NCBI GenBank assembly: GCA_027574665.1
Contig: CM050648.1
Coordinates: 139,748,175-139,812,174 of the forward strand
Length of the DNA: 64,000 nt
Origin: Rhynochetos jubatus
Lineage: Eukaryota > Chordata > Aves > Eurypygiformes > Rhynochetidae
Reading direction: 5' to 3'
Under the pieces are notes generated by a model. That model was not told the origin of the DNA. It saw only the letters and a list, made by a program, of their open reading frames with translations, and searched no databases. Below, in pieces: positions 1-64,000 of the stretch. Every line of letters begins with the position of its first letter. Position 1 is the first letter of the stretch. The translations under genes and the position numbers were made by a program.

Positions 1-440
1 CATTTTTTGGTATTCCTCTATGGAATGTCTTTCTAGGTGCACGTTGTATAGCTCTGTGTGTTGCAGTAAGCTGAGCAACCCTATAACTCATTGTCTGTGA
101 GTGCTGGGGGGTTGTGTCTCTCCTGGGTCTCTGCTGGGATGGGGTTTAGCAGATTAGCCATGTGTGCACAGGTCACCTTCAGCATGGGAAAGTTTAGCTG
201 CCTTGATTAGCTGTCCCATTCAGCTTTTAAGCTGGTGGGCACACAGAAGTGCAGGAGCTTGGTTGGCAGCATCTTTAAACCTGAGAAGCATTTCGTGTTT
301 GTTGATGAGGTGAGAACAGGAGCAGGATATGAGGAAAAAAAGGTGTTCCTTTAGGGAGCTTACATTTTAAATTCTGCTTCAATTTTCCATTTCTGTGTTT
401 GTAGGGCTGCAGATAAACCTAGTTAAATTGGCTTGATAAC

Positions 441-590
441 CATAGAATCACAGAATGGTTTGTGTTGGAAGGGACCTTAAAGATCATCCAGTTCCAACCC
501 CCCTGCCATGGCAGGGACACCCTCCACTAGACCAGGTTGCTCAAAGCCTCATCCAGCCTGGCCTTGGACACAGCCAGGGATGGGGCAGCC
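441..590 (-). mobile_element. CR1 LINE 3' end fragment
   Basis: The segment begins with CATAGAATCACAGAATGG and continues through GGAAGGGACCTTAAAGATC and the CCTGCCATGGCAGGGACACC block. This is the reverse complement of the avian CR1 3' terminus. Only about 150 bp of the 3' end is present, which is typical 5' truncation by target-primed reverse transcription. It is moderately diverged. Confidence 0.93.
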
Positions 591-1641
591 AAAGTCTGCT
601 ATCAGCCACCTAAACTAATAGTCCTGATGTTGTTTTATTACAGTTCTTCCATCTTTGCTGTTAAGGCTATCTTGAGTTGTTTGCTTTCTTTCTGTTTCCA
701 GATCTGCTTTAGCACTGTCGGACCAGTATCTTTCAGTGTTAGATCAGTTATTAGGTGAAACAGAAATTCACAAATGATTACAGACAAATTCTGAACCTGC
801 CACAATCTGCTTCTTTTAATACAAGTCACATAGTTTCTTCTGCATTTTGCATTGCTCTTTTGCACCTATAAAGTTCTCAGTATTGTGGTAAGAAGAGGAA
901 AACCCAGTGAAGCAGAAACCAAAAGAAGTTAAAAAGAAGGAAGAAGTCTAGCACTTGTCTCAGATGCTGGAATAGCATTTCACTGATAACTCCTGCAGGC
1001 ACTGCGGAGGAGTGCTGTGAGGTCCGATCGTTACTGTCTGAAACATGCTGGTGGCTGAATGAGATGCTCAATAAGTCCTTCACTAGGTGAAAACTAAAAC
1101 TGCTGTCTTCCTTTCTGAAGGGTGAACAAATAGTCCTTGTGTTTTCTCAAATACGTCCTGTCTGTGGTTCTGTTGTTTGAAGCTCAGAGGGAGTGATTTA
1201 TTTCCTTACAGTATCATGGGGATTTCAGACATAATAGCGCTTCAGGACACTTAAAAACCAAGCCCAAACTGCTATTCAGGGCAGCCATTTATGGTAAGAC
1301 TGAGAGAAGTCAATGGGCAGAATCCATCTTCATTCCCAGCCCTACATGCACAGAGCCTATACCGAATCCTTATGTGGTCCTGTTGCACCCCTGTGGCTTT
1401 AGTATTGTTGGCTGCTGCTGTGGGGAGTGACAGGAGAGTCTTGCGTGACAACAACTTCCCCAGCTGTGCTTTTAGCCCACCTTGACCCTCTTCTCTACCC
1501 CCTGGGGTCCTGCACAGGTGAGCTCAGCATCTCCTGCAGTGTGCGTGCTCCCTCCTTGGTGTCCTTGCACAGGGAATTACTGTGTGTGAAAGGACTGTTA
1601 AAAAGGACTAGTATTTGGACTGGATATATATAATAAACTAG

Positions 1642-1695
1642 TAGTTTGGACTAGGTGATCTCCGAAGGTCCCTGCCAAGCCCTAGCATTCTATGA
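1642..1695 (+). mobile_element. Short CR1 LINE 3' tail
   Basis: The sequence GGACTAGGTGATCTCCGAAG, followed by GTCCCTGCCAAGCCC and a terminal CATTCTATGAC, is the sense-strand 3' tail of an older CR1 subfamily. It is very short and diverged. Confidence 0.75.
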
Positions 1696-3059
1696 CTGTA
1701 CTGGGGCAGTGGTGATTTGGGGTGTTAAAAGCTGCAGAGGCTAAAACATGGTTTTCTGGGCAAGGAAAGGAATATTGTGCACGTCTAGGTTTTTCCTGGG
1801 CACATCTTATCCTTCGCTTAAACCTTTAAATGGGAGGCAGAGAGTTAAACTGAGTCAGGTAAGTATTGAAGACATGGGTACTTAGGTGGGTAATAACTGG
1901 GTTAGGAAACGGCTGGACAGCTTACAGAGACTTAAATCTTGCAGGCATCTTCTCTTCAGGTCACATATGTGGGATTTAGGATAGTTGGGTCAAGGATAAG
2001 TGTCCAGGTATTGTTCTGGGGAACATGCTGAGTTATAGGCCCGAGTCTGCAAACCCTGCTCACGCAAATAGATCCATTATCACTCAAAGCACTTAAGAGC
2101 ACTCAAGAGTATGGCTGCAGCATCAGACTGTAAATTATCAGTGTGCGCCAAAAAGCCTCATGTAGAAAAACATCTTCGGTTCTGTCAGATGTGGACACCC
2201 TAGCTATTTTAGTGCTAATGGTTTGTGTGCTGTGCACCTCATTCTCTTTGGTTCTTGTAAAAATCATTAACCTGTGCTAGCGTTTTGTGGGCTTTCATAT
2301 TTTGGTTTGCGGTATCGTATCTTCTTAGAATAAAACCCACTGTGTTCGTTTAAAGGATGTTTACTATAAAAAAGCTAACAAGAGGACCCTACACCACTTG
2401 CAGACACATCTTTAAAAATTTATAACCAGTTCCATACTATGTGCATGGTAGTAGTACCTTGGGATTGTGGTGATGGACCAGGAATCATTTGTGCTAGTCA
2501 GCGTATAAACACGCCACAGAGATGGTCTCTGCCCACACCATGTTTAACCATCAGCTGCTCTGATGAAGGTTCAGCTCTCTCTCCTCTAATCCAGCCTTCG
2601 TTCTTTCCCCTTTTGCATTTCTTTTGGGGCTTATGGCTTATGTCTGTGTGTAATGCAATTTGAGGAGGACTATTGTAAAGATATTCCCTTGCCTAAGAAA
2701 AGTCCTCCAAGCTTTTCAGCAGCTGCAGAATTAATCACATATAATAATTACACACGTACATGATCATTATTATACCAGCAGCATATTAACCCCATTAAAC
2801 AAATACAATAGCATTAACGCTGGAAAAGACAGGAGGGAGAGAACAAGCTATCAGGATTTCTACTGGGAACAGGAGACATTCTTGGAGTAAGGATTTGTGG
2901 GAAAACAAACATCTACCTGAGCCACAGATAACGATGCCAAGAAGTACAGAAGATGCTTCCATAGCAAAATTAAGATCCATATACAGTATTTGTTGCTTTG
3001 GTACCAGAGTGCTTGAAAGCTATTAGTGGATTTTATTTCATCAACTTGTTTGTGATGGA

Positions 3060-3120
3060 AGAAAAGTTATTATCTTTGTTTCATTGCTGGGGAACTAAGG
3101 CACAGGTTAATTTCTTTAAT
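3060..3120 (-). repeat. MIR/CORE-SINE-like relic
   Basis: The stretch TGCTGGGGAACTAAGGCACA with its flanks resembles the reverse complement of the MIR tail (cagatgaggaaactgaggcacagag). Only about 60 bp align by eye, so this is a tentative call. Confidence 0.4.
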
Positions 3121-3639
3121 TGCTCCCATTCAGACCAGGCAGCTGAATAAAAATATTAACTTTTAACCTGCGTATCTGGCACTGAACAGAGAGTTTGCTT
3201 GAGCTCCTAAAGCTTTGTAATTCTTGCTCCCATCTCATCAGTAACAAAAGGGAGGTCTGTACCAGGACAAGGTGGAGCAAATTCAGTCTGGAGCGCTTGG
3301 TTAACAAAGCAGTAGATGTGCTGGGCAGCTGCTTGCTGCTGAGTACTTGCTGGTTGGTCATAGTAAGCTCGTACGAGATGACCTCTCCTGCATGTTTTAA
3401 TTGCCCATCCTTAAATGTAGCTTGAATAAACTTGCAAGAAGATCAGCTGAGAAAGCTTTTTTTCAGGGTAGTAGAGGTGAGGCCAGCTGCGAGGAGCCCC
3501 AGAAGGGTGTCTCAGTAATGAGCAGCTGGGCAGTGAGGTAGAAGATGAAGTGTGGATGAACATAAGGTGCTGCATGGAGCCAAGGGTGGAATTCAGACTT
3601 AACCTCAGAGCCACTTGGGGGTGAAATATTAGGCTTATA

Positions 3640-4280
3640 GTAAATAGCTCCAGGAAAATGTCCACTCAAGGATCAGCAGCAGTAGTGAAGAACAACAAAT
3701 TAGAGGTTAGAAATATACAGAGGAAAAAAGTGAAAAATTGATATTTGACTCTTAATATACAGTGACTGGTGTAATGAATACTATGTACAGTTCTGGCACA
3801 CTCCATTCAAATAAAATATGGCAGAACCAGAAAGATGTGGTGAGGAGTGTCAGAGACCATCAGGGGTATGGGAACAGCTTCCAGAGAGCTGTGGCTGCAT
3901 AGACTGTGCCTCCTAGGATGCTATGACAAAGGGAGATGGGGGAAGATTTCAGGGAGGTCTATAAAACTGTGTGTCGTTAAGAAAGTGAATTGGCAAATTA
4001 TTCATTGTTTGTCCTGATACAAAACCAAACGATCATAAAATGAAGTGAGGAGGTAGCAGGTCCTGAAGAGGAGACAGATCTTCACTTATGCTGCCAAGTC
4101 TTTCACTGCAGAATGTTGTGGATGCTAGAGGCCTCCTTGAGTTCAGTACAGCACAGGACAAGTTCATGAAGGAAGATCCACTGAGGACCATTAAATTTTG
4201 AAGACACTGCCTCTGACCACGAAAGTTCTTCTGTCACAAATTGTGGGAGACTGGGAGAGTATTTGGTAGAGAATCAGCAT
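3640..4280 (+). mobile_element. Ancient CR1 LINE, ORF2 C-terminus to 3' UTR
   Basis: Diverged sense-strand CR1 blocks occur in the expected order. First is GAAAATGTCCACTCAAGGAT with CAGCAGCAGT (the motif before the RT C-terminal tail). Next is CTATGTACAGTTCTGGCACA (the 'TVQFW' region of the ORF2 C-terminus). Last are CTGCAGAATGTTGTGGATGC and GGACAAGTTCATGAAGGAAG (3' UTR of older CR1 families). There are many substitutions and indels and no open frame. Confidence 0.7.
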
Positions 4281-7200
4281 ATGCCATATTTTTATAGACT
4301 TAATAAGGCACGTGGCATTGGGTACTGTTGGGTGGATGGGCTGGCTTGGTACTGCTCTTCCCACCACATGTGAGACCTGGGACTGGTTAGGCTCAGAAAC
4401 TGAGTCACAGAATAATGAACTTCAAGGAGTGATTGTGAGACTTTCATGGGAGATATTCCACAATAATTAGACATCCAGTGATAGCTTGTGGTTGTCCAGT
4501 AATGTTTTCAGTAGTTTTGTATTTCTAAAAGGTCTCTGAAAAGTATAATCCATGTGACACTTGCTGGGTATAACAATGAAAGTATTTCTGAATCAAAGGA
4601 CTGCATTTGAAGGGGAACAGAGGGTGATGCTTCTCCCACCGTGAACAAGAAAAAAAAAAATTTCCCTTCCCAAAACAAGCAGAAGACAAAACCATTGCTT
4701 CCAGAATAGAACTCTCCTAATCCCAAATTTCAGTTGGAGCTGAATGTTTAGCGCAAATCCGCGGTGACCACACAGAGCAGTGCTCACAGGAGTTCTGATG
4801 ACAGGCAGTATAATAAAGCCATGCCCGTGGGCACTGCTGCTGGAGGTGAGAAAAGCCAAGCTTAAGCATCCTTACATCATGCCGCTGCTGTTGCTGAGAA
4901 GCTGCGTGTTCACGCTTTCTGATTTGGTCTCGGTTGAAGCTCCCAGCCACAGTCTGAGGCAGCAGCAATGCTTAAAGCCCAGTGTTTGTTGTGGGAAGTG
5001 TCGAAATGCCCTTATTAGAGGGTAGCCACTTTGTGCATCTGGAGAGGTGTCTGTGCTGTGCATTAGCTGTGGAAGCCCAGACTAAAGCTGTGTCTCCTCA
5101 GGTCTGGAGAGTGCAGGGAGGTGATAAGCTGGCTCCGCAGCCATACACGTGTCCCAGGTGAGGGCTGGCACTGTAAAATGGAAGCAGCCTTCCTTCCAGA
5201 GAGACCAGGGCACTGATTCCAGGGGTGTCCTGTCCTTCTGCGGCCCTTCTCCTTGCACAAAACAAGTCACTGATGCTGGCAGCTCCCTCCCCTCAGGCCA
5301 AACAGTGCTTCCAGGGAGCAGTGTGCCCCTCTCTGCTGCCTTTTAAATGAAAGGTGCTGCTGGCCTGTTCTCAGATGACTTGCATGTTGTGAAGATCCCA
5401 GCCTCTCCCTTGTGTGATTGCTGCCAGCCGTGGGAGAAGGGACCTGAGCAACAGAGACTCAGTGGAATAGGGGAAGGAAAGTTGGCTCCTCAGCAGCGTA
5501 GTAGGCAGCTCTCAGCTCTTGTAGGATTTACAGAGTAGTCCTCAAGCTGCCTCTGGCCCAACCCACACTTTCACAATGTGGGTTTGGAAACAAAAGCTTG
5601 GGTCTAATTCTCCTCCCTGCCCTTTTCCCCATCCAGCTGCAGTGAGCCAGGTTCAGAACATTCCTGCCCCACTGATGGTATGATGGGGAGGTAAAGCCAT
5701 GACGAAAAGGAGCAGTGGTCTTCTGGGTCTCGAACTGAGACCTCGCCTTTAGCCGTGCTGTACAGAGTAGCACAGAGTTGAGCTCTGGGGCTGCTTTGCC
5801 ACGCAATGCAGCCGTTTGTAATGTAGGCTAGGAGTGTGGGCACGCCAGCTGAGTGAAATTAAGCTCTAGGCCCAAGGCTTTATTTTACAGCGGGTGTTAT
5901 TAGTCTGGATTGCAGCATGCTGACATGGTTATACTCCTTTTGGAAATGAGCTAGCTTGCCTGGAGTGTGGGTGGGAAAGTCCATACAGCGCTGTGTTGTA
6001 CTTTGCAGTCCACAGGCCGGAGTTGGTTGTTTATTTCCTTTCTAAATATAAATTCAAGCAGGGGGTTGGATGCTTTTGTATGGCAGTGTTTTTGTTCACA
6101 GGTCAGCTTTATTAATAATGGTGGAGCTTAGGGTAAATGAAAGCAGAATGCATGCTATGGTCCCTGTTCCAAAACCAGGAACGATTATTCCCTTGAGTTG
6201 TCATTATCAGTTAGTTCCTTTAGAAGGATGATGACAGAAATGGGTCATTAAAAGAATCGTGGGTAAACTGATTGCCTTTGCAGATGAGCTCTCAAGAGGT
6301 GTTTTATGGTTGGGGCAGTGTTGATGGAGACAGAGCAATCAGCATGAGGAGAGGTTTGGCCAAACCTCTGGAGTAAGATTATGCAGTGCCAGCCCAAAAT
6401 GTGTCTGGCTCCTTGCAGCATTCCTTGATTTAGTGCTTTTCACTCTGGTGTTCAATGCAGAGGTGTTGATATTTTATGTATACGTGAACATTGTTCAATC
6501 CACTCATACCAGAGATGAAAGATGAGTTTAGAGTAAAAATGATCTTTAGCAAGATCTTCTGTTCCAAAGCCTATATGGAAAGGAGAGCCTGGTGGATGCG
6601 GTGCTAAAATTGGTCTTGGCAAAATTAGACTTTGTTCCTGCTTCTTCACAGACTTCTGTGTAACCGTGGGCAAGCTGCAGTCTGAGATGCTCCCAAATAT
6701 TGAGAGGTCTTGCTTTTCTTTGTGTCAGAGAAATAGGTACCTAAATAGAGGTGAAAATTCAGGCATTTTGAAAAACATAAGCCTTAATCTCTCTTCTCCT
6801 TCTGTGCTTGACAAAGGTGGCATGAAAGTAAATACACTGAAGAGCATAAAGCGCTGAGATACCACAGTAATGAGGCCATTACTGAATCCGAGCATGTAAT
6901 TAGATGGAAAATGTTTGCCTTCATAATGAATAGATGTTCTCAGACATACATTAGTCAGTAAATTTTCAAGTTCATCCCTGCTGTAGTTCCACTAATTTCA
7001 CTGTGTATCTGGGGGTGGATTTTCTTTGGCAAAGCCAACTGAAGGAGAGAGAGCTTTCCATCTTGGAGGACCAGACTAGACCACAAGGAGAACTAGGAAC
7101 TCTCTCCTGATGAGACACCTAAAAAGGTGCTGCAAGGAGCACAATGCACTAAGAGCAAACTGCAATCTTAAAATGTAGTTGTTGAAGCAGAGTAACAGCT

Positions 7201-9599
7201 CAGGCTCGTACGTACCAGCTCCGCAAAGCAAATTTCAGATGCTAAATACATTATCCACACCTACTCTTTTATTTCTGTTCAGGCAAGCTTGATTCTTTTG
7301 GCTGGTAAAATACACCCAGTGGAATAAATTTGAGAAGAATTAGCAGCCTGATTTAGTTGTCACTTGCACTGGTTTTGTGCTTGTGTTTACAGGGGGATGA
7401 ACAGGGTTCCTGGTATTAGCTCTGCCCTGAGTGTGTTCTCCTTCCAGCCTGCATGTTGCTGCCTGATCCAGATGATACCCACAGAATCCCACTGACCTTG
7501 GTACTGTACAGTCGGGGCCTTGGTGCAGAATTATGTAGCAGATCTGATGTGTGTTAAAGAACAAACTTAATTTTCTGATGTTGATCTCTGTTGGGTTTAA
7601 GTCACTGGTTGTACGATGCTCGGTTTTATTTAAGCTCAGCCGTGTTACTCCTCACTTGCAAAAGTTGAGGCTTCAGTCAGGGATGTGACATCCTAGAGTT
7701 TATGACTGCAAGAAACTCATCCATTCATTGCCTGGAAAATTAACTGGGACATCCTGAAAGAACATCCTTATGAGGTGTTTTAGCTGTGGCGCTTGCTTTA
7801 GTGTTGAAACCTAAATCATATGTAATGGTAGCATTGTCTGCTAGATCTCTGCTGAGTTATGTCATATGCTGCTTTGATGGTATTGACTAGAAATCAGTTG
7901 TCTCTGCAGGGGACTGCTTAAACACACATACCTGTCGTTAGGTGTGATGAATTGCGGCTGAGCTGTCAAGACTGGCAGCAGTCAGAAGGAAGAATGATAG
8001 CAAGGTTTACAAGGAAAGGAAAATCTAGACCTCAGTCCTCTCCCCATCTTCTCAGAAAACCAGGGTGTTGGTAGCAGTCCTTGGCTGAGTACTGCTTCTC
8101 TGCTCGGCCCATCCCCTGCCCCAGAACAGCTGGGAAAATCCTCCTAGGAGCTTCCAAGGGGTCTAAGGGCAGAAACTTTCCAGTGTTGCTCCATGTCACA
8201 GCTCTGCCCTTGCGTGCCATTCCCAGGCCCTTCTGTGATCCCAATCAAATGCTCTCACCCTCAGCAAAACAGTTCTTAGTGGGCAGTGGGGAAAGCAATA
8301 TGGCACCAGGGACATATCTAGAGAAAAATGAAGGTATTGGGCCAGGAGAAAATAGAGAGTACCTCATCTCCATGAATTCCTGGGTCTCAGCACTTACCTC
8401 TCTTGTGTGTCAGCAGAAATGAGCCCCTTCAGCTTTCTGCCTGTAAATGGGATTGATTTGGAAAATGCACTGAAATTATATAGAAAATATAAGATTTCCA
8501 TTTCAAAGAAAGAAAAATTTTAAAATCCAACCCAGGAATTATACAAATTACCTGTTTGTATTTAAAAATCAGCCTGATAAAGAATTTTCACTATTTTGAA
8601 ATCCCCTCCTCACAGAAAAAAATAGTAAATACGTTTAAAAAATCCATAAACTCCCTACTGCCCACGTTTTTATTGTCAGAGAGTTCTCTGCAGCCATAGA
8701 CCAGCAACCAGACTTCCACATGAGGCGTGCTTCAGTGCACGCTACGGTTTGTCAGTGCAAAGCAAAGTGACATCTCTACGAGTACTGCACGAGGTTGTGT
8801 CTGGTAGTTATCTTCCATGGTTTCACACTGAGTTGAGCCAGAAGGGAAAGTCCTCTCTTGGGCTTTGTGTTTCTGATGGGTCTGAAGTTGTTACAGAATT
8901 CAGTCCCTGAGCACCACCACCATTAAATATTACTGTGGGAATGAGTCTGCCTCTTGATAAAGCAGTTCTTCCCTTCCCAGATACAAGCAGGAAACTATTT
9001 CATGTCAGAGCTCTGCTTTTCTGTCCAACAAGTAGGTCTTTATTGGCAAGATCCACTTCATCTCCAGTGTTACGCTGGGAGCCAAGCTGGCACCCACAGC
9101 TAATGATTGGACTGAACTTTCCCCGCAGTAACTCAATAGCTGTACAGCTGTGCAGGCTCACAATTTGCTCTTCGATTGTCAGTCTCCTGACAGCTTTTTC
9201 CGTGGAACAGTTTGAGAGGAGCGGAGAGCCTTGCTTTGGAGACTCAGAAGTGTTTTCACACCTGAAGTGTAATTTCACACCTTGTGTTGCTCAGTAGATA
9301 AGTGCGTAAAATAGCACATCAAACGGGAACAGAAGAGGATAGACATGCTGTAGACAAGAGACGGAGGCTTGTTATTTATTTCCTATCTTCAGCACACTCT
9401 GAAATAATACTCACTTGCAGAAACCCAGGCACAGATTATGAACGGGTTAGGAGAAGACTTTTCTAGCCAAGTGATCTGTTACTGTCACGTGGAGAGCAAG
9501 GTGAAAACTTGTATGGAGCTGGGTCTGTGGAGGATGGGAACCACAGAGCTCTGCCTGAGACCACAGTGTTAGCCCCACATAACAGAGGAGAACTGATCA

Positions 9600-10372
9600 A
9601 TACACGAGGCAGCAAGATTTTTAAGGGTGGGTTTACAGGAACACTGACTTGGACAAGTACAAGTACAGGCTGGGCAGAGAATGGATCGAGAGCAGCCCTG
9701 AGGAAAAGGACTTGGGGGTACTGGTGGATGAAAAGCTGGACATGAGCCGGCAGTGTGCTTTGGCAGCCCAGAAAGCCAACTGTGTCCTGGGCTGTATCTG
9801 GAGAAGCGTGGCCGGCAGGTTGAGGGAGGGGATTCTCCCCCTCTATTCTGCTCTCTTGAGACCCCACCTGCAGTTCTGTCCAGCTGTGGAGCCCTCAACA
9901 TAAGAAAGATATCGACCAGTTGGAGCGAGTCCAGAGGAGGCCACAAAGCAGAGGGCTGGAGCCCCTCTGCTATGGGGACAGGCTGAGAGAGTTGGGCTTG
10001 TTCAGCCTGGAGAAGAGAAGGCTCTGGGGAGACCCTAGAGCACCTTCCAGTGCCTGAAGGGGGCTACAAGGAAGCTGGGGGGACTTTTTACAAGGGTCTG
10101 TAGTGATAGGACAAGGGGTAACGAGTTTAAATTGAAAGCGGGGAGATTTAAGTTGGATATCAGAAAAAAAATCTTCACTGAGAGGGTGGAGGCACTGGGA
10201 CAGGTTGTCCAGAGAAGCTGTGGGTGCCCCATCCCTGGAAGTGTTCAAGGCCAGGCTGGATGAGGCTTGGAGCAACCTGGTCTAGTGGAGGGTGTCCCTG
10301 CCCATGGCAGGGGGGTTGGAACTGGATGGGCTTTAAGGTCCCTTCCAGCCCAAACCATTCTGTGATTCTATG
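9600..10372 (+). mobile_element. CR1 LINE, 5'-truncated with ORF2 C-terminus
   Basis: This is a sense-oriented CR1 of about 770 bp lying 0.7 kb upstream of the SYT16 terminal exon. At 9649-9900 one frame reads the conserved ORF2 C-terminal motifs [32 protein letters not shown] and LQFC, after which the frame breaks. The 3' UTR follows (GGCTGGATGAGGCTTGGAGC, CCATGGCAGGGGGGTTGGAA) and ends with CATTCTGTGATTCTATGACC at 10372. It is non-autonomous and decayed. Confidence 0.93.
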
Positions 10373-11048
10373 ACCATCCTTTCCCTGTATCTACTAGGCA
10401 TTTTTTGTCCTTGTATTGACTTAAATAGTGAATAAAATTGACCTTTAGTACACCAAAAATGTAAGATGAGAACTTGGAAAATGTATTGAAACTATCCTGT
10501 GAGATCAAATAATTTCACTGTGTATGCAGGTTTCCTTTCCCTCTTTTCTCAGGACGCTTTTTGTTTGCTACTTCAAATAATAGGTCATAGAAGCATTCTT
10601 CCAAATGAAAGTGGGGCAGAGGCAAGTGCAGCCAAGGGAAGCCCTGGTAGGACAGCTCCAATGAAGCTTGGCTGTGAGGGAGAGGAAGAGAAGATGCTGA
10701 CACACCATTTGATGTGGAGAAGCCATAGAGAAGCTCATAGTTTCTGCTAGTCTTAGACAGGCTTGAGAACCAGACTTTCTGCTCTTTCTAAGAGAGTAGA
10801 GCTGAAACACACAGCAGTTTCCTCCCTTTCCTCTCCACAGCTGAATATGAGGAAATTCAAGAGGTGCTTTCACCTGCTGCTTCTCATGCCATGGGTTGTA
10901 CTAAGGAGAGCAGTCCAGCCCTCATCATATTCACTGCAGACAAAGCTGCTGTACTTGGAGCTTTTTGGGATGTTTTTTTGACTGCTTGGGGCTTTCATTT
11001 AGTCTGTCACCTGTGTCAAATGTGTTATTTCCTCTTTTTTTGTCACAG

Positions 11049-11362
11049 ACACCTATGGAAAGCTCTGCCTGCTCAACTCTGTGGGCCAGGAGATGTCTCG
11101 CTGCAAGACCTCCATCCGTCGAGGACAGCCCAACCCCATCTACAAGGAAACGTTCATCTTCCAGGTCGCCCTCTTCCAGCTCTCTGACGTCACGCTGATG
11201 ATTTCCATATACAACAGACGCAGCATGAAGCGCAAAGAGATGATCGGCTGGATTTCTATGGGTCAGAACAGCAGCGGAGAGGAAGAGCAAAGTCATTGGC
11301 AGGAGATGAAGGAGTCGAAAGGGACACAGGTCTGCAGGTGGCACACGCTGCTGGAGTCCTAG
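11049..11362 (+). CDS. SYT16: Synaptotagmin-16, terminal coding exon (C2B second half)
   Basis: This exon encodes the C-terminal ~104 residues of an atypical synaptotagmin, a C2-domain protein family of membrane trafficking. SYT14 and SYT16 lack the usual acidic calcium-binding residues and are thought to be calcium-independent. The acceptor TTTTTTTGTCACAG ends at 11048; the first two bases (AC) complete a codon from the previous exon. Residues read [20 protein letters not shown], then [20 protein letters not shown], then the [12 protein letters not shown] block, and the chain ends in CRWHTLLES before TAG (11360-11362). The [11 protein letters not shown] and LMISIYNRR segments favour SYT16 over SYT14, whose equivalents I recall as LNSSGEEEL.HW and LILSVYNKR. 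The frame is fully intact with coding-type substitution. Earlier exons lie upstream of the window or were not recognised. Confidence 0.9.
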
Positions 11363-13710
11363 TGGTTACCAGGGCAGCCTGTGGGTCCTGGGCTGTCTCA
11401 GTCAGCAGAAAACAGCTATCCCATGGCAAGCACCGTGCTCTGGCAGGTCATGTACACTTTAACCAGACTTTTCAGTGTCAACAGTCATGGGTATTAAAGG
11501 TGGCAAGGCCTGGGAAGCAAGTCTTTACAGGTCATCCTGCATTTTCTACATCCAAATAATTAACCCCAGGGAGAAGCAATGGAAATACCTACAAAATCCT
11601 TTCCTTGGTCGTTGTCTCATTCATTTTGTTATAGGCTTAATCGTCACAGACTCATTTTGATGCTGTTTTCTTCGGCGGTTAACTCTTCCCACCCTCCCCT
11701 TATTTGTATTAATGAAGTTTGCAAATATTCTTGACACACAGATAGCTCACAGAAAGGCTAACCTGCATGCAGATCACATTCTCTCCCTTTTATTACCGTG
11801 TTTCTAAGTCCTAGAAATAAGCATTTGATACCACTGTATCCTGGATGATGTATTTTTCGGACAGCATGGGAAAGTACTCTTGAATTCTCTGTCAACTTTT
11901 AAGTGCCTAGACATTACTACTGTTTTCCTGTACTAACAATTGATATTAGCACTAAACACTACCAGTATTTTTTAATTAGGCATCCTGTGCACTTGTTAGC
12001 CTGCACTGCCATAGGTCTGCACGAGAGATAACTAGCATCAGTTTTTTTATTGCAATTATACAATGCATGTTTAGATACTTACTTGAAGGTCATGGCTTCT
12101 GTCATCACGAATACCAAAAAAGACCAGAATAAGCTGCACATCCACCTTTGTGCCTGAATCACTCTTTTCTGCATCATTGTTTTGCCCATGGATTGCTTTG
12201 TTTTTTAAAAGCGAGGTTCGTTCAGAAAAACATTTCTGTGAGCATTGCACGGGAAGGATTTAGATCCGTGATTTCTCTGCAATTCAGTTAAGCACAACTC
12301 AGTTTGCTGAGGGCTCTTCTTCTAATGTGCTATCCTGTAATATCTTCTCGGGATTTTAAAGGGGACCGGTTTTAGCATGCTGAGCAGTAGAGGATGCCAG
12401 GCCGTATCACCTCATCTTCAGAGCAAGCTTGCCTGCAGGCAAGGAATAGGATCCAGGGGACCTCCCTGGAGATGCTGCTGGCTTCGCTGAGCTAACACCA
12501 GAGAAAAGCATTACGCTTCCAGCCTCTAATGGAAAACAATGCAAAGAGCAGGCTTAGTGGATGAGGTGATGACACTTTTATGTAGTTACTTCTCAGACTG
12601 TATTGTCATTTTCCATTTTTATCTGTTTTCCTGTCTCTGCGAGTTGAAATCATGGAGATGATGGATAGGGGACGTCTCTTAGTCTGATACCTGACTACTG
12701 AAAGTTTAGTGTTTGTGAGCTGTTGTGAGACTCTGTGCGACACAGCAGAGGTGGTTCATACTCTAGTGCAGTGATGGTATGTAGGCAGTAAGGTGCTGAG
12801 ACCTTCAGACACTCTCAGCTGCCCAATCTCCCATCCTCTGTGCTCTCCAGGAGAGGACTGGTGTTTCTCCATTCCTGATGATGATAGAAAGGCACAGGAA
12901 ATATTTTGCTGAAAAGGTTTGTGTGTATTGAATTGCTCTCTGTTTTGCTTTTACCATTTACTGAGACCTGGCACCAAATTCCTCCTTCCTACTGCACCAC
13001 AACCATCTCCTTCCCTTTGATGGTGCTGTGCAAATCTAACTAGTGTAAATTTTGGCACTGGCGGTTTGACTCAAATGGAGCCTCGGTGCTGGTTTGCATC
13101 ACCCCCAGGCTAGCCAGACCCTACAGGGAAGTGGCGTGATACACCCAGGCTTTGTCTGTCCTTGTGAGGCAAGCAGAATAATCTGTTTGTAGAAGGACTT
13201 CTGGTATGGGTGAGACAAATTACCCCACAGGCCATGGTTTTATATATTCTTATCACTTACCTGTCTGAGCATCATTTTCCCGGTGAGACTGGTGGGTATC
13301 CTATGCAGGAGGGTTGTCCTCCATTGCCTCGATAAGCTGGCATAATATCTGCTTTGCACTACTGGGGCTTTGTATCACAGAGCAGGATGTAACCCAAGTA
13401 CAGCTCGGCAAACAAATGCATTTTTGACTGCACTGTTAATGCTGCTGTATTACCACAGCGAGAAAACATGAACAATTGAGTGATAAACAGCAGAATGGAA
13501 ATGTTTTTTTCGTTCACTTTTCTTCCTGAAAAAAAGAAAAAAGTGAAGGAAACAGCCCAATTCAAAAGGTGCATCTGCTGTTTTCAGTTGTTTTCCAGTG
13601 TCTGCATCTTTTTGTCCTGAACTGTGTAAAATGTGTATACAAGTGTTTATAAGTAATTTTATTATCCGGGGTGTGTATGTGTAATAAACTTACTGAGATT
13701 CTCTTCATAC
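11363..13710 (+). other. SYT16: Probable SYT16 3' UTR
   Basis: Sequence after the TAG is AT-rich, lacks CR1, and contains no reading frame of note. The first canonical polyadenylation hexamer after the stop is AATAAA at 13683-13688, preceded by a GT-rich run. A second AATAAA lies at 14356-14361. This implies a 3' UTR of about 2.3 or 3.0 kb. A 16-bp perfect palindrome lies at 12428-12443. Confidence 0.5.
13683..13688 (+). terminator. Candidate polyadenylation signal of SYT16
   Basis: Canonical AATAAA, the first one downstream of the SYT16 stop codon. It is preceded by GTGTGTATGTGT. An alternative AATAAA lies at 14356. Confidence 0.45.
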
Positions 13711-14399
13711 CTTCTTGAACCTGCAAAGTGTTGCTTATGCTTAATGATTAGCTAAGAGAAAATCATAAGCTGGTAATATGTTTCAGCAGTGAACTGGAGG
13801 TAACCCAGATTTGTCATCATGTGATTTAAAAAAAAAAAAAAATCCTTGGAAAAGATCATTTTAAAAAGCAGTGAAGTAAGCTGGTTTTGGACTTCCATGC
13901 TGTTTTCACATCAAGATCTTTTCTGAAGATGCAGCATTAAGGGAATTGAATTTTAATATATAATTTCAGTGTAGAGTGTTTGGAGCCAGAGGAAAGGAAG
14001 TGAAAATAGCTTACTTGGTGTAAGTTAATATCTGAGCACGTTTGCTCTCTGATGGAAGGATGTTGCTGCATCCTTGCAACACCATTTGGGCCTGATGTTT
14101 TACCAAAAGTATTAGGAGGGAAGGGAAAAGGGATGTGGGAAGGGGAGCACGGGGCTTTTGGAGCTGCTGCTAAACCTGTTGGCACATCCGTGTCTTGAGC
14201 CGTGTGTCTGTGGGGTTCACTAAATTCCTACTGAAGCAGTGAAGGTGTTTAGGAATCTTGGGATGAACACAGTGCTGGGGATCCTCATGCTTGCTAGCTG
14301 TACTTTGGGATTTTCGTTGCGTTTGTGGTTTATTTTCAATATCAACTGTCTGTGAAATAAAGGCTTTGCAGCAGATCCCCTGTATTCCAGAGCTCCCAT

Positions 14400-17300
14400 A
14401 ATTCTTCCTATTGACAGATGGAATTAGTCATGGCTAATATTGATACAGGCTGGGCTTGCGCTTATGGTCTTTCTTAAGTAAATACCACTGCCCTTTCAAA
14501 CGCTGCTTTATCCCCTTGTTTCCTTTGGAAGTGGGTGACAAGACTAAATTTCCAGAAAGAACTCCATACCTTAGGAACCTTGACTCACACTTGGCTCTTG
14601 GTGGTGGTCCAAAGGTGTGTGGGGCCCAGTGCTCTGCCGGCCTCCATCCATGTGGAGCTGATGCCCAATCTCTGCTTCTGTGGGGCTCCAGGGGGGGAGA
14701 AGAGTTGTGGGAGGGCCTTGAGGAGTTCAGCGAGCGGGAAAGCAACAGCTGACCTTGGTTCTGGGAATGCTTGGGTGCTTGCAAGTCCTAATGCTTGGAG
14801 GTTTCCTAATGCACTCATGTTTTCTAAGATAATTCATCCCCTTTTGACACCACTGTCTGGAATCCCCTTGTAGCTTATTTGAATTTTCTTCTCTTGGGGG
14901 AAAAAAAAAAAAGCCTGAAAAGCCACAAAACCATTGTGTGGGAAGGAGCTAACTGCGCTGGCATACGCCCAGAATATTGTGGGCAAAGGCTCTGAATACA
15001 TCTCTCTGTCTCAAACAGCGTCGTTCTGCTACTTGCAGTCTGTTCCTTCCTTGGTGTCTCTCCAGCCAGCACGCCCCTGTCCTGTTAAGCTCTGTGCTGT
15101 TATTTTATTTTTTGTTTTTAATGTGTATCGACAACAGAACAGAATGATCTCACCACGTTTATGTTCCCCGTAATAATGCTGACTTTCAACTGATGCCCAC
15201 GGAAATGAGTACCTCTTTTAGCCCACTGAGCTATGGCTATAGCTTACTGAAGTGCTCATTTGTAAAGGCTTTATCTGGTCGATCTGCTACGTTTGATTTG
15301 TTTGGGTTTCCTTTTTACCAGTGTCTTTAATTACCTGGACCCTGCTGTGGCCTGCTTGCTCCTGTCGCTCCGCCGTGCCTGCGTTTCCCTTGCAGGGTAA
15401 CGTGGGTTGTGCAGCTCCTGGGGCACACAACAATACTTGGGTATATTTTTAGCGGCTGCAGATCCCGAGAAGTTATTTCGTGCTTTACATGGTCGACTGA
15501 TTTTCAGTCACCGAATGTCTTTAGATGATCTTGGATGCACAGAACCGAAGGTTGCCAGCTGCTATTGATCACTTCTCCAGCATAAAGCCCAAGGTGGCAG
15601 CCTGGCAGAGGAGCAGGCGTTTCCTCTGGTGGCAGTCCGTTTTCTCCTTCAGCTGAAGCTGGCGATGACCTTGGAGCTAGCGTGCTTGTGGAGCTTTCTT
15701 TCCACTCCCGTATTTATCATCATCTTTAATCTGTATGATCGCTGCGTTTCACCTCTCTGCCTCTCGGCTGCCTTCTGCCCTTCAGCACAAAAGGTGGGCA
15801 GAAAGGCTGAGCAAAGAATATGGCCTTCCCTATCGCATTATCCCGGCGCTCGAGGGGAGCTGACTTGTGGAGGGGTCATCTTCATCTATGATGCTCATTA
15901 TCAGGACCTTGCCTCCCTGATCGTTAGTCTGCTTGTGGAGCTTGAAAGCTTGGTGTCTGGGCTGTGATACTTTAATAGTTACAAAGTAGTGACACTCACT
16001 TACCTCAATGTGAGCCGAGTTAATGACAGAGGAAACAACCTGTTCTGTATTTGCTTTCTTTTTTCTTTTTTTTTTTTCGTAAGCATCGTGTTCTGTAAAA
16101 GGACAGCAGAGTCTGAAGGAATTAGTATGCAGGAGCACCCGCTTTCCATTTAAAATGTACTAAGTGTGATGTTTGCAACTATGGTTTGAGGGAAAAAGAA
16201 GCAGCAGCCAGGGTTTGTAGAAGAGCTCACACCTGGAATGAGGCAGGTTTTTCCCTTCGGTGTGCGCTACCCCAGTACGTTTTCATACCCCAGGCAGCGA
16301 TGCTGGCTCCCAGCTGACCTGCTTCTGTGATAAAAGCAGCCAGAAGCTGACAGATCCTAAAGCTTGGAAAGACATTCAGGGTAATTCGACATAGCTGGTT
16401 TGGGTGTTTATTTGGAATCTGGTGCAGATTTAACAAGCTGCCATGCAAGAAATGAAAGCCCTGAGCAGCGGCTGGGAAGGTGGTGGGAAGGGAAGGCTTT
16501 CGGTGAGCTTGTGCTGCTGTAGAGCCGGGATTTTGCTCGCTCCGTACTCCAGAAAGCAGCACAGCCGGGCTGCAGTGACATCAAGCCTGAGCTGAAACCA
16601 AGTTTCTCTGCATGATTCCTGAGTTCCAGATCTGCTGAAGTCATACAGTGCTTTTTTTTCTTCTTTTTTTTTTTTTTTTTTCCAATGCAGAGTGAGCTCC
16701 TGTCTTCCTGCAGCCTACACTGTAGGCCCTAAGAAATGAATGTGTAAATATTTTCCCTCTCACAGCAGCCCAAGGTCATCTTTCTGGAACAGCAAACAGG
16801 AACAGAATCCAAAGAAGATCAGTCTGTCATGTGAGTAAGGTTAGCATCTGCACTTACAAATGACAAAGGCTATTAATCCTCATGCTGTAATCCCCAAGCT
16901 GTTTGCCAGCTGGCAGCAGAAAGATGTTCCTGCTCAACCCACACAGCTATCCATGTTTTTTCACCTTTATGAAGCAGATATAGGTCAATACTGTAGCCTG
17001 GATAAAGAACTTGGTAGATACCATTCATCTCTTCTAGCGTTACAATCTCTCTCTTCTCCACACAAGCCATCTGTACAAACGAGGGTGTAAGAGGAGAGCT
17101 GCTCCCCAAAAATAGAAGGCTGAAGGTGAGATTTTCCCTCCCCTCTGCTCCTGAATTCATCCATGGGAGGATAAATTTTGAGATCTCGCTGCAGAGCTGA
17201 ACAGCCTGAGCAGAGCTCTGTCACTAGATGGGTCTTTACACACAGAGCAGGGAAAACCCAACGCTTGCATAAGGCAGATATAAGTCTGGTCTTGAGACTT

Positions 17301-20268
17301 TTTTGATCCTAATCTGGGAGCCTGCATGGGATTTGGATATTGCCCATCACAGGGACGTAAAACCTGAATCCTGCGAGGTACCACTGATGAAGGAAGCCTG
17401 TGCTGCTTGACAGCAATGCAGGTGGGCTGTGGTTGACCGTATGATCTTGCGCAACAAAGAAATGTACAGGCATCATGTTGCATCCAGTGAGCATTAGGCA
17501 GCTGGAGCTGGAAAAAGTTGAAGAAGAAACCTAAAAGCCAGATGGGAGCTATGGATATTCACTCAGACCTGTTAGTTGCTCATCTCTTTAGGAAACTGGA
17601 ATGCAGATTTTTTTGGTTTTAATTAACAAAAGTGGTTTAGCAGATATCACAGCTCCTGGGGCAGCTGCAGGTGCAAGGAAGTGAGGACATCACATCCTGG
17701 CTCTGGATTTCCCTCCTGTCTGTAATGGGTGAGCACTGAATAGATACCAAATACTCTGGTGGTGTCTGTCCCCTGTAATGTCATACCCAGCGTGGGTGGA
17801 TCTCATTGAGTAACATCTTGGCCATGAGCGAAGAATGAGAAGGATTCCCGATTCAGACAAAAGTGGAATTCTTTTCTGAGTCCGTGATCATTAATTAGCC
17901 TTGACCTCCAGGGAAGGCATTTTATTGTGCCAAATACTTCCCTCTCCCATAATATCTCAGACTTAGGAAAAGACTGCAAATTTGTCTCCTCATTAACAGC
18001 TGGGAAAAATAATATAATTTTGCCACCTTCCCTCATCCCTGTTGTCTCTTGTTAACACTCTCCAGGTGCTTTTCCTTCACGCTGTCTCTGTCATCACATC
18101 TCCCATCCTGTAGAGATCTGCTCCAAGTCAGGTCCGTGCCTGGTGGCAATATTTTATGTTCATGGTGCTCAGGATAAAACCTGTCCTTCAATCTCTCGCT
18201 GTCACTATGTGGCACCTCAAGCACAAGTTTTCCCGTTAAACCAGTACCACATCTCTCCTGTAGTCCTCTGCTGGCACTGCTGTGGGTTTTGTCTTGCTGG
18301 GCTGTATTCTCAGCTGTAATTTCATTGAGTTTTTCCCAGCAGAGAGTTTTGTTTGTCAAGAAGAGTACATGAAGTAATTGTTTGGTGGACTTAGCCTTTA
18401 AATACTCTGTGGCATTTATATGTGTATATAAGTGGGTTTTTTGCAGAGTGCCCCCAGGCATTTGCATGAAGCACTTCTCAATGTACATCTGAGTGTCGAT
18501 TTAAATACACTGTATATAATAAGTTATTTTTAGTGTGCATTGGCTTCTTTCTATATTGGAACGATATACCATTTCTGGCAGGTACAGGTTTTTGTGGTCT
18601 CACTGCTGCGCTCGCAGCTGGGCACTGGAGATGCAGTGGCCGAGATGTGCGTGCGTCTTCTCTTTCCTCCCCGTGCTCTGTGACAGAGTAGTCCTTTCTT
18701 TCCACCAGCTTTGTGGGTGGACATCCTTTGCTGCTGGGAAACGTTGATGCAGGACGGTGTTGTAAACCCCCTTCCTGCATCTCCCTCCTCCTGTGGAGTA
18801 AAATAATCTGCATTTAAGGTTTTTTTCCTATCATTGCTGACATATTGTCAGCACAGACCATGGCCAGGTAGCGAGCCGGTTGGTATTGCGAGAAACTCAG
18901 CTCTGTGGCTGAGGGTGTGTCAAGAATAGGAGAGATACCTGATCTCCTTTCCCAGCCTGCCATGTACGAGCACAAAAGTGCATCTGTAAACCAATCACTT
19001 TAAATAATAACAATACAGACAAATTAATAACAATGTCAGGTCCCTAATTTCTGTCAGTGCAAAAGCTTGAATGTACTGCTGAATTATTTTTATGGTAAGT
19101 ACAGCTAGGAAAGGAGAATTTTTCATATTGTGAAGGTTATAAGAAATTCATACACCCTTTTCATTTTTGTAAAGTTCAAAGTTTTGCACTGAAAATTGTA
19201 TCTTCAGTCTACCTAATAAATGGCTGTTATTGACTGTTAAGGCCACCAGAATGGTATGAGCATCATTCCATGTGCTGTGTGTGTGACCGAAAGAGATATC
19301 TGAAGTGCAAAACTGTGATAAAAAAGATGAAAAATACAACGAAAAGGTATTTGGATATTCAGCAGGAAGAGTGGTACGGGTTTATTCTTAGCTTTTCATG
19401 TACTTGACAATGAAACATTTTTTTCTACCTAAGTGCTAACGTGCATGATCATACAATATATTGCCTCTTGCTAATTATATGCTGTGTTAGGAATACTAAT
19501 GTCTAGATGATATCTGACTGGATAAAAAAAAAAAAAGAGCGTTAAACCCAGCTTCTGCAGAATTCTGGGCTGAAATTATACACACACACACAACCATCCA
19601 CACCTTAGAAACAGTCTTATTTTGTTACGGTGAACGCTGTTGTTGCAGGTTTTTATCAATAAAATAGAAGCAGATGGCTCATGTAGACATGCAAAACCAG
19701 CGTATCTTGCTTTTTGTTCATATTGTCACAGAAACAAGTGAATATGCATCTGGGAGAGGTGGACGTGTTTTGTTTGGAACAAAGATGCAGATGTCTAGTG
19801 CATAATGCATAACTGGGAGAAATGGGAAAAATCTCCCAGCTTCGTCCCCTTGTCTGTCTGCATGGACAGAGGGGCCCCGCGTCAGCAGGTGGAGGCTGCT
19901 GGGGGGCTTTGGGGGACTGAAAATGTTTGCATGCCCTGCCGTGTTACCGCCTCCTCTCAGCACATCGTGTGTTGATACCAGCTTTGTTGACATCCTGGCC
20001 ACGTGTATGGGATGCTGAGGGATGCCCCTGTAGCTGTTGGGGTGGTCACAGGGCGGATGTGTCTTGTTTTGGAAAGAGAGGTAAGAGCTCAAGGGTTGGA
20101 GAGATGAAATCGGGCTGATTGGAGGCCAGGCACATCACCTCAGCGGTGAGGGGTATGTCTTTATCTGGTGGCCTCTTACGCTACATGTACCTCTGCTCAC
20201 GATGCATCTGTGTGTGTGGTATGGGTCTGCCAGGTCACAGTTGTAACCCATGCCTACATTCAGATCTG
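14400..20268. other. Intergenic region without recognised genes
   Basis: No gene or clear exon was recognised. It contains homopolymer T runs (about 16060-16078 and 16660-16681), a short (CA)n at 19579-19592 and poly-A near 19525. The longest open frame (18033-18488, minus) has no recognisable motif. Confidence 0.6.
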
Positions 20269-21048
20269 AGAATCGTAGAATCTTTGAGGTTGGAAAAGAC
20301 CTTTAAGATCATCAAGTCCAACCGTTAAACAAACACTGCCAAGTCCACCACAGAACAATGTCCCTAAGCCCCTTGTCCACATGTCTTTTAAATACCCCCA
20401 GGGATAGTGACTCAACTGCTTCCCTGGGCAGCCTGTTCCAATGCTTGATAAAGTTTTTAATGAAGAAATTTTCCCTAATATCGAATCCAAACCTCCCCTG
20501 GTGCAACTTGAGGTCGTTTCCTCTTGTCTTACTGCTTGTCACTTGGGAGAAGAGACCAACCCCCACCTCTCTGCACCCTCCTTTCAGGGAGCTGTAGGGA
20601 GCGATCAGGTCTCCCCTGAGTCTCCTCTTCTCCAGGCTGACCCCCCCCAGCTCCCTCATCTGCTCCTCACAGGACTTGTGCTCCAGACCCTTCTCCAGCT
20701 CCGCTCCCTTCTCTGGACACGCTCCAGCCCCTCAGTGTCTTTCTTAGAGTGAGGGGCCCAAAACTGAACCCAGGATTTGAGGTGTGGCCTCACCAGTGCC
20801 CAGTACAGGGGGACAATCCCTGCCCTGGTCCTACTGGCCACACTGGTCCTGATGCAGGCCACGATGCCATTGGCCTTCTTGGCCACCTGGGCACACGCTG
20901 GCTCATATTCAGCCACTGTCAACCAACACCCCCAGGTCCGTTTCTGCCAGGCAGCTTTCCAGCCCCTCATCCTCAAGCCTGTAGCACTGCAGGGGGTTGT
21001 TGTGGCCCAAGTGCAGGACCCGGCCCTTGGCCTTGTTGAACCTAAAAC
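20269..21048 (-). mobile_element. CR1 LINE, ~780 bp, ORF2 C-terminus and 3' UTR
   Basis: Antisense CR1 starts with GAATCGTAGAATCTTTGAGG (3' end) and runs to the CCTTGGCCTTGTTGAACC block. On the minus strand it encodes decayed ORF2 motifs ([46 protein letters not shown]) interrupted by frameshifts. Its subfamily differs from the 9600, 40177 and 62950 copies because its 3' end reads AAAGACCTTTAAGATCATCA. Confidence 0.93.
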
Positions 21049-24000
21049 AAAGACAGAAGCTAAAAAAAAAAAATCCATATTGGTGATTTGGGACTGAAGG
21101 CAGCTTGTTCCTCTCAGAATAGCAGTGCTGTCTCTGAGGGAGACATGAGAAACCACGATTCCTGAATCCCTGCTGGCATCTGCAGAGCTGGCTTTCCAGG
21201 ACCAGCCCAAAAATAGACTTTCTTTTTCTGGTGATGGTTGGTAGCTTCAGTCCCTGGAAGCTTCAGCAATGGCAGCCGGTACAAGCTGTGTCTGAGTACA
21301 TGGAAAACCCAGCCCAGAGCCCTTCATCTGAAAGATGTCAGGGAAATGGAGCATGCTGGAAGGCTCAGAGAGGCATGAGGAGTTGAGAAAAACTCACCCA
21401 ACTTGGTGTAAATTGGTGACGGATTATGTGTTTTGCTAAGGACTGACACTGGTGGGATGACCAGGCTCAGCTCAGAGGGGTGGAGGTGGGAAAGTGCTGG
21501 TGAAGTTTTACATTTTTGAGACCTTAGCGGTGGGATTGGATGCAGAGGAGGCTGGGGGTTTGCTCTGGGATGCAGTCAGCCCCCGCCCAGTAGCTCCTCT
21601 GGCTACAGAGTGGGGTTTGCAGCCTGTGAGTTGCTCTGGGGTTTGGGAGCTCAGGTAGGTGCTGCTGCCGAGGTGGTGGCAGAGCCCGAGTTGATACTGG
21701 GACAGTGCTTTCTTGGCCTGATTATTCTTGACACCATACATTTTGCTGAAAACCATATAGAATTCACCCTGCCCATCTCCTGGCCTCACTTCCCCTGCCA
21801 ACTCCACCATATTTCTCCTGTGTAAACCCAACGCCGAGGGGTAGCAGCAATTACTCTAAAGGACTTGGGCACTGCTGGGGACACCACACTCACTTGGCTC
21901 TTCCCAGAGCCTCATGATGAGCTTGTGGAGAAGTCCTCAGCTGTTACATGGTGACAGAGGAGCTGGTGGTGTTGTCACAGTGGGTGAGTTTTCTCAGACT
22001 GATCACTAGCATGGGGCAAACCCAAGCAGGGTTTGGTTTATTCCTCAGGGCAGACTAGCCTGTGTCCCCATGTAAATTTGGCATACGCTACAGTGAAGCT
22101 GCTGGCATTGAATTTAGGGAATGGGCAAAGTATCTTGGTGCCAAGATTTGGGCAGCTTGGCTTAAATGCCTGGTCTGAGGCCACACGTAAAATAAGTGTT
22201 AATATACTCGGGCTTTCTATGTGCTTGGTGTGCACCACCACTGTGCAAATATGACGGTGGGCTCAGCAATCCACTTGTTGCCGCTCTTGCTGGGACGCTG
22301 GCTGCTCAACACAAGCACATGTGGATCTTGCCAGGCTCCCCAGGGGCTCTCGGCTGTGTTTTGTTTTATTGCTCTGATTATCCTGTTCTTCCTCTAGCGG
22401 CATTTTAATTCTTTGCTCAGAGCAGCTTTGTTCCTTGGCGAAGCACCAAGTATTGTTTTGCCAAGACACCCCTGATGTCATCCTAATTTTGACCAGTTGG
22501 AAAAGTCAGATTTTTTTAATGTCGGGAAACTAAGTTTTGAATTTCAATGAAAGAGTGATATCATTTTTCATGAGAGGGTGAAAGCGTTCCCACTTCTCAA
22601 TCAGCTCAGTTGAGGCTAAAGAAGCTGAGCTGTCTGCCATCTGTCTCCTCGCCAGTCTCTCCCTCACCATCATAATTTTTGAACAGGTTGGCCAATTTCA
22701 ATTACATTTGAAAAAAGGGTAACTGCCTCAAAGACAATTATGCTTCTACAATTTTTTTTTTTTTTCCACCTGGCAAAGGGTCATTTACAGAGAAGCAGAA
22801 AGTAGTAGGTTTGATGGCCAAGGGTTGGTCAGCCGATCCATCATGACGTTCAGATCCAGAGCAGCTACAGTGCCTGATGTCTTTTGTGCTGTCTCTGGCT
22901 GAGCTGGAGGTGTCCAAGGGGATGTATTGGAATTTGGCTGTTGATGGTAGGGAGAATGCAGGGGATAAAGAGCACAAAGATATAGGAAAACAGGCTTCAT
23001 TAGTTCTGCTCTTCCCCAGCTTGTTTCTGAAGTTTTTTGAAGGATTTTTAAGTGTAAAAACGTAAAACAATGCCAAAACCCCAAACCACCGAATTTTAAA
23101 ATACCAACAAATTTTCTTGTACAATGGATTGGAAGATAGAGCAGAAAAATAGAATTCTAGTAAAGGAAAAACAGAAGGAGCAAGAACTGGTGTTTTAGGA
23201 TGAAATGCAAAGTCTGCATTTCAAATGCAGGCAGGATTAGCCTCCCAAGTCATCCAGTCCCTTCAAGGTTGGCCAACCGTTGGGAGGCATGAACAAGGTC
23301 CAGAAACTGGAGTTACTTGTCTCCATATGCTGTGACAAGCCAACGCCTGGGAAAGCCTTTGAGGGTCTTTGTCTTTTGAAGGGAGTTCGGTGGGCCAGTC
23401 CAGGGGTAAAGATTTGTCCAGGATGTAACTGCTCGCATCTGGAACTGCTCAGTGTTTCAGGTACCAGTGTTAAACAGTTCAGGTATGTTTTATCTTTTGA
23501 AAATACCTTCTGCATGCTGTGCTCAGAAATACAGCACGTGTGTAGGTATATGCTGCCTGGGAGGGCTGGTGCTTTTATGCACACATCTTTTGAATGTTTG
23601 GTGCTTAAATTCAAAAGGGCACATTAATTTAATTCATTTTTCTTTAACAGTTGGCTTGAGGAGTTGTAACTGCTTTGAAATGAAGGAACTGATTTTTTCT
23701 AATTCTGTGAGGCAGTTAAAGTAAATGCTAATGTTCTGGGGTTTTATATTCCCAATTGCTCTAAACCATTTAAAAACATATATTTATTATAGCACTGACT
23801 ATTCTAGGCAACCTTGCTTTCAAAGACTGAAAAAAAAAAAAAAAAAGAAAAAGAGCTACTCTTCTATTGTCTGCCTGTCCAGGTTTTATCTTGTGCAGTA
23901 CACATTTAAAGTCTTATCTTTCCAAATAGTGTCACTGTCAACAGGGACTTTGGTCCTGGTTCACGGTTCTGTTTAATTTCCATTGCACTAAAACATCGTG

Positions 24001-26339
24001 TGTTCAGCTGGGCAGCGATTCCCAGCCAGGCATCCCTGGCAGAGGGGAAAACTCCTCTTCAGGTTGGAGTGGAGGTGATCTCTGGTGTTCCCATAGTAAG
24101 AGAAAGGAGATGGAATGGGGAGGGATGGGACGGGAAGATATGGGATGGGGTATCTGCTGTTTATCTTGATGGAGACCCCTTTCATCCAGCAAAGCAATGC
24201 TGGTTTATACTGGCAGGGGACCCATTTCCCTGTACTCTCTGCCCCCTCAGAAAGAAGACAAGGAAAAGCAGCTAGACTTGGATTGCAGAAGAACTTGCTC
24301 TGGGCTGATGGGGGGATGGAAACGCTTCTTGGAGCCAACTGGAGAAAGGTTAGCTGACCTTTTGGCTGTAAATTATTGCCAGCTAGTAAGTCCTCCTTGT
24401 GTGCTGACAGGAGAGTGGAAGATGTCTTTGCAGCAGAAATTGTGTTGAATGTTTAAAAAAAACATACAATCAATTTCAGGAAGACTGGAGTAACTAAGCC
24501 TGTCATTCATTCAGCTCTTAGATGCAGAGTAGGTGCCTCTGTGTCTTCCTTTTCTATCTCTGCATACAGAAGTGATATTAGTGAATTAATTATGACATCT
24601 TTGCGAAGAGCTGAAGGATCGCTCAAGTCCTCTATTCAGCAGCAGAGAAATGTCAGATTCACCTCACAGTAAATTTAAAATTACACCAACCTGAACTATC
24701 GCTACTGGCAGCATAATAATAAGGTAGGTAATCAAAATCAATTAAATTCCAGTGCCTTCCTATTGTCCTAGAAAATTCAAATCTGAAATTAGTTTGAGTT
24801 CATTTGACTTCTCAATAAAAGCAGCAGTTTCAGCAACGATCTGAAACAAGTATATGGCTGTGACTGATCTTTTCTCGACCTGCGAAGACCAGAGGAGCTG
24901 TGTGCATGCACACGCATGTCAGTGCATACTGAGTGCCAAATATAACCAGACACTCAAAGTCAAAGGGGTGACTGGTTGGAGGCTGCTGCGTTGATGTACG
25001 CTAGCTGGGACTCGAGCCTGCCAGGACTTGGTTTGTTAAAATCTAGATGGGATATTGATCGAGTGAATGCCAAAGTGTGCCTCCGTTCCCACCATGTAAG
25101 AGGGAGGAGGACTAGGCGTGGTGAATGCTGCCGTGCAGGACTTTCACGGAGACCCGGGAGCAACCAGAGGGCCCTACCAGCAGTGACATGCCCAGGTACA
25201 GTACGCGTGGGTCACCCATCTTCCAGAGCACAAGAGAACAGAGGTTTTGCCCAGGAGCTTCAGATGCTGCCAAAATGAATGTGTTCCCATAGCACCTTGC
25301 CATGGTTTTGGCACTGGCTGAGCCTTTAAGTCACCTCCAGGAGTAGTCATGGGCCGGAGTCAATGCCTGCTTGGACGGGTGGCTATGGCCCAGGCATGAG
25401 GCTGTCAGGAGCAGTGCTGGCACCCATGGTAGTTGTGCTGTGTGGACAGAGGCACAGCTGGGAGGCACAGAAGAAAATCTATTGTCTAAGGAGTTTTTGT
25501 CTTGGAGAAAGGTGCTGAGCAGGGCCCAGGCTGGGTGCTGAGGGTGATCTAAGCCAGGGTTGTGCCAATAACTTCACTGCAGCCATTGACAGCAATCTGG
25601 CTTTCCAGAAAAATTTATCTCATACAGCCTTTTTTCCCAAGTCTGGATAAGGCACACTTCTTTCAGGGAAGAACCCTACACATAGCTGTCTGGAGAAACG
25701 GTTAAAAAAAACTCCCATCACTTTTTTTTTTTTTTTTTTTGGCAATCTCCCATCTACCAGTGTCTACCTGTAGAGTTCGGATCTTTGGGAAATGGATTCC
25801 CCCTCTTTGTGCATGCTGCCTGGCACAGGTAAGATTTTACCTACTCCTTTTAAACTTTTTCTGAGCCTTGCTGGCTGGACCCTTGGTCGTGAGGGTAGAC
25901 TGAGCCTGATATCCTGCCCACTGCCATAAGAAGGGTGCTCAGCAGTAAAATCCCTCTGCCTGGGATGCAGGAGTTGCCCCACCCCACAGTGACCTGCTGT
26001 TTTGTTTGGGAGAAGAAGAGGTTTGGGTTGGTTTGCTGTGTGGTTTCTGTTCCTGCAGAAATCCCCATTTCCACCCATGGGATTTCAGAGTGCCATGGAG
26101 CCTCTTTGGGGTCACGGGTGGTGAGACACAGGGTGTTGTGGTGGGGCATCCCAAAGGCTCAGGAAAAAAGTGTGTCAAGATGTGGTGATGAGCACGGAGG
26201 AAGGACAAAGCAACCTAAGTCTGGAGGGAAGAGGAGTGCGACCCATAGAGAGAGCAGAGAGGTCTGTGCTCGCTGCCAGCAGTCCCAAATTGGGCTCACC
26301 GCTCCCTCCAGCCTTTCCAGGCACCGGATTGTCTTTCTC
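21049..26339. other. Intergenic region without recognised genes
   Basis: No coding exon was recognised. It includes poly-T/poly-A runs (22749-22766, 23829-23846, 25722-25741), a GGGAT-rich degenerate repeat around 24100-24150, and an AT-rich, repeat-free patch at about 24560-24850 that may be a conserved non-coding element. Confidence 0.6.
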
Positions 26340-27130
26340 CCAGTCTTGCCCTGAAGCGGGCAGAGCTCTCGCCCCCTTCCCGTGCCTCAGCGGACACCCG
26401 GCACCCCTACGGCCGCCGCTCCGCTCCCTCACCCCGCCCCGAGGCTCGGAGCAGGGCTGTCCCCACCCAGCTCTGGCCTTTCACACCCCCATCCCCTGCC
26501 GCGACGCCCCAGGCAGCTCCTCACCGCCTTTCCAGCTCTGATCCGCGGCACCAGCTCCGTGCCCGGCTCCCCCCGCAGCCCGGCCTCCGCCCGTCCCGGC
26601 CTGGCGTCAGGACCTCCCCCTCCCTTCCCTCCTCCCTCCCCACGGCTTCGAGTCGCGCCAGTGATGGGGAGAGCGTCACCATCTCCTAGCAACGCTCCTA
26701 GCAACGCTCCTAGCAACCGAGCAACATCTGCTCCCGCTGGACCAATCCGTGCCGGGCACATCTGGGCACCCACCTCCGCGGGCTGCGGCCGGGAGGTGAT
26801 GCGCTCCTCAGTGGCTGCAGGGACCCGCAGGAGCTGCCACCGCCGCCACCTCCTCCAGGAGCAGCGGGCAGCGAGGGAAGGACAGGGAGCAGCCCTCCCT
26901 CTGGAGCCGGGGCTCGCCGGGTGAGTGCCAACGAGCCGGACGGGACAGCGAGCCGTGGGGTTGGCGGTGGCAGCGGGGGGTTCTGCCCAAATGGCTTTAG
27001 CAGGTGGCTGGTGGCGTGGAGGGAGTTTGGGGAGTGTTTGTGAGCTCTGGGCTTCGCTGCGTCGCGCAAGAGGGCGAAGAGCGGGGAGGGAACTCGTCCT
27101 GCAGGGCTAGGGGCTGCGGGCAGGGGGGCA
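26340..27130 (+). promoter_or_regulatory. CpG-island promoter with tandem RFX/X-box half-sites
   Basis: The segment is strongly GC-rich and CpG-dense compared with everything around it, which is the usual form of a vertebrate CpG-island promoter. It holds three tandem CCTAGCAAC half-sites (26683-26718) and a CGTCA half-CRE just upstream. A strong splice donor, GCCGG|GTGAGTGCC, lies at 26921, so a first exon probably ends at 26920. The next + strand gene is the SERTAD4-like gene 6.6 kb downstream, which makes it the likely owner. A reading frame opens at ATG 26799 and stays open to the donor, but neither the start site nor the coding status can be determined from sequence alone. Confidence 0.65.
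26683..26718 (+). repeat. Three tandem 12-bp X-box-like units
   Basis: The unit CTCCTAGCAACG occurs three times head to tail; the last copy ends in CC. A degenerate GAGCAAC follows at 26719-26725. CCTAGCAAC is the half-site recognised by RFX-family factors, and the same nine bases open the X1 box of human HLA-DRA. Confidence 0.9.
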
Positions 27131-30100
27131 TGCTCTGCGAGGGGTCATTTTAACCAGGGGCATCTTTTTACGGTCAAAGCTGAACTCTGGAAAGTAACCC
27201 TAGCTACTCTTTCATTGCCTGTTAGCGGAATGTCATCCTCTGGGATGAGACAGCTATCCAGATATAGATGCCTTATAGCTGCGAGACGTGACCACACACA
27301 CATGCACTCTTCTGTTTCTTTCTCTCTTGCAGGATTTAGACCTGTTTATTTTCACTTATGTACATAAAAAGTGTGTCTCTGCACTCCAAGCGCAGGCTTT
27401 GGGTATGCACATGCATATCTGTGATTGTTTTTCCCCTGGAGTGGGGAATACTCTTACTACAGCATGCTAATACCCCCGCCCCCCCTCCCCAGAACGCAAG
27501 GCATCAGCCGGGTACTGCTGCATCTACTTGCAGCCGGGAAACTGGACCGTACACAAGGCAAACACCGCAGCACGCACGCTGCAATAATTCTGTCAAATAG
27601 AAATGGTAATCTGACTTTCCCCGGACCTGTATTCCTCTGCGGGCAGTGTTGGGGGTGGGGGCGTGTGGTAGGAAATGAATGCTACTACTCGAAATGATGG
27701 TGTGTTTTTAATAGTATCCCGTTAGCTTTCCTCCCAGGCTGACAAGAATTAATGGAGAAAATAATGTGCTGTTTTAAGAGATCATGTTCAGGGCAGTAAT
27801 CACGTTCTAGCTCAGGAAACCTCTGGATATTTAGAGGAGCAAGCTGTATTTTTGCAGCATTGGCTCCGCAAGGATTAGAGCTATACCACTGAGAGACAGA
27901 AATGATCTTTCTTAATGTTTCATTTTACTTTCCCGCTGTTTGAAAGGAAGTCCAGGAAGCAAGGTCAAAGTTAGAGAATTGGATGTGACATCAGAATTTT
28001 TTTTTTTTCCCTTACTAAGCCCCGTGGGGCTGCTGAAACAGCACTCCCCTCTCTTGCAGCCCAGCTACTTGCCCTGTATGTCCTGACTTTGCCACCAGAG
28101 CCACGTGTGTTTCTCCCTGACCCACCACGGCAGGTAACCGTTCAGCAGTGCCGTGCTGCCAGAAATGCTCGCTGAGCCCGTGCGAGGAGGAAATCTTACC
28201 AGAACTGCTGAGATTATCCCAGAAAGACCCTTTGCAGACTGACTCCGCATCCTCAGGTAACTAACAAGTTTGCACACTTCAGCCGGTCGGGCTTGCCTTC
28301 AGTGAGGGAAATTACTTGGATTCGTGTTGAAAGGGGGTAAAGCTGGAAATATGATGTTATGCTATTGATAAAAGCAGTAGGACTACATGGAACAAGACAG
28401 GAATAGTAACTCAGTCCTTAAGTATCGTGTCTTTATGCACTCATGAGAGTTATTCAGATGCTTGTGCCTTGCACACAGGTGTGCCCAGGGAGATCTGCAA
28501 AGCAATTACCAAACGAAAAGAAAGGCAGGTTTAAAGTGCGAAGCCAGCAGCTCCAGCCAGCAGACAAAAGCATGGCTGTGGGTCATCACCTTTCCACTGG
28601 TCAATTAAAGGGGGCTCTCTCTGCCTGAGCAAGGAATAAGAGCAGATACTCGGGAAGGACTGCTATCGATTGGCAGTCCATGTGAAATCCTGGCACTGAC
28701 ATGTGTTTTCGATCCACATGTTCATCTGTCTGTGGTCTAGTAGCTTTGCATTACCAGCTGGGAATCCCACAGTGAAACCAGCTGCTTTTCCTGCCCCTGG
28801 AAGAGGGGAAATGCAGCAACATAGCATGTGAAATCAGAGGAGGGTTTCAGCTGAGCACTCCCTAATTGCAGGTGCTGCTAAGGTTAGAGACAAGGGAATT
28901 TATCACTGCAGTTTGACAGCAGTCGCAAGGACATGATGATATTTCCTGTCATGTCAAAGTCACGTCTCCTGCTGATAATAAATGCCAATTTCTGTGTGCT
29001 CAGAAGCCTCAGGTTTTCCATGCATGCATGTAAGAGATGCTCAGAAATGGTTTCCGTCTCAGCCAGCTTTAGCTTGCATATTGATTATCATCCCTTACGC
29101 TGTGAGAGGAAACCCTGCAGGCACCAGCACGTTTGACTCGCCACCTTTGGCGTGCAGCATCGGCAGGTCTGTCCTGGCCAGAGAGCCTCTGCGCTTACCC
29201 CCTGCCCACGTCCGCACCAACAAGCCAAGGGTACCTGCTCCCACAGCCCCTTCCACTGCAGCACCGAGCAGGCACGGATGAATTTACTTCCCAAGGAAGG
29301 GTAGGAGAGATGGAGGCACAGGCAGGTGTGGGACGCTCCCAAGGTCTCACGTATGACTTCTGGGGCAGAGCCGCTGTGCAGACCTGGGGCTTGCAGATCC
29401 CTCTCTGTAGCCGGAGATGGAAAAGCATGAGCTTTGGGGTTTTTCTTCCTGGCTGTTGAATCATTTGTTAAACCCCATCTTGCCTTCTGTCTGGGCTAGC
29501 TTGCAGCCCTGTGGAAATCATCCGGCATCAATTTGTGTCGAAGAGAGGCTCCTGTCGCTGGGGTGATGCGGAAGTGCAGGGGCCAGAGGAAGAGAATTTC
29601 TTGCCATTTGCAGTTCAACTGTGAAGTTGCTGTGTTATAAATCTATTTCCAATCCAATTTAGATAAGATAAAGCTCTGTCCAAACACACCTAATATCTTT
29701 GTGGGTACCACACCATAGAGCATGTTAATTATTCCTGGAGAAATAAATAGGAACAAGCACATTTTGCTCTTTTGAAAGTACAATTAAAGCTCTTGCAAAG
29801 CTGCGTTTGAGAGATCCAGGCTTCAGACAGAGGCGTCTATTCCCTCACTGCCGCGTGTGGGATTTATGCTTCAAACTTCCATTAGCTTTAATGGCAGCTA
29901 CAGCTGCCGTGCTCTGATGTGCTGTGCATTCAGAGCAGGCACGCACCGGCGGGGTGTAAACACTGGCCAGCGTGAGCAAGCAGCCCCTGCCCGCCGCCTC
30001 CCCAGCCCTGGCAGCGCTGCCCGCTGTTGCCAATTTTACCGAGTCCTCGGTGACCAGCGGAAGGCTTGTATCTGAACGCTGGCGGGATGTCGAATGCGCT

Positions 30101-33100
30101 TTTCCAAGGTTTGTCCAGCCTCGAAGGACAAACCTCATGCTCAGGACTCAGTGCTACGCTGGTTAGTCCCCATGGGGAAATTTGGCTCTGTGCCTTGACT
30201 TGTGGTGTAGCGCTGAAAAAATGTAATGTGATTAAGATGTATCTGTCTCTGAGCTTGACTGAGGCAGCGGCAGTGACTCATACCACCTTGCTGTAACTGT
30301 CAAAACACTTGGCTCGCGAGAATAGCCTTCTACACAAAAAGCACTGATTCAATATGTTTATATTTAAACAAAACACTAAGGGTCTGATTCACTGCGGCAT
30401 TACTACAGCCTTGTATGCCTGTAATCCTGGCCAAGCAGCCCTTAGGCACGCACGGAGCCAGTCTGCTCTCACTTTCAAGCTAAGTATCAGAGGAAGGCTT
30501 GGTCCTTGCAAGCCTCCTGCAGAGAGAGGTGCCCCTCGCAGGCTTTAGCATCCGTGCCGGTGTTGAGGGCGCAGCAGAAGGGCACGGTTCGTGCTCTTGT
30601 TCCCCTGCACCTGCAGACAGGTGTGTGGACATTGCCAGCAGCCACAAAAGATGATGGTGATGATGCGATGGATGATGGTGGGATGGCAGCTACACTAAGC
30701 ACAAGAGCAGACCTTGAGCTTCTGTGGAGCAACCCTGTGGAGGGACTTGACTTTCTTCTCTGTTGCTGCAGGCGTGCAGGCAGCACCCCTTCCCTCCCAG
30801 AGAGAGGAGGTAGAAGTTGACTCACCTGTGGTCACCCATGGGAGCTGTGGGCTGGGGAAGTGGGTGCCCTAAGCCCTGCAGATTTGGAATTGCTGGAATT
30901 TGATAACAGTGGTGCTGAGCAGCTTGTGGTTACTTTGTTCTGGGTGCAGTCTTTCACTTACAAGTGGGAACACATTTAAAACCAACCTTACAGCCCAGAG
31001 GTGTTTTTGGTGTTCTTATGGTGGTTGTTTCCCCTCCCTTCTACTAAACCAAGCTATGGGGGTTGTTATAACTTTGTCGCTTTGTCTTTAGGAATTTAAA
31101 TACAGACGACCACTTTGCACCCATGGGATATGTCCCAGGCTGGTGCTGAACATAACCCCAGAAATGGGTTGACAGTTGGATGCTTGATGAACTGCCAGGA
31201 TGATATGTGTCCCTCTGCAAAATACAATCCTTTCCATCTGCTTCTGCCAGCCAGCATCAGCCCCCAGCCCATGACATGCTAAAACACAGCCCTCCCTCCC
31301 AGGGCCAGGGCCTCAGCGCTCCAGCCTTGTCCTGGCTCCCTGCTCTTTGCTGGCATCTCCAGGGCCACCTGTGCTCAGGGGATGCTGAATGTCCCACTGT
31401 CACTCTCCATCTCTGGGGCAGGGAGAGGAAATCCTGTGGCCAGGAGCAGCAAAGGAAAGCTTTGCAGGGAGCCAGTGGAGCTGAAGCACTGAGCTGCGAT
31501 GCTCTGGGTGTGGGTGTCTGTCTCGTCCCTGCACTAGGGCTGATCTGCTGCTTGTGCTGCACACAGCCCGTGCTAGGCCTGTACCGCAATGTTTTCACTG
31601 AAAACCATCAGGGACCAAGTTTTTGCATTTAGACGCTTGGTTTGAAGGGGTAGGATGGGCTCATCAACCTGTATGCTGGGTTTGGATCCTTTCCCAGCTC
31701 TGACAGCCTGGGTGGCCTCAGGAATGTCACTTCATCTTTCTGTACCTTTGTTTTCCTCAGAGTAGTGTGAGGAAAGCTGTAATATTCTTTCATCCCACGG
31801 TGCTGGGAGGAAAAATGCATTTGTGATTGTGCTCAGATAACACAGCAGTGGGGTTTTCACTAGGAGAACCTAATTCAGAATAATCAAATGTCCAGGATGT
31901 TCAGGCTTCAGTGTAATTCAAATACTAGAATAAAACCTGCAAGCAGTAAAGGTTGCTGCATATGAATTTAAACCAGTGGTTGCAGCTACTCAGTGCTAAC
32001 AGAGCTGTGAAGAATGCAGCCGTACCCTTGCCCTTGAGAGCTGAGGTTGGTGCAGGAGTGTCTCTGATGTCTGCAGTTGTCCAGGTTGCCTAAAACGTAC
32101 CGTTTATGAGGGGATTTCTTCTTCAGCCCCTTCTTGCGGGTTTTGATGTGGAGGGAGGAAGGGAGAGCACATTACTGCTGCCTGTCAGTGAAGAAGAGTT
32201 ACCACCAGTCCCTGAAATAGTTGCGTGGGTATCTTTTCACTCCCACCTGCAGCTAAGACTCAAGGAGAACTCCCCATGCCCCATGGCAGGACCCTTCCAG
32301 TGACATGAAATCTGTGCTTTGGCTGTGCAATACATTTGGCTTTTCTACCGTGGCAGAGAAGCAGTTCAGAACCACATCTTTCATTTCCACAGAAAACCTG
32401 TTTCAAATGCTCCCCTAAGGAGACCTCAGTGTGGGGAAAAAAATATATCCCATAGGACCTGACTTTGTGTTATTCTAAAATGTGGCTCTGGATACTTTCT
32501 TTCCTTGGACTGCCTTTAAATGTCAGCATAATAAGTTTTTTTAAAAATGGTGCATTTAAAAGCAAGCAATAGAAATGTCTTACAATAGAGAGGGCTTGGG
32601 GGGTGATGATTCCACCTGCAAATGCACATGCTTCCTTGTATTGTGTAGTGAATAGAAGAGCAAAACCCGATCCTGGCTCTCACAGGGACCCAGCGTTCAC
32701 CAGACTGAACACCACTGAAGTTAGGGATCTCATTAAGATGCTGAATGAGCACCACGTCACTTTTCCACAGAGATGAGCGAGCTTGGAGCAACCAGCCAGG
32801 CCCAGCTGCAGGTGTGCAGCGTCCTGTTCCTCTGCAGGGCTTTGCGTGGGAGGACCAGACCTCCACCGGGCTCCTGTCACAGGACAAAAGCCCAATAGTC
32901 CCTCTTCTTAGCCCAAAGGCTGAGCCTCCCTGAAAAACTGAAGCAACCCAGAGACCAAACCAGCTCCATCACCCTCCCATACCAGCTGGGGTTCTGCTTC
33001 TCTGGGACGACACTACCATCTAGTGAATATGCCCTGTATTGGTTTTCCAGGGAAGCCCCGGAGCTCTGTGCTTGATGTGTGGAAACTAAAACCCATCCCT

Positions 33101-33535
33101 TGTCCTGCCTGCACCCCAGCATGGCACAGGGCCCCCTGTTCTACCCATCCCGGCCCCTCCTGCAGTGTGGGGAGACCTTCCTGGTGCAGGCATCCCTCAC
33201 CCTGCTCCACGAGGCTGTGGCTGGCCAGGGGTACCCCGCTCGGCTTGTAGGACCTGGAGACCCTGCCCACCATGTGTCCAGTGCTGAGATCGCCTCTACG
33301 GAGCAGGGCCGGCTGTGCTGTCAGGGCAGTGCCTTGGCAATGCCTTCACATTTTCCAGCCTCCCAGATTTTTCTCCAGTGGGGTGAGGGCTGCGGGGAGT
33401 GGGTCGAGGCTGAGTGCTGTCCTGGCTGTGTCCCAACTCTGGAACCCTCCTTCTCCTACACCCCCTGGACCGTGATGTTACAACCACCATGGCAGACAGT
33501 GTTATCGAGCCTCTTTTTCTTCTTGTTTTGTGCAG
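26921..33535 (+). other. Presumed intron 1 of the SERTAD4-like gene
   Basis: This is the sequence between the CpG-island donor at 26921 and the acceptor at 33535. No intermediate exon with SERTAD4 N-terminal similarity was found. It includes a GAT-rich microsatellite at 30648-30685, a MIR-like relic at 31690-31790 and a GC-rich stretch at 33079-33546 with a long but unrecognised open frame. The assignment as one intron is inference. Confidence 0.4.
31690..31790 (+). repeat. MIR-like SINE relic
   Basis: Blocks CCCAGCTCTGACAGCCTGGG, GTCACTTCATCTTTCTGTACC and GTTTTCCTCAG match, in order, the MIR 3' half (cggctctgccac, gtcacttaacctctctgtgcctcagtttcctc). Divergence is high, as expected for a pre-avian SINE. 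Confidence 0.5.
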
Positions 33536-33541
33536 AGCTGA

Positions 33542-33652
33542 TCTGATCGGGGCCTACCAAAGACATTAACGACGTCGAAAGTAGCCTATTTTAAGAGAAA
33601 ATATGCAGAAGAGGAACATTTACGTCAAGATTACCATGACTATTGTCCAAAA
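33542..33652 (+). CDS. SERTAD4-like protein, exon upstream of SERTA core
   Basis: This is the open part of the penultimate exon (37 codons), ending at the donor CCAAAA|GTGAGT. It reads SDRGLPKTLTTSKVAYFKRK followed by YAEEEHLR. The match is to human SERTAD4 RGISNPITTSKITYFKRKY as I recall it, so the resemblance covers the whole exon, not only the SERTA domain. The best acceptor (TTCTTGTTTTGTGCAG) ends at 33535, but the same frame then meets TGA at 33539-33541. A weaker AG at 33561-33562 would skip the stop and begin the exon at codon ACA. No in-frame ATG exists in this exon. SERTAD family proteins are nuclear transcription co-regulators; a role here is inferred only from family. The gene could be functional with an alternative acceptor, or a young pseudogene. 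Confidence 0.75.
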
Positions 33653-33740
33653 GTGAGTAGCTCTCTCATTGCAGATGCCCTCCTTCCCTGGTTTCATTCC
33701 TTGATGCTAAAGACCCTTTTGCTTGCTCTTCACTCCCCAG
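33653..33740 (+). other. 88-bp intron of the SERTAD4-like gene
   Basis: The donor is GTGAGTAG and the acceptor CTCTTCACTCCCCAG, in phase 0. The junction falls directly before the segment leading into the SERTA domain ([11 protein letters not shown]). I recall the comparable SERTAD4 position as CSHK followed by TISIFEER, so the intron position appears conserved. Very short introns are common in birds. Confidence 0.85.
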
Positions 33741-34115
33741 CACCTGATATTACCCGAGGACCGGACTTGTATTCTAAAACTTTCTCTCCAGAAACTCCGA
33801 TTCCTGGACGACCCTGAAGCCTATCTCCGTAGGTCTGTATTAATTAACAATCTGTTGAGGAAGATTCACCTAGAGACAGAGAGGGAGAGCTATGAATACT
33901 TTAAGGAAGCTCCCTGTTATAGGACTGCTTACTCTGATGCACGAAAACGGCTGAAGTTTATGGTACAGGAGTGCTGTTCCCAGTCGCTCTATTATGAAGA
34001 GCTGCATTCGTATCGCATCGTGCCTTACTCTGCAGAGAACGCCGTTTACGGAATGGGCTACACGAGCAGCCACTTGGAGCAAAATTCTCAATTGCTTATT
34101 TATAAAATGAATTAA
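33741..34115 (+). CDS. SERTAD4-like protein, terminal exon with SERTA domain
   Basis: This exon has 124 codons plus TAA (34113-34115), with no interruptions. Residues 10-43 form a complete SERTA motif: [20 protein letters not shown] then [19 protein letters not shown]4 differs in only a few places ([20 protein letters not shown] as I recall it), and the other SERTAD proteins are much further away. In SERTAD1-3 this motif mediates protein contacts such as CDK4 or transcription-factor binding; no partner can be deduced here. Weaker similarity continues after the motif ([35 protein letters not shown] against CPYRKRPRM..., YQECGGHYLNLPLSVNANV). The chain then ends after about 161 recognisable residues in total, where SERTAD4 runs to about 356. 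The long serine-rich and acidic C-terminus is absent. The gene lies on the same strand as SYT16, 22 kb downstream. Confidence 0.85.
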
Positions 34116-36650
34116 AGTAGCTGTTAGACCTACTGATGTTTGTTTCTGAATGCTTGAACTGCTTATTGAGATGTTAAGATGAGGCACTAATTGCAGATAT
34201 ACTTGTGATCGAAGGCGGATGCGTTCAGAGCTGAGTGGAAGGTACTTTGAATAATGCTCTGCAGTCCCCGCTGTTAACTCCCTGGTTGTGAAGTACCTTG
34301 ACATACACACAGAGCTGGTGCAATACGGAGGTCCTTATCCGCAGAGACTGTGCGCAATGTGTGTTGTAGAAACAAAGCTGCGTTTAAGTTATCTGTGTGT
34401 AGATACAGACGTTCAAAATCACTTTGCAGTTAAATTATGCCATCCCCGGGGGAAGGGGAGCCCCCAAAACAGTGGAGTAGTCTGTGAGGAGTAAAACGCA
34501 AGTTATTTTCTGTAAAGGTATAGAGAGAAAGTTTCTTTGAGAAATGCTTTGAAAATGAAGGAGTCAGTGCCAAAGGAAACAGCCTTTTGCTTAGGATTTC
34601 CTGAGACTTAACTCGCTTGCTACTTACTAGACACTCTATACTGAGATTTGCAAGGTTTTTTTTTTTTTTTTTTTTTAAATAATTGCATTCACCTTTTACT
34701 TAATCACCTTTTACTGCATTCGCCTTTTACTCTTAGCTGGTATCTACTTTGCTATTTTAATACAGACCAGAATGACTCACAGGAAAGATTGTTTCTTCAG
34801 CCCGTCATCAGCGTTTCCTTAACTTCATTTGATTCTTTCCCTAGCTGTTTCCCTGATCCTTCTTTGCATGCTAATTTGCTGTTTGGCCAGAGGTTCACAC
34901 TGGTGCTAGGGAATAGACAACAATTTCTTTTTGTGTGGAATATAAAAGGCAGAAAAAACAATGATAACTCTCCTAGATGATAGGGAATGAATGTATCTGA
35001 GAGATGCTAGTAAAACCTCAGAGGTTCTCCTGATGAAACTGCTCAGCGTTAGTAATAGTGTTTCGGGTTAAGTAAAATGTCTTATTTCAATCTGGGAATT
35101 AACCTTAGAATATGTAAATATATATTTCTCAAGCTACAATGGGAGAGATGTTCAGCAAATGGATGACTACAAGTGGAAAGTTTTATAGCTGCCAAAGCTA
35201 TGTCATGAAAATACCAAAGAGTAATGTAAGGGAAAAGATGTTGCTTCAGCAATGGGGTCAAAAGCAAAGATTGCACTATAACCTGGGGAAATGTGATTAA
35301 CGAGCCTGTACACTGGCTGTTACCGATACACCTGCAGTTCACCTGCGGGGAACTTGCATCCCAGAATTGCTGAACAAATATATGAGATGATGCAAAGCCT
35401 GTCAAAGTCCCAGAGGTCTGTTGGCTTACGGTGAAGAAACTGGCTTTGCCTCGCTGGCTATCACCACTTTACAGCTTTAAAGCAAAGTAAATAATAGCGC
35501 ACACTCAGCTGGAGGCAGATATGTATCTAAGAACCTAATCTTTTATTTTGAAAGGCTTTGCTCGTGCAGATGTGGCTGATGCTATTTCCGAAGCATTGTA
35601 AGTACGAACAAATACCATTGCTTGCCAGGGACGTGCTTCATGTAGGATTCCTCCTGTAACCCTGCTTAGAGCATCCTAGTCGTGTGTGTTGTACGTCTCA
35701 TTGCAGCTCTCAGGCGCGTGCTAGTGCAGGAGAAAAGACAGGAAGGCAAAAGCAGGAGGCACGAAGGGCAAAGTCCACTCCAACATCAGTAGTTAGAAGA
35801 CAGTATTTGTTTAGGAGACAGAAGGAAAAAGTGAAATCCAGATATTAAAAAAAAAGGCAACAGTCCAAAACAAGGATAACCTGCAAACTGGAGAACATAA
35901 ACAACACAGGTGATGTGGGATGGCTGGAAAAGCAGGACAGTGCTGTTTGGGAGGTGTTATTAGTCATGGTGAATGTTCAGGTTTTTGTTCTTCTTTTCAG
36001 GCAATGCATATTTACTTATCTCTTACAAAAGGGTGTCTTTAAACCCTCGGTCAGTGTAATTCAGTATCAGAGCTGCTTGGCTCTATGTGGTTATGTTCCT
36101 GCCGCCCCCGAGCTCGCACCAGCCCAAAATCATAGGAATGATTAAGCTCACATTTGGCATCTTTTGAGAAATCTCCAGGTGAAAGTGGCCATTACTCTCT
36201 CAACAGGGGCTGCTGATAAAGACCGGGCTAATTACCAGGTGTGGAACAGCCATAATACCACCAGTAAAAGCTGGCAGCGCAGCCCGTCCGCTGTGTGGGA
36301 CATGGGCTGATGATATGATGCTGTTGTGAGAGGTGCCATTATCCCCAGAGAGCTCTCTGGCCTCTGCTGGCACCTCTGTGCACCATGCAGGCTCAGGGGC
36401 TGGGGGAAGGACTAGGTTCACTGCTAGGTGGCAAAGGAAAATTATTTCTCTCTTCTGATTTTTCAAACTGTGTAATTTTCCGCTCTTTGTGTCCGTTTTT
36501 GCCTGAATTCATAATGCAGCTACACGAAATGGTAAAATGCTTTTATTTTCTCTCACTGACCTACTTTATTATGTTCAGAGGATGGCTCTGGCCTGAAAAC
36601 CCAAAACTTTTAATGTAAAATTAATAAAGTTTCAATGGAATGAAGAAGCT
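34116..36650 (+). other. Probable 3' UTR / downstream region of the SERTAD4-like gene
   Basis: This is repeat-poor, AT-rich sequence after the stop. ATTAAA overlaps the stop codon at 34111-34116, another ATTAAA occurs near 35845, and the first canonical AATAAA is at 36623-36628. The poly-T run at 34655-34677 is a simple repeat. No further coding exon was recognised. Confidence 0.4.
36623..36628 (+). terminator. Candidate polyadenylation signal
   Basis: First canonical AATAAA downstream of the SERTAD4-like stop codon; about 2.5 kb of 3' UTR would be implied. Confidence 0.3.
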
Positions 36651-39600
36651 CTGTAGGATAAAAATCTTTAACCTCAACTGAAAAAACCTATTCCCCCTGT
36701 CAGATGCATCTTGGAAGAGTAACGTCCTTGCCTGCTGGAAGGGGCAGATAATTCCTTGCCCATGGAGAGCTTCTCTGATAAGGTGTTACGATAACTGAAC
36801 AGATATAATGGACAAAAATCTGGATCAGATAACAAAACTCCTTGGGCTACCTGTGAAAGAGGACGATATTTTACTCATGTTTTGCTCATGTTTTGCTTTC
36901 TTAAACAAAAAAATATCATCTGATTTTCTTCATTTCTACTTGCTCTAGGAGCTGTTAAAATTGATTACTTCTTTCTGGAAAACAGATTGGTTTTTTTATG
37001 GTTGACTATTTCATACGAAATTGAATCAAAGGTCCATAATTCTAAATATTTTAAGTCTGCTCCAGTTTTTTCTGCCTTCCACTTTGCACAGTGATTTGTG
37101 CTGTTGAAAAGTGGATTTGAAATATTTTGCTTCAGTGCTCAAAACCCATAGTTTTAAGGTGATAAGGGTGATAAAGAAGTACAAAGGTGCAATAACATTG
37201 CAAGTTACTCCCAAAATATTTTAATTTGATGCTTTTTGAATTCTATATTGATTTTAACATTTAGTTACTGGGTACCAGCATTTTAATACAGCTACATAGA
37301 GTGATTCTTCTTTTTTGGGTTTGTAGCCACTATTCAGCTCTTCTGGCTTCTGATGTGTGAATCTGTCTGTAGGTGGTCAACATTCAGTGATATATATATA
37401 TATATATATTCTATTATGGCTGCAGTAGGAACTCCCACATATGGGCTATGTTTGCACTGGATGTAAAGAAAGCCCTTCCTTCCCTTTGACAGTTGCCTTG
37501 GAGATAGTATATTCACCAGAGAGAACGTAGACGAGCTGGGTGACAAGGACAGACTTGGTAATGATAGCTGATCATTTTGAAAATGACTGGCTTAGGACAA
37601 TTCATTTTCATCTCAGAATAGCAGCACACTTGACTGTAATTAGTGCTTAAACAAGTTATGTTTTCTTTGTGCCGCTTTTCCCTAACTGGCTGTAAATGCT
37701 AGGCCTGATCCTGGATGGAGAAGGGGCGGTGGTGGCTCCGTGGGAGGCTCAGCGTGGGTACGTGCATGGGGTCACCTTCCAGAGCTGCATGAGCGGAAGG
37801 CAAGAGGGGTGCAGATGCTGGGAGGCAGCTTGGCTCAGCTGGCACCATCTCTGCCTGTACGACCTGGTGCAGACCCCCCAAAATATTAGGGTCCTGGTCC
37901 TGTAAATTCTTTGGTTGTCATCTGAGTTTCCCTGCAGGGATCCTCTTGCCGAAGCCAGCGAGCTCGTGTGCTTGACGCTCGGCACGTGCGTGAGCATGCA
38001 CAGGGCTGGGGTTGCTGCGCACCGCAGAACTGCCTAATGATCCTCAATTGCCTAATTATTGGTGAAAGTGATGAGCAAGCTGCCGCTTGAGTTCTTGAAT
38101 ACATTTATATTGCACTGTAAATTGAACTTTTGTTTTCAATGAATGTGTTGAGTATATGGACTATCGTGCCTTAAAGTCCCATCCTCATACAAGCCTTTGT
38201 ATATATTCTGTAAATCTGCAAACGGTGTATAGCTGATAACTGTGCACTCCATACCGATCCAGTCTGGTACTTGGCAGGGCCTTAGGAAACACAGCCCTGA
38301 GCTCAGTTTGCAATGAAAACAGAGGGGATATGGCAATTCACACTTCTTTTTTAGATTGCTTTCCTCTTCGCGGTTCATGAAATTCTGTTTTTCTGGTTTC
38401 TGTCGTAACTGGGTTCTGGGTTACCTACAATACCTGACACCCCTCACGGGAACTCAGAAAGTTGTAAAAAAGTTGTCTCCAGCTTTTAAACGCCATCTGT
38501 ACAGCGCGCTCTCAGCAGGGAATCACAATTGCATACAATAATTGTGGCAGGTGTTGTCAAGTATGTCATCATATATTTGACATGATTAACAAAGCAGAAA
38601 ACGGAACACCTATTTCTACCGAAATGCATGAGCCTGCATTATGTTAAGTACATGGTGATTATACACCACTTAATTGGAATAATACCTACTGGTTCTAGAA
38701 TAAAAAATGGCTTTTTAATGTTTAAAATTTCTTGGGACCTGATTAAAGGTTTTTATGAAATTGTTTTCTAAAGTGAATAGTAGAAAAATGTATATGTATT
38801 TTAAATATACATATGATGTGCATGTTATTAATAAAAATCTATTTCTATTGAACCAGATGGACTCTCATTGAATACATGCTGTTTGGTTAACAAGTTAACA
38901 CATAAGTAAAGTTACTAAGGAAAGATTTCTAACACCATCAACCACCTGCAAAATTTTAAATCCACAGATTCTTTGGGGAACCTGGATCCCTGGGATGAAC
39001 CTGGACCCACCTGACACATCTGATGTGCAGAGCTGGGGCAACTCCTCCCGATGCAGTGCAAACCCTGGCATTCTCTTGTCCTTCCCTGATCCCATCGTTC
39101 GCATCCCAACTTGCCTATGGGCTTGCAAGACCCTTTTCCTTTCCCTTGCTTATTTATTTTATTTAGGAATGTGCAAGGAACCACTTTTTCTCATGATGTC
39201 CTGCAGGACACCTTCCAGATGCTGCAGAAAGGTGAAACACAAAATTGGTAGTTACTGGAGTGGTTCAGGAAAATGGGAATTATTACCAAAAAGCCTGAAT
39301 ATAAACATAATAGAAATATCTGCCTCTCAGCTTTTCTTTAGGATTCTTTTTCTTGAAGAAACTGAAAGAAAACCCTGAAAACATTTTAGGGATATTGAAA
39401 ATGAGAAGTATTTACTAAAGGATGAACTCCACTGCGCAGGATCCTATTGAAGCAGCCACAGAGAAACATATTCCAGGACTGAGTACTTCTGTGCCTGCCT
39501 GCAGTCAAGGCTCAGGTACCATCTGGGGGCTGCAGGCCCAGCTGTTTTAAGGACCTGAGCATGGCAACCAGCTGCCTTAGGCACAGCAGGAGATCAGTCA

Positions 39601-40176
39601 CCTCCTCTGATTGTGCTGCCTCAAGAGAGCACAGCTGCAAGTTGTCAACTTGAGGATGGCTGTGAAACCACCCATCCTGAATCCCCTACATACCTTGTTT
39701 GAAAGGCTCTTACCAGAAATAAACAGCCACCAACCAAATCCTGAGATGTTCTTTATCAGACACAGCCCTTTATCCATCTCTGGACCTCTCCTATTTTTAA
39801 CCAAAAAGCAGTACCTAGGCCTTGGCATAGGTATGTGCATGACTTACAGGAAATTGCTGCTTAAAAGAGGTAGGCTGCATAGCTGCAGGTTTGTCTTGTT
39901 TGCTCCTCATAATATGTGTGACCAGCCTAGGGCCTCTGGGGTGGCATATCCCTGGCACAGAGGGTTATATTTGGATGGCCAAAATTCCTCCTAGATCCTG
40001 AGTGGGAGCTGCTACCTCTGCCGATACGCCACACTGGTAAGCAATGCTGCAGCTTGGGCTTGGTCTAATCTTGGAGAAAACTACTTTAGTGTGGAAATAT
40101 AAGGCAGCGTAGCAGCTTCCCAGCACAGCCTCACTATATTGTCCAACTGATGCAAATACTTTCCCACCACAGATAT
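36651..40176. other. Intergenic region without recognised genes
   Basis: No exon was recognised. It contains a (TA)n microsatellite at 37390-37409 and AT-rich, repeat-free segments (37555-37660 and 38031-38160) rich in TAATTA, CAATTG and TGATCA-type motifs, which have the look of conserved regulatory DNA. Confidence 0.55.
37390..37409. repeat. (TA)10 microsatellite
   Basis: An uninterrupted TA dinucleotide run, likely polymorphic in length. Confidence 0.97.
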
Positions 40177-40680
40177 CATAGAATCATGGAATGGCTTGGG
40201 CTGGAAGGGACATTAAAGGTCATCCAGTTCCAACCCCCCTGCCATGGGCAGGGACACCCTCCACTAGACCAGGTTGCTCCAAGCCTCATCCAGCATGGCC
40301 TTGGACACTTCCAGGGATGGGGCATCCACAGCTTCTCTGGGCAACCTGTTCCCAGTGCCTCACCACTCTCTCCGGGAAGAATTTTTTCCTGATATCTAAT
40401 CTAAATCTCCCCACTTTCAGTTTAAACCTGTCACTACAGGCCCTTGTAAAAGGTCTCCTTCCAGCTTTCTTGTAGGACCATTAAGGTATTGAAAGGCTGC
40501 TATAAAGTCTTCCCAGAGCTTTCCCTTCTCCAGGCTGAACAAGTCCAACTCTCTCAGCCTGTCCCCATAGGAGAGGCGCTCCAGCCCTCTGATGATCTTG
40601 GTGGCCTTGCTCCAACTGGCCTCCTCTGGACTCACTCCAGCTGCTTGATATCCTTCTTATGTTGAGGGGTCCAGAGCTGA
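40177..40680 (-). mobile_element. CR1 LINE 3' fragment, ~500 bp
   Basis: Antisense CR1 begins with CATAGAATCATGGAATGGCT and continues through GGCAGGGACACCCTCCACTA and CTTCTCTGGGCAACCTGTTC. It ends in the ORF2 C-terminus region around GGCCTCCTCTGGACTCACTC and CCTTCTTATGTTGAGGGGTC. It belongs to the same subfamily as the copies at 441, 9600 and 62950. Confidence 0.95.
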
Positions 40681-43600
40681 AAGCAGATTTTTCAAATATT
40701 TTCTGGATGAAAATATTTTCAAAGCTGTGAGAGTCATCCTGTCACTAGGCAAATTGCTATAGACTGAACGCAGGGTCCTCTATGCCAATTCCTCTGCTGC
40801 TAAAGGAGCTGGGGAAAGCACCGTGGGCAAAGCACCGTGGGCAAACCACTGTGGGCTTGCTTTGCTTTCAGACGTGTTTTCTGTTTTGCTCTTTATGGCC
40901 ATTTGCAGCCAGTTTGAATCGAAGCAGCTGCTGGGCTGCCCTGCCTCGGCACTGCCAGCCCAGACTCGTGAAGCAGCTGGCACAGGACCCAGGGAATCCA
41001 GCTGAAAGCTGTAATTCACCATTACATCCCACAGTCTATGTATTTCAGGGCTTAATTAATTCAGGCCCTCGGATAAGCAGCGCTGTTCACGAAGCTAGGC
41101 GGTGCTTTTGAGCTCCTGGCTGAAGTGTGCTGTGGAGCATCGCAACCTCCTGTTTTTCTAGCCCAGCAGGACAGTCTGCACTGCCTTGCTGCCTGCGGGC
41201 TGCTGTACCACTGGTGGGGAATTATCCCAGCTGGGCTGAATGGTGCCAAATTGTAGCTCTTACCGGTGGAAGGCAGTTTTTCCTAAAACAATCTGCTTAG
41301 TGGAAATTGTTGTCATTTTGCAGCAAGAAGGGTTGTGTGTAACATCTGCTGTCAGGGGAGAGGAAGGATGGCTGGGAAAGTAAAGGTCTTTCTCTCTGTA
41401 AGGTGCCTGAATCTCCTGTTCACAGCAGGGAGCTGATACTGCTCTCCCATGTTATCCTTTGACGGTCAGGACCACACAGGTATTTTAGCTGTGCTGAGGC
41501 CCTTCCATTACACCATCCCCTATGATGCCCACCAATGTGAATGCCCAGAGCTTGCAGCACTGTCTGGGCTTCTGAAGAGCTCATGGCCCTCACTGGCATG
41601 CTGGGGGGAGCCACGGGAGTTTTGCAGCATGTCCCCCTATACAGCTGGCATCGTTGGACCCATATCCAGACAGCATTCCCCAAGGCCAGTTGCACCGTTC
41701 CCCAGGCAGCCAGGGTGTCTCCCAAAGCTCTGCAGTGCACGGAGGGTTTGCAGCTCAAGGTGGTGCCATCCAGGGAAACCTCAGGATCTGGTAGGTGCAG
41801 GGAGTCACAGGGTGGGACTGTGTGAATGCGCCCACCGTGACAGTGCCATAAGGATGTAAACATCCTACGGTAGCATGTATTAAGTCAAGGCCTGCATGGC
41901 CAGGTCTAGAGAGCGATGCCCCCCCACATCTGCAGCCTTTGCATCATGGAATCAGAGTGCCGTTACTGATGATCACAGAGAAGGGTCCCTTGCTTACGGC
42001 ATTAGTGTAAATAGCTATTTTTCTGCAAAATTTTGTGTCTAAGGCCAACAGGCACCTTAGTACCATTTGGGGGCACTGGTCCATATGCGGATAGCTGAGG
42101 CAAAGACATGTCTGCTCTGGAGGAGAGCTAGAGCCCATCTCTGGTTGCTGCTCAGACATATGGAAAGGCTTTTGAGGAAGTACCTGAATTAGAAAAAAAT
42201 CTGGGCTGGAAGAGGTGGAAGGTCTCAGCTCACAGGACCCTTGCAGTTGCTACCAAGTAGTTACTCTTCGCATGTGATTGTTTTACCTGGCAATTTGTGC
42301 CTAGGGACATGGGTCTGAGTGAAGCACTGACCAGGTGTTGATGGACCGGCTTGGCAGTGTCTGCTCCAGTTCCACTTCAGATAAAATCAGTGCTGTGAAC
42401 GTTGGAAGGGAGACTTGTCACGAGACTAAAAAAACTCACATGGACCTGGCATTTGCAGTTCTCAAGGCTGGGGATCATCCGGAAATTGAGGGCAAGCTGC
42501 AGCTAACAAGGGAAAATAGTCAGTTAAATGTTGATAGCCCTGGGGACCCGAGTGCCCTGCCCGTCCACCTTGTCCTCGCTCTCTGGCTGGACCCAATCCC
42601 AGCAAGGACTGCCAGGCAGGTTTTTTGCCTGAAGATGGCACTGCTATATTGAAGGATTGCTGGAAAATTGTTGTGATAGAGCTGTTTGTAAAACCAGGCC
42701 GGGAGAGTTGGACTCAGGTGCTGGTACAGGGATGGGTGCTGGTGGGGTCGGGGCTTGAAGAACCCCTGGCCCCATGGAGAGGCATCCCCAAACCAAGACT
42801 CCCTCCGTACCTGTTTTGCAGTATAATTTTGTGTTTTTCTTTAGTGTTTAGACCCAGACAGTGTCCAAATCTTGCTCGTTTGGTGTAAACTCTTTCTCCT
42901 CTGCTCTCATAAGCAGCAGTGTGGTGTGTACTGGTTGCTGATGTTTGCAGAGGTCTGATGCAACCATACCCCAGAATGCAAGGAGCTGCTCCGGCTTATT
43001 CACAGGAGATCCTCCTTGTACTGATGACAAGAATGGGGATGGGAGCATGACCCAGGTGCTCTGGGTGCTCATGTCTAGTAAAACAGCGGTGGCCAGAGCC
43101 ACATGATAAATAAAGTTGTCTTTCCTGGGCCTGTGTCCCCTCCCCCCTTCTCTTCTTGAAGGACCTGACATAGCAGCAAATAATCCTTGCCCTGTGCAGG
43201 TAAGAATTAGTCCATAAAGTGTAGGAAATGCCCCTGGATGACCAAGATCTCCCAAATCTGTTGTCTGAGTGTCAATATTGTCTCTGTGTCAAAGGTGGTA
43301 GGAAAACAACTGCAGTTATGGTGAAATGGCAGAGAGGTCTTCTAGGGATCAGGAGTGAGAATGAAGTAGCCCAAAGACTGTGTCTAACCTGAGCTTGGTG
43401 GTTTGGGCATTAACCTGTATGCCAAGAGGCTGAGCAGCAGTCTGAACTAGGATGGAAGAGTGCCCTGATTGCCAGGGTATGGCACACCCCGCATCTGGTT
43501 TAAGGACTCCTTGGCAGAAGGACACTGTGCCAGGTCAGACGTGTCTGCAAACGGAGAAGCCTTGCTCCTCTGAAAGCTTCATGTTGCTCAGCTTTGTGCT

Positions 43601-46559
43601 TACTTATGTCGTTCCTCAGACCCTAAGCCCTGGTCCTCGTGGGATGGAGCCTGTGTGTCCACTCAGAGCTGGGGCTGGATTTAATGTCTTGTGTGCATTG
43701 GCACCTCCAAATGCCATGAAGAGAGAGAAGAAACAGCAATCATTGCTCGTTATAATTCTGTTTCCTTTGTACACAGAAAAAAATGCATAGCTGTGTGTCT
43801 TTATGATATTCACCACTGGAGGGCCACATCTACCCGCAGACTTTATTTAGGTTACATTAAACCCAGAGCTCCTGTCACCTTGAGAAATGTGTTGTACCGA
43901 CGTAATTGGGGAAGGCTGAAAAGCAGAAACTGTTTTCTTTGGGGAAAAACCTGGCTGTAAACTTCATTGGTTTGCAGTGAAAGAGGTTTTTTCCCTGTTG
44001 GAAGCTTTGTGGTTAGTTTTAATAAAGGCGGTGGGTTGGGAGGGAAGGGGGAAAATTGCTTCAGGATAGTGGAGCTGTGGAAATAGGAGCTTTAGTTTGT
44101 TTTGAACTGTGTTCCCGCTTTCATGAATAATCTAAGTACTGGGGCCATGTGCCACTGGAGGCAAGGAGGTCCTTGATCTGAACACACCGACAGCCATTCA
44201 TTGACGTGCTGTGCCTGTGCTGGCTGGTGGGACCCTGCGGCTCAGCCCTTCTGGTCTCCAAACCTCCTCAGCTCCCGCGGGCTCAGCAGGTTTCTGCAGA
44301 GCCCGGCCGAGGGGCTGAGCTCCCTTTTTCTGGTTAACTCACTGGAGAGATGTGGCAGGAGAGCAGCTCGAGCTCGACCAAGAAACTGTCACTTCTGCAG
44401 ATGTGTTAAAGTATGCTAAAGAGTTGTGCCTCTCTGGGGGTCTTGGCTCAGGCTGATGTGGAGTTTTTTTCAGCTTCACACAGACATTGCAGGTTTCTAT
44501 TCCAGCTTTGAATTCCTATAGCTTGGAGACACAGCAGAGCACTAGAAACATGAGCGGCGAGCCAGGTATCGCCCCAAGCCACGTTAGTCCCCTTTTTAAC
44601 TGCAGGGTGGTTCCTGCGAAGTTTTGTGATTGACTCTCTGGGAGCACCTCCTTTTTGATGGGAAACACTTGGGATGACTCCCCCCGTGACAACATGCACT
44701 TGGCAGGGTGACTTTGTTGCTTGCCCAGTTGGACCTGTCATCGCTGGCTTTTTCTCGTACCGTCTTGGGTCCACACTTCTAACGGCCCACGGAGGAATTC
44801 AGTTAAAAGCAGTAATGTTCCTGCCATGGATTGAATAAAGCTCTTCTTGGACTATGGAGGGCAGCAAATTGTCCAGAATACAGTAGGCTTTATCCCATGC
44901 TAATTTTAGCAGGTGCAGCTCTGTCGGAGATCACTGCAGCTGTGAAGAGGAATGGGGCTGCAGTGCAAGGACCAAGCACCAGGCAGCGTGGGCAGAGCAG
45001 GCAGGTCTGCACTGCTCGATGCTGATGGCTGGTTGGTGCACACATTTTTCTTCTCCACAGACTCCTGTGGAAATGTGTTTGCCAGCTCACGTGCCAGTTA
45101 GAAACTACCTGAGATGGAAACTACCTGGGTGCTTTGTCTTTTCTAGGCTATATTGTGCTATTGAAAGTATTTTTTTTTCCCCACATAGGTATGTGTACTC
45201 TCAGGAAAAGGCAGGGGAGCAAGCAAGGAAGGGCGGCAAGGTTAAAACCACAGACAAGTGCTCCACGGATAAAATACATCCTGCTTACAGGGGCTTGCAT
45301 ATGCGTACAAACCCTTCTGCACCTGTGTGTGTGGTGATCCCGGCTAGGTGTTGGGTAGGGTAGTGTGTAACAGTTTCAAGAAAACCTTTTGGGAACTTCT
45401 TAAAGAAATCTTTCATAGAACTTCAACTTTTTGAAAAGGCCATTCTAGATGAGAGCTTATTGAGCTGCACGTCTCTCTCTCCCCCTCCCCTCCCAGATGA
45501 CCATGTTTCCTATAAACTCCTTTGAAAATACCAGCTTTGATAAATAAATCAAACAGCATTGTACTTCAGAATCACTAATCGGATCTGATGCTGGTCAGTG
45601 AGCAAATTTTTTCCTCGGAAACCCTCGCAGAGAGGGAACCGGTTGCATTACATATCTTGTATCCTCATGGCATTTATGTTTTTGAAGCAAGATATTTCAT
45701 TTTTCTGGGAGAACATGGTATTTTTTTCTTTAGGGTAGGCAGAAGCTGGTTACAAATGTGCCAGGAGTAACAGCCATGCAGCCCTGTTGGTTCCTGTTGA
45801 ACCTCTTCTGGACCACTTAGAGCTTTTATAGCCCTGCAACTGGGAGTAACATCTCTCTATATACTGAGTAATGATGGATGTTGGTGTGGAGATGGCCAGT
45901 AGTGCTTCCTATTTGACACAGTAGGAATGAATGTGCATAAATGGAGCAAAATATAGGTCTGTGCATTGTATGTGCTTCCAGTCAACCCTCTTTTGCTTTT
46001 CCTGCCTATGGGATGGTGGGTGCAGCATTGTGGGAGGCTGTACCATAGATGTCTGTAAATGTGTTGCTTTCATACAGAAGGCAGCTTCTGTTCCATTTCA
46101 AACGTACGTGTGAAAGGGTGACAGCAGACAAGACCCAGCTGGGGTAAGGTATTAACGCTGTGCAACAGGCATTGGACTGGCTGGTTTGGGTGGTCTCTTC
46201 ATTTCAAGGATAATTTTGATAGGGTGGTTCAAAGCACAAATTCTTCTTAGATTCTACCCGGGCAGATTTAGAGCAAAATAGCACAGCACTGTGATTTCTA
46301 GGAAGGAATATTTCAACTTTTTAATGGAAGTACTGGGGGGGCTTAGCTAAGCTCAGAAGGAACTGCAGGGTGAGATTTTGGTAAATTCCATCTGGTTTCC
46401 CTCTTGGGGTCTGTAAGGGGTGACTATAGGACACCTCTCATAAAGCATCCGGTTTTGGGGTGGAGACTCTGTCCTTTCCAAGTAGACTGTGCCAGTGGTC
46501 GCAGCCACTTAAATAGGTGTTGGTTTATTATTTTTTTTTTTTTGTAAATTCCCTTTTTA
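40681..46559. other. Intergenic region without recognised genes
   Basis: Apart from the 14-bp tandem repeat, nothing recognisable was found. Open frames up to 147 codons (41420-41863, minus) show no known motif and overlap open frames on the other strand, as expected for locally GC-rich chance frames. Confidence 0.55.
40815..40856. repeat. 14-bp tandem triplication
   Basis: The unit AAAGCACCGTGGGC occurs twice perfectly and a third time with two changes (AAACCACTGTGGGC). Confidence 0.95.
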
Positions 46560-46800
46560 AAAGTGTATTGAAACCAGTCTGGACTCAGCTTCTAGCCACA
46601 AGCGTTTTGTTAAGCCTCTCTCCTAGATTAAGAATCCCTTTTAAGTGCCCGTTATCTTCTCCATGTGAAGACAGTGTAATCAAGTTGCCTCCCACTCTTT
46701 CTCTTTTGAGACTAAACAGATTGATCTCCCTGTCTATGGCTAAAAGGCCTTTTCTAAACCTTCCATCAGAGCTTCACTTGGATATTGGGGGCTGTAATGG
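46560..46800 (-). mobile_element. Ancient CR1/L3-like fragment
   Basis: Motifs TAATCAAGTTGCCTCCCACT, TTTTGAGACTAAACAGATTG and GCTAAAAGGCCTTTTCTAAA appear in the order seen in the reverse complement of old CR1 ORF2-to-3' UTR boundaries (caagtc..cctc, ctaaacaga, cttttctaaacctt). The fragment is heavily diverged. Confidence 0.5.
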
Positions 46801-49800
46801 GACTGTAATCACTAAGTGAGTCTTAGGCTAAAGTGATTTTCTAAAGCATGACATGAAGCATTAAGGTTTTCTTGGCCAATAGAGAGTGAGGTCTTTTTTA
46901 GCCGGTTTCTTGACTCTTGCCTTTTTATGTTTCTTTCAGTGGTTTGGACACTGAGATGCAAAATTGGTTCTGGATATGTCACCCCACAATGCTGGGAGTC
47001 AGGTGTGTTGACTGGGGGTGTAGATCCCTTCATCAAGACTAGAATATTAACTCCTGTCAATTTCGGGTCACAGAGGAGAAGGAAGATGAATACAGACACG
47101 CCTGCTGGCAGGGGCCAGGGAGCCTGAGAGTTCAGCTTTGAACTCAGGAAAGCAGAGCGCTCTGTCTGTCTGCTGCAAGTGCCAGTGTGATAGATATAGG
47201 GCAGAAGGTATTAGACAGGAGGTTATATAGGATCCCTACTGGGGATAGTAACGATTTCCCATTGCTTTACCTGTGCTAGGAGAACAGTATCCTGAACTCT
47301 GACATGAAATTCTCCACAGGTAAGATACCAGCTTTTTCCCCCATCCCAAGGGTATAAAAAATACTGCATATTAAAATGAAAAGTAAATAAAAAAAACGGT
47401 GGACAACTCAAGGAAGAAAACAGGCAGGAAAAATAGCCTGTATTGTCCCCTTGAGTGTTGCTCAAGCTGTTGTCTGCAATCCACCCTGCTGCGTCTGGAG
47501 AGCAGATCATGCAAGTCCCGAATGCCTCGACTTGCAGCCAGCACTGAGCTCACCGAGACAGCCAGGGTGTTAGGGATCAGCATTAATCAGGAAATCCCAA
47601 GCGTGGAAAATCTTACCATGTCCCTGTAGTATGAACTTCAGAATCTCTGAGTGTTTCTGTCATCAATGCTAGAAGCTGCTACTGCAGAGCAAGAACAGGA
47701 GAAATGGCTGTTAAGTCAACATTAGATTAATATTTATAGTGCTATGACTGATGAGAAGACAATCTCTCTTCTCACTGACACTTGTAATCTATCCTGATCC
47801 CCACTGCAGAAGCTGGATCTGCTCCCCCTGCAATGCCCTGTGTTATACTAGTGCTGTCCAGAACACGCCTGCATTAGAAAATCCTCATGCTGAAAATCTC
47901 CTCTGTGTAAAACTCAGATGACTTCAAGTGGCCACTGAGGCGTGTTGGCTCCTTTTTTTGAAGCAGACTCCGCTGATGCAGTGCAGGCTTAAATTGCGTG
48001 TGGTGGGATGGGGATGGGGACTGCTGGTGGGGAACGCAGGAGCAAGTGAAGACCAGAAACCAGTTTAATGGTGACTTGTCATATGGGTGAGTTTGTGCAG
48101 ACGGCTTTGCTACTGGCTGACCCATTCCTGGGGATGAAGAACTGCAGGAAGGAAGCAAAACCAAAATATTGCCCTGTGCAGTAAGAATTATGGTGGTACA
48201 TAACGTACATATACATACGGTGTATGTCTAGTTATGCTCTTGACAGTAGCTAAGAGTGCAAGGAAACATATCGCATACTCTTTTATTACCAGTAGTTTCT
48301 TTTCCATCCTGGTTAGTTACTGGTTTATATTCCTGTTTATCTTCCATCAAACACAGTAAGCATAAAGCTTCAGGATTTTTAATAACTATATCAAGAACAT
48401 AACAGGGAAACCCTCTTTTTCTCAAACTTTCCTTGTGTAGGAGAGAAAAATCATCAATCTGTGGCAGCAAACTTATTTTTCAAGGTTCAAATTAAGGAGA
48501 GGTCAAGGACTGAATAACAAACTCAGAAATGTGAAGACTGCAAATGAAGCTGAGGGTAGACCTGTGGGCCTGGCCACTGTAGTTGCTTTTTGAGGGGAAA
48601 GGAAGCATATACAGTTGCAGATTTAGTAGTAGGAAATCGGGTATGCCTCACCTCTCTGAAAAGATCAAATGAGTTTTCTTTCTGGAGACCATAGAAATAA
48701 TACAAATTACAAGATGAAAGAGGGCACTTCAGAAATAAATGTATAAATAACACCGTACACTGCTAACTCATCTTTTGTTTTGGTGAGTTATATTAATTGG
48801 CAAGCTTTGATTTCATAGCGACAACCCTTCTAATGAGAGTATGTTGCACCTTCCTGATGAGCAACTGAAGTCAAACATTCATAACAAGCAAATGTGTTGG
48901 CTGTGACATGTCATGGTTAGCATGTGGCCATGAATGTTTTGCAAAACAAAATGTTCCATAACAACTCATTAAGTATTTTTTTTTCTTTCTGTCTCATACA
49001 TTCTCGTTAATTTGTCAGTTCAAGGCTTTTTTTTAAATTTATTTTATTGCCTTTTCTCTCTCTGACAGTCTTTTAACTCCCTGTCTGATTTTGGCCTGTA
49101 GAAGAAAAACTTTGTCAGAAAGTTGTGCCGTGAAATCTTCCTGCAAGAGTGAAAGGATGACCTGATTGCTCATATCCCAGCTGAAATCATCAATGGAGGT
49201 AAATTTCCAGGTGTGAAAGTTTGTTTTATCCTGATGATGCCGAATGCTCTGGGTACTTTGTGCTCTGATCTCACACAGACATGACTGTGGCAGTGCTGTG
49301 GAGCTGCTAATCGGGACTATCCAGGAGCCAACAATATCCAGGACACAAAACTGCTCCTCCGAAAAGTGAAAACTTCACCCTCTTTGGACAAGGCTGGAGT
49401 AAACCCAGGTGAACTACATTTGGGAAAGATTGGCTTCTGTCATTCATAGCAGTAAATTCTTCTCCAAGGTGATTGATGTGGGACAGTGAACAGGGTGACG
49501 GTCAGCTTAATATTACAATCTTGCAATATTCCAAGTTTGATTAAAAAAAAAATTAATTTAGCACTCACCTATTTTTGAAGCAATTTATGGCTCTGCGCTT
49601 CTGTTTCTCAGAGCTCCTGTCAGAGTCGTGGAGCCACTATGGTAATAAATTCCACAGATAACTTCGTCCTGGGGCCAAGGGAACATTTTGGGAAAAAATT
49701 AAACAAAACAGAGAATGAGGTTATAGAAACGTACAGGGTCTGTTTATTATATTTTTGGTGAAGGAATGAAGTGCATAAAAGTGCTCCTTGCTTTGGGATG

Positions 49801-52800
49801 TGTGTCTAGTGCTGTTATACACAGGAGCCCTAGAACTGCAATTTGTCATTTGCTCATAGTTTGTGAGTGGTCCGGTTGTAATCCTCCTTGTCCTGCATCC
49901 TGTAATGAATTTTAGTTTGGTCCAGTTCCAGAGATGAACAACCTTATAGTGGCTGGTTGTGCAAATGAACTAGACACACATACTGCATCCGGGTAAGAGA
50001 AATCACCCCTGTGGGCTAAATTGTGAGCTGTTTATGAAGGTTTGATTGTGGAATAAGGAGATATAGCCGTCTTTATGCTTAAAGGAGGGTGTCAGAAGCA
50101 AAATTCACTACCTGTCTTCCTCAATCCTACTTTCGCTTCCCGCTGTCTCCCTGGGCAGCAATATGCAGGTTGGTTTGTATTTTTAAGTCGTGCTCAGGTT
50201 GGCATGGTCTGGGCTCAGGGTGCTGTGCTGCCCTGCATCCCTGCACCAGCCTGGCTCAGTCTCGTCCCTCGGATGGGCTCTGGGCCAGTCTGTATGATGG
50301 AGACTGACCCATCCCCTGCCTGGGGGCAGGGTGTGGGTGCTGGAAGGGATATTTCTGCGAGTGGCAGCAACATGAGCCATCAGTCTGAAACAACAGCCCA
50401 CAGACGCGTATGCAAAATGTGATGCTTTCCGCCACAGGAGAGAAATGACTTCCCCAGAATGACTGTGGAACAGCATTAAACTCGAGTAAAGAGCTGAATT
50501 AATCACAGGCTCCATCAGTGCGCTGGGGAGGATGGCACAGATGAAGGAAAATGAACCACTGCTGCGAGCTGAGCTGGCACCCGACTGATGAGGTGATCTC
50601 CTCTCTTCCAGGAGACTTGCAAAAGGATTTTTCTCCTCCTTGGAAGCAAGGTGGCTTTTCAAATGCGGGGAGGAAGATGACAGTAAACATATGTTCTGCT
50701 TCCCGTTAGCTGCTGTCTGAGATTTTGTTCCTCCTGTGTACGGCTGATTCTTGATTTGTTTCCACACTTCCCTTGCTGTGCCCAAAAGCAGGAACAAAAG
50801 GGCAGAGGAGCAGCAGGAATGCGAAGACCAAGAACAGCATTCACCACCCACAGGCCTTACTTTTGGTTTTCTGACAATATTTTTGTGCTGGGCAGGGCTG
50901 CATGTGATGAGAGGATTTATTGATCTAATTCTTTGTTCCTACTTCGTCACCATATCCTTTGGTGTCCTGCTTCTCCAAAGCATGTCTCACAAGCTCATTT
51001 CAGATGTCAGATGGAACTTTACAGTTTCTGTGTCTGAAGTATTTCTGCCCATGCTCCCTGATAACTCCCACATCTCTAACAGCATTTATTGGTAAAAAGG
51101 GATATTTCTTGACCAGGCACCTTGTTGCTTTCAGAGCTTTGGTGCAACACAGCTTCCTGGAGTCCTTCCTTCCTCTGGGTATAACTGGCCCACCAAGCAG
51201 GTGGTTTAGCTAACTCCTGTGCAATCAGAGAGGTGTCTAAACCCCTACTGCAATACACCCTAATGAAGAGTTACCTCCGAATGGCAAACAAGGTGCATAG
51301 ATGGGCTGATGCCACTACTGTCTGCTGTAAAATAGTACCAACTCCAATAATGCCTGAAAGGTTTCCAAAGCCTTGGGAGTAATGGATTCCTCATGGTCAG
51401 ACTTGGATTTAGGGCTCTGGTTTTAAATAGTGCCTCTGGAAGGCACAAGGGAAGAGAAACCAGAGATCTTGTTTTATAATGCTCTCTTTGCAGGTCTTGG
51501 TCACAGTCTTCTTGAGGCCTTAGTACAACTTCAAGATGGGAGCAGTCCCAATGGGATGTAGAAGAACTTATGTGGGACACCAGGCACTGCTGCAATGGGG
51601 CTCTGGGCTGTTGTAAAATACAGCTCTTGAACAGGCTGTATGGGACTCCACATATCTAATCTTATCCCTTATCTTGTGTTCTACAGTATTTGACTCCTTT
51701 CTTATGCTGCTCTGCAGAAGATGGAGGCTCCATCTCCTTCTCCAGGTATTTTATTACAGTACTTTCATTCTACCTAGAATTTGAAAGCTGTCCCTAAGGG
51801 AAACATAAATTAGGCCTTACTGCATTTTAAGCCTATTGGTCCCCATAGATAGAAGAGTTTTACAGCCTTTATTTGAGTTTTCTTTTACATGTTGGCAGGC
51901 TTATCCCTGCCATCTCTTCTTATCCTCTTTAGACTGCAGAAACCACAGCTGTAAAAATCTGTTTCTCAGCAGGCTGGCCGTGGATCTTGGAAAGGCATCC
52001 TTTGCTGTCTCTGGCTCATTCAGAGTCCCTGCTCTGGGGAAAATGCAAGCTAACTGGCATTTACCTATTTTTAATTGGATTGAATTACTACTTGCACTGG
52101 AGAAGCTCCAGCATGACTTTTTGGCATCTCGACAGGGTGCTAAAGCTCAAGCTCAACCTCAAGCTCTGCTCTAGTGGCACTGCCATTGTAGGGACACTGG
52201 CAGAGGCATACAGGTGCCTGAACCGATTAGACTGGGCACATTGCCCGCTCGTATAGGGGCCAGTGTTTTTTCTCCTGGCTTTGACACCTGGATAGGCTGA
52301 TCCACCCCGGAGCAGTCCCTTGTTGCCTACAGGTAGAGACACAACTCCTTGAGCTTTCTCTCTGCAGCTCTGGTCATGAGATCCCATGGCTACTTGGGAG
52401 CCTGCAAACAAAGGTCAGAACACATTTTGATTCAATCCCTTCTTTATTTAAAAAAAACATAAAGAAACAAAAAATTCTGGAAAGTTGTGACAGCTGAGGT
52501 TTTCACCATACCACAACCTGGACTGTGGTACCAGTCATGGAGATTCCTCCCCTCAAGGGAAAGGGGATGCAGACTCAGCTGGTGTCTGCTCACACTCTGC
52601 CAGGTCCTCTATCATGCACATAGGTCAGGATATTTTCCCTGGTGGATACCAAGGCTGTGCCTGCTCCAATGTGCACCTGTGCTATGTGTTGCATAGCTCT
52701 CATCTTCAGTTTTGTCCTGGCCCAGGCAGTGCTGGATCAATGCTGACATTGCTTCCGGAGTCTCCTGGTATCTCTCTCCTGCAGACCCTCCCTTTAGCTT

Positions 52801-55800
52801 CTCCTTTTTGAGTTAAACAAACAGTGTCACCCTGTGTCACGTCGGCAAGCAGCTGCAGGACCCAAGTCCTCTGTCAGAAATGTCACTTACTTTCTTCCAG
52901 CTTATTCTTGTAAAACCAATCCGTTTTCCTCCTCGTCTAATGCTTTAACTTGTTCGGACTGCTGCTCCAACTCCTCGTGTGCTCCTCTGTGGTGCGTGTG
53001 TACCAGAGCTCCAGGGCTGCCATATATAGAAATATTGGTGTGCTGGAGCAAGGCTAAACATGAGAGCAGTCAGATTTATTTATTTTCTCTGTAACATTTG
53101 CCTCCTGGGCAAGCACTAGGGACCTGCCATGTAAGCAGTTACCAGTTGAGCTCAAGAGCCAAAGTTCTGCATTTGGAGTTATAAACAGCCTCTTATCTCT
53201 GTGCTGGACACAGAGAGTGACCTATTTAACACATTTACCACCTTGTTTTAAAATAGTTTTAAAAATTGCAAGCACATAATGAAAAGATGTGCAGAAACAG
53301 TTCAAACAAAACTTGCTTCTACAGCTTCTGCTAAAATCAATCTTTTCTTTTTTTCTGTTTCCCCCAAAAAAGCTTGTCTTGGCTTGTTACTTCTGCAGGG
53401 TTAGTGACAGATGGAGTTTAATAGCAGGTACAAAATATCCTGCTGTTTAAGGGTTTTTAATTTTGTTTAACAAAAAACCCACCTCTTCTCCCTTTTCTCA
53501 CTTTTTAGAAGGGTCACATCTATGAATAGGCAAAAGCCTGAGTTTTACTATATTCTGCTACTTTGTGGTGCTTAAAAATGGCTTTACCCTTTTCTGCGAT
53601 GCTATATTTTTTTGCATGGCTTTCACTTTTCTTTGAAATAACAGAACTGAAAGTCCCAAATCTCCCTGAGAATTTTCCATTGTTTTTCCTACCATTGCAG
53701 CTAGGTCAGCGGAGCTGTAAGTATAGACGATGACCAAAAATCATCCCAGTACTGAAGAACAAGAACTGCATTTACCCTGCCCAGCAGGAATACAACTGCA
53801 GGACAGACTAGAAGTTAACTTGAGTGAAAAGCGTGAGTCATTAAAATCCTGACTCCCAACATAAATTTTCTAATTCTAAGCATCTTTTTAATATGTAACT
53901 TTATGTTAATGTGTCATTTACAGAGTGTGTCTGTTTGTTGAGGGGTAAGTGAGAAGAAGGGATGGAAAAGATTTTAGGATACAAAGGAAGAATGGCCCTG
54001 ATGAAGTTAAAGGTTAGTCAGGGGCTGAGGCAGGTTTTGCATAATTTATTTCTTAACTAAGACTTCAGGAAAGCTTTTCATTTCTACCTGCAGGACTACC
54101 TTATAAAAAATCAGAGTTTGACTCTTCTCCTTAGGCCCTTAGGCAAGAACTGGTTTTAGAAGTGATAGGACTGCACAAAACCCCATCACCCTGCAGACAA
54201 AGCCTGTTTTGTGCTCAGGTCCCCCCTGCTACCACTCCAAACCAGAGAACTATTGTGTTAAGGACATCTGAACCACCAATGGGCTTCACCTAAGCGCCTT
54301 TGCCTGTAAAGCTTTCTTTGCAGACATGCAGGCCAGTTTATTTCAGAGATGCAATGATCAAAGGCACGATATAAAGATTCAGCGCTGCTGTGTGCTGCAG
54401 AGGAAGGCTGGAAGTAATTTGGGTCAACTAAAGTTAGAAACCGTCCCCCACCTCACGAGACAGATGTGAGCTTTGAAGTCTGGGAGATTATCAGCAGTAA
54501 GACAATCCAGTAGAGCCAGTTTTTCCCCAATCCAATTTTTAATTTGCTGACTTGATGCTTGTGCAGGATCCTGTTGCTGGATGAGGACAGTCTGCCCAGT
54601 CCCGTGACCTGCCCTTGGCAGAGGTCAAAAACTGACATCAGAAAATTCAGAATGTTCAAGTGAGTGATGCTGCAGTGTGTTTCTGGAAAACAGTCCTTCC
54701 ATACCAGAGGAGTTTGTGATCAACTTAGGCTGAAGATCAAAGGAATTTAAGATTCTTATATTTGCCTGCTGTATCTGATGTGGACTGCAGGAATAACCAC
54801 AGCTCTAATATCTTCTATTTATTCATTTCAGTACTTTGGCTTGTGCCTTCTGCAGCTGGTGGCAGGATGTAGACTCTACAACCATCCTGTACAGCTGAAG
54901 GAATCCTGTTCACAGACGAAATGGATTTATATAGGAAGACCTTTGTCTCTGCCTTGCACTGTAGATGGATGTTGAATTGTTCGGGAATAAGACACTGCTC
55001 TGTCTCCTGGATGTCCTCCCCCCACCTCCCTTAGTTCTTCAGAGGTGGCAGTAGTGGTTAAAGAGGGCAGCAGAGACCTGATGAAATCCAGATCCCCCAG
55101 AAACTGGAAAGAGTGGCTTTGATGAAGCCACAGTTTTGCACCTATGTATGCTCACTACCTCTTTGTCACTTTTTCTTTTTGCCTGCCTGGGAGAAGATAC
55201 TCAGCTCAGTTCCTCTGTGCTGTTTTGATGAGCAACCCTATTATTGGGGAAATCCCTGACGTATATGTCTGGCTTTTCAGACTGCTCCCTACTGCAGACT
55301 CATAACTTTTAAGTGATAGATGACTGCAACCCAGCCTGTAATCCATGTTATCAGTGAAACAGGCTCTGTTCTAGAGATGCTATCTTACCTTTCCAAATAG
55401 TCTCATGGTAACACTCACTTACAAGTTTCAGCCTAATGGATCACTGTAACAGCTTGGATTGTTCTCCCTCAGTAAATGTTTTATATGCCAACTTGTGGAT
55501 CTAAGCCAAGCACAGCCTGGAACAGAAACCACTGGACCATGCACCCGTTCTGCCATGCCTCAAATATCTTTTCCAAACCAATTAAGACTAGTCAGTAAGT
55601 TAAACTCCCTCCACGAATCTCTAGTGAAGGCTCTTCCAGTGGTTTATGCAACTCGTCTAGAGGAGGCTCATTGCTCTAGATCATCTCCCTACATTCATTC
55701 CTTCCACATCTGTATGACACCAGGTGGCATTGATCTGGTGGGTTACCTTGGCCTTTACAGGCAATTTTCCTCCTTTCCTGCCACACCATGCAGGCAGAAG

Positions 55801-58800
55801 GACAATATTTATGTGGGATACAAGCTTGAATCATCTGCTTGTCTGTCTTCTGTTGAAGCTCCTCACTATTCTTCTGCAGGTAGGACAACAACTGACAAAG
55901 TAAGTCTTTTTCTGAACAGAGAGATCAGAAGGCAGCAAGTATTGAAGCTAATTATTTTGCACATTCATATGTAATAACAAACAGCAAAAAGTTGGGAACT
56001 ATTTGGATTTCTGGGTTCTTCTAACAATGCCAAGTGTGAGTCCTCTCAAATCCCCACCTGATCTCCCACCTCTCTCTCCAGTTCATTCCTCATCTCTGCC
56101 TCCTAGTTTCAGTTTTCCTATTTCCTAACCAGTTTATATCCCTGTCTGTAACTCGTCCTTTGCATGTTAATCTCCCGCTTTTTCCCAACCATCTCTTGCC
56201 ACTTCTGCATTTGAAAAAGGGCAAGGTTCTTCCACTTCCTCCACCACACCTATGCCCAAGAGAACATGTTATCAATGGAAGGTCCATTTCTCCCATCCAG
56301 ACCTGGAACTACCCCCAGTGATATCCATTTGAAATGGCAGGGAATGTCCCATCTTCCATGTGAGCTGAGAACAGGATCCTTGGGTATTTTAGAAATTGTA
56401 ATGTCAGAAACCACAAATGTGAATCTTCTTGTGGTGAAGGAAAGAACAGGCTGGTGGTGAAAGTAGGCCCCTTACTACTTGCTGACATCCCACAGCATGG
56501 GTGTGCTAGAGATTCGCAAATAAAAGTTTAAAAATCCCTTCTCCTCTCCCAGATCTGGCACCAAGGACCAAGCCAGTATCTTCTTGTTCTTTTTTTTTTT
56601 TTTTTTTTTTTTTTTGTCCCCTCCCCCCCTTCTTGGAAGCCACTAACCTGTTTGGCTTTAAATGCTCTCCAAAAATGCTCCCTGAAGCAGCTATATGAAC
56701 ACTTCAGCACAAACACTTAATGTTAAACTGAGTAATAGAAAGAGTTGGGCAAGTTTAATACCAAATGGTGTTGTAAATCAGGCCTATAATCTGAGCAGGT
56801 CTGGCACATAATTAATCTTTGGGAAGTCTCTGGGTAGCAACTTGCAGGTCGTTAGTCAGTAAACTCCCACAGGTCTCCATGGGTTTGGGATTAAGCTCTG
56901 TGTGTGAATAATCATCTAATTAATCACCTCAGGCAGGGGTTTTAGAGACCTTCATTGAGTTGCTGCTCTCGGAACAGGTGTAAGGTTTAAACAAGCTATG
57001 TCAAAGTTTGATTATATAGTCAACTGCCAGCTCTGGATGTGTCTGCTCAGACCACATCTCACTAGCACTGGGAAATGGAAAACTGATTGCCAAAAGCCAG
57101 GAAGGAAGTATTTTCCCCTTGCTTTTTGTTGGTCCCCTGTGCAGAGAGGGTGGCAGTGCCTGGAGGGATAAATCCCATTTTCCCATTATCCATGAGCAGC
57201 ATAACAGGAGTCACGGGAAGTTCAGAGAGGAGGTGGTTTTCATCTCAGGTGGTGCAGGGAGGTTTGAAGTTCTCATTTATTATGAGACAAACCTTCTCAA
57301 CCCTGAAAAGGACTTGGGTACGTTTGCCTTGAGATGGCTCTTGAAAATGATAGAACATTAGAGCCTTTTTTTTAGGTTAACCTACACAAAATTTTATGAT
57401 AAAGGCTATGACAGGCCACCTGTGGTCTTACAGATATCTATAACTCTTTCTGATTCAGATTACTTGTATCTGAGCACTATTTTGCCAGAATTAATGTTTT
57501 CCTCAAGACCAAGTACAGCTGTGAGTTGAACATGTGTTTCAGACCCATTTTTGGGCTAAGGAGAAGCAGCCTGTGTGTTAAGGATGAAAAGCCCATGAGT
57601 GATTTCTCCTCTGGGTTCTGCTGATCACAAGCTGTGAAGTATGACCCAGAGTTGTAGCTCTTTGACTTGACCTAGAGCTCATCTTCTCAGTGGGTGCTGG
57701 TGCCTCACTCATATGAGCAGAGGGCGCTCCTACTCATTCCACCCTGAGGAGGACGATGCTCGACAGCACAGCTACGGTCTGCAACTGTGATGCAATTCCT
57801 TAATTATAGGTTTTTCGAGGCAAAGGGAGTTAAATAGGTTTTCGAAACTCTTCAGCAGATAAACCTTAGTAAAGTGTCTTCTGAACTTGTTCCCTGGAAG
57901 GAAACCATTACCCAGTTTCTGCTCTTTCACTGCTGCAGTTTGCTAAATATTTTTAATTCCCTTACAATCACTTAAGTAAAAATACCCCTAGCATTAATGT
58001 TCATAATATAAGCAAATATCTGCCTTAAAGGTACTGTTTTCCACACCACCACCACCAAGGATTTAATAGGCTTTCACTGTATCATCAATAGCACAATGCT
58101 GTGGCATTGATCAACAGCTATAGGGAACAATCTGATTACTGTTCAATTGAGTCAAAGCAATTAGTCATCTTAAAGGCCAGGGAGTAATGCAAGCAGCTGA
58201 AAATGTTCAACAATCAGATTTGCAGAGAGCTGAAACTCACATTTTGTTTGCTTCTTTCTTAGATGACTCCGAAGTCACACCGTAACTAATGAACATGGGC
58301 AAAGGAACAGTCAAAATAAGGTGTAAAACCCCAAATGACCCTTTGAAATCAGTGACCAAGGTAATGGTGGCTTGTAAATGTGTAGGTCATTTTTGAGATA
58401 CACAAGTGCATGGGCCTCTCTGCTCTTGATCCTCTTTTAGTGTGTGCTTAAGCACTAAAATGCATTCAGACTGGTCTTCAGACTTTGCTTATTTTCTTTA
58501 TTCAATTCTTTAAAAAGGGAAAAGAAATGAGGAAAAATTATTGTTAGATCTGAGGTAGGAGGATATAAGTGGTTGTTCAACTTGATGTGGATGTAAACTT
58601 GGGACCTTTTGGGACTGGCTAAGCAAAAAATTATTTAATCAAAGTGTTTCCTATAAATTGTATATGCTTGTGCTGAGGTCGCTGACATTTTCTGGAAAGG
58701 TTTTTCTCTATTTTTTTTTTTGTCGATGCGGCTCTGCATTTTGGTGAATTTATTGCCTCTGTTCAGTAAGAGATGAAAACATTCCAGCTACAATGTTATG

Positions 58801-61800
58801 CTCGAATATTCTGTGTTCTTCCTTGTAGCTTAACGAGCTTTTAAAGGCAGAATTAACATAACCAAAGCATTAAAGACCCAAATACTTTAGTCTCACTTTG
58901 AACTAGTGGTTGATACATTATGGGTCTGACTTCTGTTTCACAAGTATTATACTCCCTTTGACTACATTTGGGATTGTTGCTACTCAGACTAATGGCATAC
59001 ATCATCCAAATGATCTTTTTTCTAGTTGAAAAAGTTGGAAAAGGGTGCTTCATAACTCTACAGAATATTGCTTTTGCCAACAATAAGTGAATACAATGCA
59101 ACTGTTCCTATGCGAGAATGAACTGCTTACATGTACATTCTGTTAACCTGCTTTAGTATCCTGAAATAATTGGTTGAATGGTGCCCTTGGGATTAGAAAA
59201 GCTGACACGTTGCTTCTACATAAGAGCTGACAAAACGTGGTTTGAATAGTTTAACTTTGGAGATCCTAATCTGACACAGGTTCTTAAGGCATGGTCTGCT
59301 GGACGTTTCTGGGGCTTGATTTCTTTATGCTGAGAAATGTCAGTAGATAACTTGATTATTCCGAAGGCTGGATGTCATCTGGCTTTTGCAAAGGCTGGAT
59401 GTAATCTGGGTTTGAGCAGAACAGGCCCAGGAGAGTTTGAAGTGTTGTAGATGTGATTCTTTTTGCACTCAGCCAAACAAATGACTGCCTTATAGCCAAT
59501 GTCGTTTGAACTCAGCTCATCACTTGATGGGCACATTATATCATAGTACACCCTAGGGTGAGGCTGTAATCCAAAACTGCGCTGGTCTCTAAGCTTGGGT
59601 TGGAAAGGGATTGTTGGATTTCTATTAATTAAGTAAAAATTTAGAAATAATGTACATGTTGGGGTTTCTTGACAATTGAAGCAAACCTGGGTCATGGTAA
59701 CTCTTTTGGAATTCAGCCTTTTGCCCGCATCTTTGATATGTTGTTTGGAGCACATACTGCGGGCTGCTCTTGAGATAAATAGTAAACTTCACTTGCAACC
59801 GTCTTTTGTATACCACTTTAAAGTTAGCTCAGAAATCTATCAAAGTGAGATCTTGTCTGAGTAAAGGAGGGTAGTTAGGGTTTTTCCTGTCTAATTAACA
59901 GATTGAAGGCACTGGTGTGGAATTGAAGAGCTTGGGATAACTTCCAAGCTAATATACTACTGTATGTGAAAATACTTCTGAATTAATAACAAACTGATGG
60001 GATTTACAGTCTCTTTCTTGCCTCTAGTGTCAGTAAAAAGCTTAAAAAGCCCTTAGCTTGCATCTTTGCACCAGGATGGGGAGGGGTGAGTGGAAAAGAG
60101 ACCTTGAGGTATGTCCCTCAGAACAGCCCACTGCAACATCAGCCGTTTTGGTTTATACTACCTCTGCAGCTGAATCTGGGCATTGTGTTCCACTGAAGGG
60201 GGAAAAACATCATTATCCTTGGAAATCCAGAGTGAATGCAGTCTTTAGGTGCGAAAAAGGCTTTTTGTTGCTTTTTAGGTTATCTTGAGGCTGTTTCTGA
60301 GTTCTGCCTATTTGCGTTCATGTATTCCAAACAATTTGGCTCTGCGGTTGTAAGAAACTGTTGCAATGCTAAGTTAGAAATATTTGGGGAAGACATTAAA
60401 ATAGTATTCTAGAGGGCTTATGACATGCTGTGCCATTATGTACTGCTGTATAAAAGTTGAATAAGAAATCAACTGAATGAGGTGCACTATTCATGTAAGA
60501 CCTAACCTATGAATAATGTGATCACCCCAGACAGTGTTGTAAAGGTTTTATAAGCATAATTAGAGTATTTTTATCTGTATTTGCATGTCTTAAAAGGAGA
60601 AAAAAATACTGCTAAGGTTGTGGAGTCAAACTTTCAGCGTTAAAGAACTTAGCTCTGGGTTCTACATTTCTCTATTTTTATTTTTTTAGTTTGGTCTTCC
60701 TACGTGGCATGGGACCATCAAACGTTTCTAGTAATGAGCACCATGAAAGAAACTTGAGTCTACTCCAGGCAGTGTTTAACTGCCCAGACACCTCCCCTTT
60801 CCAGATATGTTGTGTATTCCTTAAAGTTTTTCTGCCCTTCACAAAGAGAAAAAGAGGATGACTTCATGGCTTAACATGGCTGGAGGGTGCCTTGGTGGAA
60901 TGGACTTTCCATCTGCCACGTAAATTCCGATATGATGCTGAGCAAACCCAGCGCTTCCCAAGTAGCCACCAGCTGTCCTCAGCTATCAGGAACACTGAGA
61001 AAACTGCAGTATGAGAGGGTGTGTGACAGCTTTGTGTTTGTAAGTGCAAAATCTATGCTACCTTTCCTGCTCGCCCTGATTATGCTGTTCTGAAGTTCAT
61101 GCTGTTGCTCAGCTCTTGAGTTACAGTGAGTGGTAGCAGGGGCAGGTTGTCACTGTGCGTAAAGGCTGGGAGGAGATGAGCCATACCTTCTCAGCTTCCC
61201 CATCATACTTTCTAAAGCCTGTGGACAGGAGAGACAGGGGGACTCAGGACTGTGCATCAGTGGGAGAAAGAAGTCCCAAGCCTTCCTGTGGATCTCCTGT
61301 AAGCTTGGCTCTTTTTGATGTCCTTCCTGTGATGTGTAACCACCCTATTTCACTCATGCTTGCCCTTTCAGTACATTTCCTTGCCCAGGCTTTCCCAGTA
61401 TTGGCTCAAATAAACTAATTTGCTTTCTCCTCTGTGTAAATTTGTTGTCTGCAATTTGCAGTGAAATCAAAGGAAAATCCCTTGACCCCTACTCAGACTC
61501 TGAGGGCAAGTATTAGGAGAGAGGCTGACTTGTGTCCAGGTATGCCCCTTGCACTACTGCAGGGCAAGTTCATCAGGCTATTAGCTGTTAGAACCAACTT
61601 TGCTGCTAAAAGTTAAAGGGCTTATTCCTTACATGAAAGACGTTTCTGCCATCTTCATGACTTGTTTCTGGGAGGTCGGCTGTGTGCTGTGGTAGAGCAG
61701 ACTGGTTCCTGAAGGGCATATGTATGGGAGGGGAATACAAGACTGATGATTGAACAGACTTCTACTCTAGTGTCCTGCCCCTGCCTGCTGCTACTTGCCC

Positions 61801-62949
61801 ATGGGGACTGGGAGTCCTGGTGGGAAGCTGTTGTCAGAGCAGGTACCAGGGCAGACAGGAGCATAGCTTGTGAGGATCCAAACAATGGGTTCCTTTGTGA
61901 GTTGTCCATCAATGCTGACTTCTTGACTAATCTTCACTCACTATGCTTGCTAATGGCCACAATTAGTAGATGTTTTTTATTGTAATTCCTGTGTTGACTG
62001 CATCCTTCCACTCCACTTTGCAACAGGTAAAACCAGAGTCCTTTGCCAGCAGAGGATGCATTAATTTTATATGGTGGCAATATTGACTTGGTCCTGCTGT
62101 CAGGCACACGGCTACCCTGCTAGGATGGCTTGGGTGAGGAGGGAAGGAAGGTGGGCTCTAACTGGATCCCTGAACTGAAAAAAGTCTCTGCACAGGGAAC
62201 ATTTCAGCCACATTTCAACACAACTGGGGGAATGATGAACTTTAGGATAAGGATAGGATTGAACATATAGGGTAGGAGAAAGTACGGGCTTTATATCTAG
62301 AAAAGATGGTAGAAACTACTACATTGGATTAAAATTAAATTTTGTTGTCTTTCTCCCTAGATCCAAGTCTCTGTTCAGGTAGAATTTGTGCAATTATTTG
62401 CCTGTAGTCTTCTGAAGGGTTGTCTGGAGTCTGACAACTGTTGCAATAGGAGTTTGGCAGTAGTAAAGTTATGTGGAGTGTCTGAAAACCTCTCCCTCTG
62501 ATCCTCTTTGATCTCCACCCTTTAGATAAGGCACCACATGATACTTAGGCTTAGGCTCGGTAGCGCTCATTTAACTAAGTGGAAAGAAGCAGGAGCATGG
62601 ATCATATCGATGTGTAGCTGCGTATGTTACTCAGCCTCTGGACAAAACTGCTGCTGCTTATTCACCTTTGTGATTGATTGCTACTGTATGATGTTCTTTC
62701 ATGTTGTGAGTCACTTACCAGATAGGACAGCCCTTCTCTGTCTACTAAACATTGCACAAAGGTTGCTAATTGAGTGACTCACTGCAGTGTATCATTTTTA
62801 ATGTCAGCACTTTTTTTGTCATTTATCCAGGACTCACTTTGGATGGGGTTATTGATGCTGTGGGATGCCTAAGCATTTGATTACAGTGAGAGCCTTCTTA
62901 AAGGCATGACCTACCTAACTGGCCTGGTAACAAAACCATAGGCTTTTCT
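46801..62949. other. Long intergenic region without recognised genes
   Basis: No coding exon, RNA gene or clear transposon was recognised. Contents worth naming are a poly-T run at 56590-56615, two 19-bp near-identical direct repeats at 59364-59382 and 59391-59409, and AT-rich patches at about 56755-56960 and 58090-58260. The longest open frames (50183-50851 minus, 222 codons; 55459-55974 plus, 171 codons) have no recognisable domain or splice context. Confidence 0.55.
56590..56615. repeat. Poly-T tract (26 bases)
   Basis: A pure T homopolymer. No SINE body is visible next to it on either side, so its origin is unclear. Confidence 0.95.
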
Positions 62950-63517
62950 AGCAAGAGAAAGCATGACCAGCAGGTTGAGGGAGGTGATTCTCCCCTTCTA
63001 CTCCACTCTCATGACAGTACTGTGTTTAGCCCTGGGGGCCCCAACATAAGGACATGGAACTGTTGGAGAGAGTCCAGAAGAGGCCATGGAGATGATCAGA
63101 GGGCTGGAGCAGCTCTGCTGTGGGGACAGGCTCAGAGAGTTGGGCCTGTTCAGCGTGGAGAATAGAAGGCTCTGGGGAGACCTTGTAACACCTTCCAGTA
63201 CTTGAAGAAGCTACAAAAGAGCTGGGGGGAATTTTTACAACGGCCTGTAGTGATATGGCAAGGGCTTTAAGAAAAAAGAGGGTAGTTTAAGTTTAGGTCT
63301 GAGGAAGAAATTCTTTATGATGGGGGGTGGTGAGGCACTGGAACAGGTTGCCCAGAGAAACTGTGGATGCCCCATCCCTGGAAGTGTTCAAGGCCAGGCT
63401 GGATGAGGCTTGGAGCAACCTGGTCTAGTGGAGGGTGTCCCTGCCCATTGCAGTGGGGTTGGAACTGGGTGGGCTTTAAGGTCCCTTCTAATCCAAACCA
63501 TTCTGTGATTCTATGAC
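62950..63517 (+). mobile_element. CR1 LINE, ~570 bp, 3' end
   Basis: Sense CR1 enters in the ORF2 C-terminus (GACCAGCAGGTTGAGGGAGG, TTCTCCCCTTCTACTCCACT). It continues through AAGTGTTCAAGGCCAGGCTG and ends with CATTCTGTGATTCTATGAC. The frame is broken by several indels. It is similar in age and subfamily to the copy at 9600. Confidence 0.95.
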
Positions 63518-64000
63518 TCCTTCTCTTGCTCCTGAGGGCCATATTGCTTTTTATTAAATTGCTTTGTCACATCTGACTAGGTATGTTAGGTGGTTGTGCT
63601 GTGCAGATTGCCAAGATGGGCAGAGCTGTGGAGCCTGTAGCCTTCAAGGATCCAGTCCAACTCTGCTGTCCAGCAAGTGACTTGCATATCTCATGTCCTG
63701 GGTCTTTTTGTGTCCATGTGCACAGAGGTATGAGAAGGTGGCTTTGAGGAAAGGGGCAGCACACAGGTATTAAACATAGCTACATTGTTTGGTGTAGTCT
63801 ACCTGTTGTTTCCTGGGCCCAGAAACTATTTTTCTTCCATGGCTGTGGTCCTGCTTTATGGTCTCGTACTTGATGTGTACTTTATGGTCACTACTTGAGA
63901 TGTCTCAGCACTTGGTACAGCATAGTGTGCAGAGTCTAGGGGAATTTGGAGACAGCTGGTACATCTGTGTTGTGGAGCTCAGAGCTGTACCAGGAAACAA

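Follow-up and report, generated by a model that had tools for sequence, protein, structure and literature searches.

A SERTAD4 paralogue between SYT16 and KCNH5 in a bird genome, with a probable counterpart in LINC00643/UPF0730

Introduction

What is a SERTA gene doing beside SYT16 in the genome of Rhynochetos jubatus, how old is it, and does it still encode a protein? The passage of PMC13398235 that treats the blocks SERTAD4-HHAT-KCNH1 and SYT16-KCNH5 names no SERTA gene in the second. An initial annotation of this locus had proposed an ohnologue of SERTAD4, kept in the bird in the expected place and orientation, and apparently missing from mammals.

Results

A two-exon SERTA frame with a UPF0730 tail

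The window (the whole stretch of 64,000 nucleotides analysed, C1:139748175-139812174) belongs to a genome of 1.33 Gb in 148 contigs. The gene under study and its upstream neighbour are laid out as follows, in window positions.

11048..11359, + strand: last coding exon of SYT16 (end of C2B), the upstream neighbour; C2 domain at E=2.8e-11
33536..33652, + strand: exon 1 of the SERTAD4 paralogue, starting TTSKVAYFKRKYAEEE...; homologous to SERTAD4 coding exon 2, with an in-frame TGA at 33539-33541
33653..33740, + strand: intron of 88 bp, phase 0, GTGAGT...CCCCAG
33741..34115, + strand: exon 2, with the SERTA motif at 33771-33875, the UPF0730 tail at 33969-34106 and the stop TAA at 34113-34115
33960..34115, + strand: 51-aa open frame that starts at the first in-frame ATG and nearly coincides with the UPF0730 domain

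The joined frame (33542-33652 plus 33741-34115, + strand) has 161 codons and ends in TAA. Both exons have GT-AG borders, with splicing predicted from the DNA, and apart from its start the frame is intact, as are its splice sites and stop codon. The exons had been placed 22 kb downstream of SYT16, and this was confirmed: the last SYT exon ends at 11359, on the same strand. They had also been read as encoding a SERTAD4-type SERTA protein; the frame, the GT-AG borders and the SERTA match were confirmed, a complete protein was not.

A profile search placed the Pfam SERTA motif (PF06031) at aa 48-82 (E=1e-13, 51.1 bits, cut-off 25), which makes the gene a member of the SERTA-domain (SERTAD/TRIP-Br) family; SERTAD4 of the same genome scored 51.0 bits. 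The initial annotation had noticed the SERTA part and overlooked a second domain on the same frame, UPF0730 (PF15827), at aa 114-159 (8.9e-25, 86.9 bits, cut-off 25), with the profile covered end to end (positions 1-47 of 47). The gene is thus also a member of UPF0730.

Genome-wide, the two profiles hit the window gene at C1:139781945-139782049 (SERTA) and C1:139782143-139782280 (UPF0730). SERTA exceeded its cut-off at all five places listed in the genome and in none of 14 control genomes. UPF0730 exceeded it at one of three listed places (E up to 10), namely the window gene; the other two were under the cut-off and contain stops, and the single match among the 14 control genomes was likewise under it. 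The four other SERTA proteins of the genome gave no UPF0730 match at E up to 10 (0/5 other proteins scanned), in a scan in which SERTAD4 was represented by its last exon alone and the HMMER filters let few matches above about 0.1 through. Among solved structures, the sole match listed for the window protein at E up to 10 had E=0.18. Viral and prokaryote contigs gave 3 and 38 pattern matches, respectively, none of them confirmed by tblastn.

Relationship to SERTAD4

The SERTA genes of the genome are these.

C1, window: the gene under study
C3, 25.965 Mb: SERTAD4
C3, 17.07 Mb: SERTAD2-like gene
C1, 141.9 Mb: CDCA4-like gene and SERTAD1/3-like gene

We take the gene at C3:25.965 Mb to be SERTAD4, judged against a provisional human SERTAD4 sequence: the two coding exons that follow the first were 88% and 93% identical to it, compared with 53% for the stretch matched in the first. 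The names of the SERTAD2-like, CDCA4-like and SERTAD1/3-like genes are likewise assumed from provisional human sequences.

Six places were listed when the window protein was used as a genome query: its own two exons, two exons of SERTAD4, and two weak ones (E=0.16 with three stops, and E=4.4). Identity to SERTAD4 of the same genome was 43% over 135 columns, and 15/23 in the core of exon 1. Counted by codon position (first/second/third), the two genes differ at 7/1/16 sites in 23 codons of exon 1 and at 13/9/26 sites in 44 codons of the SERTA core. Because of this third-position excess, the exon match to SERTAD4 exceeds chance. As read from the codons, the differences show long past selection on the protein, a result that concerns its history and not any present action.

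The two genes also have in common an intron directly before the SERTA motif, in phase 0 in both (3170 bp in SERTAD4 vs 88 bp). A phylogeny had been proposed as a check, and a tree of the five SERTA proteins of this genome joined the window gene to SERTAD4 with 99/99 support, with long branches flagged. Clade and intron together place the gene in the SERTAD4 subfamily.

Outside this shared part the two genes diverge. No match to the SERTAD4 C-terminal tail was found in the window at E up to 1, and the likeness of the two tails is weak: of 2000 shuffles, 18 scored as high for the whole part behind SERTA, and 76 did so for the stretch that matches UPF0730. A tblastn search of the window with the SERTAD4 N-terminal exon returned nothing convincing among the matches listed. 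The best of these (26416-26580, E=0.001, 31% identity) is proline-rich, contains one stop and was obtained with composition adjustment off. Since neither the N-terminal exon nor the long C-terminal tail was found, the window gene was filed as a paralogue and not as SERTAD4, in line with the initial annotation.

Two simpler identities were discarded. SERTAD4 itself is ruled out, as it has its own place on C3, next to the second SYT14/16 gene, and a retrocopy of SERTAD4 is ruled out by the retained intron.

Elsewhere on C1, the SERTAD1/3-like gene (a frame of 289 aa) lies about 20 kb from the CDCA4-like gene, at 141.89-141.91 Mb and 2.1 Mb away from the window. Possibly this gene is a further SERTA ohnologue, one that is not known to have a human counterpart beside CDCA4.

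Mirrored gene order and age of the duplication

With the window SYT exon as query, five places were listed: the exon itself, C3:25996087-25996398 (- strand) with 84% identity, and three at 24-28%. From their neighbours and the naming in the initial annotation, the window gene was taken as SYT16 and the C3 gene as SYT14. SERTAD4 starts about 27 kb downstream of the SYT gene on C3, and the window SERTA gene 22 kb downstream of its own, each on the strand of its neighbour.

A provisional human KCNH5 N-terminal query matched 11 places in the genome. Three of them, at C1 140.126-140.150 Mb (- strand, 82-96% identity), were taken as KCNH5, and four at C3 25.564-25.588 Mb (+ strand, 66-88%) as KCNH1, one of these alignments containing a TAG; the remaining four lie elsewhere, at 37-40% identity. 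The nearest KCNH5 and KCNH1 matches lie about 344 kb past the window SERTA gene and about 376 kb past SERTAD4, respectively, and both channel genes face the SERTA genes. The result is a mirrored order and orientation: SYT16 (+), window gene (+), KCNH5 (-) on C1, and SYT14 (-), SERTAD4 (-), KCNH1 (+) on C3.

Thus the separate SERTAD4 expected beside SYT14 is present, on C3, downstream of SYT14 and facing KCNH1, and KCNH5 lies on the far side of the window gene and faces it. Neither observation that might have overturned the initial proposal was made: SERTAD4 and the window gene are two separate copies, and the SYT gene beside SERTAD4 is a different one from the neighbour of the window gene. Because position, orientation, intron and sequence agree within this genome, the reading of the window gene as the SERTAD4 ohnologue of the SYT16-KCNH5 block is well supported, and the initial claim for its place and orientation holds.

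We infer that the duplication dates to the early vertebrate genome duplications. This placement rests on synteny and UPF0730, not on the trees, whose human rows are provisional. There, the window gene fell outside bird and human SERTAD4 with a support of only 83/78 in the nine-row tree and 80/44 in the six-row tree. In an AU test (p=0.228), a SERTAD4 duplicate specific to this lineage and inserted next to SYT16 was not rejected, and the small tree by itself does not fix the age. Such a late copy is very unlikely all the same. Three gene pairs run parallel in order and orientation, the tree path between the window gene and SERTAD4 is 2.2-2.9 vs about 0.1 between SERTAD4 of this genome and the provisional human SERTAD4, and UPF0730 names a human protein too.

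LINC00643 and the mammalian counterpart

Under the naming rule of lncRNA catalogues, lnc-SYT16-67 points to SYT16 as the nearest coding gene. We assume that human LINC00643 lies at 14q23. In the passages concerned, PMC10571996 equates LINC00643 with lnc-SYT16-67, and a table in PMC6798591 gives a 'Putative UPF0730 protein encoded by LINC00643' (Q86TS7). The UPF0730 match, the family name and the SYT16-based lncRNA name make the window gene probably the orthologue of mammalian LINC00643/UPF0730.

The initial annotation's 'apparently missing from mammals' was therefore not supported, since the tail of the gene is UPF0730, the name of the predicted product of LINC00643, and the lncRNA is named after SYT16. 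Mammals have probably reduced the SERTAD4 sister to LINC00643/UPF0730, and the phrase should be worded in this way. This was drawn from the bird gene and from names, by which Q86TS7 is tied to PF15827.

In its relevant passages, PMC7555810, which used synteny and orthology to find human pseudogenes, counts LINC00643 as one of them. Rabbit is listed there with a coding homologue in syntenic position, mouse and rat without one, and gorilla as not retaining it; the word 'serta' is absent from the main text of that paper. Strong expression of LINC00643 in human brain and minimal expression in liver are reported, and horse shows the same pattern (an excerpt of PMC7549351); in medulloblastoma the RNA is reported as down-regulated (an excerpt of PMC7318516). 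Cancer and Alzheimer studies treat LINC00643 as a non-coding RNA and, in the sections concerned, give it no coding ancestry.

Among the matches listed, a link between a SERTAD4 sister and LINC00643/UPF0730 was not found in print. Multi-term matches included no paper with LINC00643 and SERTAD4 together, and 'sertad4b' was the sole match for SERTAD4-like or SERTAD5 names. The main text of PMC5644071 contains no SERTA, SYT16, UPF0730, LINC00, chr14 or KCNH5, and the relevant part of PMC5391234 consists of gene lists only.

The missing start codon

Read on from the pyrimidine-rich acceptor (AG 33534-33535), exon 1 opens in this frame with AGC-TGA. The TGA at 33539-33541 is in frame, and no in-frame ATG precedes 33960, from which the readable product is the 51-aa UPF0730 tail. 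In SERTAD4 the exon starts cag|GA-TCA-CAT-TAC-AGG-GGA, compared with cag|AGC-TGA-TCT-GAT-CGG-GGC in the window, so that the TGA aligns with a Ser codon of SERTAD4. From the acceptor to the TTSK codons there are 33 nt in the window vs 32 in SERTAD4, counted by eye.

Joins to an upstream exon were tried for three acceptors in three phases. One of the nine reached the SERTA frame stop-free, through the poor acceptor AG 33561-33562 in phase 0. An AUG start joined to the SERTA frame was not found. The full protein is in doubt because of the in-frame TGA and the lack of an ATG before 33960, and for the same reason the initial view of a gene kept in working order was not supported.

A 500-base scan of the window (GC above 0.55, CpG ratio above 0.5) detected one CpG island.

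26251..27250, no strand: CpG island from the 500-base scan, a possible site of the promoter and first exon, with a GT donor at 26921

The island is the natural candidate for the promoter and 5' exon of the SERTAD4 paralogue, a predicted link. Within it, an ATG-open stretch at 26664-26920 (85 codons and 2 bases) ends at the GTGAGT donor at 26921. Splicing of this stretch to exon 1 was rejected, as it runs into the stop TAA at 33567-33569.

Other features of the window were recorded as well. At 26683-26717 the island holds 2.9 perfect copies of CTCCTAGCAACG; CCTAGCAAC resembles an RFX half-site. A tRNA-Ser (tga) was found by ARAGORN at 18160-18251 (- strand), between SYT16 and the SERTA gene. 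The frame at 9625-9900 (+ strand) resembles the reverse transcriptase of a CR1 LINE, to judge from a motif.

Working gene, decay or tail peptide

If the SERTA gene still works, the full 161-codon frame would be translated from a non-AUG start (ACG 33569 or 33572) or through an unseen exon joined at the 33561-33562 acceptor. We give this a little under even odds. That acceptor preserves the frame in phase 0, the core of exon 1 has stayed close to SERTAD4 at the identity given above, and the 161 codons carry no lesion. At an assumed indel rate of 10%, neutral drift would leave such a frame intact with a probability of 0.02 at 0.05 substitutions per site and 0.0004 at 0.1, but still with 46% and 21% at 0.01 and 0.02. 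Against a working gene, the TGA comes in through the pyrimidine-rich acceptor, and the listed matches in the window held no convincing SERTAD4-like N-terminal exon (best E=0.001).

The same TGA, at a codon that is Ser in SERTAD4, and the phase misfit that follows from 33 nt in place of 32 would fit a gene in decay, that is, a unitary pseudogene lost recently in this species with its N-terminal part broken first. The human pseudogene status of LINC00643 and its non-retention in gorilla (PMC7555810, in the passages cited above) point the same way, but the intact remainder of the frame, with its splice sites and stop, does not. Decay is possible, at clearly less than even odds.

Finally, only the 51-aa peptide from ATG 33960 might be made, the SERTA part being an untranslated relic. 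This ATG lies three codons ahead of the UPF0730 domain, itself matched over all 47 positions; however, it has a T at -3, and an open, SERTAD4-like SERTA frame is not expected of a long-untranslated relic. We consider a tail peptide as the sole product unlikely.

Discussion

Taken as a whole, the locus is best explained as a SERTAD4 ohnologue, the probable orthologue of LINC00643/UPF0730, shortened, and either started through a non-AUG codon or an unseen exon or else untranslated (probability about 0.85). An early vertebrate genome duplication would have left a second SERTAD4 copy in the SYT16-KCNH5 block, with SERTAD4 in the SYT14-KCNH1 block. The copy retains the SERTA motif, the exon with TTSK-FKRKY and a tail that is conserved, but it has neither the long C-terminal part of SERTAD4 nor a recognisable N-terminal coding exon. 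SERTA proteins are nuclear adaptors whose partners are docked by the SERTA helices. The ancestral product may accordingly be pictured as a SERTAD4-like co-regulator that docked partners in this manner and is now shortened. In this bird the SERTA frame would be reached from a non-AUG start, or by splicing of an unseen 5' exon to a poor acceptor; alternatively, it may no longer be translated, which would leave at most the 51-aa UPF0730 peptide.

A bolder proposal, which we regard as rather doubtful, is that a SERTA regulator born in a genome duplication has been shrinking towards its tail across amniotes, with UPF0730 and the brain lncRNA LINC00643 as the remains of a SERTAD4 sister, and with the tail possibly a separate microprotein made from the same internal methionine here and in mammals. 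The probable orthology with LINC00643, if true, would give an origin, as SERTAD4-sister remnants, to the uncharacterised Pfam family UPF0730 and to the brain-expressed human lncRNA LINC00643. Translation of the LINC00643 tail and loss of SERTA would then become directly testable across vertebrates, the ancestry being known.

Comparison with known systems

The closest known relative, SERTAD4, resembles the window gene in a SERTA motif of equal Pfam score, in the TTSK-FKRKY exon, in the identical place of the phase-0 intron, and in lying on the same side and strand relative to a SYT14/16 gene. Unlike SERTAD4, the window gene carries UPF0730 and has no N-terminal coding exon that could be found; its last exon encodes 124 aa, compared with 256 aa in SERTAD4, and it is missing the Ser-rich stretch and the YDYFETG tail. 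The other SERTA genes of this genome (SERTAD2-like, CDCA4-like and SERTAD1/3-like) share the SERTA motif with it, but they give no UPF0730 match and do not group with SERTAD4 and the window gene in the tree. With human LINC00643 (Q86TS7) and UPF0730 (PF15827) the likeness lies in the full 47-position profile match and in the SYT16 of the lncRNA's other name. The human locus is filed as a lncRNA or pseudogene, whereas in the window the UPF0730 tail shares its frame with a SERTA motif.
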